Assembly: GCA_947302435.1 (NCBI GenBank)
Contig: CAMYVQ010000002.1
Location: 1 to 64,000, forward strand
Reading direction: 5' to 3'
Length of the DNA stretch: 64,000 nucleotides
Origin: an uncultured Prevotella sp.
Lineage (GTDB): Bacteria; Bacteroidota; Bacteroidia; Bacteroidales; Bacteroidaceae
Position 1 is the stretch's first letter. Every line of letters starts with the position of its first letter. The position numbers were made by a program, and so were the translations under genes. Positions 1 through 64,000 of this stretch are shown here, piece after piece. The notes under the pieces were generated by a model. It had not been told where the DNA came from. It saw nothing but the letters and a program-made list of their open reading frames with translations, and searched no databases.

Positions 1-24
1 AATCGTTCACTGCATCATTATTGC
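1..24. promoter_or_regulatory. Candidate operator half-site AATCGTTCACTGCATCATTATTGC
   Basis: Closely matches 1051-1076 (AATCGTTCAATGTAACATTATTCTGC); shares ATCGTTCAnT with 9205-9269. Confidence 0.4.
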
Positions 25-91
25 TATAAATGTTATCCTGAAAAGCAATCTTTTTTCTTATCAACTAACTAACAAATACTAACTCCAACAT

Positions 92-949
92 TTATTTGAT
101 GAAAACTTTTTTGCCGTTGACGACAAACAGACCCTTGCTGGGATTAACCATGCGCTGGCCAGCGAGGTTGTAAACATCACTATTCACTTTCTCACTATTC
201 ATTAGCGTAGTGCTGACACCCGTGGCCTCTTTCTTGACGAGCACGATGGCTGTGAAGTTGAAAGGATTGCCGCCTTCCTTGTTGCACTGAACCATCAGTC
301 TGTCAGTGTCAAGTCTTGCAGACATGTCAATGCCTTCCAGGCTGAGTTCGGCATACTCGTTGGTCATGGTCATCGTGGTCTGGTCGCCCAACTTACCGCC
401 TTCATCCCATCTGGTGAGCACATTGATGACATAATCCGTGCGGTTAGCCTCTGAGTAGAAGCGGATGGCTCTGTAGTCGTCCCAGTTGATGCCATCGAAC
501 GAGGTTTTGGCCACCTCTAAGGTGCTCCACTCGTCCATCCAGAAGTAGCCTGTCCAGACCGTGTTCTCATCGACATTGTCCTTGCCGTCGCCAAACCATA
601 CCTTGGTAGCGGTGAATCCTTTGCCGCAAATCTCCATTCCGTGCTCTTTCAGACAGGCTAGCATGCCTGGGGTGATGAACACTTCCATTTCGTGCTGGTC
701 GGCATAGAGGAAGTGGGCGTAGCGTGTTCCAGGCAGCATGCCGCCGTTCGAGTGCAGTTCGATGACTTCTCCAGTGGCGTCGGTGAATTCAATGACGATT
801 TTCTGTCCTACCTGGGCTTCTGCAAACTTAGCAGCCTCGATAGTCAGCGTGTTAGACCAGTCTACTGCGTGCGTACCTTCCCACAGATCAGTAGCCATAG
901 TGATGGTGGTTGTTGCCATGAGGCACATGAGTAAAAATACTTTTTTCAT
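92..949 (-). CDS. Secreted protein with two beta-sandwich/CBM-like segments and a T9SS-like C-terminal tail
   Basis: ORF 92..976, likely start 949 (MKKVFLLMCLMATTTITMA signal peptide); C-term VYNLAGQRMVNPSKGLFVVNGKKVFIK; internal similarity LWEGTHAVDWSNTLTI / VWTGYFWMDEWSTLEV. Confidence 0.7.
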   Translation of the reverse strand: MKKVFLLMCLMATTTITMATDLWEGTHAVDWSNTLTIEAAKFAEAQVGQKIVIEFTDATGEVIELHSNGGMLPGTRYAHFLYADQHEMEVFITPGMLACLKEHGMEICGKGFTATKVWFGDGKDNVDENTVWTGYFWMDEWSTLEVAKTSFDGINWDDYRAIRFYSEANRTDYVINVLTRWDEGGKLGDQTTMTMTNEYAELSLEGIDMSARLDTDRLMVQCNKEGGNPFNFTAIVLVKKEATGVSTTLMNSEKVNSDVYNLAGQRMVNPSKGLFVVNGKKVFIK

Positions 950-1050
950 AATTTTGTTGTTTAAAGGGTTAGACACTAAAAAATTTCTGAGTACAAAATT
1001 ACTGCGAACAGGCCAATAAGATAAGAAGATATGTTACATAAGATAAGAGA

Positions 1051-1090
1051 AATCGTTCAATGTAACATTATTCTGCTACATTGAACGATA
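1051..1090. promoter_or_regulatory. Inverted-repeat candidate operator upstream of the 92..949 gene
   Basis: AATCGTTCAATGTA...TACATTGAACGATAATT; about 100-140 bp upstream of the start codon. Confidence 0.5.
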
Positions 1091-1113
1091 ATTCATAAAA
1101 ACCGCCCAAGCCT

Positions 1114-2712
1114 TTACTGTTGGCTGACTTTTACATCGCTGATGGTGATGGAGCCGCCGTAGTTGTTGATGCTCCAGCAGTTCTTGGTGATGCCATAGAT
1201 GCGCTGTGTATAGCACACGTTGTCGTTGATATACATCACCATGACGGTGTTGTCAGTATAGATGTCAATCTTGTAGGTGTTGTCTGCCGGACGGGTGAAG
1301 ATGTTGCCGTCGATGCCCTCAACGAATCCCTGTCCCTCTTCGCCTTCCTGCTCGAAGTTGATCTTGCGCTTGGCATTACCCTCTTCAGGATTTACCACCA
1401 TCGTGTAGTACTTCTTCGAGTCGGTGCCGCGCACGAGAGAGATGCCGAACTTGTCGCCGTCGCCTTCAGTCTTGACGGTCATGGATATATGGTTGCAGTT
1501 GCCCAGACGGTTGTAGAGCACGTAGGCATTGTCGCCCGTAAGCTTGCCGTTCACATAGCCGCTGGTCTTCATCACGGTGAGCACCTGCTCCTGGGTGTAC
1601 TTGGCCTTGATGGCAGGCACCTCGCCCAGCGTCAGTGTTCCGTCCTCATGCTGCACGACCTTGTGGCATACCAGTGCGCCACCCCACTTGGGCTCGTTAC
1701 CGGCACCGCCGCCCACATTGACGTTCATCTCGTGAATGTTCTTGGCATCTTTGTCGGCAACACGAATGGGACACCAGCCCCAGATGTAGCGGTCGGTACC
1801 GTTCGAGGCGGTCTTGCCTGCATAGAAGGCACGGCTGTCGAGCACCACCTCGCCGGCATCATTGCCGAAGCAGGTCTTCAGTTCCTCAAAGGTGGCAGCC
1901 TTCTTGTACTTCACCTTGCGGCTCCAGTTCTGCCTGTCGCTGTCGCTATAGACCAGATACCACCAGTCGCCCATCTTGAACACGTCAGGACACTCCAGCA
2001 TGCGGTTCCAGATCATGGGGAACTTGCCCACGTGCTCCCAGGTCTTCATGTCGCTCGACTTGAACTCGGCAAAGACAGGGTCGCCGCCAGTGGCAGGATA
2101 GGTGGAAATGATCATGTGGTAGAGGCCGTCCTCGGTGGTGAAGATCTGGGGGTCGCGGAAGTCAACGGTAGAATAGCCGAACTCTGCACCGCGCAGCGAC
2201 CAAGTGATGTCTTTCTTCCAGGTCTTGAAGTCGGCAGAGGTGGCACGCAGTACTACTTCCACATTCTCGCACTGGCCGTTGTGGCCTGTGTAGTAGATGT
2301 AGTAGAGACCGTCTTTCTCGTTATAGTAACAGCAGCCTGTACCGATGGCTGCGTCCTGCTCTAGGGTAGACGTACCCGTAGGCAGCACTTCGCCCATAGA
2401 CTGATAGTTGCCGCCATCGGTCGTGGTAATGCCCCAGATGGGGTGGAAGCAGGCACTGTTCTGGTCGTACTCCTGCAGATAGAGCACCTTGAACTCCTTG
2501 GCTTTCTGGTCGTAGAAGGGCATGGGGTCACCACAGCGGCCGATGGTGGGATTATAGTAGGTCAGTGTGCCGTTGGGATGGGTGGGCTGGAAGAACTCGG
2601 TCGTCTCGTTCCAGTTCTTGTCGGGGTCGCCGCTGAAATTGTCGTCGCTGCATGCCGTCAGCACAAGGGCTGACAGCATGAGGGCGAATACTGAATATTT
2701 CAAATTGTTCAT
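1114..2712 (-). CDS. GH32-family glycoside hydrolase (fructan-active), lipoprotein
   Basis: Lipobox VLTACSDD; GDPMPFYD (nucleophile-region equivalent), FRDPQIF (RDP motif), LECPDVF (EC acid/base motif). Confidence 0.85.
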   Translation of the reverse strand: MNNLKYSVFALMLSALVLTACSDDNFSGDPDKNWNETTEFFQPTHPNGTLTYYNPTIGRCGDPMPFYDQKAKEFKVLYLQEYDQNSACFHPIWGITTTDGGNYQSMGEVLPTGTSTLEQDAAIGTGCCYYNEKDGLYYIYYTGHNGQCENVEVVLRATSADFKTWKKDITWSLRGAEFGYSTVDFRDPQIFTTEDGLYHMIISTYPATGGDPVFAEFKSSDMKTWEHVGKFPMIWNRMLECPDVFKMGDWWYLVYSDSDRQNWSRKVKYKKAATFEELKTCFGNDAGEVVLDSRAFYAGKTASNGTDRYIWGWCPIRVADKDAKNIHEMNVNVGGGAGNEPKWGGALVCHKVVQHEDGTLTLGEVPAIKAKYTQEQVLTVMKTSGYVNGKLTGDNAYVLYNRLGNCNHISMTVKTEGDGDKFGISLVRGTDSKKYYTMVVNPEEGNAKRKINFEQEGEEGQGFVEGIDGNIFTRPADNTYKIDIYTDNTVMVMYINDNVCYTQRIYGITKNCWSINNYGGSITISDVKVSQQ

Positions 2713-2741
2713 AGTCTTCTTTTGTTTTAAACGTCAACTTT

Positions 2742-4127
2742 TTATTTTCCTGACAGGTACTTGAAGGCATTGCCCGTCATGATACCCAGGTTGTTGTGAT
2801 AGTTCGGAGTGTAGGCAGCAGGCGAGTACCAGTCGTAGCAACCGGAACCGAAGCAGATGATGCCACCCTTGCCGAAGGTCTTGTCAAAGGCTGGAGCCTC
2901 CCAGACGACGACTGCCTGATCATCGCCATGAGCCAAGGCTTTGCAGCCTGTCTGCGACTCCCAGTCGGCAAAGTCGCTGAAGCCCCACTTGCCCCACTGT
3001 GACACACAGTTAGAAATCTGGTAGCCACCGTCAGTGGTGAAGATCTTCGTCGTAGCGTCCAGACCCGTCCACAGGGCGTGGGCAGCATCGTTGGGAATGA
3101 TGCCCCATTCTTCGCCGGCATTGATGACGGGACCGCCCTCGTCGCTTGCTCCCCAGCAGTTGTTGGCGCAGCGCTGGTCTTTCACGGCACCGAGCACAGC
3201 GGCAAAGTTCACAGCAGCACGGCTCAGGATGAAGGCACCACCGTTCTTATAGTAGTCCTGCAGCTTCGTGCGATAAGCCATGGCCGTAGAGGTGGCACCG
3301 CTTTCAAAGTCGGACATGTTCTCAGAGGGCTGGTGCTGCCAGTGCCACCAGATTACCTCACACTGCGAGAGGTCTATGTTGGCCATGTCGCCCCAAGAAA
3401 CGAAGATAGACTGTTCGACATTAGCCAGCATCCATTTGCAAGCCTCCTTCTCTTCGGGATCCAGTTCGTCCATCGAGGTGGCTTTTGCACTGCCCAGGAA
3501 GATAGCCTTGGGTGCAGCCACGGTGTGAATGGTCACGGTATAGGTGGCGGTTGCCGTATTGTCGGTCACGGTATAGGTGACAGGGTTGGTGAAGTCGGTG
3601 GGCACACCGTCGCGGGGCATGATCGACGCATCGTCGCTCAGCGTGATGGTGGGCACAATCGAGGTCACGTCAACCGTTGAGGGCAGGTAGGCCGTGATGG
3701 TATGGTCTTCCTCCTTGACGGTAGCCTTGTAGGTGTCGTTGATGATGAACGAGGTGATCTTGGCCTCGTCGTTCTTCACGTTGATAATCCAGTCGAGGAA
3801 GAGGTCGCCATTGGTGACGTGCAGCGGTTTGGCTGCCGAGAAGTCAATCACGTCGCCCACAGCCATGTTGGCCACGGCTCCCTCAGAGAGCTGCAGTTTG
3901 GTTATCTTCATCTGTGCCTTGTTGGCAGAGGTGAAGCTGACGGGCACCTTCACCTTGACGGTGCGGTTTCTGAGGTCAACGATGCCCGTGTATGTTCCGT
4001 CGAGTTCAAACGACTCTACCATGCAGTCGCCCGACAGTAGCAGACTGCTCGTGTTGTCGCTTGAGCAAGCCGTCAGCACCAGCACTGATGCGATAAGGGC
4101 GAAGGTAGCATAAAATAATTTTTTCAT
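2742..4127 (-). CDS. DUF4960-type surface lipoprotein of a fructan PUL
   Basis: Lipobox VLTACSSD; position next to SusD/GH32 and architecture resemble B. thetaiotaomicron BT1761-type proteins; start MKKLFYATFAL taken from ORF 2742..4160. Confidence 0.7.
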   Translation of the reverse strand: MKKLFYATFALIASVLVLTACSSDNTSSLLLSGDCMVESFELDGTYTGIVDLRNRTVKVKVPVSFTSANKAQMKITKLQLSEGAVANMAVGDVIDFSAAKPLHVTNGDLFLDWIINVKNDEAKITSFIINDTYKATVKEEDHTITAYLPSTVDVTSIVPTITLSDDASIMPRDGVPTDFTNPVTYTVTDNTATATYTVTIHTVAAPKAIFLGSAKATSMDELDPEEKEACKWMLANVEQSIFVSWGDMANIDLSQCEVIWWHWQHQPSENMSDFESGATSTAMAYRTKLQDYYKNGGAFILSRAAVNFAAVLGAVKDQRCANNCWGASDEGGPVINAGEEWGIIPNDAAHALWTGLDATTKIFTTDGGYQISNCVSQWGKWGFSDFADWESQTGCKALAHGDDQAVVVWEAPAFDKTFGKGGIICFGSGCYDWYSPAAYTPNYHNNLGIMTGNAFKYLSGK

Positions 4128-4184
4128 AATTGTATGTTTCTTTAATGATTGCAGAAGCAAAAAATCATTCTTAACTATTCACGA

Positions 4185-5918
4185 TTATTCACCCCACTTG
4201 TTGTTCTGCTTGTAGTGACCATTAGAAGCGGCAATCTGCTCGTGAGGGATGGGCAGGTACTCGTCGCGGTCGGCAGTGAACTGAGCCTCGCTGAGGTATG
4301 CCACGCGCTCTTTCTCCTTCGTGGCATAGCGGGTGAGCACAGAAGCGGCATCGCCCCAGCGCACAAGGTCGAAGAAGCGTTCGCTCTCCATGGCCAGCTC
4401 CAGACGGCGTTCGGTCTTCACCATCTCCAGAGCCTCCTCCTTGGTGTAAGTACCTTCGTAGTTCTTGCAATAGATGTGTACGCCATAGACGCTTTGGTAG
4501 TCCTTGATCATATTGAGGCTTCCAGCAGCACGGGTACGGATGCGGTTCACCAGCTTGACGGCTTCGTCTGCACTGCCAGTCTGAGCCAGAGCCTCGGCAC
4601 GCATCAGCAGCACGTCGGCATAGCGGAAGACGATGCGGTTCATGGAACTTGCCCAGTAGGAGCCGTGAATGAGGTAGGAGCCGATGAGGGCGGGATCGAC
4701 ATTGTGCTTCAGCGTGACGTTGTAGCCATAGATGCCGTTTGAGCGGCTCCATGAAGCCGACTTGTCCATGATGAAGTTCTTGTTGAACATGTAGGGCAGT
4801 CCGGTGATGCCAACGGTGAGGAACAGACGCGGATCGGCATTGTCGGTAGTCAGGTCGTAGTTAGCATCGTTGTAGTCGGCCATAGGCAGTCCGTTGATGT
4901 CGGTTTTGTAAGCGTTGACCAGATTCTGCGAAGGCTTGTAGAAGTCACAGCCACCGTCGGTCACTTCGGCAATGTTGGGAACGATCAGTCCGTAAGACCA
5001 GTTCAGGTTGCCGTAGGTGCTGCCGTCGTTGCGCGAGTACTGGATAGCCCATACCGACTCTACACCGTTCTCATACTGCTCCTCGGGTCGGAAATTGTTG
5101 TGGAAGTCGGCCTCCAGGTCGTACTGAGGCTCGTAGAGCTTGGCATCGGTATAGTCCAACACCTTCTTCAGGTCATCGGCATTGACAGAGGTCACCTTGT
5201 TTGAGTTGGCATCGTCCTGACGGTAGGCCTTGTAGAGATAGACCTTGGCGAGGAAGGCGGCACAGGCAGCTCTCGTGGGGCGGCCCTTATCGGCCTGAGT
5301 GGCAGGCAGTGCGGCGTATGCATCCTCCAAATCCTTGGCTATGACAGCCCAACCCTCATCGTTGGTATATTCGCGGTTCGACAGCGCGTTATACTCTTCC
5401 TCGGTCATGTCGGCCTTGATGACGAAGGGAATGTTCTTGAACAGACGCTTCAGCTGGAAGTGGCCGTAGGCACGCAGGAACTTCATCTCTGCCATGCGTG
5501 GAGCCTTCAGCGGATTGGTATCGTCGGTCTTCTCAATCACGGCGATGGCAGCATTGACACGCGACAGCGCGTTGTACAGGCGAGTCCAGATGTCGTTGAT
5601 GTTCCAGTTGGTGGTCAGCACACCCTTCTCCACCTCTAACTGGTGGAACACGTCGCCGTCGTTGGTCGACGAGCCGCCTTTATAGGCATCGTCGCTGCGC
5701 ACGTCGAAGTTCCACAGGGAGAACGACGAGTTGATGTCCTCAGCCGATGTGAACACGGCGTATGCAGAAATAACCAGGTTGTCCATTTTGTCTGAGCTGG
5801 TCACCTCGATGTCAGAGAGCGTTCCCTGCGGCTTCTGCTCGTCCAGGAAGTCGGAGCAGGAGGTAAGCAATGCGCCCAGTGGCAAAGCTATCAAAAGTCT
5901 TCTGTATATCGTTTTCAT
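4185..5918 (-). CDS. susD: SusD/RagB family nutrient-binding lipoprotein
   Basis: Lipobox LLTSCSDFLDE; SusD-like N- and C-terminal sequence (AEALAQTG...ERFFDLVRWGDA...YLPIPHEQI). Confidence 0.93.
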   Translation of the reverse strand: MKTIYRRLLIALPLGALLTSCSDFLDEQKPQGTLSDIEVTSSDKMDNLVISAYAVFTSAEDINSSFSLWNFDVRSDDAYKGGSSTNDGDVFHQLEVEKGVLTTNWNINDIWTRLYNALSRVNAAIAVIEKTDDTNPLKAPRMAEMKFLRAYGHFQLKRLFKNIPFVIKADMTEEEYNALSNREYTNDEGWAVIAKDLEDAYAALPATQADKGRPTRAACAAFLAKVYLYKAYRQDDANSNKVTSVNADDLKKVLDYTDAKLYEPQYDLEADFHNNFRPEEQYENGVESVWAIQYSRNDGSTYGNLNWSYGLIVPNIAEVTDGGCDFYKPSQNLVNAYKTDINGLPMADYNDANYDLTTDNADPRLFLTVGITGLPYMFNKNFIMDKSASWSRSNGIYGYNVTLKHNVDPALIGSYLIHGSYWASSMNRIVFRYADVLLMRAEALAQTGSADEAVKLVNRIRTRAAGSLNMIKDYQSVYGVHIYCKNYEGTYTKEEALEMVKTERRLELAMESERFFDLVRWGDAASVLTRYATKEKERVAYLSEAQFTADRDEYLPIPHEQIAASNGHYKQNNKWGE

Positions 5919-5987
5919 AATTTTTCTGTTTTTTTATTCTTACTCGGCATTGCCGATAACTCTTGATTCTTAATTCTTGATCGTCAA

Positions 5988-8900
5988 TTAGAATGAGACA
6001 TTGACACCGAAGGTCACATTGAGCGGAATAGGATAGCCGAACTGCGGGTTCTCAGGATCCTCGCCCGTGAACTTGCTGCTCTTGATGGTCAGCAGGTTCT
6101 GAGCCGAGAGATACGTGCGAATCTTCGACATGTGCAGCTTGTCGGTCAGTGTCTTAGGCAGGTTAAAGCCCAGCTGTATGGTGCGCAGCTTCAGGTAGGA
6201 GCCGTTCTCCACATAGTAAGAGGAGAAGCGTTTCTCATTGTTGTTGTCGTTGAGTGAAAGGGCCGGGATGTTCGAGTTGGGGTTGTTGGGTGTCCATGCA
6301 TCGAGCACGCGGCTGCCCTTGTTCAGATTGGCCACGTTCACGCCAGCCCAGAGATCGGTCTGCACCTTGTAGGCACCATTGACGTCATCGCCGGGTTTCA
6401 CGGTCATCAGGGCATCAACACCCTGCACGCCCTGCCAGAACATGGTGAAGTCGAAGTCCTTGTACTGCAGATAGACGTTCAGACCATAGCTGAAGTCGGG
6501 TGTCGGGTCGTAGATCCACTCCTGGTCTTTCTCGTTGATGATGCCGTTGCCGTCAAGGTCCTTGAAGCGCATGCGGCCTACGGATGCTCCTTCCTGCCTG
6601 GCATGGTTGTCCACCTCGTCCTGGCTCTTGAAGATGCCGTCGAAGACGTAGCCCACGTAGGAGTTGATGGGGTGACCCACGACGCTCTCTACGCCGCTGC
6701 CGCCGAAGGTGCCTTTCGAGGCGATGGTCTCAGGCAGTTTGGTCACCTCGTTGCGGTTGGTGCTGATGTTGCCGGCAATGTCGAAGCTGAAGTCGCCGAT
6801 GTTGCCGCGATAGCCCAGGTTGAACTCAAAGCCTCTGTTCTCTACCTCACCAGCATTGATCCACTTGGCACTGCCTTCACCCATGATGCCTATGCCTGGC
6901 ATATTGACCAGAATGTCCTTGGTCTTCTTGAAGTACCACTCAACGCTACCGTACAGGGCATTGTGGAAGAAGCCGAAGTCAAGGCCAAGGTTGGTCTGTG
7001 TGGTGGTCTCCCACTTGATGTCGTCATTGCCCAGCTGCTCGCGCTTGAAGCCTGAGTTCAGCGTCTGGCCGCCATTGCTGCCCTGAATGTCGTAGGACGT
7101 TCCGTAGCTCTGTCCGCCGAATCCTGCTTCGCCATAGACGGCCTTGTAGATAGAATAGCGGGCAGTGTTGGCAATATCCTGGTTACCCGTCTGGCCCCAT
7201 GAGGCACGCAGTTTCAGGTTGTCAAGCCATTCCTTGGCAGGCTCCATGAATTTCTCTTCAGAGATACGCCAGCCGGCACTCACCGAGGGGAACGTACCGT
7301 ACTTGTTGTTCTTACCGAAGCGGCTGCTGCCGTCGCGGCGCAGGGTGATGCTGGCCAGATAACGGTCGTTATAGGTGTAGTTGAACTTTCCGAAGAACGA
7401 CACAAGCGAATAGCCTTCGCCCGAACCGAATGCCTGCTGCTCGCCCACACCGGCACTGGGCCACATATAGTCGGGAGTAAGCACAGAATAATCGTAGCGC
7501 TTGCCGGCAAACCAGGTATCGTCCTGACGGTTCAGCTCCATACCAACCAATGCGTCGGCACGGTGCTTGCCAATCTCAAGATTATAGGTGGCGATGGCGT
7601 TCCACATCCACTTCATCCAGTGTTCCTGCTTGGCTTCCACGGCATTCTCGTCGTTGGCCACGTTGCCATTCTTAATAGGATAGGTGAAGAAGCGCTGCTC
7701 CTTCTGTGAGTAGTCAATACCGAAGGTGGTCTTCAGCATCAGGTTCTTGATGGGCTGCAGACTGATGAACACATCGCCGAACGTGCGCCAGTAGGTGTAG
7801 CGGTTGTCCTTGTTGCGGTCGAGCACCTCCAAGGGGTTCTCACGGTCAGAGTAGGCACCGGTCAGGTTGGCATACTCGCCCTTCATGTTATAGACAGGGA
7901 ACGAGGGGTTATACTGCAGCACGTTGCCGAGGAATCCGCCGGGAGCCGATACCTCCGACGTGCGGTTCAGGGTGAAGTGCTCGCCAATAGTCAGCATGTC
8001 GCCCAGCAGTTTATAGTCGGTATTCATACGGGCAGAGAAACGTTCAAAGTCGCTCTCCTTGATGATGCCCAGGTTCTTGTAATAGCCCAGTGAGAAGAAA
8101 CTGGAACCATGTTCCGAGCCGTTGCTCACGCTGACGTTATAGTTTTGGATAACACCCGTGCGTGTGGTCTTGTCGAACCAGTCGGTATCGGCCGTGGGCA
8201 CTGTGTTGGCAGCGTCCATATACTTCTGCATAGACAGGCCGTGCAGCTGGGGCACGCCGTTCTCACCGTAGCTCCAGTCGAAGTGGTAGCCCAGAGCGGC
8301 ATACTTGTCGCTGTTGGGATCCTGACCGTCGTTGACGACTGCCTGCCACAGGGCGCGGCCCCATTCCTCAGAGTTGAGCACCTTCATGGGGTGGGCATAC
8401 ATAGAGGCAGCGATACTGGCATCGAGGTTCACCTTCACCTGGCCGCTCTTGCCGCGCTTGGTGGTGATGATAATTACACCGTTGGCAGCACGCGAACCGT
8501 AGATAGAAGCCGAGGCGGCATCCTTCAGCACCTGTATGCTCTCGATGTCGTTGCCGTTCAGCTCGTGCATGCCCGCCTTGGTGGGAACACCGTCGATGAT
8601 GTAGAGCGGGTCGTTGTTGTTCAGTGTGCCGATACCGCGAATGCGCACCGTGGCAGCACCCGAGGGATTACCGTCGGCAGAGATGTTCATGCCTGGCACA
8701 CGGCCCTGCAGGGCCTTCATCGGGTTGTTCTCGTTCTGCTTGGCCATCTCGTCGATGCTCACCGTCGAAACGGCACCTGTCAGGTCGGCTTTGCGCTGGG
8801 TGGTATAGCCCGTCACCACCACCTCGTTCAGCATCAGATTGTCGTCCTTCATCACCACCGTCATGCCTTTCTGGGCAGGCAGTTCCTGATTCTGGAAACC

Positions 8901-9125
8901 AATGTAGCTGAAGACGAGCATGGTGCCTTCCTTCACCTTTAGTTTGAAATTGCCGTCGAAGTCGGTCACCGTACCGTTGGCCGTCCCCTTTTCTTTTACC
9001 GTAGCTCCGATAATCGGTTCACCCGTCTCGTCAGCTACGGTTCCCGTAATCTCTGTCTGCGCATACATTATTGTACTGAGCATCAGAGTCAGGAAACTCA
9101 ACAAGATTCGTTTTGCTTGTTTCAT
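5988..9125 (-). CDS. susC: SusC/RagA family TonB-linked outer membrane protein
   Basis: Carboxypeptidase-like N-domain (ITGTVADETGEPIIGATV), plug LNEVVVTGYTTQRKADLTGAVS, DPLYIIDGVP, C-term NVTFGVNVSF; start 9125. Confidence 0.96.
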   Translation of the reverse strand: MKQAKRILLSFLTLMLSTIMYAQTEITGTVADETGEPIIGATVKEKGTANGTVTDFDGNFKLKVKEGTMLVFSYIGFQNQELPAQKGMTVVMKDDNLMLNEVVVTGYTTQRKADLTGAVSTVSIDEMAKQNENNPMKALQGRVPGMNISADGNPSGAATVRIRGIGTLNNNDPLYIIDGVPTKAGMHELNGNDIESIQVLKDAASASIYGSRAANGVIIITTKRGKSGQVKVNLDASIAASMYAHPMKVLNSEEWGRALWQAVVNDGQDPNSDKYAALGYHFDWSYGENGVPQLHGLSMQKYMDAANTVPTADTDWFDKTTRTGVIQNYNVSVSNGSEHGSSFFSLGYYKNLGIIKESDFERFSARMNTDYKLLGDMLTIGEHFTLNRTSEVSAPGGFLGNVLQYNPSFPVYNMKGEYANLTGAYSDRENPLEVLDRNKDNRYTYWRTFGDVFISLQPIKNLMLKTTFGIDYSQKEQRFFTYPIKNGNVANDENAVEAKQEHWMKWMWNAIATYNLEIGKHRADALVGMELNRQDDTWFAGKRYDYSVLTPDYMWPSAGVGEQQAFGSGEGYSLVSFFGKFNYTYNDRYLASITLRRDGSSRFGKNNKYGTFPSVSAGWRISEEKFMEPAKEWLDNLKLRASWGQTGNQDIANTARYSIYKAVYGEAGFGGQSYGTSYDIQGSNGGQTLNSGFKREQLGNDDIKWETTTQTNLGLDFGFFHNALYGSVEWYFKKTKDILVNMPGIGIMGEGSAKWINAGEVENRGFEFNLGYRGNIGDFSFDIAGNISTNRNEVTKLPETIASKGTFGGSGVESVVGHPINSYVGYVFDGIFKSQDEVDNHARQEGASVGRMRFKDLDGNGIINEKDQEWIYDPTPDFSYGLNVYLQYKDFDFTMFWQGVQGVDALMTVKPGDDVNGAYKVQTDLWAGVNVANLNKGSRVLDAWTPNNPNSNIPALSLNDNNNEKRFSSYYVENGSYLKLRTIQLGFNLPKTLTDKLHMSKIRTYLSAQNLLTIKSSKFTGEDPENPQFGYPIPLNVTFGVNVSF

Positions 9126-9204
9126 TTGCTTTACGTTTTTAGTTAATACTCTTTGTTTGGAAATCTGCTGCAAAAGTATCAACAATATGATTATCTATAT
9201 TAAA

Positions 9205-9269
9205 AATATCGTTCACTCCGTGCAAAATATGTTGCAATGTAACATTTTTGCGATGGAATGAACGATATT
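9205..9269. promoter_or_regulatory. Inverted-repeat candidate operator upstream of susC
   Basis: AATATCGTTCACTCC (9205-9219) / GGAATGAACGATATT (9255-9269), 14/15 complementary; interior CAATGTAACATT shared with 1051-1090. Confidence 0.55.
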
Positions 9270-9286
9270 TCACAGCCTTTACTTTT

Positions 9287-10843
9287 TTATTTCCTTACGT
9301 CGCCTGGCACCATGCCGTATTCTTCCTTGAAGCACTTGGTGAAGTACGAAGGGGCCGTGAAACCGACGGCGTAGGCCACCTCGGAAACACTCTTGTCGGT
9401 GGTGAGCAGTAACTGGTAGGCGCGGTTCAGACGGGCTTTTCGTAGCAATTCTACGGGTGATGCACCAGCCACAGCCTTCACCTTGCGATAAAGCTGCACG
9501 CGGCTCAGATTCAGATCGGCGGCCAAGTCCTCTACGCTAAGCTCACTGTCGCTCAACCGTGACTCTATCACGCTTCTGAAATGGGTGATGAAGGCCGAGA
9601 CTGCCACTGGCTCGTCTTCTGCTATTGCTTCGTCTTCTGCCACGGCCCCAGCCGGCTTGTCAGTCTTTTCTTCTTGCTCACGAGGGGATTCCTGTTGTTG
9701 CAGATTCCACAGATTATTGACAATGCGTTCCTTCTGTATGTTCACCTTGCTGAGATGATAGAGATAGAACAGGATGAAGACTATAAGTAGCAGCATGATC
9801 ACACCGATGGCCAGCCAGTTGATGACGCGCTGCGTGTCAAGCTCATGCAGGTAGTTGTCGGCTTTATTGTGTAACTGATCCAGACGGTCAGCCTGCCGCA
9901 TCAGTTCTTCGCTCTGCATGAGCAGTACTTTGGCATTGTCACTTGTAACCAAGGCCGACATCAGCAAGGTCTCCTTCTCGTAGGGTTCGCTTTCGAGGAT
10001 GCGCACGGCCAGGTCGATGATCTGGTCGCCGTGGGTGGGATAGATATACGAGGCATCAAGCAGCGAGTCGCGCACCAACTGTATGCCGCCGTTCTCGCCT
10101 GGCAGGCCGTCGATGCCACAATAGAGAGGCCCCCTCCCTGCCTCCCCCGACTGGGGGAGGAGTTGGAAAGCCCTGCGGGCACCCATGGCAGTGCGGTCGT
10201 TTGCGCCGAACACTAAGTCTACGCGTACATCCTTATTATTATTGAGCCATTGTTTTATTCTCTCGTATGCCGTCGGCTCTGTCCAGTCGCCTTGTAATGA
10301 GGCAACCACCTTAATGCCAGATGCATCCTTGATGGCATCCATAAAGCCGTTGTGGCGCTCGATGGCAGGTGACGAGCCTTCCAAGCCCTTTATTTCCAAC
10401 ACATTGCCCTGTCCATGAAGCCGAGAGACAATGTATTCACCCATCACACGTCCCATCTCGTAGTTGTCGGCACTAATAAAGGCGGTATATTTCTGCGAAT
10501 TGGTCTTCCGCTCGAACACGATGACAGGGATGCCTTTGTCGTAGGCTCGGTCGATGGCAGGCGAGATGGTGGCCACCTGATTGGGAGCCACAATCAAGAG
10601 GTCGATGCCATCGTTCATGAGACTGTCGATCTGCTGCACCTGCCGCTCATCACTGTCGTATGCGGCGGCAAACTTCAGTTCCACATTGTCGTGGAAATAG
10701 GCTCCCATGCGCAACTCAGCATTCTGCTTGTCACGCCAGATGTCAGCCGAACATTGGGATATTCCGATACGGTACTTTACTTTGTCTCCAGAGCAAGATG
10801 CAAGTACCGTAGCCAATACAAATAAATAAAAGAATCTTTTCAT
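9287..10843 (-). CDS. Transmembrane one-component regulator: periplasmic sugar-binding (PBP1) domain + TM + AraC-type HTH; no kinase/receiver
   Basis: N-term lipobox-like VLASCSGD, PBP1 fold motifs (IGISQCSADIWRDK, IPVIVFERKT, YCGIDGLPGENG), TM VINWLAIGVIMLLLIVFILFYLYHL, C-term AraC HTH (LSVEDLAADLNLSRVQLYRKVKAV...VSEVAYAVGFTAPSYFTKCFKEEYG). Confidence 0.9.
   Translation of the reverse strand: MKRFFYLFVLATVLASCSGDKVKYRIGISQCSADIWRDKQNAELRMGAYFHDNVELKFAAAYDSDERQVQQIDSLMNDGIDLLIVAPNQVATISPAIDRAYDKGIPVIVFERKTNSQKYTAFISADNYEMGRVMGEYIVSRLHGQGNVLEIKGLEGSSPAIERHNGFMDAIKDASGIKVVASLQGDWTEPTAYERIKQWLNNNKDVRVDLVFGANDRTAMGARRAFQLLPQSGEAGRGPLYCGIDGLPGENGGIQLVRDSLLDASYIYPTHGDQIIDLAVRILESEPYEKETLLMSALVTSDNAKVLLMQSEELMRQADRLDQLHNKADNYLHELDTQRVINWLAIGVIMLLLIVFILFYLYHLSKVNIQKERIVNNLWNLQQQESPREQEEKTDKPAGAVAEDEAIAEDEPVAVSAFITHFRSVIESRLSDSELSVEDLAADLNLSRVQLYRKVKAVAGASPVELLRKARLNRAYQLLLTTDKSVSEVAYAVGFTAPSYFTKCFKEEYGMVPGDVRK
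10128..10170. repeat. In-frame GC-rich palindromic repeat inside the regulator gene
   Basis: GGCCCCCTCCCTGCCTCCCCCGACTGGGGGAGGAGTTGG; reverse complement matches the family copy at 22814-22854. Confidence 0.75.
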
Positions 10844-10958
10844 GGCGCAAAGATACAACTATTTTTTTTGAATTGGTTTTTGAAAGAGCAAACTTTTGTG
10901 TAAATAAAGAGAAAAAAGTTACAAATGCATATTTTTTTTCGTATCTTTGCGCATTGAT

Positions 10959-12434
10959 ATGGGAAAGATTATCGTAGCAGGCATAGGTCCTGGTAGCAAG
11001 GAAAACATCACACCCGCAGTGCTGGAGGCTGTGCGGGAAGCGGATGTCATCGTGGGGTACAAGTATTATTTCCAGTTTGTCGAACCTTTCGTCAAGGATG
11101 GGTGCGAGTGCATCGACACAGGCATGAAGCATGAGCGGGAGCGAGCCGAACAAGCCTTCCAACTCGCGGAGCAAGGCAAGACCGTTGTAGTCATCTCCTC
11201 TGGCGATGCTGGCATTTATGGCATGACACCACTCATCTATGAGATGCAGCGCGAAAGGAGTAGCGATGTCGTCGTGGAATCCCTGCCTGGCATCTCGGCA
11301 TTCCAGAAAGCGGCATCCCTGTTGGGAGCTCCTGTAGGACATGACTTCTGTGTCATCTCTTTGAGCGACTTGATGACACCATGGGAAGTGATAGAGCGGC
11401 GCATCAAGGCGGCTGCAGTGGGCGACTTTGTAACGGCTGTCTATAATCCCAAGTCGAATGGAAGATACTGGCAACTCTATCGTCTGCAAGAAATCTTCCT
11501 GCAAGAACGTGCTGCCAACACTCCCGTTGGCTATGTGCGACAAGCTGGAAGGGATGAACAGGAAATGACGGTGACCACGCTCGGTGAGTTCGACCCCGAA
11601 GCTGTCGACATGTTTACGGTCGTGCTCATTGGCAACTCCCAGTCCTATCAATGGAATGGCAAGATGATTACACCACGAGGCTACTACTATTTGCCCCCTA
11701 AGTTAGGGGGCGATAGGGGTCTGAACAGGCGAACTTCGGACATTGACAATGCTTTTTGTTCAGACCCCCATCCCCCTAACTTAGGGGGCTTAGGGCAGAG
11801 CATTATGATGGAGTCGTTCCGCACCATTGAGGGGGAATTGAAACGCAAAGACTATCCCCTTGACCACAAATGGGCATTGCTCCATGCGATTCACACCACT
11901 GCCGACTTCGACATGGAGAATCTTCTTCATACAGACGACGAGGCTGTTGCCACATTATATAATAAGGTTAAGAATGGCGAGTTGACAACAATCATCACCG
12001 ATGTCACCATGGTCACCAGCGGCATCCGCAAGGGTGCATTGCAGCGTCTGGGCATCGAAGCCAAATGTTATCTGAGCGATCCACGTGTAGCAACGATGGC
12101 AACCGAGAAGGGCATCACACGTACCCAGGCAGGCATTCGCCTCGCTGTAGAGGAACACCCTGATGCACTCTTTGCTTTCGGCAATGCGCCCACCGCTCTG
12201 ATGGAACTCTGTGACCTGATACGCAAAGGCAAGGCGCATCCCGCCGGTATCATCGCTGCCCCTGTCGGTTTTGTGCATGTCCGTGAGTCGAAGCACATGG
12301 TGAAGCCTTTCAAGGACATCCCCAAAATCATCGTCGAGGGACGCAAAGGAGGCTCCAATCTTGCTGCGACCCTATGTAATGCGATCCTTACCTTCGATGA
12401 TGCGGCGCAATTGAAACCGGGAAGAGATTTGTAA
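10959..12434 (+). CDS. cobJ-cobH: Fused precorrin-3B C17-methyltransferase (CobJ/CbiH) + precorrin-8X methylmutase (CobH/CbiC)
   Basis: N-term MGKIIVAGIGPGSKENITPAV...SSGDAGIYGM; C-term ITDVTMVTSGIRKG...FAFGNAPTAL...AAPVGFVHVRESK. Confidence 0.92.
   Translation: MGKIIVAGIGPGSKENITPAVLEAVREADVIVGYKYYFQFVEPFVKDGCECIDTGMKHERERAEQAFQLAEQGKTVVVISSGDAGIYGMTPLIYEMQRERSSDVVVESLPGISAFQKAASLLGAPVGHDFCVISLSDLMTPWEVIERRIKAAAVGDFVTAVYNPKSNGRYWQLYRLQEIFLQERAANTPVGYVRQAGRDEQEMTVTTLGEFDPEAVDMFTVVLIGNSQSYQWNGKMITPRGYYYLPPKLGGDRGLNRRTSDIDNAFCSDPHPPNLGGLGQSIMMESFRTIEGELKRKDYPLDHKWALLHAIHTTADFDMENLLHTDDEAVATLYNKVKNGELTTIITDVTMVTSGIRKGALQRLGIEAKCYLSDPRVATMATEKGITRTQAGIRLAVEEHPDALFAFGNAPTALMELCDLIRKGKAHPAGIIAAPVGFVHVRESKHMVKPFKDIPKIIVEGRKGGSNLAATLCNAILTFDDAAQLKPGRDL
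11692..11793. repeat. Large inverted repeat with nested palindromes at the CobJ/CobH junction
   Basis: TGCCCCCTAAGTTAGGGGGCGATAGGGGTCTGAACA ... TGTTCAGACCCCCATCCCCCTAACTTAGGGGGC; in frame. Confidence 0.9.
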
Positions 12435-12462
12435 AAGAATTGAAAATCAAAAAGTTGAAGCA

Positions 12463-13692
12463 TTGAAGTTCTACGTTATTGGCATCACCGACAACCCACA
12501 GCCTTTCTTCCCTCCCGAAGTGTTGGAGGTCATCAGGAGTGGGAAAGTGTTTTCTGGAGGCAAGCGCCACCATGAGATTGTGAAGTCCTTGCTTCCTAAA
12601 GATGCAGAGTGGATTGACATCACCGTGCCGCTCGATGATGTATTCGCCCAGTATTCTTCACTCTTCACTCTTCACTCTTCACTTTCTATCATCGTCTTTG
12701 CCAGTGGCGACCCGCTTTTTTTCGGCTTTGCCAATACCATTCAGCGGAAGATGCCTGATGCGGACATTGTGGTCTATCCCACCTTCAACTCTTTGCAAAT
12801 GCTGGCCCACAAACTTGTGATGCCCTATCACGATATGCGCATTGTCTCCCTCACGGGCCGTCCTTGGCAGGAATTTGACCGAGCTCTGATTGAGGGTACA
12901 ACGAAAGTAGGTGTTTTGACAGATAAGGAGCACACCCCTGCCGCCATTGCCCAACGCATGATGGACTACGGCTATACATATTATAAGATGTATGTGGGTG
13001 AGCACCTTGGCAACCCTGAGTCCGAAAAAGTCACAACACTGACCTTAGAGGAAGCCGCCCATCGCGATTTCACAATGCCTAACTGCGTGATAGCGGTAGC
13101 CGATTCTTCACTCTTCACTCTTCACTCTTCACTTTCGTTTGGACTTCCCGATGCCTCTTTCGCCCTCCTCAATGGCCGGGAGAAGATGATTACCAAGATG
13201 CCCATCCGCCTGCTCACTCTGCAAGCTCTTGACTTGCCCCACCGTCGTATGTTCTGGGACATCGGCTTCTGCACGGGTAGTGTGTCCATCGAGGCACGTC
13301 TGCTGTTCCCCCATCTGCAGATAGAGGCGTTCGAGATTCGTCCTGAGTGCGAAGCCATCATCCATGAGAACGCCCGTCGTTTCGGAGCCCCTGGCATCGG
13401 CATCCATATCGGCGACTTCCTAACTACTCCCCTGGAGGGGATGGGCATTCCTGATGCTGTCTTTATCGGAGGACATGGCGGAAAGCTGAAGGAAATCATG
13501 GCGAAAGTGTTGACGGTTCTTTCCCCCGATGGCATCATCGTGATGAATAGTGTCGTTGCGCCCAAGGTCACTACCGATAGCCGACAACTCTGGGATGAAG
13601 CCTGCCTGGAGCTGGGCCTGCGGCAGGAACCGCCACTTCATATCCAACTCAATGACAATCACCCAATCACTATATTGAAATGCAAACGATAG
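12463..13692 (+). CDS. cobL: Precorrin-6Y methyltransferase/decarboxylase, CbiE-CbiT fusion (CobL)
   Basis: CbiE: IIVFASGDPLFFG; CbiT: FWDIGFCTGSVSIEARLLFP; TTG start likely. Confidence 0.9.
   Translation: MKFYVIGITDNPQPFFPPEVLEVIRSGKVFSGGKRHHEIVKSLLPKDAEWIDITVPLDDVFAQYSSLFTLHSSLSIIVFASGDPLFFGFANTIQRKMPDADIVVYPTFNSLQMLAHKLVMPYHDMRIVSLTGRPWQEFDRALIEGTTKVGVLTDKEHTPAAIAQRMMDYGYTYYKMYVGEHLGNPESEKVTTLTLEEAAHRDFTMPNCVIAVADSSLFTLHSSLSFGLPDASFALLNGREKMITKMPIRLLTLQALDLPHRRMFWDIGFCTGSVSIEARLLFPHLQIEAFEIRPECEAIIHENARRFGAPGIGIHIGDFLTTPLEGMGIPDAVFIGGHGGKLKEIMAKVLTVLSPDGIIVMNSVVAPKVTTDSRQLWDEACLELGLRQEPPLHIQLNDNHPITILKCKR
12653..12686. repeat. In-frame heptanucleotide microsatellite (TCTTCAC)4 in cobL
   Basis: ATTCTTCACTCTTCACTCTTCACTCTTCACTTTC, encodes SSLFTLHSSLS; identical to 13103-13136. 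Confidence 0.95.
13103..13136. repeat. Second identical 34-bp (TCTTCAC)4 copy in cobL
   Basis: Exact copy of 12653-12686, 450 bp downstream, same reading frame. Confidence 0.95.
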
Positions 13693-15461
13693 CCATTATA
13701 CAGATTAGCGAGGCTGGAAGTGGGATTGCCACCCGCCTACAGGAGCACTATCCCGCAGCCGTCATTATAAGTCGCGACGCAGTTGCGACAAACTGGACGC
13801 AGTTCGATGCCTTTATCTTCATCGGAGCAATGGGCATCTGTGTGAGGACGATTGCGCCTCTCGTGGAGGACAAGCACAAAGACCCTGCTGTGGTGTGTGT
13901 CGACAGCTTCGGACAGAATGTCATTTCCGTGCTCAGCGGTCATGTGGGCGGTGCCAACGACTTGACTCGTCAAGTGGCTGCCATCATCGGAGGGCATGAG
14001 GTCATCACCACCCAAAGCGACAATGCTGGTCTGTGGGCGCTCGACACTTTTGAGAAGCGTTTCGACTGGCCTGTTGCCAGCGACATCGAAGACATGAACG
14101 ACTGCATCTTCGCTTTCGTGAAACGCCAACCCACCGCCCTGCTCTTGGAGGCAAGAGATGAAGGAACGGACTATTTGGAGAAGACGATGCCCGAGCATGT
14201 CACTCTTATCAACGACATCAGAGAGGCGGATTCCCAAAAATACAAGCTCGTCATCATCGTGTCACCCTACATTCAGCATTATCCGGCAGGGATGCAGGTC
14301 TTGCACTTCGTCCCGATGGTTGGCACGATTGGCTTTGGCCTGGCTCATCATCCTGATGACTACGAATACATCTACGACCAGATGGATGAAGCCTTCGCTG
14401 ACCGTGGCATTCTGCCCTGCGCCCATCGCTATTGTACGATCGATGTGAAGGCCGACGAGCCCTTTGTGGAGGAGCTGAAGAATGTGTATGACGAGGAGGT
14501 GGTGTTCTATACTGCTGAGGAGTTGGCGAAAGTAGATGTGCCCAACCCCAGCGCGACGGTTGCCAAGCACGTCGGCACACCCAGCGTGTGCGAAGCGGCA
14601 GCCATCTTGGGCTCCAATCATGGCAAGCTCATCATCCCGAAGGTGAAGGGAAAGAATTGGACGGCAGCCCTTGCCATCGATGAGAAACATCTTCGCCGGA
14701 AGAAAGGGCACATCGAGATTGTGGGTGCCGGCCCTGGCGACCCAGATTTGGTGAGTGTCAGGGGAAGAAAGATGCTGGAACGTGCCGACCTTATTCTCTA
14801 TGCTGGCTCGCTTGTTCCCAAAGCCCTTACGGAGTGCCACAAGCCCGGTGCTGTGGTGAGAAGTAGTGCCGACATGAATCTTGAAGAGCAGTGTGTACTC
14901 ATGAAAGAGCATTACGACTGTGGCCATTTCATCGTCCGCCTGCACACTGGCGACCCCTGCATCTTCGGGGCCATTCAGGAGCAGATGGCCTTCTTCGACC
15001 GCGAGGGCATGTCCTATCACATCACCCCAGGCATCTCGTCTTTCCTTGCCGCCGCCGCTGAATTGCAGAGCCAGTTCACCATACCTGAGCGCACGCAGAC
15101 CATTATCCTCACCCGTGGCGAAGGTCGCACACCAATGCCAGAGAAGGAAAAGCTGCACCTGTTGGCTCGCAGTCAGAGTACGATGTGCATCTTCCTCTCG
15201 GCACCCATTGTCGACGATGTGCAGGCCCAGCTTCTTCAGGAATATCCCGAGGACACCCCCGTCGCCGCCTGCTATCACCTCACCTGGCCCGACCAGAAGA
15301 TCTACCGTGGCGTATTGAAAGACCTCGCCCGTATGGTCCATGACAACCACCTCACCCTCACCACCATGCTCGTTGTTGGCGAGGCCATCGGCAACCGTCA
15401 GGGACTCTCCGAGCTTTACAACAAGCACTTCACCCATCTGTTCCGACAGGGTGAAGTCTGA
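13680..15461 (+). CDS. cbiG-cobM: Fused CbiG (cobalt-precorrin-5A hydrolase) + precorrin-4 C11-methyltransferase (CobM/CbiF)
   Basis: CbiG: FIFIGAMGICVRTIAPLVEDKHKDPAVV...LSGHVGGAN; CobM: IEIVGAGPGDPDLVSVRG...ADLILYAGSLVP. Confidence 0.92.
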   Translation: MQTIAIIQISEAGSGIATRLQEHYPAAVIISRDAVATNWTQFDAFIFIGAMGICVRTIAPLVEDKHKDPAVVCVDSFGQNVISVLSGHVGGANDLTRQVAAIIGGHEVITTQSDNAGLWALDTFEKRFDWPVASDIEDMNDCIFAFVKRQPTALLLEARDEGTDYLEKTMPEHVTLINDIREADSQKYKLVIIVSPYIQHYPAGMQVLHFVPMVGTIGFGLAHHPDDYEYIYDQMDEAFADRGILPCAHRYCTIDVKADEPFVEELKNVYDEEVVFYTAEELAKVDVPNPSATVAKHVGTPSVCEAAAILGSNHGKLIIPKVKGKNWTAALAIDEKHLRRKKGHIEIVGAGPGDPDLVSVRGRKMLERADLILYAGSLVPKALTECHKPGAVVRSSADMNLEEQCVLMKEHYDCGHFIVRLHTGDPCIFGAIQEQMAFFDREGMSYHITPGISSFLAAAAELQSQFTIPERTQTIILTRGEGRTPMPEKEKLHLLARSQSTMCIFLSAPIVDDVQAQLLQEYPEDTPVAACYHLTWPDQKIYRGVLKDLARMVHDNHLTLTTMLVVGEAIGNRQGLSELYNKHFTHLFRQGEV

Positions 15462-15499
15462 AAACAGTCATGATCCAACACATCACCAAACACTCTTGA

Positions 15500-16417
15500 A
15501 TGATGAACGACAGAGGTTGCTTGCCTTCATTCCTAGTCCTGACACTGTTCAGTGCCTTGTTCGTCGCATTTGTTTTCTCGCTGTCTAAGATTGTCCATGT
15601 CGATGATTTTCAACAACGTATCAGCAACCGATGGGAAAGACTGAAGTCTGACCGAGAGGAAACCCGTCGACGGGAGGTGGAACAGCAGAAACAGAAAGAA
15701 GCAGCTCTGGTGGAGCAAAGATTTAAAGCTCAGCAGGAAGAAGAACACCGATTGGCAGAAGCTCAGCAAGCGAATGTGACTGACACCGTGGTTGCAGAGC
15801 CTCCTGTCGATGAGAACATCCTGAAGCAACGCTTCGATTCACTGTGTCAGGTTGCCTTACGCAATTATCACCGCATGCCAGTATCAACTCCTCGAGCCGT
15901 TGACTTAGGGCTTAGCGTGCTTTGGGCCGACCGTAATCTGGGAGCCAAAAACAGTGATGAGAGTGGTTACTTCTTCACCCGTACAGGTAAACAGATTGAA
16001 AAGACGACAAAACGTTATTCGGAAATAGACGAGGCCATCCTGGCACAGCCGTCACTCGGCATGACGGCTTTCGATGCTGCACACATGCTTCTCTCTCACG
16101 GATGGCGATTGCCGACAGAAGAGGAGATGGTTGAGCTGAAGACCCGTTGCCAATGGGGCCAAGCTCAATACAACAATAAGAAGGAAGCCAATGTCTTGAT
16201 TGTCACTAACAATCAGGACATCAGTCTTCGCATCCCGCTATCAGGATTCATGCTAAAAAGTAGCGGCTTCACAAAAGAAGGTCATGCCACCATGTTCTGG
16301 TTGGCCGAGAACACACCCCATAACGTGTTCTACATCCACCCCCAAAACGGCATGTACCAGCCTCAGTTGCGCGACTTCGACATCGCAATGCCCATCAGAC
16401 CAGTAAAAGACAGGTAA
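15500..16417 (+). CDS. Membrane-anchored coiled-coil protein with FISUMP/DUF1566-like C-terminal domain
   Basis: N-terminal TM, RREVEQQKQKEAALVEQRFKAQQEEE coil, AVDLGLSVLWADRNLGA...GWRLPTEEEM. Confidence 0.65.
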   Translation: MMNDRGCLPSFLVLTLFSALFVAFVFSLSKIVHVDDFQQRISNRWERLKSDREETRRREVEQQKQKEAALVEQRFKAQQEEEHRLAEAQQANVTDTVVAEPPVDENILKQRFDSLCQVALRNYHRMPVSTPRAVDLGLSVLWADRNLGAKNSDESGYFFTRTGKQIEKTTKRYSEIDEAILAQPSLGMTAFDAAHMLLSHGWRLPTEEEMVELKTRCQWGQAQYNNKKEANVLIVTNNQDISLRIPLSGFMLKSSGFTKEGHATMFWLAENTPHNVFYIHPQNGMYQPQLRDFDIAMPIRPVKDR

Positions 16418-16684
16418 AGACTCCCGTTTTTCCCTATAGTTTTTCGTATATGGTAAAAAAACAGTGCAAAATGCAAATAATATGAGAAGAATTCTTTGTT
16501 GTGAAGAATGAATGTTGAACAGCAGATAACTTTCGACTTGGTTGCAAAAACTAATACTTACATTTTTATCACTAATATAAAAAAAACAGTAATTTTTCTC
16601 TGAAAGATAGTGATAATTACGGAATTATCAGTAAGTTTGCACTAAGATTCTATGTAAATACAATAGAGCATTGGAATTAACCGT

Positions 16685-18550
16685 ATGATTTTAGTTTTCG
16701 GAGGAACGACGGAAGGACGCAGGGCCGTGGAGGTGCTGGAGGAGGGCGGAAGCCGCGAGACGGATGGTCTCGGAGAGGAGCAGCCGACCTATTTCTACAG
16801 TACGAAGACGGGGGAGCAAGAGCTGACGTTGCAGCATGGACGACGCATTGACGGCGCACTCGACCGCGAACGGATGACAGCCTTCTGTCAGGAGCATGAC
16901 ATCCGTCTGATAGTGGATGCAGCCCATCCCTTTGCAGCACAACTACACCAGACGATTGCCCAGGTGGCTGAACGGCTCAGCATTTCTGCCATTCGCTACG
17001 AGCGTATCTATCCGCCGCGCGATCCCGACATTACATGGATCGATGACTACAGCGACCTCAACGATATACTCCCATCCCTCAGCAGGGAGGGGCAGGGGGT
17101 GGGTATCCTCTTAGCAACAACGGGCGTGCAGAGCATTGCCAAACTGAAGCCTTTAGAGGCCGAGGGCATAAAGGTGTATTATCGTATTCTGCCCCGTGAG
17201 TCATCGATGAGATTGGCGAAGGCACAGGGGGCAAACGAGGAACAGCTCTGCTACTATGACGACCCGAAGGACATTCCTGTGGAGGCGGATGCCATTCTGC
17301 TGAAAGAGAGCGGACTTACTGGCGGCTTTCAGGAGAAGGTGGCGGCGGCCAAAGCGCGAGGCATGAGGGTCTTTGCACTAAAACGACCAGAAATGCCCGC
17401 TATGTTTACGAAGGTCAACGGCCCCTACGGATTGCGTCGGGCGGTGGAAAAACTGTTGCCAGCGTTCTTCCCCCTGAAGAGCGGGCTCACCACGGGTACC
17501 TGCGCCACAGCGGCTGCTATTGCAGCGACGATGTTGTTTGTTAGAGGAGAGGGGAGAGGAGAGAGGAGAGTGGAGAGAGGAGAGAGGATGGATTTGCCCA
17601 CGGAGGTGCTGGTTATTCTGCCGAATGGAGAAACGATCAGTGTTCCCGTCGGTTATGGCGATGGCTATGCCTACTGCATCAAGGAGGCTGGCGATGACCC
17701 AGACGTGACAGACGGCATCGAAGTGAGGGCAGAGTCCCGTAGCCTTTCCCTAAATAGAGGGGAGTGGTTAGTTATTGAGGGCGGCGAGGGAGTAGGCCGT
17801 TTCACGCTGCCAGGTTTCGACTATCCGCCAGGAGAGCCTGCCATCAACAAAGGTCCGCGCGAGATGATTAGAAAGAATTTGGAAAGACTAATCACTCCCC
17901 TCTCCCTGCGAGAGGGGCTGGGGGTGAGGCTTTCCGTTGTTAACGGCGAGGAGATAGCCCGTCGCACTTTCAATCCTCGTCTCGGCATCGAAGGCGGCAT
18001 CAGCATCATTGGTGTTTCAGGCATCGTGAAGCCTTTCAGCGAAGAAGCTTTCATCGACAGCATCCGCAAGTGCATGGAGGTGGCGAAAGCTTCTGGTGCC
18101 GACCGTGTCGTCATCAACAGCGGAGGCAAGAGCGAACGATTCGTGAAAAGCCTTTATCCCGACCTGCCCCGTCAGGCGTTTGTGGAGTATGGCAACTATA
18201 TTGGCGAAACGCTGAAGATGGCGAATGAGCTTGGCTTCAGAAACGTCACCCTTGGTGTGATGCTCGGCAAGGCGGTGAAGTTGGCGGCAGGGCATTTAGA
18301 TACGCACAGCAGGAAAACGGTGATGGACAAGGCGTTCATTCAGCAGATGTTGCATGAATCGGACATCAGCATCGATATCAGCGATATGACACTGGCCCGA
18401 GAGCTATGGGAACGCATTCCTGAGGATGGGCGCATGACATTTGCCCGCACCGTCATTCAACATTGCCATGAGCATTGTGCCCCACTGCTACCCAATGGTG
18501 AACTGTTGGTTTTGTTGATTGACGATAATGGAAAGATATTTGGAGTATAA
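16685..18550 (+). CDS. cobK-cbiD: Fused precorrin-6A reductase (CobK/CbiJ) + cobalt-precorrin-5B C1-methyltransferase (CbiD)
   Basis: CobK: MILVFGGTTEGRRAVEVL, DAAHPFA; CbiD: SGLTTGTCATAAAIAATML, GGKSERF. Confidence 0.92.
   Translation: MILVFGGTTEGRRAVEVLEEGGSRETDGLGEEQPTYFYSTKTGEQELTLQHGRRIDGALDRERMTAFCQEHDIRLIVDAAHPFAAQLHQTIAQVAERLSISAIRYERIYPPRDPDITWIDDYSDLNDILPSLSREGQGVGILLATTGVQSIAKLKPLEAEGIKVYYRILPRESSMRLAKAQGANEEQLCYYDDPKDIPVEADAILLKESGLTGGFQEKVAAAKARGMRVFALKRPEMPAMFTKVNGPYGLRRAVEKLLPAFFPLKSGLTTGTCATAAAIAATMLFVRGEGRGERRVERGERMDLPTEVLVILPNGETISVPVGYGDGYAYCIKEAGDDPDVTDGIEVRAESRSLSLNRGEWLVIEGGEGVGRFTLPGFDYPPGEPAINKGPREMIRKNLERLITPLSLREGLGVRLSVVNGEEIARRTFNPRLGIEGGISIIGVSGIVKPFSEEAFIDSIRKCMEVAKASGADRVVINSGGKSERFVKSLYPDLPRQAFVEYGNYIGETLKMANELGFRNVTLGVMLGKAVKLAAGHLDTHSRKTVMDKAFIQQMLHESDISIDISDMTLARELWERIPEDGRMTFARTVIQHCHEHCAPLLPNGELLVLLIDDNGKIFGV
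17070..17107. repeat. In-frame GC-rich repeat in the cobK part
   Basis: CCCATCCCTCAGCAGGGAGGGGCAGGGGGTGGG; encodes PSLSREGQGVG. Confidence 0.75.
17540..17588. repeat. In-frame GGAGAG-rich repeat in the cbiD part
   Basis: TTAGAGGAGAGGGGAGAGGAGAGAGGAGAGTGGAGAGAGGAGAGAGG encodes RGEGRGERRVERGER; same family as 50490-50527. Confidence 0.85.
17892..17931. repeat. In-frame palindromic repeat in the cbiD part
   Basis: TCACTCCCCTCTCCCTGCGAGAGGGGCTGGGGGTGAGGC; reverse-complement family member at 21865-21904. Confidence 0.9.
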
Positions 18551-18558
18551 AGTCTGTC

Positions 18559-19587
18559 TTATTCTCCGATTTCATCCCTTCTCCTACGGAAGAGGACGGC
18601 AACGATAATAGGGGCTCCAACAAGGGCCGTGACACTGTTGATGGGCAGGGCTCCCTCGAAGCCAGGCATACGGGCAATGAAATTACACAGTAGGGCAAGG
18701 GCAGCTCCGCAGAGGGCTGTGGCAGGCATGAGGATGCGATGGTCACTACTGCGGAAAATAGCACGGGAAAGATGTGGGACAGCGAGGCCGATGAACATGA
18801 TGGGGCCGCAGAAGGCAGTGACAATGGCGACGAGTATGCCGCTGGAGACGATGACCATCATGCGGGCGCGACGGATGTTCAGGCCGAGGTTGGCGGCATA
18901 TCGGTCGCCGAGTAGCATCAGGTTCATGGGCTTCACCAAGAGGCACGCCAAAGGCAGCAGCACACACATCAAGTAGACGAAGAGCATCATGTTATTGCCC
19001 GAGACACGCGAAAATGAGCCGAGACCCCATACCACAAAAGCCTTCACATCTTCTTCGGGCGATAGGAATTTCATCACACCAATGATGGCCGTGGCCAAGT
19101 AGCCGATCATCACGCCGATGATGAGCAGTGTGACGTTGCCCTTCACCCGTTGCGACACCCAGAGAATGAGCAGCAGCACGGCGAGGGCGCCGGCGATGGC
19201 AGCGACAGACATGGCGGCATTGCCTAAATATCCCAGTCGAGAAAGTGCCACACCGCCGATGCGCCCTGATAAAAGTACGACAAAGGCCACTCCAAGGGCG
19301 GCACCATTGCTGATACCCAGCACCGAGGGGCCTGCCAGTGGATTGCGGAACACGGTCTGCATCTGCAAGCCGCTGACGGCGAGTCCAGCACCTGCGAAGA
19401 TGGCGGTCAACGCCTGCGGTAGGCGTGCCTGATAGATGATGTTGGTAAAAACTTCATTGTCATCGGCACCACAAAGTATGCGGCACACGTCCATCATGGG
19501 AATCTTCGCCGTGCCAAGCAGCAGGTTGACCACTACAAGCACGACGATGAAGAATAATATGGCGATGAACAACGATAGCTTCTTCAT
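18559..19587 (-). CDS. btuC: FecCD/BtuC-type ABC transporter permease
   Basis: Polytopic; FRNPLAGPSVLGISNGAALG and FIGLAVPHLSR motifs. Confidence 0.9.
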   Translation of the reverse strand: MKKLSLFIAILFFIVVLVVVNLLLGTAKIPMMDVCRILCGADDNEVFTNIIYQARLPQALTAIFAGAGLAVSGLQMQTVFRNPLAGPSVLGISNGAALGVAFVVLLSGRIGGVALSRLGYLGNAAMSVAAIAGALAVLLLILWVSQRVKGNVTLLIIGVMIGYLATAIIGVMKFLSPEEDVKAFVVWGLGSFSRVSGNNMMLFVYLMCVLLPLACLLVKPMNLMLLGDRYAANLGLNIRRARMMVIVSSGILVAIVTAFCGPIMFIGLAVPHLSRAIFRSSDHRILMPATALCGAALALLCNFIARMPGFEGALPINSVTALVGAPIIVAVLFRRRRDEIGE

Positions 19588-20702
19588 TTCAGCAATCGAT
19601 AATAGCGGGGTTCGTAGTCGGCTTCGACAAGTTCGGGGTGGAAGATGGCGACAAAATCCTTGAGTAGGATGTCGGGCTCTACGGGTGTTATCTCATAGTA
19701 GGGTTGCTCCTTCATATTACAGTAGATGACCTTCTTCTCTTTGAAAGCCTTGAAGAGTTCGTTGCGCGGTTCCGAAGCTTTCAGGGCATCGTAGGTGAAA
19801 TCACCCTGGAAACTGTTCAGGATGCGCCAGTAGTCGGCTTTGGCAGCCAAGGCATACATCTTCTCAAACTCCAGGTCCTCGCCAGCCGTCTCATCGTCAT
19901 CAATGACATAGACAGCCCCGGCATCACGGAAGATCTTTGCCAGATAGTTTTTGCCCCCCACAGCGTGCCAGTTGCCATAGTGCATCTCGCCGCTGAAGAC
20001 GGAGGGTTTATGATTTGAAGTCAGACTGTCGACACGGGCTTTTAGCGTATTGTAACGGTGTTCGATGCCTGCGAAGATCACGTTGGCCTCGCGTTCCTTG
20101 CCGATGAACATACCCACGAACTTGATCCACTCTGCCTGTCCGAGCGGATCCAACTCCTGATAGCCAAGGTGAGGAACGAGTGTGATGCCGGTCTGCTTAA
20201 TGGCTTCGTAACCGCCACGCTTCGAGGGCGAGATGAAGATAACGTCAGGGTTGGCGGCCAGCACCAACTCAGGGTCGAACTCGCCTTCCATACCGATTTT
20301 AACAATCTTTCCATCATTTACCCGTTGCAGTATATCGCGGTTGAACAGGTTCTTCGTGCCCGTGATGCCTTTCACCACGTCGTGGGCGTTGAGTATGGTG
20401 AAGTTTGACAGCTGTAACGCCGTCATGCAGATGGTGCTGCGGATGGGAACGCATATCTTCGTGTAGCCGTCGGGTACCTGCGTTTCAAGGCTGTGGACAA
20501 GTGCAAAGTGGTCTGTCTGGCCAACGTCGACCAGTCGATAGCTATCGCTGTCGCGGACGGTGAAGCCTGTGGCATACTTCACTTCGATGGGTACGATGGT
20601 GTCGCTGTCCGTCGTTTCGCCGTTATTCTGCATATTTCCGCGCCGTCCTATGCAGGAGCAGAACGCGGCTACCATCAAGAGGAGAAAAGCCGTTTTCTTC
20701 AT
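19584..20702 (-). CDS. btuF: BtuF/FecB-type substrate-binding lipoprotein
   Basis: Lipobox AAFCSCIG; PDVIFISPSKRGG; 4-bp overlap with btuC. Confidence 0.85.
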   Translation of the reverse strand: MKKTAFLLLMVAAFCSCIGRRGNMQNNGETTDSDTIVPIEVKYATGFTVRDSDSYRLVDVGQTDHFALVHSLETQVPDGYTKICVPIRSTICMTALQLSNFTILNAHDVVKGITGTKNLFNRDILQRVNDGKIVKIGMEGEFDPELVLAANPDVIFISPSKRGGYEAIKQTGITLVPHLGYQELDPLGQAEWIKFVGMFIGKEREANVIFAGIEHRYNTLKARVDSLTSNHKPSVFSGEMHYGNWHAVGGKNYLAKIFRDAGAVYVIDDDETAGEDLEFEKMYALAAKADYWRILNSFQGDFTYDALKASEPRNELFKAFKEKKVIYCNMKEQPYYEITPVEPDILLKDFVAIFHPELVEADYEPRYYRLLK

Positions 20703-20757
20703 TTTGTTGTATTTTATTTCTATTTTGCCTGCAAAAGTACAAAATTAATATGTAATT

Positions 20758-21594
20758 TTGCAAACAAAAATGAAGAATATGCAAACATTCATCGACCCAA
20801 CACGATGGTACGACCGCCCATTGGCGGCATTTGTCTTCTTCACTCGCCTGCCATTCTGGAGGTTGCGCCAGCCACCGAAAGAGTGCTATAAGAGCGTAGT
20901 GGAATGGTGGCCGCTGACGGGGTGGCTCACGGGTGGACTGATGGCTGCGACGCTCTATTTCGGCAGCCTCTATTTTCCTTACGTCATTGCCGTATTGCTC
21001 GCCATTGTGGTGAGGCTATTGGTGACAGGTGCCTTGCACGAGGACGGACTGGCCGACTTCTTCGACGGCTTTGGCGGCGGTTCGGGTAGGGAGCGCATCC
21101 TTGCCATCATGAAAGACTCGCATATTGGCACATACGGCGTGTTGGGCTTAATCGTCTATGAACTGTTGCTTGCTGCCACGCTCTTCTCCATGACACCCAC
21201 CGTGGCAGCACTCACCATTCTTGCTGCCGATCCTTTTGCCAAGATGATAACGGCACAGTTGGTGATGATGATGCCATACGCCAGGAGGGAGGAAGATTCC
21301 AAGGCAAAGACCGTGTATCGCAAAATGGATTGGAGGGCGGGTCTGAGCCTTGCCGTTCAGGGCTTGTTGCCGATGGCAGTTTTTCTATGGCTGACGGGTG
21401 TTGAGTGGCAGATGGTTCTGTTCTTTCCCTGTCTGGTGATGTATTTTCTCTATCTGCTCATTTGGAACAAGCTGCGTGGCTACACGGGTGACTGCTGCGG
21501 AGCCGTCTGCCTGTTGGTAGAACTCACTGTCTGTCTCGTCGTTTGTGCGCAGCAACCGATCATCAATCTTCAATCTTCATTCTTCAACCTATGA
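20758..21594 (+). CDS. cobS: Adenosylcobinamide-GDP ribazoletransferase (cobalamin synthase)
   Basis: FFTRLPFW, LHEDGLADFFDGFGGG, IMKDSHIGTYG. Confidence 0.93.
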   Translation: MQTKMKNMQTFIDPTRWYDRPLAAFVFFTRLPFWRLRQPPKECYKSVVEWWPLTGWLTGGLMAATLYFGSLYFPYVIAVLLAIVVRLLVTGALHEDGLADFFDGFGGGSGRERILAIMKDSHIGTYGVLGLIVYELLLAATLFSMTPTVAALTILAADPFAKMITAQLVMMMPYARREEDSKAKTVYRKMDWRAGLSLAVQGLLPMAVFLWLTGVEWQMVLFFPCLVMYFLYLLIWNKLRGYTGDCCGAVCLLVELTVCLVVCAQQPIINLQSSFFNL

Positions 21595-22127
21595 GTCGTA
21601 TCATACTGATTACCGGCGGCCAGCGTTCGGGCAAGAGCGAGAAGGCCGAACAAATGGCATTGGAAATGAGCGAGTATCCTGTCTATGTGGCTACGGCCCA
21701 TGTCTGGGACGATGAGTTCCGCGAGCGTGTGCGCCGTCATCAGGAGCGCCGCGGTCCGCAATGGACGAATATTGAAGAGGAAGTCTATCTGAGCCGCCAC
21801 GACTTGTCGGGCCGCGTGGTTGTCATTGACTGCGTGACGCTTTGGCTGACGAACCTTCTCTTTAGCCTCACCCCCAACCCCATTCCGGTGGGAGAGGGGA
21901 GTGGTATCATGGATGCTCTCGAAACTGCCAAACGAGAGTTCGACACATTTACCAGCCACGATGCCACCTACATCTTTGTGACGAATGAGATAGGATTGGG
22001 TGGCGTGAGCGAGAATGCCCTGCAACGGAAATTCACTGATCTGCAAGGCTGGATGAACCAATTCATTGCCAGTAAAGCAGATGAGGTGATATTGATGGTT
22101 TCTGGTATACCAATGAAAATCAAATAA
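21591..22127 (+). CDS. cobU: Adenosylcobinamide kinase/guanylyltransferase
   Basis: ILITGGQRSGKSEKAEQMA, YVATAHVWDDE, VVIDCVTLWLTNLL; ATG at 21591 overlaps cobS end. Confidence 0.94.
   Translation: MSRIILITGGQRSGKSEKAEQMALEMSEYPVYVATAHVWDDEFRERVRRHQERRGPQWTNIEEEVYLSRHDLSGRVVVIDCVTLWLTNLLFSLTPNPIPVGEGSGIMDALETAKREFDTFTSHDATYIFVTNEIGLGGVSENALQRKFTDLQGWMNQFIASKADEVILMVSGIPMKIK
21865..21904. repeat. In-frame palindromic repeat in cobU
   Basis: GCCTCACCCCCAACCCCATTCCGGTGGGAGAGGGGAGTGG, encodes LTPNPIPVGEGSG. Confidence 0.9.
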
Positions 22128-22129
22128 AG

Positions 22130-23200
22130 ATGAAAACCTTTAATATACAGCCTACCAACAAGACACTACAGACAGCGATACAAGCCAAGATTGATAACCT
22201 GAACAAGCCCAAAGGATCGTTAGGCCGTTTGGAGGAATTGGCCATGCAGGTGTGTCTGATTCAGCAGACACTGCATCCGTCGTTGGCTCATCCTTGCCAT
22301 CTGCTCTTAGGTGGCGATCACGGTATTGAGCGTGAGGGTGTCAGCGTGTCGCCTCGCGAGGTGACGTGGCAGCAGATGATCAATTTCACTCAAGGTGGCG
22401 GAGGTGTCAATATGTTCTGCCGCCAGCATGGCTTCAAATTGAGAATTGTCGACGTGGGGGTAGATTATAGCTTTACCCCCGCCCCTTCTCCAAAGGGCGA
22501 GGGGAGTGTTTTGTTCCTTGACCGCAAGATTGCCCGTGGCACGAAGAACTTCCTTTATGAACCCGCTATGAGTGAGGAGGAATTTAATCAAGCCATTCAG
22601 GTGGGTGCCGATTTAGTCGACGACTGCATCAGCGAGGGCTGCCGTCTGTTGAGCATCGGCGAGATGGGCATTGCCAACACTTCGCCATCGAGCATCTGGA
22701 TGCATCTCTTCGGCAACATCCCTCTTGAAGAATGCATCGGTGCCGGTGCCGGCCTCGACGCGCCCGGCATCCGCCATAAGTACGAAGTGCTTTCCAAAGC
22801 GTTTTCTAAGTACAAAGCCTCCCCCCAACGGGGGAGGTTGGAGGGGGCTTTTTCCTATTTCGGCGGCTTCGAGATGGTCGCTGCCATCGGAGCCATGCTC
22901 CGTGCCGCTGAGCAACACCTTATTATATTAGTCGACGGCTTCATCATGACGGCCTGCGCCATTGCAGCCATCCGCCTTTACCCTGCCGCCCAGGACTACA
23001 TGATCTTCACCCATTGCGGCGACGAGAGCGGACATAAAAAAATGCTCGACATCGTGGGAGCCAAGCCTTTGTTGAACCTGGGCCTGCGGTTAGGCGAGGG
23101 AACCGGCGCCCTTTGTGCCTTCCCCATTGTCGATTCCGCCGTTCGCATGATGAACGAGATGAATAACTTTGACAATGCTAAGATCACTAAATATTTCTGA
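22130..23200 (+). CDS. cobT: Nicotinate-nucleotide-dimethylbenzimidazole phosphoribosyltransferase
   Basis: KPKGSLGRLEELA, GGDHGIEREGVS, GEMGIANTSPSS, GAGAGLD. Confidence 0.95.
   Translation: MKTFNIQPTNKTLQTAIQAKIDNLNKPKGSLGRLEELAMQVCLIQQTLHPSLAHPCHLLLGGDHGIEREGVSVSPREVTWQQMINFTQGGGGVNMFCRQHGFKLRIVDVGVDYSFTPAPSPKGEGSVLFLDRKIARGTKNFLYEPAMSEEEFNQAIQVGADLVDDCISEGCRLLSIGEMGIANTSPSSIWMHLFGNIPLEECIGAGAGLDAPGIRHKYEVLSKAFSKYKASPQRGRLEGAFSYFGGFEMVAAIGAMLRAAEQHLIILVDGFIMTACAIAAIRLYPAAQDYMIFTHCGDESGHKKMLDIVGAKPLLNLGLRLGEGTGALCAFPIVDSAVRMMNEMNNFDNAKITKYF
22472..22509. repeat. In-frame palindromic repeat in cobT (copy 1)
   Basis: TTTACCCCCGCCCCTTCTCCAAAGGGCGAGGGGAGTG, encodes FTPAPSPKGEGSV. Confidence 0.85.
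22814..22854. repeat. In-frame palindromic repeat in cobT (copy 2)
   Basis: AAAGCCTCCCCCCAACGGGGGAGGTTGGAGGGGGCTTTTTCC, encodes KASPQRGRLEGAF. Confidence 0.9.
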
Positions 23201-23251
23201 TGACTTCGTTACTGGTGAAGAACGAAAAAAGTATTGATGTTGAATGGTTTT

Positions 23252-23314
23252 ACAAAGTCGACGAGTTTGTAAAACAAAGTCGACGACTTTGTGACACAAA
23301 CTCGTCGACTTTGT
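23252..23314. repeat. Array of three 19-bp near-palindromes at 22-bp spacing, between convergent cobT and cbiB
   Basis: ACAAAGTCGACGAGTTTGT / ACAAAGTCGACGACTTTGT / ACAAACTCGTCGACTTTGT at 23252, 23274, 23296. Confidence 0.95.
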
Positions 23315-23332
23315 AAAACGGTTTCCAATGAA

Positions 23333-24298
23333 TCACCAAACGAACAGTAAGAGATGCAGAAATAAGACAAGAAAAACCATCAACACTTCAGCCGTCCGAT
23401 TCACGCGGACGGCTTTTTTCATGTCGTCGGTGGTTAGTGGCCGGTCGTTCTCGCCGATGTATGGTTTGTCGAACAGCTGCCCGAAATAATAGTGGGGACC
23501 GCCAAACCGACAGTTCAGAATGCCTGCCAGTGCGGCCTCGGGCCAGCCGCTGTTGGGCGAGGCGTGATTGCGCCCGTTCTTCCATACAAAAGTTGCGAGC
23601 TGCGGTTTTCCTGCAGCCACCACCATCAGCAAAGCTGTTAGGCGGGCGGGGATGAAGTTGGCCACGTCATCGATATGGGCGGCCCAGCAGCCGAAGTCCT
23701 TATAGCGTTCGGTCTTATAGCCAATCATCGAGTCGAGCGTGTTCACCATCTTATAGGCCAGCATGCCTGGCGTGCCTAAAAGGGCGAACCAGAACAGTGG
23801 CGCTATCACGCCGTCGCTCAGGTTCTCGGCCAATGTTTCCAGCGCAGCCGTGCGCACTTCCTGTGCCGAAAGCTCCGATGTGTCGCGCCCCACAATGCGG
23901 GCCACCTGCTTCCGGCCTTCCTCCAATGAGCGGTCAACAGCAAGAAATACAGCCTTCACCTCACGGATGAGCGTAGTGCCAGCGAGGCAATAGAAGATGA
24001 TGAGGGCATCGAATAAGTGAAGAGTGAAGAATAAGTGAAGAGTGAAGAGTGAAGAGTGAAGAGTGAAGAGTGAAGAGTGAAGAATGCTGCGCACGCACCA
24101 TGTGGCGATGAATATAAAGACAATCAGTCCAATGGCCATGACGGCTCCCTTCGCTTTCCGATGCTTTCCCTTGTTCAGCCGATGCTCGCCAAAGGAAATC
24201 ATTCGTCCGAACCAAACGATGGGGTGGGGCAACCGTTGTGGGTCGCCAATGAGCAGGTCGAGTGTCCAGCCAATCAGCAGAGGTAATATAATGGTCAT
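23333..24298 (-). CDS. cbiB: Adenosylcobinamide-phosphate synthase
   Basis: LLIGWTLDLLIGDPQRLPHPIVWFGRMI; ENLSDGVIAPLFW; likely ATG at 24298. Confidence 0.93.
   Translation of the reverse strand: MTIILPLLIGWTLDLLIGDPQRLPHPIVWFGRMISFGEHRLNKGKHRKAKGAVMAIGLIVFIFIATWCVRSILHSSLFTLHSSLFTLHLFFTLHLFDALIIFYCLAGTTLIREVKAVFLAVDRSLEEGRKQVARIVGRDTSELSAQEVRTAALETLAENLSDGVIAPLFWFALLGTPGMLAYKMVNTLDSMIGYKTERYKDFGCWAAHIDDVANFIPARLTALLMVVAAGKPQLATFVWKNGRNHASPNSGWPEAALAGILNCRFGGPHYYFGQLFDKPYIGENDRPLTTDDMKKAVRVNRTAEVLMVFLVLFLHLLLFVW
24014..24084. repeat. In-frame heptanucleotide microsatellite, (GTGAAGA)7 plus flanking degenerate units, in cbiB
   Basis: 24035-24083 is seven perfect GTGAAGA units; encodes LHSSLFTLHSSLFTLH. 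Confidence 0.95.
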
Positions 24299-24299
24299 T

Positions 24300-25247
24300 T
24301 TATTCAATAAATTGCTGGATTGCTTTGACGAGGGCATCATTCTCTGCCGGTGTCTGTGAAGCAATGCGGAAGTGATGGGGAGTGAGGCCGTGAAAGTTGG
24401 AGGCATCGCGAATGAGCATCTTGTGCTCCCGTGCCAGATAGTCTTTCAATTCTGCTGCAGTATAGTGTTCCAGCTTGCAGAGCATGAAATTAGTATGGGT
24501 GGGCATTACCGTGATGCCACAGATTCCGTTTAGTTGGTTGTAGAGTCGTTGGGCTTCCTGGAGGTCGGGACGGCAGATGAGTTCGTCGTGCTGCAGGAGG
24601 AACTTGCCGGACTCTATGGCCAGCGCCGACACGCTCCAGGGGCGGAGGTTGAGGCGGAGCTGTTCTGTTAGGTCTTCGTGGGCGGTGATGTAGCCAAGGC
24701 GAAGTCCGGGAACGGCGTAGGTTTTCGTCAGGGAGTGGATGCGGAGGAGGGTGGTTGCGACTGAGTCGCAACATACGGGACAGTGGATGTAATGCTCGTA
24801 GCTTTGGTCGATGACCGTCAAGGTGTGGCTTGCTATTAGATGGTTAAGATGGGGCTGATTGTAGATTTCTCCTGTTGGGTTGTTTGGATTGCAGAGCCAA
24901 AGCATGCGATCGTTAGAAGTGGGAGGGAAGAGCTTGCAGGCATCCTCATATTCGCTGAAGGTCGGGGTGGGGATGACGGGGCGCAGGCGGAAAGTCTGTG
25001 CAATGAGATAGATGGCCTCGGTGGCCCCATTGGTGACGATGACCTGTTTCGGGTCGAGGTTGTGATGCTCGGCAATGAGTGCTTCTAATGACCAAGCCTC
25101 AGGTTCAGGGTAGTGGCTGATCAGCTCGGAATGGGTTGCCAAGTGAGTCATCAGAGCCTGATGACTGCCGTGAGCACAGATGTTCGATGAGAAGTCGCTC
25201 CTGATGTCTTTGTATTTGTATGCGTCGTCGCCGTGACCTTCAATCAT
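24300..25247 (-). CDS. cobD: Threonine-phosphate decarboxylase-like PLP aminotransferase
   Basis: MIEGHGDDAYKYKDIRSDFSSNI, VTNGATEAIYLIA, CNPNNPTG, HSLTKTYAVPGLRLGY. Confidence 0.88.
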   Translation of the reverse strand: MIEGHGDDAYKYKDIRSDFSSNICAHGSHQALMTHLATHSELISHYPEPEAWSLEALIAEHHNLDPKQVIVTNGATEAIYLIAQTFRLRPVIPTPTFSEYEDACKLFPPTSNDRMLWLCNPNNPTGEIYNQPHLNHLIASHTLTVIDQSYEHYIHCPVCCDSVATTLLRIHSLTKTYAVPGLRLGYITAHEDLTEQLRLNLRPWSVSALAIESGKFLLQHDELICRPDLQEAQRLYNQLNGICGITVMPTHTNFMLCKLEHYTAAELKDYLAREHKMLIRDASNFHGLTPHHFRIASQTPAENDALVKAIQQFIE

Positions 25248-26679
25248 GGTCTTTCAGTATTTGGTAGATTCGTTCCACATCGACATGTCGGCGCACGTGG
25301 TCGGCCAGCTTGTCGTATTGTGCTTCCTTGAAGTCGGCATAGCTTTGAATTTTTGGCTGTTCGCTCTTGGCAATCCCTTTCAACAGGTGTTCGATGACGG
25401 GTGCATTGTCGAGGAAACCGTGGATGTAGGTGCCGATGCAGTGGTCGGTCTGCAGGATGGGTTGGTTGGTGTCGCTGATGCCCTGATGAATCTCGTAGCC
25501 CTGACACTCCTGCCCCTCGAACTGGAACGTCACTTGTTGCGTGGTCTTCGTCTGGGTCATGGTGGTGTGGATGGGCAGCAGACCGAGTCCGGGTAGACGG
25601 GCAATATCGCCTTCGATGCCTTCGGGGTCTTCAATCGTCTGCCCCAGCATCTGATAGCCGCCGCAGATGCCAACAATTGTCTTTCCTTCGCGATGGGCAC
25701 GGACGATGGCCTGTGCGCAGCCGTTGCGGCGCAGTTCCAGTAGGTCGTCGAGTGTGGCTTTCGTGCCTGGGAGGATGACAATGTCGGCCCGGCTGATGTC
25801 TGTGTTGTTGTTGGTATAGAAGAGGTTGACCCGTGGGTCGCGTTCTAAGGTGTCGAAGTCGGTATAGTTACTGATATGGCGCAGCAGTATGACGGCCACG
25901 TTCACCTTTCCCTCAGCCAGTTGCCGACGCTTTTTCTCTAAGCTGACACTGTCTTCCTCTTCAATATAGATATCTTTATAATAAGGTATTACCCCAAGCA
26001 CTGGCACACCGCAGAGGTCTTCCAGCATGCGCCGGCCTTCGTCGAAGAGTCGCATGTCGCCGCGGAACTTGTTGATGATGATGCCCTTGATAAGCTTGCG
26101 GTCTTCTTCCGACTGTAGCATAATGCTACCATATACCGAGGCAAACACGCCTCCACGGTCGATGTCGCCGACCAGAATCACGTCGGCCTTGGCATAGCGC
26201 GCCATCGACATGTTCACCAGGTCGCGGTCTTTCAGATTCATCTCTGCGATGCTGCCCGCCCCTTCCATCACGATGGGGTTGTAGCGTGAGGCAAGACGGT
26301 CGAAGGCGGCGTGGACCTCCTTTTGAAGTGAAGAGTGAATACTACACTCTTCACTATAAAAGCTGTATGCATCTTTGTTACCGATGGGACGGCCATTGAG
26401 CACTACCTGTGAGGTGTGGTCGCTCTGCGGTTTTAGCAGCAAGGGGTTCATGTCCGTATGGCAGGGAATGCCGGCAGCCTCGGCCTGAACGGCTTGCGCA
26501 CGACCAATCTCCAAGCCTTCGGGGGTGGCATAGCTGTTCAGTGCCATGTTTTGTGCCTTGAAGGGTGCCGGGTGGTAGCCGTCTTGCTTAAATATACGGC
26601 AGAAGGCGGCAGCAACGATGCTCTTGCCTACGTCGCTTCCCGTGCCGGCGAACATGATGGGGTGCATTAACTTTTTCAT
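25240..26679 (-). CDS. cobQ/cbiP: Cobyric acid synthase
   Basis: MFAGTGSDVGKSIVAAAFCRIF, PFKAQNMALNSY, MEGAGSIAEMNL, GICGGYQMLG. Confidence 0.95.
   Translation of the reverse strand: MKKLMHPIMFAGTGSDVGKSIVAAAFCRIFKQDGYHPAPFKAQNMALNSYATPEGLEIGRAQAVQAEAAGIPCHTDMNPLLLKPQSDHTSQVVLNGRPIGNKDAYSFYSEECSIHSSLQKEVHAAFDRLASRYNPIVMEGAGSIAEMNLKDRDLVNMSMARYAKADVILVGDIDRGGVFASVYGSIMLQSEEDRKLIKGIIINKFRGDMRLFDEGRRMLEDLCGVPVLGVIPYYKDIYIEEEDSVSLEKKRRQLAEGKVNVAVILLRHISNYTDFDTLERDPRVNLFYTNNNTDISRADIVILPGTKATLDDLLELRRNGCAQAIVRAHREGKTIVGICGGYQMLGQTIEDPEGIEGDIARLPGLGLLPIHTTMTQTKTTQQVTFQFEGQECQGYEIHQGISDTNQPILQTDHCIGTYIHGFLDNAPVIEHLLKGIAKSEQPKIQSYADFKEAQYDKLADHVRRHVDVERIYQILKDHD
26327..26355. repeat. In-frame inverted repeat of the TTCACTC family in cobQ
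   Basis: AGTGAAGAGTG-AATACTA-CACTCTTCACT, perfect 11-bp arms. Confidence 0.9.
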
Positions 26680-26693
26680 TCTTTCTCAACAGG

Positions 26694-27152
26694 TTAGGGG
26701 GCTTTTATGGCTAATACAAACAGATAGTCGGACAGGCGGTTCATCATTCTCAGGATGCTTTCGTCGAGGGAATGATGGCGGCTTACGGTCCAAAGACGGC
26801 GTTCGGCGGTGCGGCACTGCGCCCGTGCCACATGGATGATGCCGCGAGGCAGTACAAAGCCTGTAGGCATACGGGTGGCAGCAATGGCCTGCTCCATGCG
26901 TGCCGTAAGCTCGTCGCAGTGCAACGGGCGCGGATTCTCCTTGCCGTCGGGCGTGGCCACATGGCTCATCACGACCATCAGTTCGCGTTGTATATCCTCG
27001 ATGAGGGGGGAGGCTGGTAGGCAGCCTAACAGTGAATTGAGCATGTCGATCTCTCCGTTGGCCTCAATGCGTGGGTCGTCTTTGCTCACACGGACACCGC
27101 CGCGCAAACTCGTCTCACCTCCATCGCCTGTTTTGGTAAATATCTGTTTCAT
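26694..27152 (-). CDS. PduO-type ATP:cob(I)alamin adenosyltransferase
   Basis: KQIFTKTGDGGETSLRGGVRVSKDDPRIEANGEIDMLNSLLG. Confidence 0.92.
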   Translation of the reverse strand: MKQIFTKTGDGGETSLRGGVRVSKDDPRIEANGEIDMLNSLLGCLPASPLIEDIQRELMVVMSHVATPDGKENPRPLHCDELTARMEQAIAATRMPTGFVLPRGIIHVARAQCRTAERRLWTVSRHHSLDESILRMMNRLSDYLFVLAIKAP

Positions 27153-27169
27153 CAACTATGAACTATGAA

Positions 27170-27736
27170 TTATGAACTATGAACTGAATACAAGTGCGTG
27201 TAGCTGGCCAATACGTTCTTGTATCTGAATACCGGTGTCGGCACAGGATTCCCTTTGGCATCGTAGACCTGAACGATGCTTTTGGGCGTTTCACCCAAAA
27301 ACTGCGTATAGTGAAACTCATGTCCGCGATACTCCTTGCCGTCGAGTTCGAAGCGGCGGTAGCCTAATGACAGCTTGCGGTCGGCCTTCCGCGCCGTGAT
27401 GGAGTAGGGGAGCACGCCGCATAAGGGAAACTCGCCTTCATCGCTGACGATGCTGCGACACAGGTACATCATGCCTCCACACTCTGCCACGATCTTGCCG
27501 CCTCGTTCCGCATATTCGCGGATGGCCTTTCGGCAGGCTTCGTTGGCCACTAATGCTTCCAAGTGTTTTTCGGGATAGCCGCCAGGCAGATAGAGCAGGT
27601 CGATGCCGTCAAGCTGGGGAACGTCTGTTTCAGGGTCGAAGAAGCTGACATTACCCAAGCGGTCGATATTCTCCTGATAGATAAAGGAGAACGATTCGGC
27701 GTTGCGTGCTATAAGTGTGTGATGAGTCTTTTCCAT
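27170..27736 (-). CDS. cbiA (C-terminal part): Cobyrinate a,c-diamide synthase, glutamine-amidotransferase half (split CbiA/CobB)
   Basis: LYLPGGYPEKHLEAL, IVAECGGMMYLC; overlaps the upstream half by 28 nt in another frame. Confidence 0.88.
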   Translation of the reverse strand: MEKTHHTLIARNAESFSFIYQENIDRLGNVSFFDPETDVPQLDGIDLLYLPGGYPEKHLEALVANEACRKAIREYAERGGKIVAECGGMMYLCRSIVSDEGEFPLCGVLPYSITARKADRKLSLGYRRFELDGKEYRGHEFHYTQFLGETPKSIVQVYDAKGNPVPTPVFRYKNVLASYTHLYSVHSS

Positions 27737-28365
27737 TCGATCTGTTCTTCTATCAGTTTTAGAAGTGTTTCGTCATCGGTCGCTTCTGAGAAGTCAAGTC
27801 CCAAATAGCGTGACCCTTGTTCAAGCAAAGTGTTTTTTTGCAGATAGCCCAGACATTCGATCTTCAAATCCTCGCACGCCTGTCTGAGCATTTGGGCATG
27901 CTTTTCAGACCCCACCTTATTAAATATAACGCCAGCGAAGTGAATGTCTTTTCTGAAGTTCACGAATCCCGACAGCAATGCGGCCATGGAATAGGCCGAC
28001 GACTTGGCATCGACCACCAATAGGATGGGAATGTCTAATACTCGTGCAATGTCTGCTGAGGATCCTCTGTCGCGGTCGTAGCCGTCGAACAGTCCCATCA
28101 TGCCTTCTACGATGCACACGTCAGCATCGGCACCGTAGCGCATGAAGAGTTCCCTGACATGCGCTGGTGTGGCCATGAATGTATCGAGGTTAATGCTGGG
28201 ACGACCGCACACGGCTGTATGGAATTTCGTGTCGATATAGTCGGGGCCGCACTTGAACGGTTGCACCTTGAATCCCTTCTTCGTCAGCAACGCCATCAGA
28301 CCGCGGGCAATCGTTGTCTTGCCCGATCCGCTCATGGGTGCAGCAATGAGGAACTGTGATTTCAT
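27709..28365 (-). CDS. cbiA (N-terminal part): Cobyrinate a,c-diamide synthase, ATPase half (split CbiA/CobB)
   Basis: FLIAAPMSGSGKTTIARGLMALL, QPFKCGPDYIDTKFH, VEGMMGLFDG; start 28365. Confidence 0.88.
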   Translation of the reverse strand: MKSQFLIAAPMSGSGKTTIARGLMALLTKKGFKVQPFKCGPDYIDTKFHTAVCGRPSINLDTFMATPAHVRELFMRYGADADVCIVEGMMGLFDGYDRDRGSSADIARVLDIPILLVVDAKSSAYSMAALLSGFVNFRKDIHFAGVIFNKVGSEKHAQMLRQACEDLKIECLGYLQKNTLLEQGSRYLGLDFSEATDDETLLKLIEEQIEWKRLITHL

Positions 28366-28464
28366 GCTGCAAAGATACATTACTTTTTGAATATTTTTGC
28401 AAAGCAGTAGCAAATTTTTCACTTTTCGCTCTTCACTTTTCACTTTATTTCGTACCTTTGCACC

Positions 28465-28635
28465 CGAAATGGCAATCTGGTGGCTGATGCCGCCTGATGA
28501 AAGGGAATCCGGTGAGAATCCGGGACTGTACCTGCAGCTGTAATCCTCATTTTGAGGTCTGCTTGTATAACGCCACTGACCATCGTGTCGGGAAGGTAAA
28601 GCAGACTGGGGAAAGTCAGAAGACCTGCCAAGTTT
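28465..28635 (+). ncRNA. Cobalamin riboswitch
   Basis: GGAATCCGGTGAGAATCCGGGACTGTACCTGCAGCTGTAATCC...GCCACTG...GGGAAGG...GGAAAGTCAGAAGACCTGCC, upstream of a TonB receptor; TACCTTTG promoter element just 5'. Confidence 0.95.
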
Positions 28636-28684
28636 TCAAGAGTACGACCGTACAGGAAGATACGGTGCGGAAAAACGTTGTTTT

Positions 28685-30838
28685 ATGAAAAGAATCATGA
28701 TGGGTACGGCCATGCTTTGGCTTGCCCACACATTGACGGCACAGACCACGCTGCTTTCTGACTCTATTCAGGAGGTCGTCGTCACGGGTACAGGAACGCA
28801 GCACTTGCTGAAGAATGCACCCGTGCAGACCGAGGTGATCACCCGGCGCATGCTGCAGCAGTACGGCGGCGGTTCGCTACAGGACATTCTGAGTGGCCTC
28901 ACGGCTTCATTTGCCTTCAACGAAGGCGACATGGGTTCGCAGATGCAGATGAATGGTTTGGGTAATTCTTATATATTGATACTGGTAGACGGAAAACGGT
29001 TGCATGGTGACAATGGCGGCGAGAATGACTTGAGCCTCATTGATCCCCACAATATTGAAAAAATTGAAATTGTGAAGGGTGCTTCCAGCGCGCTTTACGG
29101 CTCCGATGCCATTGCCGGTGTCATCAATATCATTACCCGAAAACAACAGAACGATGCACTAAACATAGAACTGACACAACGTCTGGGCAGTTTTGGTGAG
29201 TCGCGTAGGAATGCCAGTTTGGCTTTCGCTCTTGGTAAATTCAAGAGCTATACCCACTATCAGGGTTATAATAGCGACGGTTGGCAGAACACCTCGGTCG
29301 AAGACCGCCGTCAGACGGAGTTCCTTATCACCGATTCGCGCAACATGACCGTCAATGCCAATCGTCATTGGCAGGTGTCGCAGCGGTTCACCTATACGCC
29401 CGTCAAGTCATTGGAATTTTATGGTGAGGCATCCACTTATTGGAAGCGCATCTATCGTCCCAAGGGCACTCATCCGGGGGTGGACATCAAAACCTATGAC
29501 CTGGCCTATCGCAATCAGAGTGCTGCCATCGGCGGCAAGTGGCTCCATGGGCTGACAGACAGCAAGACCGATGCCATTACCCTCGATGTAGACTGGAACC
29601 GCCATGCCTATTATTATGAGTACACTGCCTTCACATTGACCGAAGGCTACGATCCCAACGGACAGCTCACCCCCTATTATCCCTATTTCGAAGGTGATGA
29701 AGAAGTGCAGAGCGACCAGCGCTGCACCATGGCTCACCTGAAAGGAGTGTTCTCGCTACCCTTTGAAAACCGGTTAAGTGCCGGCGCAGAATGGCGTTAC
29801 GACTTGCTGAAGGCTCCCATGCGTGTGGTCAACGGCAGGGTGGAGGATCATACCGAGGCCCTCTATTTGCAGGACGAATGGAGTCATGCGTGTAGCGATG
29901 CCGTCGCAATAAATCTGACTGCCGGCCTGCGGCTCACAAACAATGGAAAGTTTGGCCGTCGGCTCACGCCAAAGGTGTCGGGCATGCTCTCCATTGGCGA
30001 CCACTGGCGGCTGCGTGCCACCTGGAGCCAAGGCTTCAAGACCCCCACGCCCAAAGAACTGCACTACCGATACGTGCGCAATATGGGCGGCACTATTCTC
30101 TGCATCGGCAACACGTCGCTGAAACCGCAGACCTCGAATTATTATGCCCTGAGTGGCGAGTGGGACTGGAAGGGACTGAATGTCACGCTGACGGGGTATC
30201 TGAACGATGTGGATGACATGATCACCCTGGTCACCGTCCCGGTTTGGCATGCACCGGCCTACTATATAGAAATGTACGACCCCACCAAGACACGGCAGTA
30301 CCAGAATCTTGAGACGGCCAAGACACGAGGCGTCGACTTCTCCGTGCGCTATCGCATCGCCCCTGAGTGGACGGCTGGTCTGAGCTATAGCTATCTCGAC
30401 ACTGACGCCCAGCAGTATGACACGGACAAGGAACAGCTGCAAAAGGTCGTCATCGACGGATATGCACGCCATAAGGGCAGTTGTTACGCCACATGGAACC
30501 ACACCTTTGCAAAGAAATACAAGCTGGGCATAGGCATTTATGGGCGTATGTCGTCGACTCGCTATTATCAGATCAACGGTAACGGAAAGGGGTACCAGTT
30601 GTGGCGACTTACCACTACTCATGAGGTGGGTAGCAAGGGGGCTTGTCGTATAGAGGCTGGAGTCGACAACGTGTTCAACTACGTCGACCGAACGCCCCAT
30701 GGACTGCATCTCGGCACAACGACTGCCGGACGTACAGTCTACGCTTCGCTCACCCTTCGTTTAAACTGGGGAAAGAAACTCAATTTTACAACTAACAATA
30801 AGTCTAACTTAAATCAAAGAAACAATGAAGAAGATTAA
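28685..30838 (+). CDS. btuB: BtuB-like TonB-dependent receptor
   Basis: IQEVVVTGTGTQHLLKNAPVQTEVITRR, YGSDAIAGVINIITRK; downstream of the B12 riboswitch. Confidence 0.9.
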   Translation: MKRIMMGTAMLWLAHTLTAQTTLLSDSIQEVVVTGTGTQHLLKNAPVQTEVITRRMLQQYGGGSLQDILSGLTASFAFNEGDMGSQMQMNGLGNSYILILVDGKRLHGDNGGENDLSLIDPHNIEKIEIVKGASSALYGSDAIAGVINIITRKQQNDALNIELTQRLGSFGESRRNASLAFALGKFKSYTHYQGYNSDGWQNTSVEDRRQTEFLITDSRNMTVNANRHWQVSQRFTYTPVKSLEFYGEASTYWKRIYRPKGTHPGVDIKTYDLAYRNQSAAIGGKWLHGLTDSKTDAITLDVDWNRHAYYYEYTAFTLTEGYDPNGQLTPYYPYFEGDEEVQSDQRCTMAHLKGVFSLPFENRLSAGAEWRYDLLKAPMRVVNGRVEDHTEALYLQDEWSHACSDAVAINLTAGLRLTNNGKFGRRLTPKVSGMLSIGDHWRLRATWSQGFKTPTPKELHYRYVRNMGGTILCIGNTSLKPQTSNYYALSGEWDWKGLNVTLTGYLNDVDDMITLVTVPVWHAPAYYIEMYDPTKTRQYQNLETAKTRGVDFSVRYRIAPEWTAGLSYSYLDTDAQQYDTDKEQLQKVVIDGYARHKGSCYATWNHTFAKKYKLGIGIYGRMSSTRYYQINGNGKGYQLWRLTTTHEVGSKGACRIEAGVDNVFNYVDRTPHGLHLGTTTAGRTVYASLTLRLNWGKKLNFTTNNKSNLNQRNNEED

Positions 30839-32054
30839 ATTCATGATGCTTGCCTTCGTGGCAGCATGTGTGTCTTTCTCGTTTGTCGCTTGTGGCGATG
30901 ATGATGAGAAAATCGTTGAACGTGAGGTCGTAAAGACCGACACGGTGAAGGTGAAAGAGAGCGACGACACCAACTGGTCTCGCTATCAGAAGATGGTGAA
31001 CGAACAGGTGAACGCCAAGAAGGCCAAGAGTGGCAACAAGAAGGTCATTCTGCTCGTGGCTTTCGGTTCTACCTGGCAGCAGGCTTTCGATACCTTCGAC
31101 AAGATTCAGGAAGAATACGATGCCAAGTACAACAAGCAGGGCTACGATGTCTACATGTCGTTCTCTTCAGCCATCTGCATCACACAGGCTGCCGCCGGCG
31201 AGAATGTCGAGAATCCCGACCAGCCAGCTGAGGTGCGTCTGTACTTTGATCCCGAACACTGGCTCACTGCTTTCGGTCTGGCTGCTTATGAGGAAATTGT
31301 TGTACAGTCGCTGCAGGTCATTCCTGGTGAGGAGTTCCGTCGTGTGCGTGACTCATACGTGAAGGACTTCATGAACAACAAGAACGGCGACTTCACCGAG
31401 GACTATCTGCACAGCATCGACAAGAAGGTGGCCGTGGGCCGTCCGCTGATGGGCGAGAAGAGCGACGAGCAGGACGATGTGAAGGAACTGGCCGATGTCC
31501 TCTTCGCTGAGAGCGACGTGAAGGCAGCTCTGAAGGATAACGGTCTGGTGGTCTTCATGGGACACGGTAACCCCGAAGGCTATGACTACTATGGTGCCAA
31601 TGCCCGTTATACTGAACTGCAGGAGGATTTGCAGAAGCTGGCTCCGAAGCAATTCTATGTGGGTACGGTAGACATGCCTGGCAATTATGTGGAAGACGTT
31701 CTGGAGGATGTAAAAGGCGACGGTCATACCAACAACAACGTGCAGCTCTACCCGCTGATGTCTATCGCCGGCGACCATGCCCACAACGACATGGCCGACC
31801 CTGAGGATGAAGAGAGTTGGTTCAGCATGTTCTGTGCCGCAGGTTTCACTAATACAAAGGCTTATGAAACCAACTATCCCAAGGCTGAGGCTTGCTATAA
31901 GAAGTATGTTGAGGGAACCGACTACATTCCTGCTTTGGCCGAGCGTTCTGCCGTCCGCAAGTTGTGGATGAAGCACACTGACGATGCCATCGATGCCATC
32001 AAGAATGGCAAGGGCATGTCGACTCCTGTTACAGAGGTTGAGGAGGAAGAATAA
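30825..32054 (+). CDS. Lipoprotein CbiK-family (sirohydrochlorin) cobaltochelatase-like protein
   Basis: Lipobox SFVACGDD; ILLVAFGSTWQQAF, VFMGHGNPEGYDYYGANARYTELQ, LYPLMSIAGDHAHNDMA. Confidence 0.88.
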   Translation: MKKIKFMMLAFVAACVSFSFVACGDDDEKIVEREVVKTDTVKVKESDDTNWSRYQKMVNEQVNAKKAKSGNKKVILLVAFGSTWQQAFDTFDKIQEEYDAKYNKQGYDVYMSFSSAICITQAAAGENVENPDQPAEVRLYFDPEHWLTAFGLAAYEEIVVQSLQVIPGEEFRRVRDSYVKDFMNNKNGDFTEDYLHSIDKKVAVGRPLMGEKSDEQDDVKELADVLFAESDVKAALKDNGLVVFMGHGNPEGYDYYGANARYTELQEDLQKLAPKQFYVGTVDMPGNYVEDVLEDVKGDGHTNNNVQLYPLMSIAGDHAHNDMADPEDEESWFSMFCAAGFTNTKAYETNYPKAEACYKKYVEGTDYIPALAERSAVRKLWMKHTDDAIDAIKNGKGMSTPVTEVEEEE

Positions 32055-32058
32055 TCGT

Positions 32059-34134
32059 ATGGGTAACAAACTTTTTTTGGCTCTTTTGGCAGTGCTTCTT
32101 TCGGGAGGCACTGCTTTTTCGCAAATCCATAGAATGGAAAAGGGTGACTCGGCTATGACCAGTCGCACCTATAGCCTCAATCCCGTGGTTGTCACCGGCT
32201 CTGGCCATCACCAGCGACTGAAGAGTACTGCTACACCCGTCCGTGTGCTCTCGGCACAGGAGATTCGTGAGCAGGGCATCACGACCTTCGAGGATGCTCT
32301 CGTCCGCATGCTGCCCCAGGCTTCGATGGCCCCTTCTTCGATGGGAACCTTCCTCCGTCTGAACGGCCTTGGCAACAAGTACATCCTCATCCTTATCAAC
32401 GGTCAGAAACTTTCAGGCGACATCTCGAACAATGTCGACCTGAGCCGTATCGACATGGCGCGTGTCAAGCGCATTGAGGTGCTCGACGGTGCAGCCTCGT
32501 CGCTCTATGGCAGCGATGCCATCGGTGGTGTCATCAACATCATTACCGACGAGTCCACCCGTTCCCTATGTAGCGCTTCCAACACTACGACCGTGAGCGG
32601 CTACGGAAAGCTCACGGAGAGCGTGACACTCGATGTCTATAAGAACGGCTTCGGCTCCTACACCTCGTTCACCCACGACCGTGCTGACAGCTACCAGAAC
32701 AGTGGCCTGGAATATCAAAAAGGCTCGGAAACGGCGACGCAGCCCACCATTGCCCCCCTCTTCACGGGCTATCGCTCCAATTTCGTCAGCCAGAAGTTCA
32801 CATGGTCGCCGACACGCCACTTGGCTTTCAATGCAGGCATCAGCTACAACCACAAGATCACCGACCGCCCCGACACCCAATCCGATATTGCCGGTGGCAC
32901 CGACTACGAGATGCGCTACAAGGGCCTGCGCTGGACTGTTGGTGGCATCTATAAGTTCGACCGCCGCAACTCCCTGCAGGCCGACTTGACCATCGACCGT
33001 TTCCGTTACGGCAAACAGTACGATGTGGCCACGAAGACTAACACCGTGGGCGACTACGTGCAGTCGAAGAAACAGCGCACCGCAGAGCGGCAGGTGAAGG
33101 CCATCCTTGGCCTGACTCCGAACGGCACCACCATCGTGGGCACCGACTGGCGATTGGACAAACTGCTAACCGCCACAGGCAACATCGACCAGGAAACCTA
33201 CGACCTGGCTTATTATGCACAGCACGAAGAGCCATTCCTTGACCACTTTACAGTCACCGTAGGTACTCGCTACGACTATCACAAGACTTTCGGCAACCAT
33301 GTTACGCCCAAGGTCGCGCTGATGGGGTCGTTCGGTTCTTTCAATCTTCGTGCTACTTATTCGGCAGGCTTTCGCGCCCCCGGTCTCGACGAACTCTATT
33401 ACCACTACTTCGCCGTGAACCGTGGCAAGGCACAGATCAGTTTCGGAAACCGTGACCTGAAACCTGAAAAGAGCAACTACTTTGCCCTGAATGCCGAATA
33501 TCGCAGCGACTTGTTGGCAGTCAGTCTCACTGGCTATCTGAACCGTATCAGCGACATGGTGGTGAAACAGAATATCGACGTGGACGACCCGACCCGAAAG
33601 ATGCTGATGAAGGAGTTTCCTGAAATGACCCAGGAGCAGGCCGACAAGATGGTGTCATACGCCTGCTATCAAAACAGTGATGAAGGTGATGTGAAAGGCT
33701 TCCAGCTCAACATCTCCGCCAACCTCTTGCGCGGCTTCAACCTCTCTGCCAACTACGCCTATACTTACGCCCGTACCAAGTCTGGCGAGGAGTGGAATGT
33801 TCTGGAGCGTAGCATCCGGCATGCTGCCACCATTGCTGCCAACTATCACCATACGTGGGGACGTTATGGACTGAACGTCAACCTCAATGGGCGTCTGCAG
33901 TCGAAGACTTACTATACGGGCAGCTACGAGGATGCCCCCGGCTACGGAATCTGGAATCTGAACACCACTCACAGTTTTGATATAGCAAAGTGGGTCTATT
34001 TGGAGCCGAGTCTTGGCATCGACAATATTTTCGACCGTGTTGACCGCCGCATAGACTCATCCGCCCGTAAATATGCTCTCTATTCTCCCGGTCGTATGTT
34101 TATAGTGGGGCTGAAAGTGAAATTCAAAAACTGA
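32059..34134 (+). CDS. Second BtuB-like TonB-dependent receptor
   Basis: LNPVVVTGSGHHQRLKSTATPVRVLSAQEI, YGSDAIGGVINIIT; ATG at 32059, 5 bp after the chelatase ORF. Confidence 0.9.
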   Translation: MGNKLFLALLAVLLSGGTAFSQIHRMEKGDSAMTSRTYSLNPVVVTGSGHHQRLKSTATPVRVLSAQEIREQGITTFEDALVRMLPQASMAPSSMGTFLRLNGLGNKYILILINGQKLSGDISNNVDLSRIDMARVKRIEVLDGAASSLYGSDAIGGVINIITDESTRSLCSASNTTTVSGYGKLTESVTLDVYKNGFGSYTSFTHDRADSYQNSGLEYQKGSETATQPTIAPLFTGYRSNFVSQKFTWSPTRHLAFNAGISYNHKITDRPDTQSDIAGGTDYEMRYKGLRWTVGGIYKFDRRNSLQADLTIDRFRYGKQYDVATKTNTVGDYVQSKKQRTAERQVKAILGLTPNGTTIVGTDWRLDKLLTATGNIDQETYDLAYYAQHEEPFLDHFTVTVGTRYDYHKTFGNHVTPKVALMGSFGSFNLRATYSAGFRAPGLDELYYHYFAVNRGKAQISFGNRDLKPEKSNYFALNAEYRSDLLAVSLTGYLNRISDMVVKQNIDVDDPTRKMLMKEFPEMTQEQADKMVSYACYQNSDEGDVKGFQLNISANLLRGFNLSANYAYTYARTKSGEEWNVLERSIRHAATIAANYHHTWGRYGLNVNLNGRLQSKTYYTGSYEDAPGYGIWNLNTTHSFDIAKWVYLEPSLGIDNIFDRVDRRIDSSARKYALYSPGRMFIVGLKVKFKN

Positions 34135-34195
34135 AGCACCAATATTGGAAATTTCAAGTCGTGAAACTGTTCTTATGATTTCCAAATGGATATAA

Positions 34196-34223
34196 AGAAG
34201 AGAGCCGTTGTGGCTCTCTTCTT
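34196..34223. terminator. Bidirectional hairpin terminator between convergent genes
   Basis: AGAAGAGAGCC-GTTGT-GGCTCTCTTCTT. Confidence 0.75.
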
Positions 34224-34249
34224 ATACAATTGCAGAAAGATGGGATTTC

Positions 34250-35995
34250 TTACAGTTTCAGATCCTTCTTGATTTGTTCGATCTTCTCTTCGGCGGCCTT
34301 TGTGCAACGCTCGTAGTCGGCAGCAGCAGCGAAAGAGGGATCCTTGATTTCGGTGTAGAACTTGATCTTTGGCTCGGTGCCGGAAGGACGCACGCTAATC
34401 TTCGTTCCGTCCTCGCAGAACCACTGTAGTACGTTGCTTGTGGTGGGCATGTTGAGCTTCTCCACAGAGCCGTCGGCTTTCTTGGCTTCCAGAGTCTGAT
34501 AGTCTTTTACGAGGCAAACCTTCGAACCGCCCAGCTCCTTTGGAGGATTGGCGCGGAAGTCGGTCATCATCTGCTTGATCTCGTCGGCACCGCTCTTGCC
34601 GGGCTTCACCACGTTGATTGTAGCTTCCTTAGAGAAACCGTATTCGGCGTAGATGTTCATGAGCAGGTCGTAGAGGGTCATGCCGTTGTCCTTTGCCCAG
34701 GCTGCAATCTCGCAGATAAGGCAGATGGATGCGGGTGAATCCTTGTCGCGTACTTTGTCGAACGGCAGGAATCCGAAGCTTTCCTCACCGCCGCCGATGT
34801 ACTTCTGCTTGCCTTCGCTGATGCGAATCTCGTTGGCAATCCACTTGAAGCCTGTGTAGCAGTCGCGCAGTTCCACACCGTTCTTCTTGGCAATCTCGGC
34901 AATGACCTCGGTGGTGACGATGGTCTTCACGAGGAACTCGTTGCCCTTCAGCTGGCCGAGCTTCTTCTTGTTGGCGATGATGTACCAGCAGAACATCATG
35001 CAGGTCTGGTTGCCGTTGAGAATTTCCCACTCGCCTTTTGCGTTGCGGCAGACGATGGCGAGACGGTCGGCATCGGGGTCGCTGGCAATAACGAGGTCGG
35101 CATTCAGACGGGTGCCCAACTTCATGCCTAAGGTCATGGCCTCGGCATTTTCGGGGTTAGGAGATACAACGGTGGGGAAGTTGCCGTCGATGACCATCTG
35201 CTCGGGCACTACGTGGATGTTCTGGAATCCCCATGAGCGCAGAGCCTCGGGAATGATGACGCGGCCTGTGCCGTGCATGGGCGAGTAGACAATGTTCAGG
35301 TCCTTGTGACGGAGAATCACGTCCTGGTCAACCATGGCCTCTTTCACTGCCTGCAGGTAGTCCCAGTCCATTTCGCCACCGATGATGTCGATAAGCTCTT
35401 TGTTGCCCTCGAACTTCACGTCGTCGATTTGCACTTTGTTCACCTCGTCGATGATACCCTTGTCGTGAGGAGCCAGCACCTGTGCGCCGTCGTCCCAGTA
35501 GGCTTTGTAGCCATTGTACTCGCGGGGGTTGTGTGAGGCTGTGACGTTCACGCCTGCCTGTGCGCCGAGCTGACGGATGGCAAACGAGATCTCAGGGGTG
35601 GGGCGAAGGCTCTCGAAGAGATAAACCTTGATGCCGTTGGCCGAGAAAATGTCGGCAACAGTCTCGGCAAACATGCGGCCATTGTTGCGGCAGTCGTGTC
35701 CGACGACCACTGCGGGCTGGATGTTGGGGAATGCTTTATTGATATAGTTGGCAAAGCCTTGGGTGGCCATGCCTACGATGTACTTGTTCATGCGGTTGGT
35801 GCCGGCACCCATGATGCCGCGCAGGCCGCCTGTTCCAAATTCGAGATTCTGGTAGAAAGCGTCAATCAGTGCTGTCTTGTCCTCGTTGTCGAGCATTGCC
35901 TGAACTTCCTTGCGTGTCTCCTCGTCAAAGGCTGGAGTGAGCCACTGCTTTGCCTGTGCCTCGCACTGTGCAATAAGCTGAGCGTTATTTTCCAT
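34250..35995 (-). CDS. Phosphoglucomutase/phosphomannomutase family
   Basis: GTGGLRGIMGAGTNRMN, VTASHNPREYNGYK, ASDPDADRLAI, VRPSGTEPKIKFY. Confidence 0.95.
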   Translation of the reverse strand: MENNAQLIAQCEAQAKQWLTPAFDEETRKEVQAMLDNEDKTALIDAFYQNLEFGTGGLRGIMGAGTNRMNKYIVGMATQGFANYINKAFPNIQPAVVVGHDCRNNGRMFAETVADIFSANGIKVYLFESLRPTPEISFAIRQLGAQAGVNVTASHNPREYNGYKAYWDDGAQVLAPHDKGIIDEVNKVQIDDVKFEGNKELIDIIGGEMDWDYLQAVKEAMVDQDVILRHKDLNIVYSPMHGTGRVIIPEALRSWGFQNIHVVPEQMVIDGNFPTVVSPNPENAEAMTLGMKLGTRLNADLVIASDPDADRLAIVCRNAKGEWEILNGNQTCMMFCWYIIANKKKLGQLKGNEFLVKTIVTTEVIAEIAKKNGVELRDCYTGFKWIANEIRISEGKQKYIGGGEESFGFLPFDKVRDKDSPASICLICEIAAWAKDNGMTLYDLLMNIYAEYGFSKEATINVVKPGKSGADEIKQMMTDFRANPPKELGGSKVCLVKDYQTLEAKKADGSVEKLNMPTTSNVLQWFCEDGTKISVRPSGTEPKIKFYTEIKDPSFAAAADYERCTKAAEEKIEQIKKDLKL

Positions 35996-36185
35996 AATTG
36001 TAATAGAATTAGTGAGTGATTTGTTTGAAATGTTTCTTTTAAATACTGATTGACAAAGTTACAAATAAATATAAAAACGAAAGAATGAAAGACAGAAAAA
36101 ATGGGAGGCTATGCCGCGAAAGTGGTCTTTTTTCAACTTTTTTAGCAATAGTCTCCCGTTTTTGTTGGTGATTTGTTCGTGTTTC

Positions 36186-37382
36186 CTACTTCTTCAGGAG
36201 TCGGTCTATTTCATCGAATTGTTTGCCCATGTTCAGGTTGAGGTAGATGCGATAGAGTGCCGGCCCCCATTTTTCCTTTTCGTTCGGCATCAGTTGGCGG
36301 TAGTGTTCCATGTAGGGACGGGCTTTCTGATACAGTTGTTGCAACTGTTTCTTGTCCTTTCGCTCGTCGAGTTGCAGGGCAAGGTTGATGTAGCAGGTGC
36401 CTGCGTTGAAATAGGCCTCGGCATACTGGCTATTGAACTTTATGATGCAGTCGCTGACATCGATGCATTCGGTGTAGCGTTCCATGCGGAGCAGGGTGGT
36501 GGATTTGGCGAAGTAGTAGATGGTACAGGTGTCGCAGGCGGCTATGGCCGCATCCGTGGTGGCCAATGCTTTTTCGAGTTCGCCCTGCTGGGTGTAGGCA
36601 TCCATGAGCCGGGGGAAGAAATAGCCAAAGGTGGGATAGCGGCGGAAGCCTTCTTCGAGTGTCTTGATGTATAGCTCCTTGTCCTTGAGCCATTGGCGGG
36701 CTTCAGCCATGTATTGCAAGGTGAAGTTCGCTTTCGTCGAGTCGCGCAGGGCCAGTTTGCGGTGGCGTAGGGTCAGCACGGCATCGTTCATCTTGAAGGC
36801 ACTGAAGGTTGCCCAATAGCCTGCTTCGGGCATCCGTTTGTCGGTTTCCGCATAGTTGCGGCCCGTAAAGAGGGGCTGGCGGTCGCAATCGATATAGAGC
36901 TCGAAATAGTTGAACGCCTCCTTATAGTTCTCCTTGCGCAGATGATAGGTTCCGGCATTGAAGAGGTTGGGCCGGTAGGTGTTGAGCAGTTCGGCATGCT
37001 TCTGCCGGTACTCTGGGGCTACACGGCCTTTCTTGTCGGGGCGCATGTCGATGGAGTCGAGTGCCTCGAGGATGGTGAACATGCGGCGGTTCAGGTTGAA
37101 AAATTCGGCTGTGTCCTGTTTCTGTTTCAGGTAGAGCCGTTCGTTGGCGGCAGCATAGAGGCCTCGCACGGCATCGAACCACGTGAGGTAAATCTTCTTG
37201 TTATCCTTGTTTACAGACTCTTTCAGCAGACCAGTCATGAGCTGTTCGGCTTTTTCCAAGTCTTTGTCTTTGCCGCTCTTAATGAAAGACCGCGCCTGAC
37301 TGAGCTCCTTCTTCTGAGCTCTGGTCAGACACGGTGTTATCATTAGTAAGAGGAGCAAAGCAGTTGTGAAGTGCTTTGTCAT
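36186..37382 (-). CDS. TPR-repeat secreted protein
   Basis: Signal peptide; TPR-like helices; architecture parallel to 37406..38647. Confidence 0.65.
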   Translation of the reverse strand: MTKHFTTALLLLLMITPCLTRAQKKELSQARSFIKSGKDKDLEKAEQLMTGLLKESVNKDNKKIYLTWFDAVRGLYAAANERLYLKQKQDTAEFFNLNRRMFTILEALDSIDMRPDKKGRVAPEYRQKHAELLNTYRPNLFNAGTYHLRKENYKEAFNYFELYIDCDRQPLFTGRNYAETDKRMPEAGYWATFSAFKMNDAVLTLRHRKLALRDSTKANFTLQYMAEARQWLKDKELYIKTLEEGFRRYPTFGYFFPRLMDAYTQQGELEKALATTDAAIAACDTCTIYYFAKSTTLLRMERYTECIDVSDCIIKFNSQYAEAYFNAGTCYINLALQLDERKDKKQLQQLYQKARPYMEHYRQLMPNEKEKWGPALYRIYLNLNMGKQFDEIDRLLKK

Positions 37383-37405
37383 TTAAGATTCTTAAAGGGT
37401 TGGTT

Positions 37406-38647
37406 TTATTGGTTGAGGAGTTTCTCCATCTCGTCGGCCTTCTCCTTATTCTCGAGGGCGTAGTAGATCTGATAGAGAGGATAAGCCCACTTCACTTTCT
37501 CGCTGTCGGGGTCAAGCTCGCGGGCACGCTCCAAGAAGGTCAGGGCATCAGCCAGAATGGCTTTCACCTTGTCGGCATCTTCTTTCTTCAGGCCACCAGT
37601 GTTCTTGTCGGCCAGCTGATCCTTCAGACCAATAGCCTTTGAGTTAAGGCAAACACCGGCGTTGAAGACGCACTGCACAAACTCAGGATCGATTTCGATA
37701 GCCTTCTTGTAGGACTCAACGGCAGCATCCCATTCGCTCTGGTTCATCTGTACCTCGCCTTTCACGGCCCATGCCATCTTGTTCTGGGGGTCGAGGGCAA
37801 CCTCTTCATCAGCCCAAGCTTTCATTGCGGAAACGTTGTTGGCGTGTGAGTAGTAATCCATGAGCAGGTTGAAGTAGCGGGCCTCTGAGGGGTCTTCCTT
37901 GTGCAAGTCCTTCAGCATCTTCACGTATGCGACAGAGTCTTCCTGGGTCTTCATGCTCTCTTTCTTCGAGAACAGCATGATCTCCATGGCCTCGCCTGCC
38001 TTGCTGGGATCTTCAGCGGTGAGGGTTGCAAACTTCTCGGCTTCGGGATAGTTGTGCATCTGGTAAGCCAGAATGGATGCATAGTAGGCAATGTCATAGT
38101 AGAAGGGATCTTTGGGGAAGTCCTTCACCTCGGCGAAGATGGGGGTGTTCTTCATGTCAAGATAGTACTTCCATGCCTTAATGGCATTCTCATTGTCCTT
38201 CTTGTCCTGATAAAAATACTGTCCGGCCTGAACGAGGGCGATACCGAAGGTCTTGTACTTCGTCTGGGCGGCGGCACGGTACTTCAGCTTCACCTTTCCT
38301 TTCTCGTCGGGCTGCTGGTCGAGTTCATCGCATTTCAGAACGGCTTCCCAAGTGGCGATAGCTGCGGTGTGCAGGCCCAATGTGTCATAAGGGTTTTTGC
38401 TGACATTGCTCTCAATTTGCTTTGTCTGTATGGCGGAGAACTTTCCGTGCATGATTTCACTCTGCAAATTCCAAGCACCTTTTTTGTCGAGAGTCTCGCT
38501 TGAGGTTAGTGCAGGAGCCAGTGTCTGGGCTGCTTGGTCAAACTCACCCTTGCCCATCAGCTTTTTAGCTTCTTTTACAAGGGCGTCCTGAGCGAAGGCC
38601 GTTGTGGCAGCTGCTGCCATGAGGGCCATCATCATCATTTTTTTCAT
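37406..38647 (-). CDS. TPR-repeat secreted protein
   Basis: Signal peptide MKKMMMMALMAAAATTAFA; WDAAVESYKKAIEIDPEFVQCVFNAGVCL. Confidence 0.7.
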   Translation of the reverse strand: MKKMMMMALMAAAATTAFAQDALVKEAKKLMGKGEFDQAAQTLAPALTSSETLDKKGAWNLQSEIMHGKFSAIQTKQIESNVSKNPYDTLGLHTAAIATWEAVLKCDELDQQPDEKGKVKLKYRAAAQTKYKTFGIALVQAGQYFYQDKKDNENAIKAWKYYLDMKNTPIFAEVKDFPKDPFYYDIAYYASILAYQMHNYPEAEKFATLTAEDPSKAGEAMEIMLFSKKESMKTQEDSVAYVKMLKDLHKEDPSEARYFNLLMDYYSHANNVSAMKAWADEEVALDPQNKMAWAVKGEVQMNQSEWDAAVESYKKAIEIDPEFVQCVFNAGVCLNSKAIGLKDQLADKNTGGLKKEDADKVKAILADALTFLERARELDPDSEKVKWAYPLYQIYYALENKEKADEMEKLLNQ

Positions 38648-38677
38648 GTTCTTACTTATTTTTGGTTAAACTGTTAG

Positions 38678-41287
38678 TTATTGATTGTTGTCGTCGTCAA
38701 AGTCGGTGGTTACGTCGGCCTCGAAATCATCGGTGGGCGTGGCATCGGTCGTCTCAAGCTCGGTGACATTCTCCTCGTCTGAAATTTCTTCGACAATATC
38801 CTCTTCTTCGACAGAGCTGATCACCTTGCAGACGGAAGCGATGGTGTCGTTCTTCTTCGTCAGGTTGATAAGGCGTACACCTTGTGTGGCACGGCCCATC
38901 ACACGGACATCGGCCACTTTCAGACGGATGAGAATACCGCTCTTGTTGATGATCATGAGGTCGTTCTCGTCGGTCACAACCTTGATGGTTACCAGTCGGC
39001 CCGTCTTTTCGGTCACAGCCAGAGTCTTCACGCCCTTGGTGCCGCGTGCCGTCTTGCGATAGTCCTCAATGTCGGTGCGCTTGCCGTAGCCATTCTCTGA
39101 GACGACCATAATGGTCTCAGTGGCGGGATCGTTGACGCATACCATGCCGACCACCTCGTCGTCGCCACCGTCGAGACGCATGCCGATGACACCCGTGGAC
39201 ACACGACCCATGGCACGCACCTGATCCTCGTTGAAGCGAACGGCTCGGCCATTGCGGTTGGCCATGATAATCTCGTTGTTGCCGTTGGTGAGTCGCACGC
39301 TGACCACTTCGTCGCCCTCATTGATGTTGATGGCAATGACACCATTGGTGCGCGGACGGCTATAGGCTTCCAGACAGGTCTTCTTCACGATGCCCTGCTT
39401 GGTGGCAAACATCACGTAGTGGCTGTTCAGGAATTCCTCGTCGTCGAATTTCTTGATGCGGAGAACGGCATTGATGGCATCGTCAGGCTCGATGTTGAGC
39501 ATGTTCTGGATGGCGCGGCCCTTCGAGTTCTTGTCGCCTTCGGGTATCTCGTAGCACTTCTGCCAGTAGCAGCGTCCCTTCTGGGTGAAGAAGAGCAGCG
39601 TGTTGTGCATCGTGGCAGGATAGATGTATTCGGTGAAGTCGTTGTCGCGATGGCGGGCGGCCTTGGCACCTACGCCGCCGCGAGCCTGCTCATGGAACTC
39701 GGAAAGCGGCGTGCGCTTGATATAGCCCATGTGCGAAATGGTGATGACAACAGAGTCGTCGGGATAGAAGTCCTCTGCGTTGAACTCATGGTCGAAGGGG
39801 ATGATTTCGGTCTTGCGGTCGTCTCCATACTTCTCCTTCACCTCGTTCAGGTCGTCTTTCATCACCTGCTTGCAACGCTCGGGGTTGTTCAGAATCTCTT
39901 CCAAGTCGGCAATGAGCTTCATCAGGTCGTCGTACTCCTGATGGAGCTGGTCGACACGCAGGCCCGTCAACTGGCTCAGACGCATGTCGACAATCGCCTT
40001 CGACTGAAGCTCGTCGAGATCGAAGCGCTTTTCCAGGTTGCGCTGGGCATCGGTGGGCGTGGCCGACTGACGGATGATGTGGACCACCTCGTCGATATTG
40101 TTCACGGCAATGATTAAGCCCTCCAAGATGTGGGCGCGTTCCTTTGCCTTCTTCAGGTCGTACTGGGTACGGCGGATGGTCACGTCGTGACGGTGCTCAA
40201 TGAAGTAGCGGATGCACTCACGGAGCGAAAGGAGTTTCGGACGCAAGCGCACACCGTCGCCTGTCTTGATGGGTACCAAGGCGATGTTGTTCACCGAGAA
40301 TGAGCTTTGCAGGGCGGTCATCTTGAAAAGTTTGTTCAAAATGACATTGGCGTTGGCGTCGCGCTTCACGTCGACCACGATACGCATGCCCTGACGGCCT
40401 GACTCGTCGTTGACGTTGGAGATGCCTTCAATCTTGTGCTGGGTTGCCAGATCGGCAATGTAAGCCACAAGGTCAGCCTTGTTGACACCGTATGGGATTT
40501 CGGTGACCACAATCTTGTCGTGGGTCTCACCGCTCTCAATCTCTGCCTTGGCACGCATGACGATGCGTCCGCGTCCTGTTTCATAGGCATCGCGAACACC
40601 CTGCAAACCATAGATATAGGCACCAGTGGGGAAGTCGGGGCCGGGGATGTATTGCATCAGCCCTTCGGTGTCAATCTCAGGATTGTCGATGAAGGCGCAG
40701 CATCCGTCGATGACTTCGCGCAGGTTGTGGGTTGGCATGTTGGTGGCCATACCCACAGCAATGCCATTGCCGCCATTCACGAGCAGATTGGGCACTTTGG
40801 TAGGCATGACACTCGGCTCAACGAGCGTGTTGTCGAAGTTGGGGTCCATGTCGACCGTGTCTTTGTCAAGGTCGTCCATGATGTGTTCGCCCATCTTGGA
40901 AAGGCGGCACTCAGTGTAACGCATGGCAGCGGGAGAGTCGCCGTCGACGGAACCAAAGTTACCCTGACCGTCAACCAACATGTAGCGCATGTTCCATTCC
41001 TGTCCCATGCGGACAAGTGCTCCGTAAACAGAAGAGTCGCCGTGGGGGTGATACTTACCCAGCACCTCACCGACGACACGGGCGCACTTCTTATGTGGTT
41101 TGTCGCTTGTATTGCCAATGCCCATCATACCGTAGAGAATACGGCGGTGTACGGGCTTAAATCCATCACGAACATCGGGGAGGGCGCGAGCCACGATGAC
41201 CGACATAGAATAGTCGATGTAGGATGACTTCATTTCCTCCTCAATGTTAATCTTTAGAATTCTGTCGTTGTCGAACGTTTGATCCAT
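38678..41287 (-). CDS. gyrA: DNA gyrase subunit A
   Basis: SYIDYSMSVIVARALPDVRDGFKPVHRRILYGM...YHPHGDSSVYGALVRM. Confidence 0.97.
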   Translation of the reverse strand: MDQTFDNDRILKINIEEEMKSSYIDYSMSVIVARALPDVRDGFKPVHRRILYGMMGIGNTSDKPHKKCARVVGEVLGKYHPHGDSSVYGALVRMGQEWNMRYMLVDGQGNFGSVDGDSPAAMRYTECRLSKMGEHIMDDLDKDTVDMDPNFDNTLVEPSVMPTKVPNLLVNGGNGIAVGMATNMPTHNLREVIDGCCAFIDNPEIDTEGLMQYIPGPDFPTGAYIYGLQGVRDAYETGRGRIVMRAKAEIESGETHDKIVVTEIPYGVNKADLVAYIADLATQHKIEGISNVNDESGRQGMRIVVDVKRDANANVILNKLFKMTALQSSFSVNNIALVPIKTGDGVRLRPKLLSLRECIRYFIEHRHDVTIRRTQYDLKKAKERAHILEGLIIAVNNIDEVVHIIRQSATPTDAQRNLEKRFDLDELQSKAIVDMRLSQLTGLRVDQLHQEYDDLMKLIADLEEILNNPERCKQVMKDDLNEVKEKYGDDRKTEIIPFDHEFNAEDFYPDDSVVITISHMGYIKRTPLSEFHEQARGGVGAKAARHRDNDFTEYIYPATMHNTLLFFTQKGRCYWQKCYEIPEGDKNSKGRAIQNMLNIEPDDAINAVLRIKKFDDEEFLNSHYVMFATKQGIVKKTCLEAYSRPRTNGVIAININEGDEVVSVRLTNGNNEIIMANRNGRAVRFNEDQVRAMGRVSTGVIGMRLDGGDDEVVGMVCVNDPATETIMVVSENGYGKRTDIEDYRKTARGTKGVKTLAVTEKTGRLVTIKVVTDENDLMIINKSGILIRLKVADVRVMGRATQGVRLINLTKKNDTIASVCKVISSVEEEDIVEEISDEENVTELETTDATPTDDFEADVTTDFDDDNNQ

Positions 41288-41449
41288 TATTGTCCTTTAT
41301 GTTTGTAAATTTGGGCAAAAATTGCGTTTAAGGCCATTTTAAGCCACGCTGACGCATTTTGCCCTTTTCATTTCAGCCTACAAAAGTACTATATTTTTAG
41401 GAGAAACGAAAGGATTTAAGCAATTTTAAACGTATGTTGCCTATAAGTC

Positions 41450-41537
41450 CGGGAGTGTCTGGCTTTACCATCGGGAGTGTCTGGCTTTGCCATTAGGAGC
41501 GTCTGGCTTTACTACCGGGAGTATTTGGCATTCCTAC
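41450..41537. repeat. 22-bp tandem repeat, about 4 copies
   Basis: CGGGAGTGTCTGGCTTTACCAT / CGGGAGTGTCTGGCTTTGCCAT / TAGGAGCGTCTGGCTTTACTAC / CGGGAGTATTTGGCATTCCTAC. Confidence 0.92.
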
Positions 41538-41920
41538 TATTCGAACAAGTGTTCGGTCTCCTCAATCTCTTCACAGTCGAACCATTCGGTCAGCTTGGCC
41601 TTTGCCTGTTCCTGAATGGTGGGGTCTATGTCAGTCCACACCATTTTCAGCACATAGATGAGAACGGCCAAGTCGTCGGTAAGTCCTGCGATGGGGATGG
41701 CATCGGGCACGACATCGAGCGGGCTAATCAGGTAGCCCAAGGCACCGATGATAAGGGCTTTGTTCTTGACACTGATCTTATCGCTCTTCAGCGAGTAGTA
41801 CAGGATGAGTGCTGCATAGACAAGTTTACTACCGGCACGTTTGGCAACGCGCGAAATCTTCTCGATGAAGTCCTTCTGCGTGAACTTGTTGGAGTAACTC
41901 ATGAAATCGGGTAATTCCAT
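41537..41920 (-). CDS. DUF1232 (YkvA-like) membrane protein
   Basis: YYSLKSDKISVKNKALIIGALGYLISPLDVVPDAIPIAGLTDDLAVL. Confidence 0.88.
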   Translation of the reverse strand: MELPDFMSYSNKFTQKDFIEKISRVAKRAGSKLVYAALILYYSLKSDKISVKNKALIIGALGYLISPLDVVPDAIPIAGLTDDLAVLIYVLKMVWTDIDPTIQEQAKAKLTEWFDCEEIEETEHLFE

Positions 41921-41926
41921 ATATAG

Positions 41927-42799
41927 CTATTTTTTATTGTTAATTCGAATGATACGTATTCCCGTGTGTGACGGGTGTTTCGAGAGGTATTCATGGAGGG
42001 TCATGGGTTCGAGCACCACTTTTTTATGGAGCTGCGATGCATTGAGCAGATGAAGCTCACCCTGTTTCCAGACGGCAAAGCCCAAATGGGCAATGTCGAG
42101 GCCCGGTTTGGAGCAGGTGATGGCAATGATGTCGCCGCTTTTCACACTGTTCCTGAGCGCAGCTGAGTTTTTGACCTCCGATTTGGGGATATAACGATAT
42201 TGCCTGCCTGTCAGTGCGCGTTCCTGATCTGCGATTTTCTGTAGGAACTCAGGATGTTTCTTCAAGGCAGAGTATGCATTGGGATGCTGGCTCATATAAT
42301 TGATCTTGAGCCGTTGGACAGCAGTGAAGGGGGCCGTTTTCTTTTGTACTTCCGTGACAAGCCCCATCTGGCTTTTATCCTCAATCCAGTCGCTGAAATA
42401 GTGGAGCCGGCTGGTGTATCCGTCCAGCTTGCCTTTCCTGTAGCGAAGCTGGCGCAACATGTCGCAATAGTCGTTGAATGTCTTCTTGCCATTTTGGGTA
42501 CAGAGAACCAGGGCGGTGACGGTCTCAATGAGTGTCGTGCAATCCAGTTCCCGTGTATTGACGACAAGCTGCTCATCGTCGTTGACTTCAAGCGTGTGGG
42601 CGACGTAGGGCCGTCCGATGAACCTGTTGGCAAAATAGAGCGTTGAGGCCTGCCCGTCCTTCAGAAGCGAGACAATCTCGGCACTGTCGGAAGGGGTATA
42701 GGTGACCTCTGTTGAAAGGTGGACAGTCGTCTGCCCCTCGGCATTCGTCAGCCACCATCCACCTGACAATATCATCAATAAGAATAGTAGTCGTCTCAT
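41927..42799 (-). CDS. DUF1460 amidase-like secreted protein
   Basis: RFIGRPYVAHTLE...LVVNTRELDCTTLIETVTAL; SGDIIAITCSKPGLDIAHLGFAVW. Confidence 0.8.
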   Translation of the reverse strand: MRRLLFLLMILSGGWWLTNAEGQTTVHLSTEVTYTPSDSAEIVSLLKDGQASTLYFANRFIGRPYVAHTLEVNDDEQLVVNTRELDCTTLIETVTALVLCTQNGKKTFNDYCDMLRQLRYRKGKLDGYTSRLHYFSDWIEDKSQMGLVTEVQKKTAPFTAVQRLKINYMSQHPNAYSALKKHPEFLQKIADQERALTGRQYRYIPKSEVKNSAALRNSVKSGDIIAITCSKPGLDIAHLGFAVWKQGELHLLNASQLHKKVVLEPMTLHEYLSKHPSHTGIRIIRINNKK

Positions 42800-43887
42800 T
42801 TCTTTTTACGGTATTTCTTTTTCAGGCCGAAGTTGTAACCGACGTATATATTCATGCTTCCGAAAGTGTTATTTGTCGAGAAGCGCGATTCCAGATAGAA
42901 GTTGGAGCGTATGATGGCACTGAAGCCCGCATACCATCTCATGTTGTTGTAGACAAGACCGAAACGCCCGATGAGGTTGGGATTGAACTTCGTGAGCGAA
43001 AAGTGCCGCTTGTCGGGGTCACCTCCCGTTTCGCCTGTACTCTGTTTGTAGGCCAAGGCCAACTGACCACTGGCGCAGAACAACCATCTGGGGGCAAAAA
43101 CCCAGTTGTAAGCATAGCCTCCCGATATGCTGGCATCGTAGTGGTTTGCCGATTTGAACATAAGTCCCGAGTCAAGTTTCACTTCTTCGTTGGGCAGATG
43201 CTCGTCTATCAGCTCCTGTAGTCTCTCGTAGTCGAAGTCGAGCGAGTTTTGGGTGAAGCCGATTCCCGCCAGCCATGAGCCGCAGCTGATTTTCTGGCAG
43301 GTGCTTTGCGCAAAAGCGGCTGGATAGGAGAAGCGCCCGTGGTTGAAAATATAGTAGATGTTGAATCCCGTAATGCCGGCCTTGATGCCGTCGAAGGGAA
43401 CGTTTTCCACCATCCGCTCCTTCAGCAAGCTGCCAATTGAGACATTGCGCAGTTTGTAGTCGCTGCCCGTATGTCGATAGAACAGGTCGATGCCTATTTG
43501 TGAACTGTAGATGCTCAGGTCTATCTCTGTCTTGATGCTGTTGAAATTGTTGTGGCCTAATTTAAAGGTGTAGCCTCCGAAGAACCATTTCCATCCGAAA
43601 TAGGGGCCCAACTTGAAACTTCCGTCAGGTGCAAAGCTGATGGACTGTTTGTTGTCGGCACTGCGGAGGGTGTAGAAATCGTAGGTGTATGTGGCTTGGA
43701 GCATCACGGTAAACAGGTAGTGCTGTGGCTCGATATAGGCAGTGTCTAAACGGTCGAACCCTCTGATGATACGGCGCACCTCGCTAATCTCTTGCTCCTC
43801 AGACCATGAGGTCAGGGGGAACAAGGTTAACCATAACAGTGTTGCCAGTATCGTTGATACAACCTTCATTCTTTCAGAATTTGCCAA
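42796..43887 (-). CDS. DUF4421-type outer membrane protein
   Basis: Secreted; DLFYRHTGSDYKLR, YNWVFAPRWLFCASG; 4-bp overlap with the downstream gene. Confidence 0.7.
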   Translation of the reverse strand: MANSERMKVVSTILATLLWLTLFPLTSWSEEQEISEVRRIIRGFDRLDTAYIEPQHYLFTVMLQATYTYDFYTLRSADNKQSISFAPDGSFKLGPYFGWKWFFGGYTFKLGHNNFNSIKTEIDLSIYSSQIGIDLFYRHTGSDYKLRNVSIGSLLKERMVENVPFDGIKAGITGFNIYYIFNHGRFSYPAAFAQSTCQKISCGSWLAGIGFTQNSLDFDYERLQELIDEHLPNEEVKLDSGLMFKSANHYDASISGGYAYNWVFAPRWLFCASGQLALAYKQSTGETGGDPDKRHFSLTKFNPNLIGRFGLVYNNMRWYAGFSAIIRSNFYLESRFSTNNTFGSMNIYVGYNFGLKKKYRKKK

Positions 43888-44857
43888 GTATGCGGTCCAT
43901 GGCCCAGTTGACAGGCGTTGCCGAAACGCTGGTACATTTGCACACGGCTAACCCCTGTAAATGCTCAATGACATTCTTGATAAGGGGATATTGCACGTAG
44001 GGAGGGTTCGGCACGCTGATGGTCTCTGTACCCTCGCTGGTATGCAGTTCTATAGGCGCATAGTCGAAAACCGAGAAACGCAGCGAACCGTGGTCGCCAA
44101 TGAGCTGGATGCTGTCTTCGCGTGCGGAATCGTGGGCTACAAAGCACCATGACCCCGAACCGGGAAGCCCGTTCTCGAAGCGGAAGATGGCACTCACGGA
44201 GTCCTCGGCCTTATAGAGACCGCCACGGTTGGCACAGATGCCACGGGCTTCGAGGATGACACCGAACATCTCCTGAAGCAAGTCGAGCTGATGGGGGGCC
44301 AGATCGTAGAAATAGCCGCCACCGGCAATGTCGGGCTGCAGTCGCCAAGGGAGATTCTCAGGATGGGCATAGTCGAGTTCGCGGGGCGGCACGGCAAAGC
44401 GCACCTGCACGTTGATAATTTTGCCGATAACACCTTGGCTGACAATATCCTTCACACGTTGGAAATAGGGAAGATAGCGGCGATAGTAGGCCACGAAGCA
44501 AGGAACGCCCGTCTGCTCGCTGATACGGTTCACACGGGCACAGTCGTCGTAGCTGGCTGCAAGGGGCTTCTCTACATAGACAGGCTTGCCCGCTTTCATC
44601 GACATGATGGCAAAAGTGGCATGACTGGAGGGCGGCGTGGCTACATAGACGGCATTCACCTCAGGATCGTCAATCAGTTTCTGGGCATCAGTGTACCACC
44701 GGGAAATGCCATGTCGCTCGGCGTAATGACGTGCTTTCTGCTCAGAACGGCTCATCACAGCGACAATGCTCGAACCCTCCACTTCGTTAAAGGCGGGGCC
44801 GCTTTTCTTTTCGGTCACCTCGCCGCAGCCAATGAATCCCCATTTCAAGATTTTCAT
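43874..44857 (-). CDS. Gfo/Idh/MocA-family oxidoreductase
   Basis: KWGFIGCGEVTEKKSGPAF, VYVATPPSSHATFA, KPVYVEKPLA. Confidence 0.92.
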   Translation of the reverse strand: MKILKWGFIGCGEVTEKKSGPAFNEVEGSSIVAVMSRSEQKARHYAERHGISRWYTDAQKLIDDPEVNAVYVATPPSSHATFAIMSMKAGKPVYVEKPLAASYDDCARVNRISEQTGVPCFVAYYRRYLPYFQRVKDIVSQGVIGKIINVQVRFAVPPRELDYAHPENLPWRLQPDIAGGGYFYDLAPHQLDLLQEMFGVILEARGICANRGGLYKAEDSVSAIFRFENGLPGSGSWCFVAHDSAREDSIQLIGDHGSLRFSVFDYAPIELHTSEGTETISVPNPPYVQYPLIKNVIEHLQGLAVCKCTSVSATPVNWAMDRILGKF

Positions 44858-44909
44858 TCTTTGCCTTGTTTTTTGTGAAATGTCATATGCGAAAAACAAT
44901 GCAAAGGTA

Positions 44910-45003
44910 TAAAAGAGTTAGGAGTTAAGAGTTAGGAGTTAAAAGTTTTTCTTGATGGTTAATTTTATTTAACTCCTAACTTCCAACTCCTGACTCCTGA
45001 TTT
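44910..45003. repeat. Inverted AGGAGTTA-type short repeats, intergenic
   Basis: GAGTTAGGAGTTAAGAGTTAGGAGTTA ... AACTCCTAACTTCCAACTCCTGACTCC. Confidence 0.85.
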
Positions 45004-45029
45004 CCGGCTTCTATTTGTAGTGTTTGCTT

Positions 45030-46691
45030 TTATTTGTAGAGGTATCGCTTGATGCTCTTTTTGGGTGTTTTCTCAAATTCCTCCTCGTAGATTTCCATTT
45101 CGGAGATCTTCTCGTAGGCGGGAAGCATCTGGTTCATGGTGTTGCGATTCTGTTCCATGACATCCTCCAAGTCTTTCTTCGAGAAGTTCATGCTGCGTGC
45201 CTCGTCGAGGTCAGGATGCACAAGTGCCACGAGCTTGTTCTCGCGTTGCACCACGATGCTCTCGACCACCATGGGCATGGAGTTGAGCTTGTCCTCGATT
45301 TCCTCAGGGTAGATGTTCTGGCCGTTGGCACCAAGCAGCATGTTCTTGCAACGCCCGTTGATGAACACGTTGCCGTCGCTGTCCATTGTGCCTAAGTCGC
45401 CCGTGTGGTACCAGCCGTCCTTGTCAATGGTGTGCTTGGTGGCTTCATCGTTCTTGTAGTAGCCCAGCATCACGTTCATACCACGGGCCAGAATCTCGCC
45501 GGGGGTGTTCTCGGGGTCGGTAGAGTCGATTCTCACCTCCATGTTCTTGGCTGCACGTCCGCAGGAGCCTGGCACAAATTCACGCCAGTCGGCATAGCAG
45601 ATGATGGGGGCGCACTCTGTAGCGCCATAGCCCACGGTATAGGGGAAGTTGATGCGGTGTAGGAACTGCTCCACTTCCTGGTTGACACCGGCACCGCCAA
45701 TGATGACCTCGAAGAACTTGCCACCGAAGGCTTTCACCACCTCTTTGCAAATCATCTCGCGTACTTTCTTCGAGATGACGGGCATGCCCAGCAACAGGCG
45801 CATACGGTTGTTCTGAATCTTGGGGAACACCTTCTTGCGGATAATCTTCTCGATGACCAGAGGCACGGCAATGATGATGGCTGGCTTAATGTCGGCAAAG
45901 GCTTGGGCGATGATGGCCGGAGATGGGATGCGGTTCAGGTAGTAGACGTGGCAACCTTTCAGGACCTCATAGATAAACTCGAAGGCCATGCCGTACATGT
46001 GGGCCATGGGCAGGATGCTGATGACATTCTCGCCCGGACCGACTTTGTTGCCCATCACAGAGCATGCAAAATCGTAGTTGGACCACAGGGCGCGATAGGG
46101 AATCATGACACCTTTGGAGAAGCCCGTCGTACCGCTGGTGTAGTTGATGAGTGCCAGTTCGTCGGGGTTTTGCTCGTGATAGTAGCTGACGTGCTCCTTG
46201 CGGAAGTACTTGGGGAACTTCTTGCCGTAAAGCTCGTTCAGGTGTTCACGGGCGTATGTCAGCTTGTCGGTGCGGCTCACGATGAGCGAATAGTCGGTAT
46301 TACTGATGACGCCCTCCAGATTGGGCATTTGCTGTGGGTCGATGATAGAGGCCACATGGTCGCCCACGAAGAGGATGCGGGCATCGGAATGGTTCACGAT
46401 GTTGTGAATCTGGTCGGCCATGAACTCATGCAGAATAGGCACTGCCACGCAACCGTATGTCAACGTGGCAAGGAAGGCAGCGGCCCATTGGCTGCTGTTG
46501 CGTCCGCAGAGTGCTATCTTGTCGCCCTTCTTTATACCGGAATTCTCAAAGAGAATATGCAGCTTTTCTATTTTTCGGGCCACATCATGATATTGGAGCG
46601 TCTGGCCTTTATAGTCGGTCAGCGCGTCAGCATCCCAGTTCTTGATGATGCTTTTCTCGATGAGCTCGTTAAAGCTTGGTATTTTTTCCAT
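45030..46691 (-). CDS. AMP-binding long-chain acyl-CoA synthetase-like (copy 2)
   Basis: INYTSGTTGFSKGVM, GYGATECAPI, DGWYHTGDLG. Confidence 0.92.
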   Translation of the reverse strand: MEKIPSFNELIEKSIIKNWDADALTDYKGQTLQYHDVARKIEKLHILFENSGIKKGDKIALCGRNSSQWAAAFLATLTYGCVAVPILHEFMADQIHNIVNHSDARILFVGDHVASIIDPQQMPNLEGVISNTDYSLIVSRTDKLTYAREHLNELYGKKFPKYFRKEHVSYYHEQNPDELALINYTSGTTGFSKGVMIPYRALWSNYDFACSVMGNKVGPGENVISILPMAHMYGMAFEFIYEVLKGCHVYYLNRIPSPAIIAQAFADIKPAIIIAVPLVIEKIIRKKVFPKIQNNRMRLLLGMPVISKKVREMICKEVVKAFGGKFFEVIIGGAGVNQEVEQFLHRINFPYTVGYGATECAPIICYADWREFVPGSCGRAAKNMEVRIDSTDPENTPGEILARGMNVMLGYYKNDEATKHTIDKDGWYHTGDLGTMDSDGNVFINGRCKNMLLGANGQNIYPEEIEDKLNSMPMVVESIVVQRENKLVALVHPDLDEARSMNFSKKDLEDVMEQNRNTMNQMLPAYEKISEMEIYEEEFEKTPKKSIKRYLYK

Positions 46692-46694
46692 AGT

Positions 46695-48350
46695 TTATGA
46701 TTGGTAAAGGTATCTTTTGATGCTTTTCTTTGGTGTCTTGGCAAACTCTTCTTTGTGTAGTCTGATGGAGGTTAGCCGGCTGTAGGTGGGAAGCATCTGG
46801 TTGATGGCGTTGCGATTCTGTTCCATGATGCTCTCAAGCTCTTCTTGGCTGAAGTTCATCAGTTCGTCCTGATCGGGATAGACCAGTGCCACCAGTTTCT
46901 CGCCTTCCTGAATGACAACGCTCTCAGCGACCATCGGCATGGAGTTGAGTTTGTCCTCAATTTCCTCGGGGTAGATGTTCTGTCCGTTGGCACCGAGCAG
47001 CATGTTCTTGATTCGTCCGCGAATGAAGATGTTGCCGTCGGAATCCATTGTGCCCAAGTCGCCCGTGTGGTACCATCCTTCGTCGTCGAGGGCTTCGCGT
47101 GTGGCTTCCTCGTTTTTGTAGTAGCCCAGCATCACATTCGTGCCACGGGCCAGAATCTCGCCCGGAATGTTGCGTGGGTCGCTGCTGGCAATACACACTT
47201 CCATGTTGTCGATGGCCTTGCCACACGATCCGCTCACGAACTCGTGCCAGTCGCGATAGCTGATCAGGGGAGAGCACTCGGTGGCTCCATAGCCCACAGT
47301 GATGGGGAAGCCGATGGACATGAGGAACTGCTCGACCTCCTTGGACAGGGGGGCGCCGCCAACAATCACCTCATAGGCTTTGCCACCGAAAGCGGCATAG
47401 ACCTGTTCGCAAATTTTCTCCTTCACCTTGTTCGAGATGATGGGCATCGAGAGCAGCAGTTTCATGCGGTTGCTCTGAATGATGGGGAACACCTTCTTGC
47501 GGATGATCTTTTCGATGATGAGCGGCACGGAGATGACGATGGCCGGCTGTACGTCGGTGAAAGCCTTGGCAATGAGGGTAGGGGAGGGCAGACGGTTCAA
47601 GAAGAAAAGATGACTGCCGTTACAGAATCCGAAAAGGAATTCAATGGAAAGGCCATACATGTGGGCCATGGGTAGGATGTCGAGTACAGGACTACCCGGC
47701 TTGACGACCTTGCCTAATCGGCGCAGGCAGAAATCCACATTGCCCCAAAGACCGCGATAAGGCAGCATGACACCCTTTGAAAATCCCGTGGTGCCACTGG
47801 TGTAGTTGATGAGTGCCATCTCGTGTGGGGTGTCCTCATGGAAGTTGATGTGCTCCTTGCGGAAAGCCCGGGGATACTTAATGCCGAACATATAATTAAG
47901 ATGTTCGCGTGCGTAGGTGAGCTTTTCCGAGTATGAGACCATCAGCGAGAAGTCGGGGAGGTTGAAGATGCCTTCCAAATGGGGCATCGCTGTGGGGTCA
48001 ATCTCCTTGGCAACATAGTCGCCGACGAAAAGAAGACGCGACTCCGAATGGTTCACGATGTTGTGAATCTGTTCGGCGTTGAACTCATGGAGAATGGGTA
48101 CTGCTACGGCACCGTAGGTCAGCGTGGCCAGAAAGGTGACGGCCCAGTGGGCTGAGTTGCGTCCACAGATGGCAATCTTGTCGCCTTTCTGAATACCGCA
48201 GTTTTCAAACATGATGTGCAGCTTCTCAATCTTGCGTGCCACATCGTGGTATTGAAGTGTCTGTCCTTGATAGTCGGTGAGCGCATCGGCATCCCAATTT
48301 TTAAGGATGGCAGTTTTTATGTATTGGTTGAAACTTGAACCGGTTTCCAT
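46695..48350 (-). CDS. AMP-binding long-chain acyl-CoA synthetase-like (copy 1)
   Basis: INYTSGTTGFSKGVM, GYGATECSPL, EGWYHTGDLG; start 48350. Confidence 0.92.
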   Translation of the reverse strand: METGSSFNQYIKTAILKNWDADALTDYQGQTLQYHDVARKIEKLHIMFENCGIQKGDKIAICGRNSAHWAVTFLATLTYGAVAVPILHEFNAEQIHNIVNHSESRLLFVGDYVAKEIDPTAMPHLEGIFNLPDFSLMVSYSEKLTYAREHLNYMFGIKYPRAFRKEHINFHEDTPHEMALINYTSGTTGFSKGVMLPYRGLWGNVDFCLRRLGKVVKPGSPVLDILPMAHMYGLSIEFLFGFCNGSHLFFLNRLPSPTLIAKAFTDVQPAIVISVPLIIEKIIRKKVFPIIQSNRMKLLLSMPIISNKVKEKICEQVYAAFGGKAYEVIVGGAPLSKEVEQFLMSIGFPITVGYGATECSPLISYRDWHEFVSGSCGKAIDNMEVCIASSDPRNIPGEILARGTNVMLGYYKNEEATREALDDEGWYHTGDLGTMDSDGNIFIRGRIKNMLLGANGQNIYPEEIEDKLNSMPMVAESVVIQEGEKLVALVYPDQDELMNFSQEELESIMEQNRNAINQMLPTYSRLTSIRLHKEEFAKTPKKSIKRYLYQS

Positions 48351-48549
48351 TGCACAGAATACAAAAATTTGTGCAAAGGTAATTTGTTTTCTGCACATCC
48401 GCAAATTTTTTGTGCAGATTTTTTCGAGAAAAATAATATTCGTGTAAATTATGCCTATTTTGCGGTGTAACCGAACATAAAAAAGGATTTATTTGTGAGA
48501 ACAGAAAAAAAAACGTACTTTTGCAGAACCAAAAATACATATTATTGAC

Positions 48550-49491
48550 ATGAAACGTGTACTTGTTACCGGTGGAGCTGGGTTTATTGGCTCCCATCTT
48601 TGTGAGAGACTTGTGGCTGATGGAAACGATGTGATCTGTCTTGACAATTTTTATAGCGGCTCGAAAGAGAATGTGTGGCACCTGATAGGAAAGCCCAATT
48701 TTGAGCTGGTGCGCCACGATGTCGTCAACCCTTATTGGGCGGAGGTCGATGAAATCTATAACCTGGCTTGCCCGGCATCGCCTATTTATTATCAGCACGA
48801 TCCGATACAGACCACGAAGACCTCAGTCTTCGGCGCATTCCACATGTTAGGTTTGGCCCGTCGTACGCATTGCAAGATCCTGCAGTCGTCGACCAGTGAG
48901 GTCTATGGCGACCCTAACGTGCATCCGCAGCCAGAGTCTTATTGGGGCAATGTGAACCCCATCGGCGAACGTTCTTGCTACGACGAGGGCAAGCGTTGCG
49001 CCGAGACCCTCTTCTTTGACTACCATCGTCTGCATGGTGTCCGCATCAAGGTCATCCGTATCTTCAACACCTACGGTCCGCGTATGGCGGTGAGCGACGG
49101 CCGCGTGGTCTCGAACTTTGTGGTGCAGGCCCTGCGTGGTGAGGATATTACGATTTATGGCGACGGACAGCAGACCCGTTCATTCCAATATGTCACCGAC
49201 CTGATTGAGGGCATGCTGCGTGTCATGTCTACCGGCGACACTTTCACGGGGCCTGTCAATCTGGGCAATCCCGGTGAGTTCACGATGCTGGAACTGGCCG
49301 AGCTGGTGCTGAAAAAGATTGGTGGAAAGAGCAAGCTGGTGTTCAAGCCGCTGCCGAATGACGACCCGAAGATGCGCCGTCCCGACATTACGAAGGCAAA
49401 GACCGAACTGGGATGGGAGCCTAAAGTGAAACTTGACGAAGGTCTCGACCATATCATCGAGTATTTCCGCGACAAGCTCGATATTCATTAA
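48550..49491 (+). CDS. UDP-glucuronate decarboxylase (UDP-xylose synthase) family SDR
   Basis: [57 protein letters not shown]. Confidence 0.93.
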
Positions 49492-49525
49492 TTCGGTCGT
49501 CCTTGGTGCCGGTTTGGCATTTCGC

Positions 49526-50650
49526 TTATACTTTCATGAGTTCACTCATAATCATATTGCTGACGAACAGGCCTTGACGGGTGAGTCGGAGTCGGTTTCC
49601 TGTAAGTTGTAACCGGTTGTCGGCTATGAACCGTTGGGCTTGTTGCAGGCAATAGGCCGCCTGCCCGTCGCTGAGTTGTGCCATGTTGAGCCCTTCGCAA
49701 GTGCGAAGAGCCGTCATGACGATGTCGTTATAGCGCGTGTCTTCATCAAGGATCTCCTGTTCAAAGGTGGGGATGTCCCTTTCTATTCCTTCAATATATT
49801 GGTTGATGTCGTCGACGTTCCAACGGCGGCAATCCTTGCCGTTATAGCTATGGGCGGCGGCTCCTAACCCGATGTAGGGAGTCTGGTTCCAGTAGCTGCT
49901 GTTATGGCGCGAGCGGAAGCCGGGCTTAGCGAAGTTGCTGATCTCATAGTGCTCATAGCCGGATGAAGTCAGGCGGTCGATGAGGCTACTGTACATTTGC
50001 AGGCTCAGTTCTTCGTCAATCTCGCTCACGGTTCCGTCTTCCAGCCGTTGGTAGAGTGGGGTGCCCTCTTCGTACATGAGGGCGTAGGCAGACAGGTGTT
50101 CCGCGTTGAGATGCAGTGCCCGGTCTATATCCTCCTTCCATTCTTGAAAGGTCTCGTTTGGAAATCCGTACATCAGGTCGATGCTGATGTTCTGAATGCC
50201 AGCCTGGCGCAGCCGTTCCATGGCTAAAGGTACCTGCTCTGCCGTGTGCCGGCGGTGCAGAAAGCGCAGCCGCTCGTTGCTGAAAGTCTGTACACCCATG
50301 GAAACCCTGTTTACGGGGAGCTGCGACAGAGTCTCAGCAAACGGAACTGTAACGTCGTCGGGGTTGCATTCCATCGTCACCTCCTTGGCATGCTCCAGAC
50401 CATATACCTTATTTATATATATGAATAGCTGTCGCAGTTGTCCCCCCGTGAGTTGGCTCGGCGTACCGCCACCTATGTAGACCGTTTCTATTCTCTCTCC
50501 TCTCTTCTCTCTCCTCTCTCCTCTAAACATCATCTCGTGACATACGGCATCGACGTACCGTTGCCGCAACGCAAGTCCCGTTGTCGAGTAGAACCCGCAA
50601 TAGATGCAACGGCTCTTGCAAAAAGGTATGTGAATATAAAGGCCTGCCAT
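49526..50650 (-). CDS. hemW: HemW-like radical SAM protein
   Basis: AGLYIHIPFCKSRCIYCGFYS, TVYIGGGTPSQL. Confidence 0.92.
   Translation of the reverse strand: MAGLYIHIPFCKSRCIYCGFYSTTGLALRQRYVDAVCHEMMFRGERREKRGERIETVYIGGGTPSQLTGGQLRQLFIYINKVYGLEHAKEVTMECNPDDVTVPFAETLSQLPVNRVSMGVQTFSNERLRFLHRRHTAEQVPLAMERLRQAGIQNISIDLMYGFPNETFQEWKEDIDRALHLNAEHLSAYALMYEEGTPLYQRLEDGTVSEIDEELSLQMYSSLIDRLTSSGYEHYEISNFAKPGFRSRHNSSYWNQTPYIGLGAAAHSYNGKDCRRWNVDDINQYIEGIERDIPTFEQEILDEDTRYNDIVMTALRTCEGLNMAQLSDGQAAYCLQQAQRFIADNRLQLTGNRLRLTRQGLFVSNMIMSELMKV
50490..50527. repeat. In-frame GGAGAG-rich repeat in hemW
   Basis: Reverse strand TTTAGAGGAGAGAGGAGAGAGAAGAGAGGAGAGAG, encodes FRGERREKRGER; same family as 17540-17588. 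Confidence 0.85.
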
Positions 50651-50829
50651 TTCAGGTACAAAAATACAAAAAACTCATGAAATTGTCACTATGCCCTCTA
50701 AATTCCTAATTTTTTTTAATATTTGCAAGTAATCTTTGGCTGTTTGCTCAAAAATGTCTAATTTAGAGGCCGCAAAATAAAAAAGCAAGTAATTAACCAA
50801 TATTTTATAACTAAAACCTGTAAACTATT

Positions 50830-52989
50830 ATGAAAGTTTATCAGACAAACGAGATTAAGAACATTGCGCTGCTTGGCAGTGCGGGTAGCGGCAAGACGAC
50901 TCTTGCCGAAGCAATGGTCTACGAGGCTGGCATCATCAAGCGCCGCGGTACCGTAGAGGGTAAGAACACCATGAGCGACTACTTCCCTGTGGAACAGGAG
51001 TATGGCTATTCGGTGTTCTCAACTGTTTTTCATGTAGAGTGGAACAATAAGAAGCTGAACATCATCGACTGCCCGGGTAGCGACGACTTCGTGGGAGGTG
51101 CCATCACCGCCCTGAACGTCACCGATCAGGCTGTTATCCTTGTGAACGGACAGTACGGCCCCGAAGTGGGTACGATGAATGCTTTCCGCAACACGGAGAA
51201 ACTGAAGAAGCCCGTTATCTTCCTCGTTAACCAACTGGACCGTGACAACTGTGACTTCGACCAGATTCTGTCCCAGTTGCGTGAGGTCTATGGCCCCAAC
51301 TGCGTTCCTGTGCAGTATCCTGTGGCTACGGGTGCCGGCTTCAACAGCGTTATCGACGTGCTGCTGATGAAGAAGTACTCTTGGAAGCCCGAGGGTGGCG
51401 CTCCCATCATCGAGGATATTCCTGCCGACCAGATGGACAAGGCAATGGAGATGAAGGCCGCTCTGGTGGAGGCTGCTGCCGCCGGCGACGATTCGCTGAT
51501 GGAGAAGTTCTTCGAGAGCGAGGATCTGTCAGAGGACGAGATGCGTGAGGGCATCCGCAAGGGTCTTGTCACTCGTAGCATCTTCCCTGTGTTCTGCGTA
51601 TGCTCTGGTAAGGATATGGGCGTTCGTCGTCTGATGGAGTTCTTGGGCAACGTGGTGCCTTTCGTCAGCGAGATGCCTGTGGTCAAGAATGCTGCCGGCA
51701 ACGATGTTCCCGTCGATTCGTCGGCTCCCACATCGCTCTACTTCTTCAAGACGGGTGTGGAACCCCACATCGGTGAAGTGTCATACTTCAAGGTGATGAG
51801 CGGAACGGTGAAGAGCGGCGACGACCTCACCAATGCCGACCGTGGCTCGAAGGAGCGCATCGGTACTTTGTATGCCTGTGCAGGCGCCAACCGTATTCAG
51901 GTCGATCAGCTGATGGCCGGCGACATCGGTTGCACCGTGAAACTGAAGGATGTGAAGACGGGCAACACGCTCAATGGCAAGGATGTGGACTGGAAGTTTG
52001 ACTTCATCAAATATCCTAACTCCAAGTTCTCACGTGCCATCAAGGCTGTCAATGAGTCCGACACCGAGAAGATGATGGCTGCCTTGCAGAAGATGCGTCA
52101 GGAAGACCCCACATGGGTGGTCGAGCAGTCGAAGGAGCTTCGCCAGATCATCGTTCATGGTCAGGGTGAGTTCCACCTGCGCACACTGAAATGGCGTATG
52201 GAGAACAACGAGAAGATTCAGGTTGAGTACCTGGAGCCGAAGATTCCTTATCGTGAAACCATCTCCAAGATGGCCCGTGCCGACTATCGTCACAAGAAAC
52301 AGTCGGGTGGTAGTGGACAGTTCGGTGAGGTACACCTCATCATTGAGCCATACGTTGACGGCATGGAAGACCCCGTGAGCTTCACTATCAACGGCCAGGA
52401 GTTCAAGATGAATATCAAGGGCAAGGAAGAAGTCGATCTGGAGTGGGGCGGCAAGCTTGTCTTCATCAACAGCGTTGTTGGTGGTGCCATCGATCTGCGC
52501 TTCATGCCTGCTATCCTGAAGGGTATCATGCAGCGTATGGAACAGGGTCCGCTCACCGGTTCGTATGCCCGCGACGTGCGTGTCATCGTCTACGATGGCA
52601 AGATGCACCCCGTTGACTCGAACGAACTTTCGTTCATGCTCGCTGCCCGCAACGCCTTCTCGGCTGCCTTTCGCGAGGCCGGTCCAAAGGTGCTCGAACC
52701 TATCTACGATCTCGAAGTGCTGGTTCCCGCCGACTACATGGGCGATGTGATGAGTGACCTGCAGGGTCGTCGTGCCATCATCATGGGCATGGACTCTGAG
52801 GCAGGCTATCAGAAGCTTTCTGCCAAGATTCCTCTCAAGGAGCTGTCGAGCTACTCAATCGCACTGAGCTCTATCACTGGCGGTCGTGCTTCGTTCTCCA
52901 CGAAGTTCGCTTCCTACGAGCTCGTTCCGAACGACATCCAGCAGCAGCTCATCAAGGAGCACGAGGCCGAGATGAAGGAAGAAGATTAA
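50830..52989 (+). CDS. Elongation factor G paralogue (EF-G2-like)
   Basis: GSAGSGKTTLAEAM, IIDCPGSDDFVGGAITAL, domain IV KKQSGGSGQFGEV, GRRAIIMGM. Confidence 0.92.
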   Translation: MKVYQTNEIKNIALLGSAGSGKTTLAEAMVYEAGIIKRRGTVEGKNTMSDYFPVEQEYGYSVFSTVFHVEWNNKKLNIIDCPGSDDFVGGAITALNVTDQAVILVNGQYGPEVGTMNAFRNTEKLKKPVIFLVNQLDRDNCDFDQILSQLREVYGPNCVPVQYPVATGAGFNSVIDVLLMKKYSWKPEGGAPIIEDIPADQMDKAMEMKAALVEAAAAGDDSLMEKFFESEDLSEDEMREGIRKGLVTRSIFPVFCVCSGKDMGVRRLMEFLGNVVPFVSEMPVVKNAAGNDVPVDSSAPTSLYFFKTGVEPHIGEVSYFKVMSGTVKSGDDLTNADRGSKERIGTLYACAGANRIQVDQLMAGDIGCTVKLKDVKTGNTLNGKDVDWKFDFIKYPNSKFSRAIKAVNESDTEKMMAALQKMRQEDPTWVVEQSKELRQIIVHGQGEFHLRTLKWRMENNEKIQVEYLEPKIPYRETISKMARADYRHKKQSGGSGQFGEVHLIIEPYVDGMEDPVSFTINGQEFKMNIKGKEEVDLEWGGKLVFINSVVGGAIDLRFMPAILKGIMQRMEQGPLTGSYARDVRVIVYDGKMHPVDSNELSFMLAARNAFSAAFREAGPKVLEPIYDLEVLVPADYMGDVMSDLQGRRAIIMGMDSEAGYQKLSAKIPLKELSSYSIALSSITGGRASFSTKFASYELVPNDIQQQLIKEHEAEMKEED

Positions 52990-53010
52990 TCTCCTTTATA
53001 AATTTCAATC

Positions 53011-53047
53011 AAAAAGCGGTTTGCATTCATCTTGCAAACCGCTTTTT
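53011..53047. terminator. Hairpin terminator after the EF-G paralogue
   Basis: AAAAAGCGGTTTGCA-TTCATCT-TGCAAACCGCTTTTTT. Confidence 0.85.
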
Positions 53048-53160
53048 TATGTGATACTGTCAAAAACAAATATTTTGCTTTCCAAATAATTGGAAATTGA
53101 TAAATAAAATGTAATTTTGCAGTCTGATACAAAAACCAAACGTGACAATCTATCTGTTTT

Positions 53161-55062
53161 ATGATGAAAAAAAGACTTTTTTCCGTACTTGTGGCATCGG
53201 CTGCAAGTAGTCTCCTGTTTGGAGAAGTAAACGACTCCCTGTCCCTGCAGGAAGTCGTAGTGACTGGAACACGCACCGCCACGGACATTCGCCATCTGCC
53301 CATGACGGTGACAGTCATCGGAAGGGAGAAACTGACGGAACAACACCAGACAAACGTACTGCCGACGGTGATGCAGCAGGTGCCCGGATTCTTCGTGACC
53401 TCACGTTCCATGATGGGTTACGGTGTGTCAACGGGTGCCGCTGGCGGTATCAACCTGCGCGGCTTGTCTGGCGGATGGGGACAAATGCTGGTGCTCATCG
53501 ACGGACATCCGCAATACCAGGGCGTGTACGGCCATCCTATTTCGGACAGCTATCAGACACTGATGGCAGAGTGGGTGGAGGTGCTGCGCGGCCCGGCTTC
53601 GGTGCTCTATGGAAGCAATGCCGTGGGGGGTGTGATGAACATCGTGACACGTTCGGCCAAACAGGATGGTGTGTCAACAAACATCAATGTGGGGGCTGGA
53701 AGCTACGGAACGATACAGGCCGAGGCCAGCAACCAGATCAGAAGCGGTAAATTCGCCTCGACCGTGGCCGCGCAGTACGGACGTACAGACAACCACCGTC
53801 CTAACATGGGCTTTGAACAATATGGCGGCTATTTGAAGCTGGCCTACGACTTCACGCCAAACTGGAATGCATACGTCGATGCCAACATCACCCACTTCAA
53901 TTCCAGCAATCCAGGCAAAGAGGTGCAGTTGAAAATAGAAAACGACCAGTATATCACACGTGGTGTGGTCTCGGCTGCTCTGGAAAACCACTACGACAAG
54001 ACGAGCGGCGCGCTGAGTGTCTACAGCAATTTCGGACGGCACAAAATCAACGACGGCTATAATGCCGTTGGAGGAAAGCCCCAGACAGACCTCTTCCGCT
54101 CGAAAGATGCGGTGACGGGTGTCTCGCTCTACCAGAGCACGCAGTTCTTTGAGGGCAACCGTGTGACCGTGGGATTCGACTATCATCGCATTTACGGCCA
54201 TGCGTATTATACCAATCGCGAGACTGGAGAAGTGGTCACGACGCCACAGCGAATGATGCAGAGTGCCGACGAAAAGGAGAATGAGATTGCCGGCTATGTA
54301 GACTTCCGTCAGGATTTGGCTGCATGGCTGACCATCGATGCAGGCTTGCGCTATGACCATCATTCGACTGCCGGTTCAGAGTGGGTTCCACAGGCAGGCA
54401 TTGTGGTGCGCCCCCTCAGCAAGGGCGAACTGAAGGCAATGGTGAGCAAGGGCTTCCGCAACCCGACCATGAAAGAGATGTACCTGTACGGAATGGCCAA
54501 CCACGACTCGCTGCATGCAGAGCGTATCTGGAACTACGAACTGTCATGGAGGCACAGGATGGGCGCGCTCAACTATGGCGTGAACCTCTTCTATATAGAG
54601 GGCGACCATGTGATTCTGCCGACTCCTGTGGGTAGCGGAAAGAAAAACCTGAATTCGGGAAAGGTCAAGAACTATGGAGCTGAGTTTGAGGCTTCTTATC
54701 AGATTGACAACCGCTGGAGCCTGAACACGAACCACTCCCTGCTGAAAATGAAAGAGCGCGACGTGGCTGCCGCCCCTAAGTATAAAGGGTTTCTCGGTGC
54801 CAACTATCGTAAAGACAAGTGGAGCATCATGGCCGGTATGCAGTATCTCAGCGGTGTAGGACTCGACACCGACGATGACGGTTTTGCCGACCAGACCCAC
54901 AAGGACATCTGCCTTGTGAACGCCAGTATCAGCTATCACCTCACAAAAGGCCTCTCCCTCTGGGTACGTGGCGAAAACCTGCTGGCCCAAAGCTATGAAA
55001 TCAACTACGGCTTCCCCATGCCACGGGCAACATTTATGGGCGGTGTGAACCTGAACTTTTAG
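53161..55062 (+). CDS. TonB-dependent receptor
   Basis: LQEVVVTGTRTATDIRHLPMTVTVI, LYGSNAVGGVMNIVTR, C-term MGGVNLNF. Confidence 0.9.
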   Translation: MMKKRLFSVLVASAASSLLFGEVNDSLSLQEVVVTGTRTATDIRHLPMTVTVIGREKLTEQHQTNVLPTVMQQVPGFFVTSRSMMGYGVSTGAAGGINLRGLSGGWGQMLVLIDGHPQYQGVYGHPISDSYQTLMAEWVEVLRGPASVLYGSNAVGGVMNIVTRSAKQDGVSTNINVGAGSYGTIQAEASNQIRSGKFASTVAAQYGRTDNHRPNMGFEQYGGYLKLAYDFTPNWNAYVDANITHFNSSNPGKEVQLKIENDQYITRGVVSAALENHYDKTSGALSVYSNFGRHKINDGYNAVGGKPQTDLFRSKDAVTGVSLYQSTQFFEGNRVTVGFDYHRIYGHAYYTNRETGEVVTTPQRMMQSADEKENEIAGYVDFRQDLAAWLTIDAGLRYDHHSTAGSEWVPQAGIVVRPLSKGELKAMVSKGFRNPTMKEMYLYGMANHDSLHAERIWNYELSWRHRMGALNYGVNLFYIEGDHVILPTPVGSGKKNLNSGKVKNYGAEFEASYQIDNRWSLNTNHSLLKMKERDVAAAPKYKGFLGANYRKDKWSIMAGMQYLSGVGLDTDDDGFADQTHKDICLVNASISYHLTKGLSLWVRGENLLAQSYEINYGFPMPRATFMGGVNLNF

Positions 55063-55227
55063 AAAGACTTTTAGATACACATAGAGGACTGTGTCGTTAT
55101 AGACTGCTCCGTATTATCGCCTATGAAACGACGGAGCAGTTACCCTCAATAACTAAAGCCCACAATTAGTCAATTTTTAGTCATTTATGGGCTGTAGTAG
55201 TCATTGTTATATCTCGTTCTTAAAACT

Positions 55228-55312
55228 ATTTTCGGTCGGATTGATTGGTTGATACCATTAAAACGGTCGGATTTCGGTCGGATGATGTCAAAACGGTCGG
55301 ATTCTCGGCCTC
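55228..55312. repeat. Short imperfect repeats of (AAAA/TTT)CGGTCGGAT
   Basis: TTTTCGGTCGGAT, AAAACGGTCGGAT, TTTCGGTCGGAT, AAAACGGTCGGAT within 75 bp. Confidence 0.8.
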
Positions 55313-55732
55313 AGAGTTTTGCAGGAACTGTATAACCATTTGCTTCAATTTGTCCTTTTCAAGTCCTTTCAGTTTTGTATACTCTGGAACTTGCTTGGTT
55401 TGCCTTGCAATGGACATTTTCAGGCTATATATAAGGATTCCGACCACTTTTTTACGAAAAATCCTCCATTTTAATTGTTTTTACATCTTCGGTGTACCTA
55501 CATTGCATATTTTTCACTATTTTTGCGGTCGCATTCCGCAAAGAGTGCAAGGACATATTGCTCAATAGCTTCACAATCACCACCGCGAACGAACCGAGCA
55601 AAACTTCCTTATTGGGACTGCTCCCTCACAGGGCGCAGCTTTCCCATATTAGGAAGTGGTTTGTGGTGAACCGTGAAGCGTATGGCGAAAGTCTGCGCCC
55701 CTTTGATTATTGAAAAATTACGAGCTACTTAT

Positions 55733-58429
55733 ATGGCAACAGGAACAATAAGAACAGAGAGGCTGGAGGAGATGAAGAAGTCACCTCTTTTCTTCCTTCG
55801 TAGGTATGTCCACGAATATCGTGACAATAAGGGTAATCTGCAAGAAGAAATCAGTTGGGAATCTACTGATAAAGACATCAATGCCTCAATCAAAGATAAT
55901 AATTGGGATGATAACAGATTGGAGTTTTCACTTGCCATTATTGATAGATTCGATGAACCTGAAAAAGAATCGGACGAGAATGTTCCACAACCTGAAAAAA
56001 TATCATTTAGCTTTCATGCGATGCAGAGTAATAGTGCAGAGGATTGGCTATGGATAATTCAAAACACTATTAACAGAAAAGCAAATCCGATAGACAAATT
56101 TTGGATGCGCGAATTGATTTGGGCTTTGAACTGGCGATACATTGACAGGAATGCTCTTTACAACGCTTTGCAGCGATATGAAAAGACTGTTGCATTACAA
56201 TTCTTGGGATGGGTTGCAAAACTCTCTAAGTGCTTGTCGCATAACAAGCAGTCGTTTCTATCTACATTTTTGAGTGGATATGGCATCAGCTATAGTATCA
56301 GTTTACCCACTTTGCTGAAAGAAGCTTGTGATTTCACGGGGGCTGCATCCAATCCTATCATTATCACTCAAACTAAAGAAGAATATCGGAATATTTTTGA
56401 TTGGGTTGATTTGATTAGCGCTACCTTAAACTATTATCCGATACGGAATATAGGAAGCTATAATAATATCTGGTTAGATTTTCTACACTGGATGAATACT
56501 GATGATGTGTTTAGCGATTATTCAAGGCTAAAACAAATTATTGCGATGGTTGCAGAGCCTGTAAGGATGGAAATAATGAAGCGTTATTTCCATGACATAA
56601 GGATTGGCAACACGACTTATGATTCAAACGTCATTGAACAATTTCGCAACAATGAATATGTTCAATACATTCGATATAGAGCATGTATTCAGCAGCCAGG
56701 AAACCCAATTGACTTGTCTGTTCCAGTATTGGCCGACAATGTTTTGACCTTCGTAAAAACGGAAGGAAAGGCATTCCAGACATTTGACGGTTTACTCGAT
56801 TTCATAATGCAGAATAGCGACGTAACGAATCCGAGTATATCGTTTCGTCTTGAGAGATTCATGCCTGTATGTCATGGTGGTGCAATCTACAACAAGGCAA
56901 ACTTTACTGGTTTTATTGATTACTCCATCATTTGTAAGGTAGATGAGAGTAAGTTTACTGAAGACAATCTAAGAATAACCATTGAAGAGCTGCTGAATCG
57001 AAGTCGGGCTCGAAAAAAGTATGTCTGCCAATCTGATAACATGTATGTATATGAGGAAAACGCATTTAGATGTATCGATATTAAGTGTGAACAGATTCAG
57101 AAATACGAACACACATGGTGGATAACGAGTGATTATTCCTATTATGTGAATCTGTTTTTAGCAGACAAACTATATCAAACACAAGACAACAACGTTTGTC
57201 CTGTTGAATTTACAGATTCTCAAATATCAACGGAGATTTTATCCCAGTCTATAAGGGACATTATCAGCAAATATTCTCAGTTAAGTGATGGGAGGTTCAT
57301 TATTCCTTCGACTATGACAAACACCTTTGAGACGAGACTGATTTCTCAATATTCAAAGCCTGAGTCCATGCGAATTATACCATTGAAAACAGCATTAATC
57401 GGATTAGCATTTGATGTATTTGGAATATGGAGCAAACTAAGAGAGCAACTAACTCCCGATGAATTAAGTAGAGGGGCAGAAAGCAGTCATTACAATCAAT
57501 TACGAGACGAATATAAGATAAAGGAATCTGCAGAGGTATTTAAACGCGTCGTTAACTCGTTGACCAATGAATTAGGGGTTGACATCATTGATTATAGCTA
57601 TTTTGAAATTCCATATAGCCGTACAAAATGGCAAGAATTGAAAAACAGATATTATTATCGTTCCTCCTATCAAAATGAAGAACATCCGAATGAATTTCTT
57701 TGTAAACAGTATATTAAGCAATATCCTCCGTTCTGTGCACCTCAATTAGCAGCTAATCGTAATGATATTATTGACTTCCCATATTTCTGGTGCAGAGGTA
57801 TTGAATGTTTCCATAACAATTTGTCAGAGCAAACATTAGAGACCTGTTCCGATTGGAGGAAATATTCATTATATCACATGATAGAAATTCTGGGCTACCC
57901 CAAATTGAGAAAGACGGAGGCTGGATATGAACCGGATAATTGTATAAGAGAGTTTATAGGAATCGCTAATAAGGCTATTCAGAAGTTTAAACGATTGAAA
58001 TGTCACGACTGCGGTCATCTGATTTTTACAGACAGGAACTACAGCTATAATCGTTACAATTATTTCTCATGCCAAAATCCATCTTGCAAGCAATACTTGA
58101 AATTGGTTTATCTGAACTTCTGCCATCAATGTAAGAAGGGACTTATAGATTCAAGGGATTCTGTGCGATGTCCCAATGGGTGGTATATTTGTCCAACTTG
58201 TTTGTCGTGTTGCAATGACCAGCAGTATGAACGCCAAGCTCAACGTTATGTGATAGAACGTCGTCCTATTCCTCCACGTATCCAATCAATGTTAGGTAAG
58301 GGGCATAATGACAAAGGAGAGTTTTACTGTTATAAATGTGGTGTACTTTTGGAAGAAGTCTTAGTAGAAAAAGTAAAGAGGATTGTTTGCCCAAGTTGTA
58401 ATAGAGACTATACGGAGGCTTTAAGGTAA
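55733..58429 (+). CDS. Large protein of unknown function with three C-terminal zinc-ribbon-like Cys clusters
   Basis: ORF 55673..58429; CHDCGH..CQNPSCK, CHQCKKG..CPNGWYICPTC, CYKCG..CPSCN; AT-rich vs neighbours; no recognised family. Confidence 0.85.
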   Translation: MATGTIRTERLEEMKKSPLFFLRRYVHEYRDNKGNLQEEISWESTDKDINASIKDNNWDDNRLEFSLAIIDRFDEPEKESDENVPQPEKISFSFHAMQSNSAEDWLWIIQNTINRKANPIDKFWMRELIWALNWRYIDRNALYNALQRYEKTVALQFLGWVAKLSKCLSHNKQSFLSTFLSGYGISYSISLPTLLKEACDFTGAASNPIIITQTKEEYRNIFDWVDLISATLNYYPIRNIGSYNNIWLDFLHWMNTDDVFSDYSRLKQIIAMVAEPVRMEIMKRYFHDIRIGNTTYDSNVIEQFRNNEYVQYIRYRACIQQPGNPIDLSVPVLADNVLTFVKTEGKAFQTFDGLLDFIMQNSDVTNPSISFRLERFMPVCHGGAIYNKANFTGFIDYSIICKVDESKFTEDNLRITIEELLNRSRARKKYVCQSDNMYVYEENAFRCIDIKCEQIQKYEHTWWITSDYSYYVNLFLADKLYQTQDNNVCPVEFTDSQISTEILSQSIRDIISKYSQLSDGRFIIPSTMTNTFETRLISQYSKPESMRIIPLKTALIGLAFDVFGIWSKLREQLTPDELSRGAESSHYNQLRDEYKIKESAEVFKRVVNSLTNELGVDIIDYSYFEIPYSRTKWQELKNRYYYRSSYQNEEHPNEFLCKQYIKQYPPFCAPQLAANRNDIIDFPYFWCRGIECFHNNLSEQTLETCSDWRKYSLYHMIEILGYPKLRKTEAGYEPDNCIREFIGIANKAIQKFKRLKCHDCGHLIFTDRNYSYNRYNYFSCQNPSCKQYLKLVYLNFCHQCKKGLIDSRDSVRCPNGWYICPTCLSCCNDQQYERQAQRYVIERRPIPPRIQSMLGKGHNDKGEFYCYKCGVLLEEVLVEKVKRIVCPSCNRDYTEALR

Positions 58430-58522
58430 TGTGGATATGGAATAGTTTTTGTTGATTCCTTCTGAAAAATACGACTTCGGGAGGCCTTCGCTGAATCACC
58501 AGCGTCGGCCTCCCGAATCCCT

Positions 58523-58893
58523 TTACCTCACGATATTCGCTGGTTTCCACTTCTCTGGCACTTCGTAACGCTTGGTGCCGTCGGTCACGACATCGGGCAT
58601 GATGGCATCGAGGAAGCGGCGTTCGTTCTTATACATGATGACGGGCTTGCTGCTGTGGTGCATGAGATTCTTGGACGAGCCAAGCGGCAGAGCCGAGCGG
58701 TCCTTCAGGTCACAACTGAAGTTCGAAGGTGGAAAGTAAACCTTGATGCGTTTCTCAGGGTATTGCTTCTGAATGAACTCCAGAGGTGGCACAAGGTCGC
58801 TGTCGGCACTGACGAGGACGATGGTGTCGGTGGCATTGAGCACACAGTTGGCTATCATGCGGACGGAAATGTTCACGTCGGTCTTCTTTTATA
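58523..58893 (-). pseudogene. N-terminally truncated NYN/PIN-like (LabA/DUF88-type) nuclease-domain remnant
   Basis: KTDVNISVRMIANCVLNATDTIVLVSADSDLVPPLEFIQK is the C-terminal half of an NYN domain; in-frame TAA immediately upstream of KKTDVN. Confidence 0.7.
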
Positions 58894-58897
58894 TTTG

Positions 58898-58926
58898 TGA
58901 TGTCGTTAAAAAAAGCCGTCCTCGGA
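58898..58926 (-). terminator. Rho-independent terminator-like hairpin on the minus strand
   Basis: Minus strand GGCCGTCC-GA-GGACGGC followed by TTTTTTT. Confidence 0.7.
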
Positions 58927-59035
58927 CGGCCATGTCCATTCAAGAAAGAATGGCGGAGCTTAATAATTTGTTGTAAAGATATTTATTTTCTGTGATACTT
59001 GCAAATAATTTGTACAAAAAGTTGCAGAAATATTG

Positions 59036-59085
59036 AAAAAGCAGAGCCTGCCCCTCCATCGCGGAGAAGGGCAGGCTCTGGTTTT
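59036..59085 (-). terminator. Terminator downstream of the flotillin-like gene
   Basis: Minus strand AGAGCCTGCCC...GGGCAGGCTCT then TTTTT. Confidence 0.75.
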
Positions 59086-59104
59086 GTCATGATGAGAGAC
59101 GGCC

Positions 59105-60610
59105 TTACTTGTCGTCCTTGCCGATCATGTTGTTCACGGCATCGGTGGCCTGGTCGTTCAGGTTCACGTTGCGTGTGGTCTTGGCCTCGATGGTTCCGGC
59201 ACGCATGATGTCGGCCATATCGACACCTGTTGCCGACTTCAGCACGTCGAAAGCCTGCTTGATGGCCACGGGCACGCCGCCGCTCATCGATGCGACACCG
59301 GCACCGGTGTCCTGTCCGCCGCTGTACACGTGTACGTCCTTGATGCTGGCAATAGGCTTGGCCACATTCTCCACGACCTGCGGCAGCACCTCGATCATCA
59401 TCTGCATCACGGCAGCGTTGTTATACTTCTTGTAGGCTTCGGCCTTCTTGTCCATGGCCAAAGCCTCGGCCTCACCTTTCTTCTGGATGGCGTATGCCTC
59501 AGCCTCACCTTTGGCCTTGATACCGGCAGCCTCCTGCTCCAAACGGTAACGGGTGGCATCCGACTCGGCATTCTGGGCCAGGGCGTGCTGCTCGGCCTCG
59601 TACTTCTGGGCTTCGGCCACGCGCTTGCGCTGCTCCAGGTCGGCGGCAGCATCGCGCTCCACCTTGTACTTGTCGGCATCGGCCTTCTTCTCAATCTCGG
59701 CAGCCAGCTGGTTCTGCTTGATCTCAATCTGCTCGCGCGACAGGATCTGCTCGCGCTTCGTCTTCTCAATCTCGGCCTCCACGGTCTTGATGTTGATGGT
59801 CTTCTGCTGCTCCTGTTGCTGGATGGCGTAGGCGGCATCGGCATCGGCCTGTGCGGTGTCGGCCTGCTGTTTCAGGGCGGCGCGCTTCAAGGCCAGCTCG
59901 TTGTTCTTGATGGCAATGGCCGTATCAGCATCCACGCGGGCATCGTTCGACTCTTTGTCGGCCTTCGATACCTCAATCTTCACGTCGCGCTCAGCCACGG
60001 CGCGGTTGATGGCGGCATCCTTCTTGATCTTCGCTGTGTTGTCGGCACCGAGGTCTTTGATAAGGCCCTCACGGTCGGTGACGTTCTGGATGTTGCACGA
60101 GATGATGTCAATACCCAACTTGGCCATATCGGGCGAAGCCTTCGCCATCACCTGGTCAGAGAAACCATCGCGGTCGGTATTCAGCGAACGAAGGTCGAGC
60201 GTACCGATAATCTCACGCATGTTACCCTGCAGGGAGTCTTGCAGCTGCGCAGCAATCTCGTCGGGTGTCATGTTCAGGAAGTTCTTGGCTGCCAGCCGCG
60301 TACCGTCGCTGTTGGGCGTGACACGAATCTTGGCCACGGCATCCACATCGACATTGATGAAGTCGTTCGTAGGCACGCTCTCCTCCGTCTTGATGTCGAC
60401 GGTAATCTGTCCCAAGTAGACACGGTCCAGACGCTCGAAGAACGGAATACGGAAGCCGCCCGATCCGATGAGCACACGAGGCTCCTTTGAAAGACCCGAA
60501 ATGATGAAGGCAAACGAGGGGGGGGCTTTCACATAGGAGATGAAGAGAAACACGATGAGCACGATGACGCCCACGGTAATCCAAAGGTACATTGGTTCTA
60601 ATTCTGCCAT
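59105..60610 (-). CDS. Flotillin-like SPFH-domain protein (YqiK-like)
   Basis: N-term TM; GGFRIPFFERLDRVYLG; long Ala/Glu/Lys coiled coil; start 60610. Confidence 0.9.
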   Translation of the reverse strand: MAELEPMYLWITVGVIVLIVFLFISYVKAPPSFAFIISGLSKEPRVLIGSGGFRIPFFERLDRVYLGQITVDIKTEESVPTNDFINVDVDAVAKIRVTPNSDGTRLAAKNFLNMTPDEIAAQLQDSLQGNMREIIGTLDLRSLNTDRDGFSDQVMAKASPDMAKLGIDIISCNIQNVTDREGLIKDLGADNTAKIKKDAAINRAVAERDVKIEVSKADKESNDARVDADTAIAIKNNELALKRAALKQQADTAQADADAAYAIQQQEQQKTINIKTVEAEIEKTKREQILSREQIEIKQNQLAAEIEKKADADKYKVERDAAADLEQRKRVAEAQKYEAEQHALAQNAESDATRYRLEQEAAGIKAKGEAEAYAIQKKGEAEALAMDKKAEAYKKYNNAAVMQMMIEVLPQVVENVAKPIASIKDVHVYSGGQDTGAGVASMSGGVPVAIKQAFDVLKSATGVDMADIMRAGTIEAKTTRNVNLNDQATDAVNNMIGKDDK

Positions 60611-60749
60611 GGTTGTTAAGTTTATAGGGGTTAAAAAAATAGTAATGTCAATGCTTTCTGTCGTTTCTTGTCTTTTTACGATACAAATGTCGCAAAAATC
60701 CCCCAATTAGACAAGTAATTCATAAAGATTAACAATAAAAACAGGAGTT

Positions 60750-60902
60750 TCAAGTTGATGGTAGGGCACCAGCCAAAGGCCAGTTCAGCTTGTTGTCTTC
60801 GCCAATGAAGAGGATGCTCTTGTCTTCTGCTTCGAAGGATATCGGAGCGTATGTGCCCTCAAACTTAACCTTGTTGGCATCACCGACTGTAGCTTGGATC
60901 AT
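60750..60902 (-). pseudogene. C-terminal fragment of a Prevotella-type surface/secreted protein
   Basis: Reads MIQATVGDANKVKFEGTYAPISFEAEDKSILFIGEDNKLNWPLAGALPST*, with no upstream gene body. Confidence 0.55.
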
Positions 60903-60934
60903 CGACGGGAAAAGTGGTGATATGGAATGAATTT

Positions 60935-60997
60935 ACAAAGTCGTCGACTTTGTGGGACAAACTCGTCGACTTTGTCTCACAAACTCGACGACTTTGT
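60935..60997. repeat. Second array of three 19-bp near-palindromes at 22-bp spacing
   Basis: ACAAAGTCGTCGACTTTGT / ACAAACTCGTCGACTTTGT / ACAAACTCGACGACTTTGT at 60935, 60957, 60979. Confidence 0.95.
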
Positions 60998-61213
60998 GAA
61001 ACGGTTCTTCTTGGCCTGTTTTGCGAGTCGTTGTGAATGGCGTTGCGAACAATGGTTCGGAACGGTCTGATACGGCTTGGCATGGAAGGAAATCTGACGG
61101 ATAATTGCAAATAAATTTGCATTTTTGCTTGCTTATTAGTACCTTTGCCCGACAATTGCAGGTGGAAGCTGGCATGACGGTTTCCGCCCGTGTATATAAT
61201 AAAAGGTGTAAAT

Positions 61214-62047
61214 ATGAAGAAACTGATATGGGCCTTGGCCATGATGGGGGCGTTGGCCTTTTGCCAGCCCGTCGGGGCGCAGGGCGACTCGGCGGTGGGC
61301 GGCCCTGTAGTGGAAATGGCTGACTCGACCCTCGTGGAGGGGGCTTCCATCGAAGAACTGATTGGCGAGGAGGACATGGCGGCCATTGAGGACATGGCGG
61401 CTGAGGGCAACGGGTTCCACACCCAACTGAAGACGAAGTTCGTGGAAGGCTCGGCAGGCTTCATGTCGCTGGTGGCCCTGACCCTTGTGTTAGGTCTGGC
61501 CCTCTGCATTGAGCGCATCATCTACCTGACCCTTTCGGAAATCAATGCCAAGCGGTTGCTCTCGGACATCGAGAAGAAGGTGGATACCGGTGATGTGGAA
61601 GGCGCGAAGGCCCTCTGTCGCGACACGCGCGGCCCTGTGGCCAGTATCTGCTATCAGGGACTGATGCACATCAATGAGGAGATGGACGTGGTGGAGCGTT
61701 CCATTGTGAGCTACGGTTCGGTGCAGTCGGCCAAGCTGGAGAAAGGCTGTTCGTGGATCACGCTGTTCATTGCCATTGCCCCGTCGTTGGGTTTCTTAGG
61801 CACGGTGATTGGCATGGTGATGGCTTTCGACCAGATTCAGGAGGCCGGCGACATCAGTCCCACCATCGTGGCCGCAGGCATGAAGGTGGCTCTTATCACC
61901 ACCATCTTCGGCATCATCGTGGCCCTCATCCTGCAGGTGTTCTACAACTTTATTCTTTCCAAGATAGAACACCTGACCTCACAGATGGAGGAGTCGGCCG
62001 TCTCACTGCTCGACATTATCATGAAACATAAACTTCAGCGCGCATGA
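61214..62047 (+). CDS. exbB: MotA/TolQ/ExbB proton channel family protein
   Basis: Signal peptide plus TM; APSLGFLGTVIGMVMAFDQIQEAGDISPTIVAAGMKVALITT. Confidence 0.92.
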   Translation: MKKLIWALAMMGALAFCQPVGAQGDSAVGGPVVEMADSTLVEGASIEELIGEEDMAAIEDMAAEGNGFHTQLKTKFVEGSAGFMSLVALTLVLGLALCIERIIYLTLSEINAKRLLSDIEKKVDTGDVEGAKALCRDTRGPVASICYQGLMHINEEMDVVERSIVSYGSVQSAKLEKGCSWITLFIAIAPSLGFLGTVIGMVMAFDQIQEAGDISPTIVAAGMKVALITTIFGIIVALILQVFYNFILSKIEHLTSQMEESAVSLLDIIMKHKLQRA

Positions 62048-62409
62048 GCTTCTATGAGTCACCCCTGTTTGTGGAGCTGCTGCTCGACGGCATCTATCTG
62101 CTGCTGATAGCAGTCGTAGGGCTGACGGCATGGTCGGCTCTGCGCACGGTGCGCCTTAGGAAAGGGCAGGACGGTGAAGAGCGCATACCGGCCCGGGGGA
62201 TAGCCTGGGGCGTGGCCGCCCTGTTGGTGCTGACCCTTTCGGCCACCGCCTTATTAGCCGATACCACCCCGCTGACCATCAACGGAAAAACGTTCTCGGA
62301 TACGTTCTGGCTGCGTGTCAGCGACATGCTGATCAACACCTCCGGCGTGCTGATGCTTGTGGCCATCGTCTGTGCCCTGTTTGGCATGAGACGATGGATT
62401 GTGAAATAA
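62044..62409 (+). CDS. Small multi-TM protein in the exbB/exbD operon
   Basis: 4-bp overlap with exbB; three hydrophobic segments. Confidence 0.7.
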   Translation: MSFYESPLFVELLLDGIYLLLIAVVGLTAWSALRTVRLRKGQDGEERIPARGIAWGVAALLVLTLSATALLADTTPLTINGKTFSDTFWLRVSDMLINTSGVLMLVAIVCALFGMRRWIVK

Positions 62410-62436
62410 GTCTGTCGTCTAATCCTACTAATCGCC

Positions 62437-63012
62437 ATGTTTTCTCGTCCCAAAAGAAGAGTTCCCAGCCTCAACACCACGGCAACGGCAGACATCTCGT
62501 TCATGCTGCTCATCTTCTTTTTGGTGGCCTCGTCCATGGATTCCGACAAGGGACTGCCTCGCCAGTTGCCTCCGCCTGAGAACGAGCAGGTGGAACAGGA
62601 ACTCAAGGTGAAAGAGCGCAATGTGCTGAGAATAGCCCTGAGCGCCGACGACCAGCTGACATGCAACGAGGAACCCATCACAGCCGAGGCACTGACGAAG
62701 CGCGTGGCCGACTTTGTGGCCAATGTCGCTGACGACCCCTCGCTGCCTGAGAAGAGCACGCGCGAGCTGAACTATTTCGGTCGTTGTCAGGTCAGCGACC
62801 GTCATGTGCTTCTGCTGCAGGTGGACCGGCAGACTAACTACGATGCCTACTTCCAGATGCAGAACGCCATTGCACGGGCCTACAACCAGCTGCGTAACGA
62901 CCTTGCCCTGCGGCAGTTCCACCGTCCCTACGCCAAGTGTACGTCCGAGCAGCGCAATGCCATTGCCTTGGTCTATCCGCAGCGCATCAGTGAGGACGTT
63001 TCAGGGGAATAG
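62437..63012 (+). CDS. exbD: ExbD/TolR family biopolymer transport protein
   Basis: RRVPSLNTTATADISFMLLIFFLVASSMD. Confidence 0.9.
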   Translation: MFSRPKRRVPSLNTTATADISFMLLIFFLVASSMDSDKGLPRQLPPPENEQVEQELKVKERNVLRIALSADDQLTCNEEPITAEALTKRVADFVANVADDPSLPEKSTRELNYFGRCQVSDRHVLLLQVDRQTNYDAYFQMQNAIARAYNQLRNDLALRQFHRPYAKCTSEQRNAIALVYPQRISEDVSGE

Positions 63013-63034
63013 AGCCTAAATATTGGAAGAAACC

Positions 63035-63505
63035 ATGATGCGAAACCGCCGATTCATACATAGGAAAGAGCATAAGGTGCCGGGGCTGAACACTTCGTCG
63101 CTGCCTGACCTGATTTTCACCGTGCTGTTCTTCTTCATGATTGTCACCCACATGCGCGACGTTGACCTGAAGGTGCGCTATCAGGTGCCACAGGGCACTG
63201 AGTTGCAGAAGCTGGGCCATAAGTCGGCTGTCACCTATATCTATATTGGACGGAAGGCACAGTCGGGCAAGGCCGAGGGCGACGAGTTCTTCATCCAGCT
63301 GAACAACGAGCTGGCCACCATCGACGACATCAAGGCGTATATAGAGAAAGAGCGTGCCGGCATGGGCGACGAAGACCGCGCCCACATGACCGTGAGCATC
63401 AAGGCCGACCGCGATGTGCCTATGGGCATCATAGCCGACGTGAAGAAGATGCTCCAGCAATCGTTCGCCCTGAAAATCAATTATTCGGCTACCGAAAAAA
63501 AGTAG
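63035..63505 (+). CDS. exbD: ExbD/TolR family biopolymer transport protein (second copy)
   Basis: HKVPGLNTSSLPDLIFTVLFFFMIVTHM; start 63035. Confidence 0.9.
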   Translation: MMRNRRFIHRKEHKVPGLNTSSLPDLIFTVLFFFMIVTHMRDVDLKVRYQVPQGTELQKLGHKSAVTYIYIGRKAQSGKAEGDEFFIQLNNELATIDDIKAYIEKERAGMGDEDRAHMTVSIKADRDVPMGIIADVKKMLQQSFALKINYSATEKK

Positions 63506-63530
63506 AATCCTATCATAAAAATACGAGAAT

Positions 63531-64000
63531 ATGGCAAATCAACGACTTGATCATTTGGATAAGCAGATCCTGAGGCTCATTGCCGCAGATGCGCGTATCC
63601 CTTTTCTTGAAGTGGCAAGGGCTTGCAATGTGAGTGGTGCCGCTATCCATCAGCGTATCCAGAAACTCACCAACATGGGCGTGCTGAAAGGCTCGCAGTT
63701 CATCATAGACCCTGAGAAGGTGGGCTATGAGACCTGTGCCTATATCGGACTGAACCTGAAGAATCCCGAATCGTTCGACGAGGTGGTGGAACAGCTGAAG
63801 CTGATTCCTGAAGTGGTGGAGTGCCATTATACCACGGGCGACTACGACCTTTTCATCAAAATCTATACCCTCAATAACCATCACCTGCTCAACATCATCC
63901 ACGACAAGCTGCAACCGTTGGGACTGGCCCGTTCGGAGACCATCATCTCCTTCCATTCGGCCATCGACCGGCAGTTGCCCATCTGCGATCTGGCTCTCGG
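63531..64000 (+). CDS. Lrp/AsnC family transcriptional regulator (runs off the window)
   Basis: LDHLDKQILRLIAADARIPFLEVARACNVSGAAIHQRIQKLTNMGVLKGS; no stop before 64000. Confidence 0.9.
   Translation, partial: MANQRLDHLDKQILRLIAADARIPFLEVARACNVSGAAIHQRIQKLTNMGVLKGSQFIIDPEKVGYETCAYIGLNLKNPESFDEVVEQLKLIPEVVECHYTTGDYDLFIKIYTLNNHHLLNIIHDKLQPLGLARSETIISFHSAIDRQLPICDLAL

Follow-up and report, generated by a model that had tools for sequence, protein, structure and literature searches.

We conclude that the gene at 9287-10843 on the minus strand probably encodes a membrane-tethered one-component activator of the fructan PUL beside it, derived from a BT1754-like hybrid two-component system (HTCS) that lost its kinase and receiver. 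The gene lies in the window, the stretch of 64,000 nucleotides analysed here (positions 1 to 64,000 of contig CAMYVQ010000002.1, from an uncultured, rumen-type Prevotella sp.), directly upstream of susC, susD, DUF4960 and GH32 genes on the same strand. An earlier note on this DNA had assigned these genes to a fructan PUL and the assignment stands, with Pfam and TIGR04056 recovering susC, susD, DUF4960 and a GH32 with a BT1760-like C-terminus. The features on which the argument draws are as follows.

92-976, minus strand: secreted protein, probable start near 948, likely regulon member (35-bp operator ahead of the gene)
1054-1088, minus strand: second putative operator copy, in the 35-bp form, ahead of the next PUL gene
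1114-2712, minus strand: GH32 with a BT1760-like C-terminal domain, fructanase (PF16346, PF00251)
2742-4160, minus strand: DUF4960/DUF5018 protein, probable surface glycan-binding protein (Pfam)
4185-5918, minus strand: susD-like lipoprotein (PF07980)
5988-9185, minus strand: susC-like TonB-dependent transporter (TIGR04056, 932 bits; the coordinates are the ORF limit and an in-frame downstream Met is the likely start)
9171-9178, minus strand: Bacteroidetes-type -7 box TACTTTTG of the susC promoter (TAnnTTTG at a fixed distance from the half-site)
9209-9265, minus strand: putative operator, two facing 21-bp direct-repeat pairs, 56 bp from TCGTTCA to TGAACG
9287-10843, minus strand: class A regulator, with lipoprotein signal, PBP1 sensor, TM, disordered linker and AraC HTH
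9290-9598, minus strand: AraC-type DNA-binding domain (DBD), residues 416-518 (HTH_18; HTCS and AraC DBDs in the PDB)
9599-9700, minus strand: acidic linker, residues 382-415, predicted disordered and weakly constrained (pLDDT, dN/dS)
9701-9742, minus strand: juxtamembrane motif NIQKERIVNNLWNL, consensus LQRERVVNTLWNM, the signature of lineage A1
9752-9823, minus strand: transmembrane helix, residues ~341-364 (sequence; AF2 model)
9839-10786, minus strand: periplasmic fructose-type sensor, residues ~20-335 (Peripla_BP_4; match to 2x7x)
10793-10843, minus strand: lipoprotein signal peptide with lipobox LASC and Cys17 (LPAM_1 above cut-off; Cys17 invariant)

The regulator ORF runs uninterrupted from an ATG at 10843 to a stop at 9287 and encodes 518 aa. 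The HMM scan that the earlier note had proposed (Pfam, with residues counted from a TTG five codons upstream of the ATG) found an LPAM_1 lipobox at 6-23 (20.5 bits, cut-off 20), Peripla_BP_4 at 56-289 (149 bits, cut-off 35.1) and HTH_18 at 445-523 (79.9 bits, cut-off 33.6), the last being the mark of an AraC/XylS DBD, and gave no match to HisKA, HATPase_c or Response_reg in the protein; nor was there any match to HATPase_c or REC on the window's contig. Structure prediction, also proposed there, gave an AlphaFold2 (AF2) monomer model with a mean pLDDT of 86, in which a PBP fold is followed by a single continuous helix, 304-377, that runs from the end of the PBP through the TM (~341-364), then by a disordered stretch, 376-411 (pLDDT <50), and a helical DBD, 411-518. 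ORF calls, Pfam and AF2 thus bear out the layout first read from the letters, that of one ORF with a PBP1 sensor, a TM, a linker and an AraC HTH. Like an HTCS, the regulator has a periplasmic sensor, a TM and an AraC-type DBD in a single chain. The HTCS kinase core (HisKA plus HATPase_c) is missing, Pfam finding no match and AF2 showing the 74-residue helix and then disorder, and so is the receiver with its phospho-acceptor Asp, as Response_reg is absent from protein and contig alike. A DBD with at least one TM in one chain, free of phosphorelay domains, is the layout of a transmembrane transcription regulator (TTR), whereas the lipobox and TM helix separate the protein from the soluble XylR type, which is cytosolic and has neither signal peptide nor TM; as to the SusR family, with its SusR-type DBD and maltose-type sensor, Pfam assigns HTH_18 and Peripla_BP_4 here instead. 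We also considered a kinase or REC remnant in the linker, and Pfam, finding none, ruled it out. The lipobox-like LASC that had been pointed out at the N-terminus is real, with Cys17 invariant across 37 aligned proteins. It is, however, present in all classes of relatives, including 21 of 22 full HTCSs, and is for that reason not peculiar to the kinase-less form.

The sensor belongs to the BT1754 type. Its best PDB match is 2x7x, the BT1754 fructose sensor (phmmer, E 8e-81), to which it is homologous as a PBP1 domain with conserved pocket-type residues, and the same fructose-binding domain is the top Foldseek match to the regulator model (TM-score 0.93 on the target). Residues R112, R163, W187, N215, D216 and D245 are invariant across the 37 aligned proteins and identical in BT1754. 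From the 42% identity of the sensor to that of BT1754, together with the PUL context, we infer that the ligand is fructose or a short fructan product.

Relatives of the regulator fall into three discrete architectures. We collected 187 distinct sensor homologues and classed the 179 that have an HTH by the distance from sensor to HTH, which is 58-129 aa in class A (n=116), 292-384 aa in class B (n=39) and 450-524 aa in class C (n=24), with no spacing between these ranges among the 179 proteins. Class A is PBP-TM-HTH, with neither kinase nor receiver; class B is HisKA-REC-HTH without an ATPase domain; class C is the complete HTCS. HATPase_c was absent from the five class B proteins tested by Pfam and, by a local profile, from all 39 (among them L042, L043, L046, L049 and L050), and in the AF2 model of class B the DHp hairpin continues into REC with no HATPase_c. 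All 39 nonetheless keep the H-box His, the acidic pair and the phospho-acceptor Asp and Lys of REC. Class B thus looks able to hold a phosphoryl group and unable to make one, which leaves it two options, phosphorylation from another source or a way of working that needs none. In the order as a whole, almost every sensor homologue has the length of class C, and outside the window's family A and B are rare. Class A loci with over 2.5 kb of downstream sequence number 69, and in 63 of them susC comes directly next, on the same strand.

What lies between the regulator and susC is equally regular. An inverted repeat, TCGTTCA...TGAACG, stands between the regulator stop and susC in 96 loci; it is 55/56 bp long in 76 of them and 34/35 bp in 20, and no other length occurs. 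The predicted operator is the direct repeat TCGTTCA-21 bp-TGTTACA, present as two copies on opposite strands, and in the window its half-sites are TCGTTCA (9265-9259), TGTTACA (9244-9238), TGCAACA (9236-9230) and TGAACGA (9215-9209). It is conserved in 76 of 89 loci of the window's lineage, A1, and in 20 Ax, B and C loci; only 6 of 26 Ax and 11 of 39 B loci have it, and many of those in which it was not found are placed elsewhere relative to susC. In all 76 loci with a unique -7 box TAnnTTTG, across A, B and C, the left half-site starts 86-88 bp upstream of the box (87 bp in 59, 86 in 14 and 88 in 3); the distance between the box and the inverted copy is 31 or 52 bp, two values that differ by exactly 21 bp, or two helical turns. 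Classes A, B and C can, on this pattern, share one putative operator, TCGTTCA-21 bp-TGTTACA. The region that the earlier note had proposed for EMSA, 9205-9269, coincides with it. The HTCS motifs predicted for Bacteroides are direct repeats as well, their sites lying 21 bp apart on average (PMC3878776). We also tried the inverted repeat as a plain terminator, given its hairpin-like form and T-run. The fixed lengths, the 21-bp step and the constant spacing from the -7 box are better explained by protein binding, and a dual role in termination and protein binding is possible.

How might a ligand outside the membrane control this promoter with no phosphorelay between them? We propose that fructose or a short fructan product would close the periplasmic PBP domain, that closure would be transmitted along the one continuous helix across the membrane, and that the two tethered AraC domains of a dimer would thereby be rearranged, would then engage TCGTTCA-21 bp-TGTTACA upstream of the susC promoter and, once engaged, would recruit RNA polymerase. 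BT1754 is a precedent for the ligand, and E. coli XylR for a PBP-AraC switch that works without phosphorylation. In a functional BT1754/BT0366 chimera, moreover, the sensor, the TM and 14 cytoplasmic residues served as one transferable unit (PMC3404733). The earlier note had named two routes for the signal, through the membrane to a tethered HTH or by processing that releases it, and the first is the most economical reading. Regulated proteolysis, in which ligand binding would lead to cleavage in the linker or TM and free the HTH as a soluble factor, is unlikely in our judgement. The linker (382-415), disordered and weakly constrained, is what a cleavage site could look like, but no conserved cleavage motif was seen in it and its sequence and length vary freely, at 58-129 aa from sensor to HTH, whereas the juxtamembrane helix beside the TM is conserved; in addition, the direct-repeat operator implies dimerisation, which an AraC DBD cut free would lose.

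If signalling passes through the membrane to a tethered HTH, what became of the control that a receiver exerts? Gao et al. (2024; PMC11253607) predicted that the HTCS receiver inhibits the DBD through an S/CHIP motif in REC, with two DBD residues facing the motif: an Asp in helix 6 and, 39 residues further on, a Lys in the recognition helix. At the Asp position we counted 22 D and 2 E in 24 class C proteins, 8 D and 26 E in 39 of class B, and 1 D and 18 E in 89 of A1, where the residue is mostly V, T, G or S, although these counts come from related sequences and are hence not independent; almost all proteins of A1, B and C retain the Lys. The constraint on the REC-facing residue is, to judge from these counts, relaxed in A1, whose receiver is gone. 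In A1, whose DBD no longer keeps the REC-contact residue, control of dimer geometry therefore appears to have taken the place of REC-dependent inhibition. Of the 27 class A proteins outside A1, 23 have the Asp. Losing REC thus does not by itself entail losing this residue, and its retention there may reflect a more recent REC loss or another role.

A further rival, a phosphorelay acting in trans, would have the regulator pair as a heterodimer with another HTCS or histidine kinase of the cell, or work downstream of one, and we regard it as more doubtful than proteolysis. Intact HTCS and HK genes are present elsewhere in the genome (C19, C30), class B relatives keep their His and Asp phosphorylation residues in the absence of an ATPase domain, and a missing partner is conceivable because the genome is a MAG of ~76% completeness. 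Class A, however, has neither a HisKA nor a REC to accept a phosphoryl group, the contig carries no kinase or REC, no B- or C-type fructan HTCS or second fructan-type sensor was found elsewhere in the MAG, and the REC-facing DBD residue has drifted in A1.

The kinase-less form is widespread and maintained. Full-length regulators without phosphorelay domains occur in ~70 of 250 same-genus genomes, in answer to the survey of Prevotella genomes that had been suggested, and cultured or named carriers are Xylanibacter brevis ATCC 19188, P. koreensis KCOM 3155, Prevotella aff. ruminicola Tc2-24 and Prevotella communis E15-14, the last with a complete genome. The earlier note had said that its reading would fall if HisKA, HATPase or REC domains were detected in the linker or if resequencing revealed an assembly deletion between TM and HTH. 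The former are absent by Pfam, and an assembly deletion as the origin of the form is rejected, as some 70 genomes and isolates, including a complete genome, share it. Pairwise dN/dS is 0.08-0.19 over the whole protein and, for the window's pairs, ~0.06 in the sensor and 0.04-0.1 in the HTH; it is high mainly in the linker, in most pairs where it is measurable. The regulator is under purifying selection in both sensor and HTH. In some genomes a class A gene stands beside B or C genes; in L187, a class A and a class B regulator, at 2820-4383 and 13927-16168 (plus strand), flank one susC/susD/DUF4960/GH32 locus.

Such company, and the likeness of the regulator to a truncated HTCS, might suggest that the protein is a remnant, decaying or blind to its ligand, or that it competes by sitting on the operator and does not activate. 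We hold this reading to be more improbable still: the dN/dS values of the window's pairs and the invariance of the pocket-type residues speak against it, as do the facts that this is the only fructan-type regulator found in the genome and that the form is kept next to an intact PUL in many species.

Was the phosphorelay of this regulator lost, or was it never present? The earlier note had left both open, and comparison with relatives supports loss, because C is the general form across the order, most kinase-less forms nest within it on the sensor tree and forms that have lost only the ATPase exist. The trees are built on 340 columns for the sensor and 103 for the HTH, whose tree is poorly resolved. 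In the sensor tree most A and B sequences are nested inside C; A1 plus B1 is nested in C with starred support, B1 forming a grade around A1, so that the sensor of the window's lineage sits in a grade of ATPase-less B proteins. The careful sensor tree (58 rows) needs 10 architecture changes, where a quick tree (100 rows) had suggested 17. A single origin was rejected for all A (p-AU 3e-93), for all B (p-AU 6e-10), for A and B together as CA-less forms (p 0.006) and for the A1 sensors (p 0.0004), and at least five kinds of junction are visible. The phosphorelay thus seems to have been stripped out stepwise and repeatedly. HTH and sensor trees agree in placing A2 with B2, A3 with C and A5 with C, and A2 retains the first HisKA residues (MNEEQTLFYTDA, compared with MNDEQTAFYTNARHQLRTP in B2); because both ends of the gene keep the same relatives, A2, A3 and A5 look like in-place internal deletions. 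The HTH domains of A1 cluster and its sensors do not, and therefore A1 likely has a history of deletion and of sensor exchange with B genes by recombination. An independent fusion of a fructose sensor to an unrelated AraC gene, with no phosphorelay ever lost, earns as little credence as a remnant, for although the A1 sensors, not being one clade, show that domain exchange happens, A2, A3 and A5 have matching relatives at both gene ends, A2 keeps the HisKA start and the operator geometry is common to B and C. Two further candidates failed. Derivation of the A1 juxtamembrane 'NTLWN' from the class B post-REC helix 'LLKDLWG' is unsupported, with 13% above the 95% null (profile against shuffled linkers), and an apparent sensor-TM protein that stops after the HisKA start beside a class A gene (L036:3-1190, minus strand) is only a record-edge cut, as in L138, a longer record of that contig, the reading frame continues to an HTH of A2 type.

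With less assurance than we attach to the regulator itself, we incline to the broader view that one sensor-operator pair has persisted while the relay between them was dismantled repeatedly, C to B to A, ligand closure coming to be passed mechanically to the same DNA site. If true, the phosphorelay of an HTCS is dispensable for ligand-controlled transcription. Relatives alive today, sharing one sensor and one putative operator, represent the start, middle and end of a path from two components to one, and natural module swaps at one promoter could ask what the phosphorelay contributes in gain, threshold, memory and REC inhibition of the DBD.

Kinase-less membrane regulators as such are already a known kind, as TTRs and SusR illustrate. 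BT1754 of B. thetaiotaomicron (PMC3404733, 2x7x) resembles the window protein in its homologous PBP1 sensor, its single TM leading to an AraC DBD and its adjacent fructan PUL with susC/susD and GH32, but carries HisKA, HATPase_c and REC between TM and DBD where the window protein has none. TTRs (ToxR/CadC type, N. gonorrhoeae Rsp) share the outside sensor, TM and inside DBD in one polypeptide with no phosphorelay, whereas the window protein has an AraC output and a sugar-binding PBP sensor, and its putative HTCS descent is recurrent and traceable through intermediates. A 2023 survey of TTRs (PMC10269533) raised the possibility that they derive from two-component systems and pointed to Rsp, in which the PilS receptor is joined to the PilR DBD; its text does not mention AraC. 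SusR (Bacteroides, PMC3878776) is also an inner-membrane PUL regulator with periplasmic sensor and cytoplasmic DBD, but forms its own Bacteroidetes family with a different DBD, unlike the AraC/HTCS-type DBD and PBP sensor seen here. The window protein has a PBP-type sugar domain and an AraC DBD without phosphorylation, as XylR does, and differs in its signal peptide and TM. E. coli XylR joins a PBP/LacI-type sugar domain to its AraC DBD and is soluble and cytoplasmic, with no signal peptide or TM. It is cited as an AraC-type regulator in PMC11253607. In the open-access literature, our searches turned up neither PBP-TM-AraC regulators nor ATPase-less HTCSs; the PBP-TM-AraC form, the ATPase-less class B and the recurrent, graded path with a constant operator appear to be new within it. 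In Segatella copri DSM18205 the inulin PUL is reported to lack a contiguous HTCS (PMC11784079), and class A-type regulators, which an HTCS-only annotation would miss, are a candidate answer to that gap.

Two minor observations concern the surroundings of the operator. In several A1 loci, for example L086, L091 and L093, the regulator stop is closely followed by short tandem repeats (CAACTCGTCAACTTGT...), which separate the gene from the operator. The gene at 92-976 (minus strand) probably belongs to the fructan regulon, to judge from the operator copy ahead of it; its protein has no Pfam match, and the C-terminus resembles a Prevotella sorting domain.
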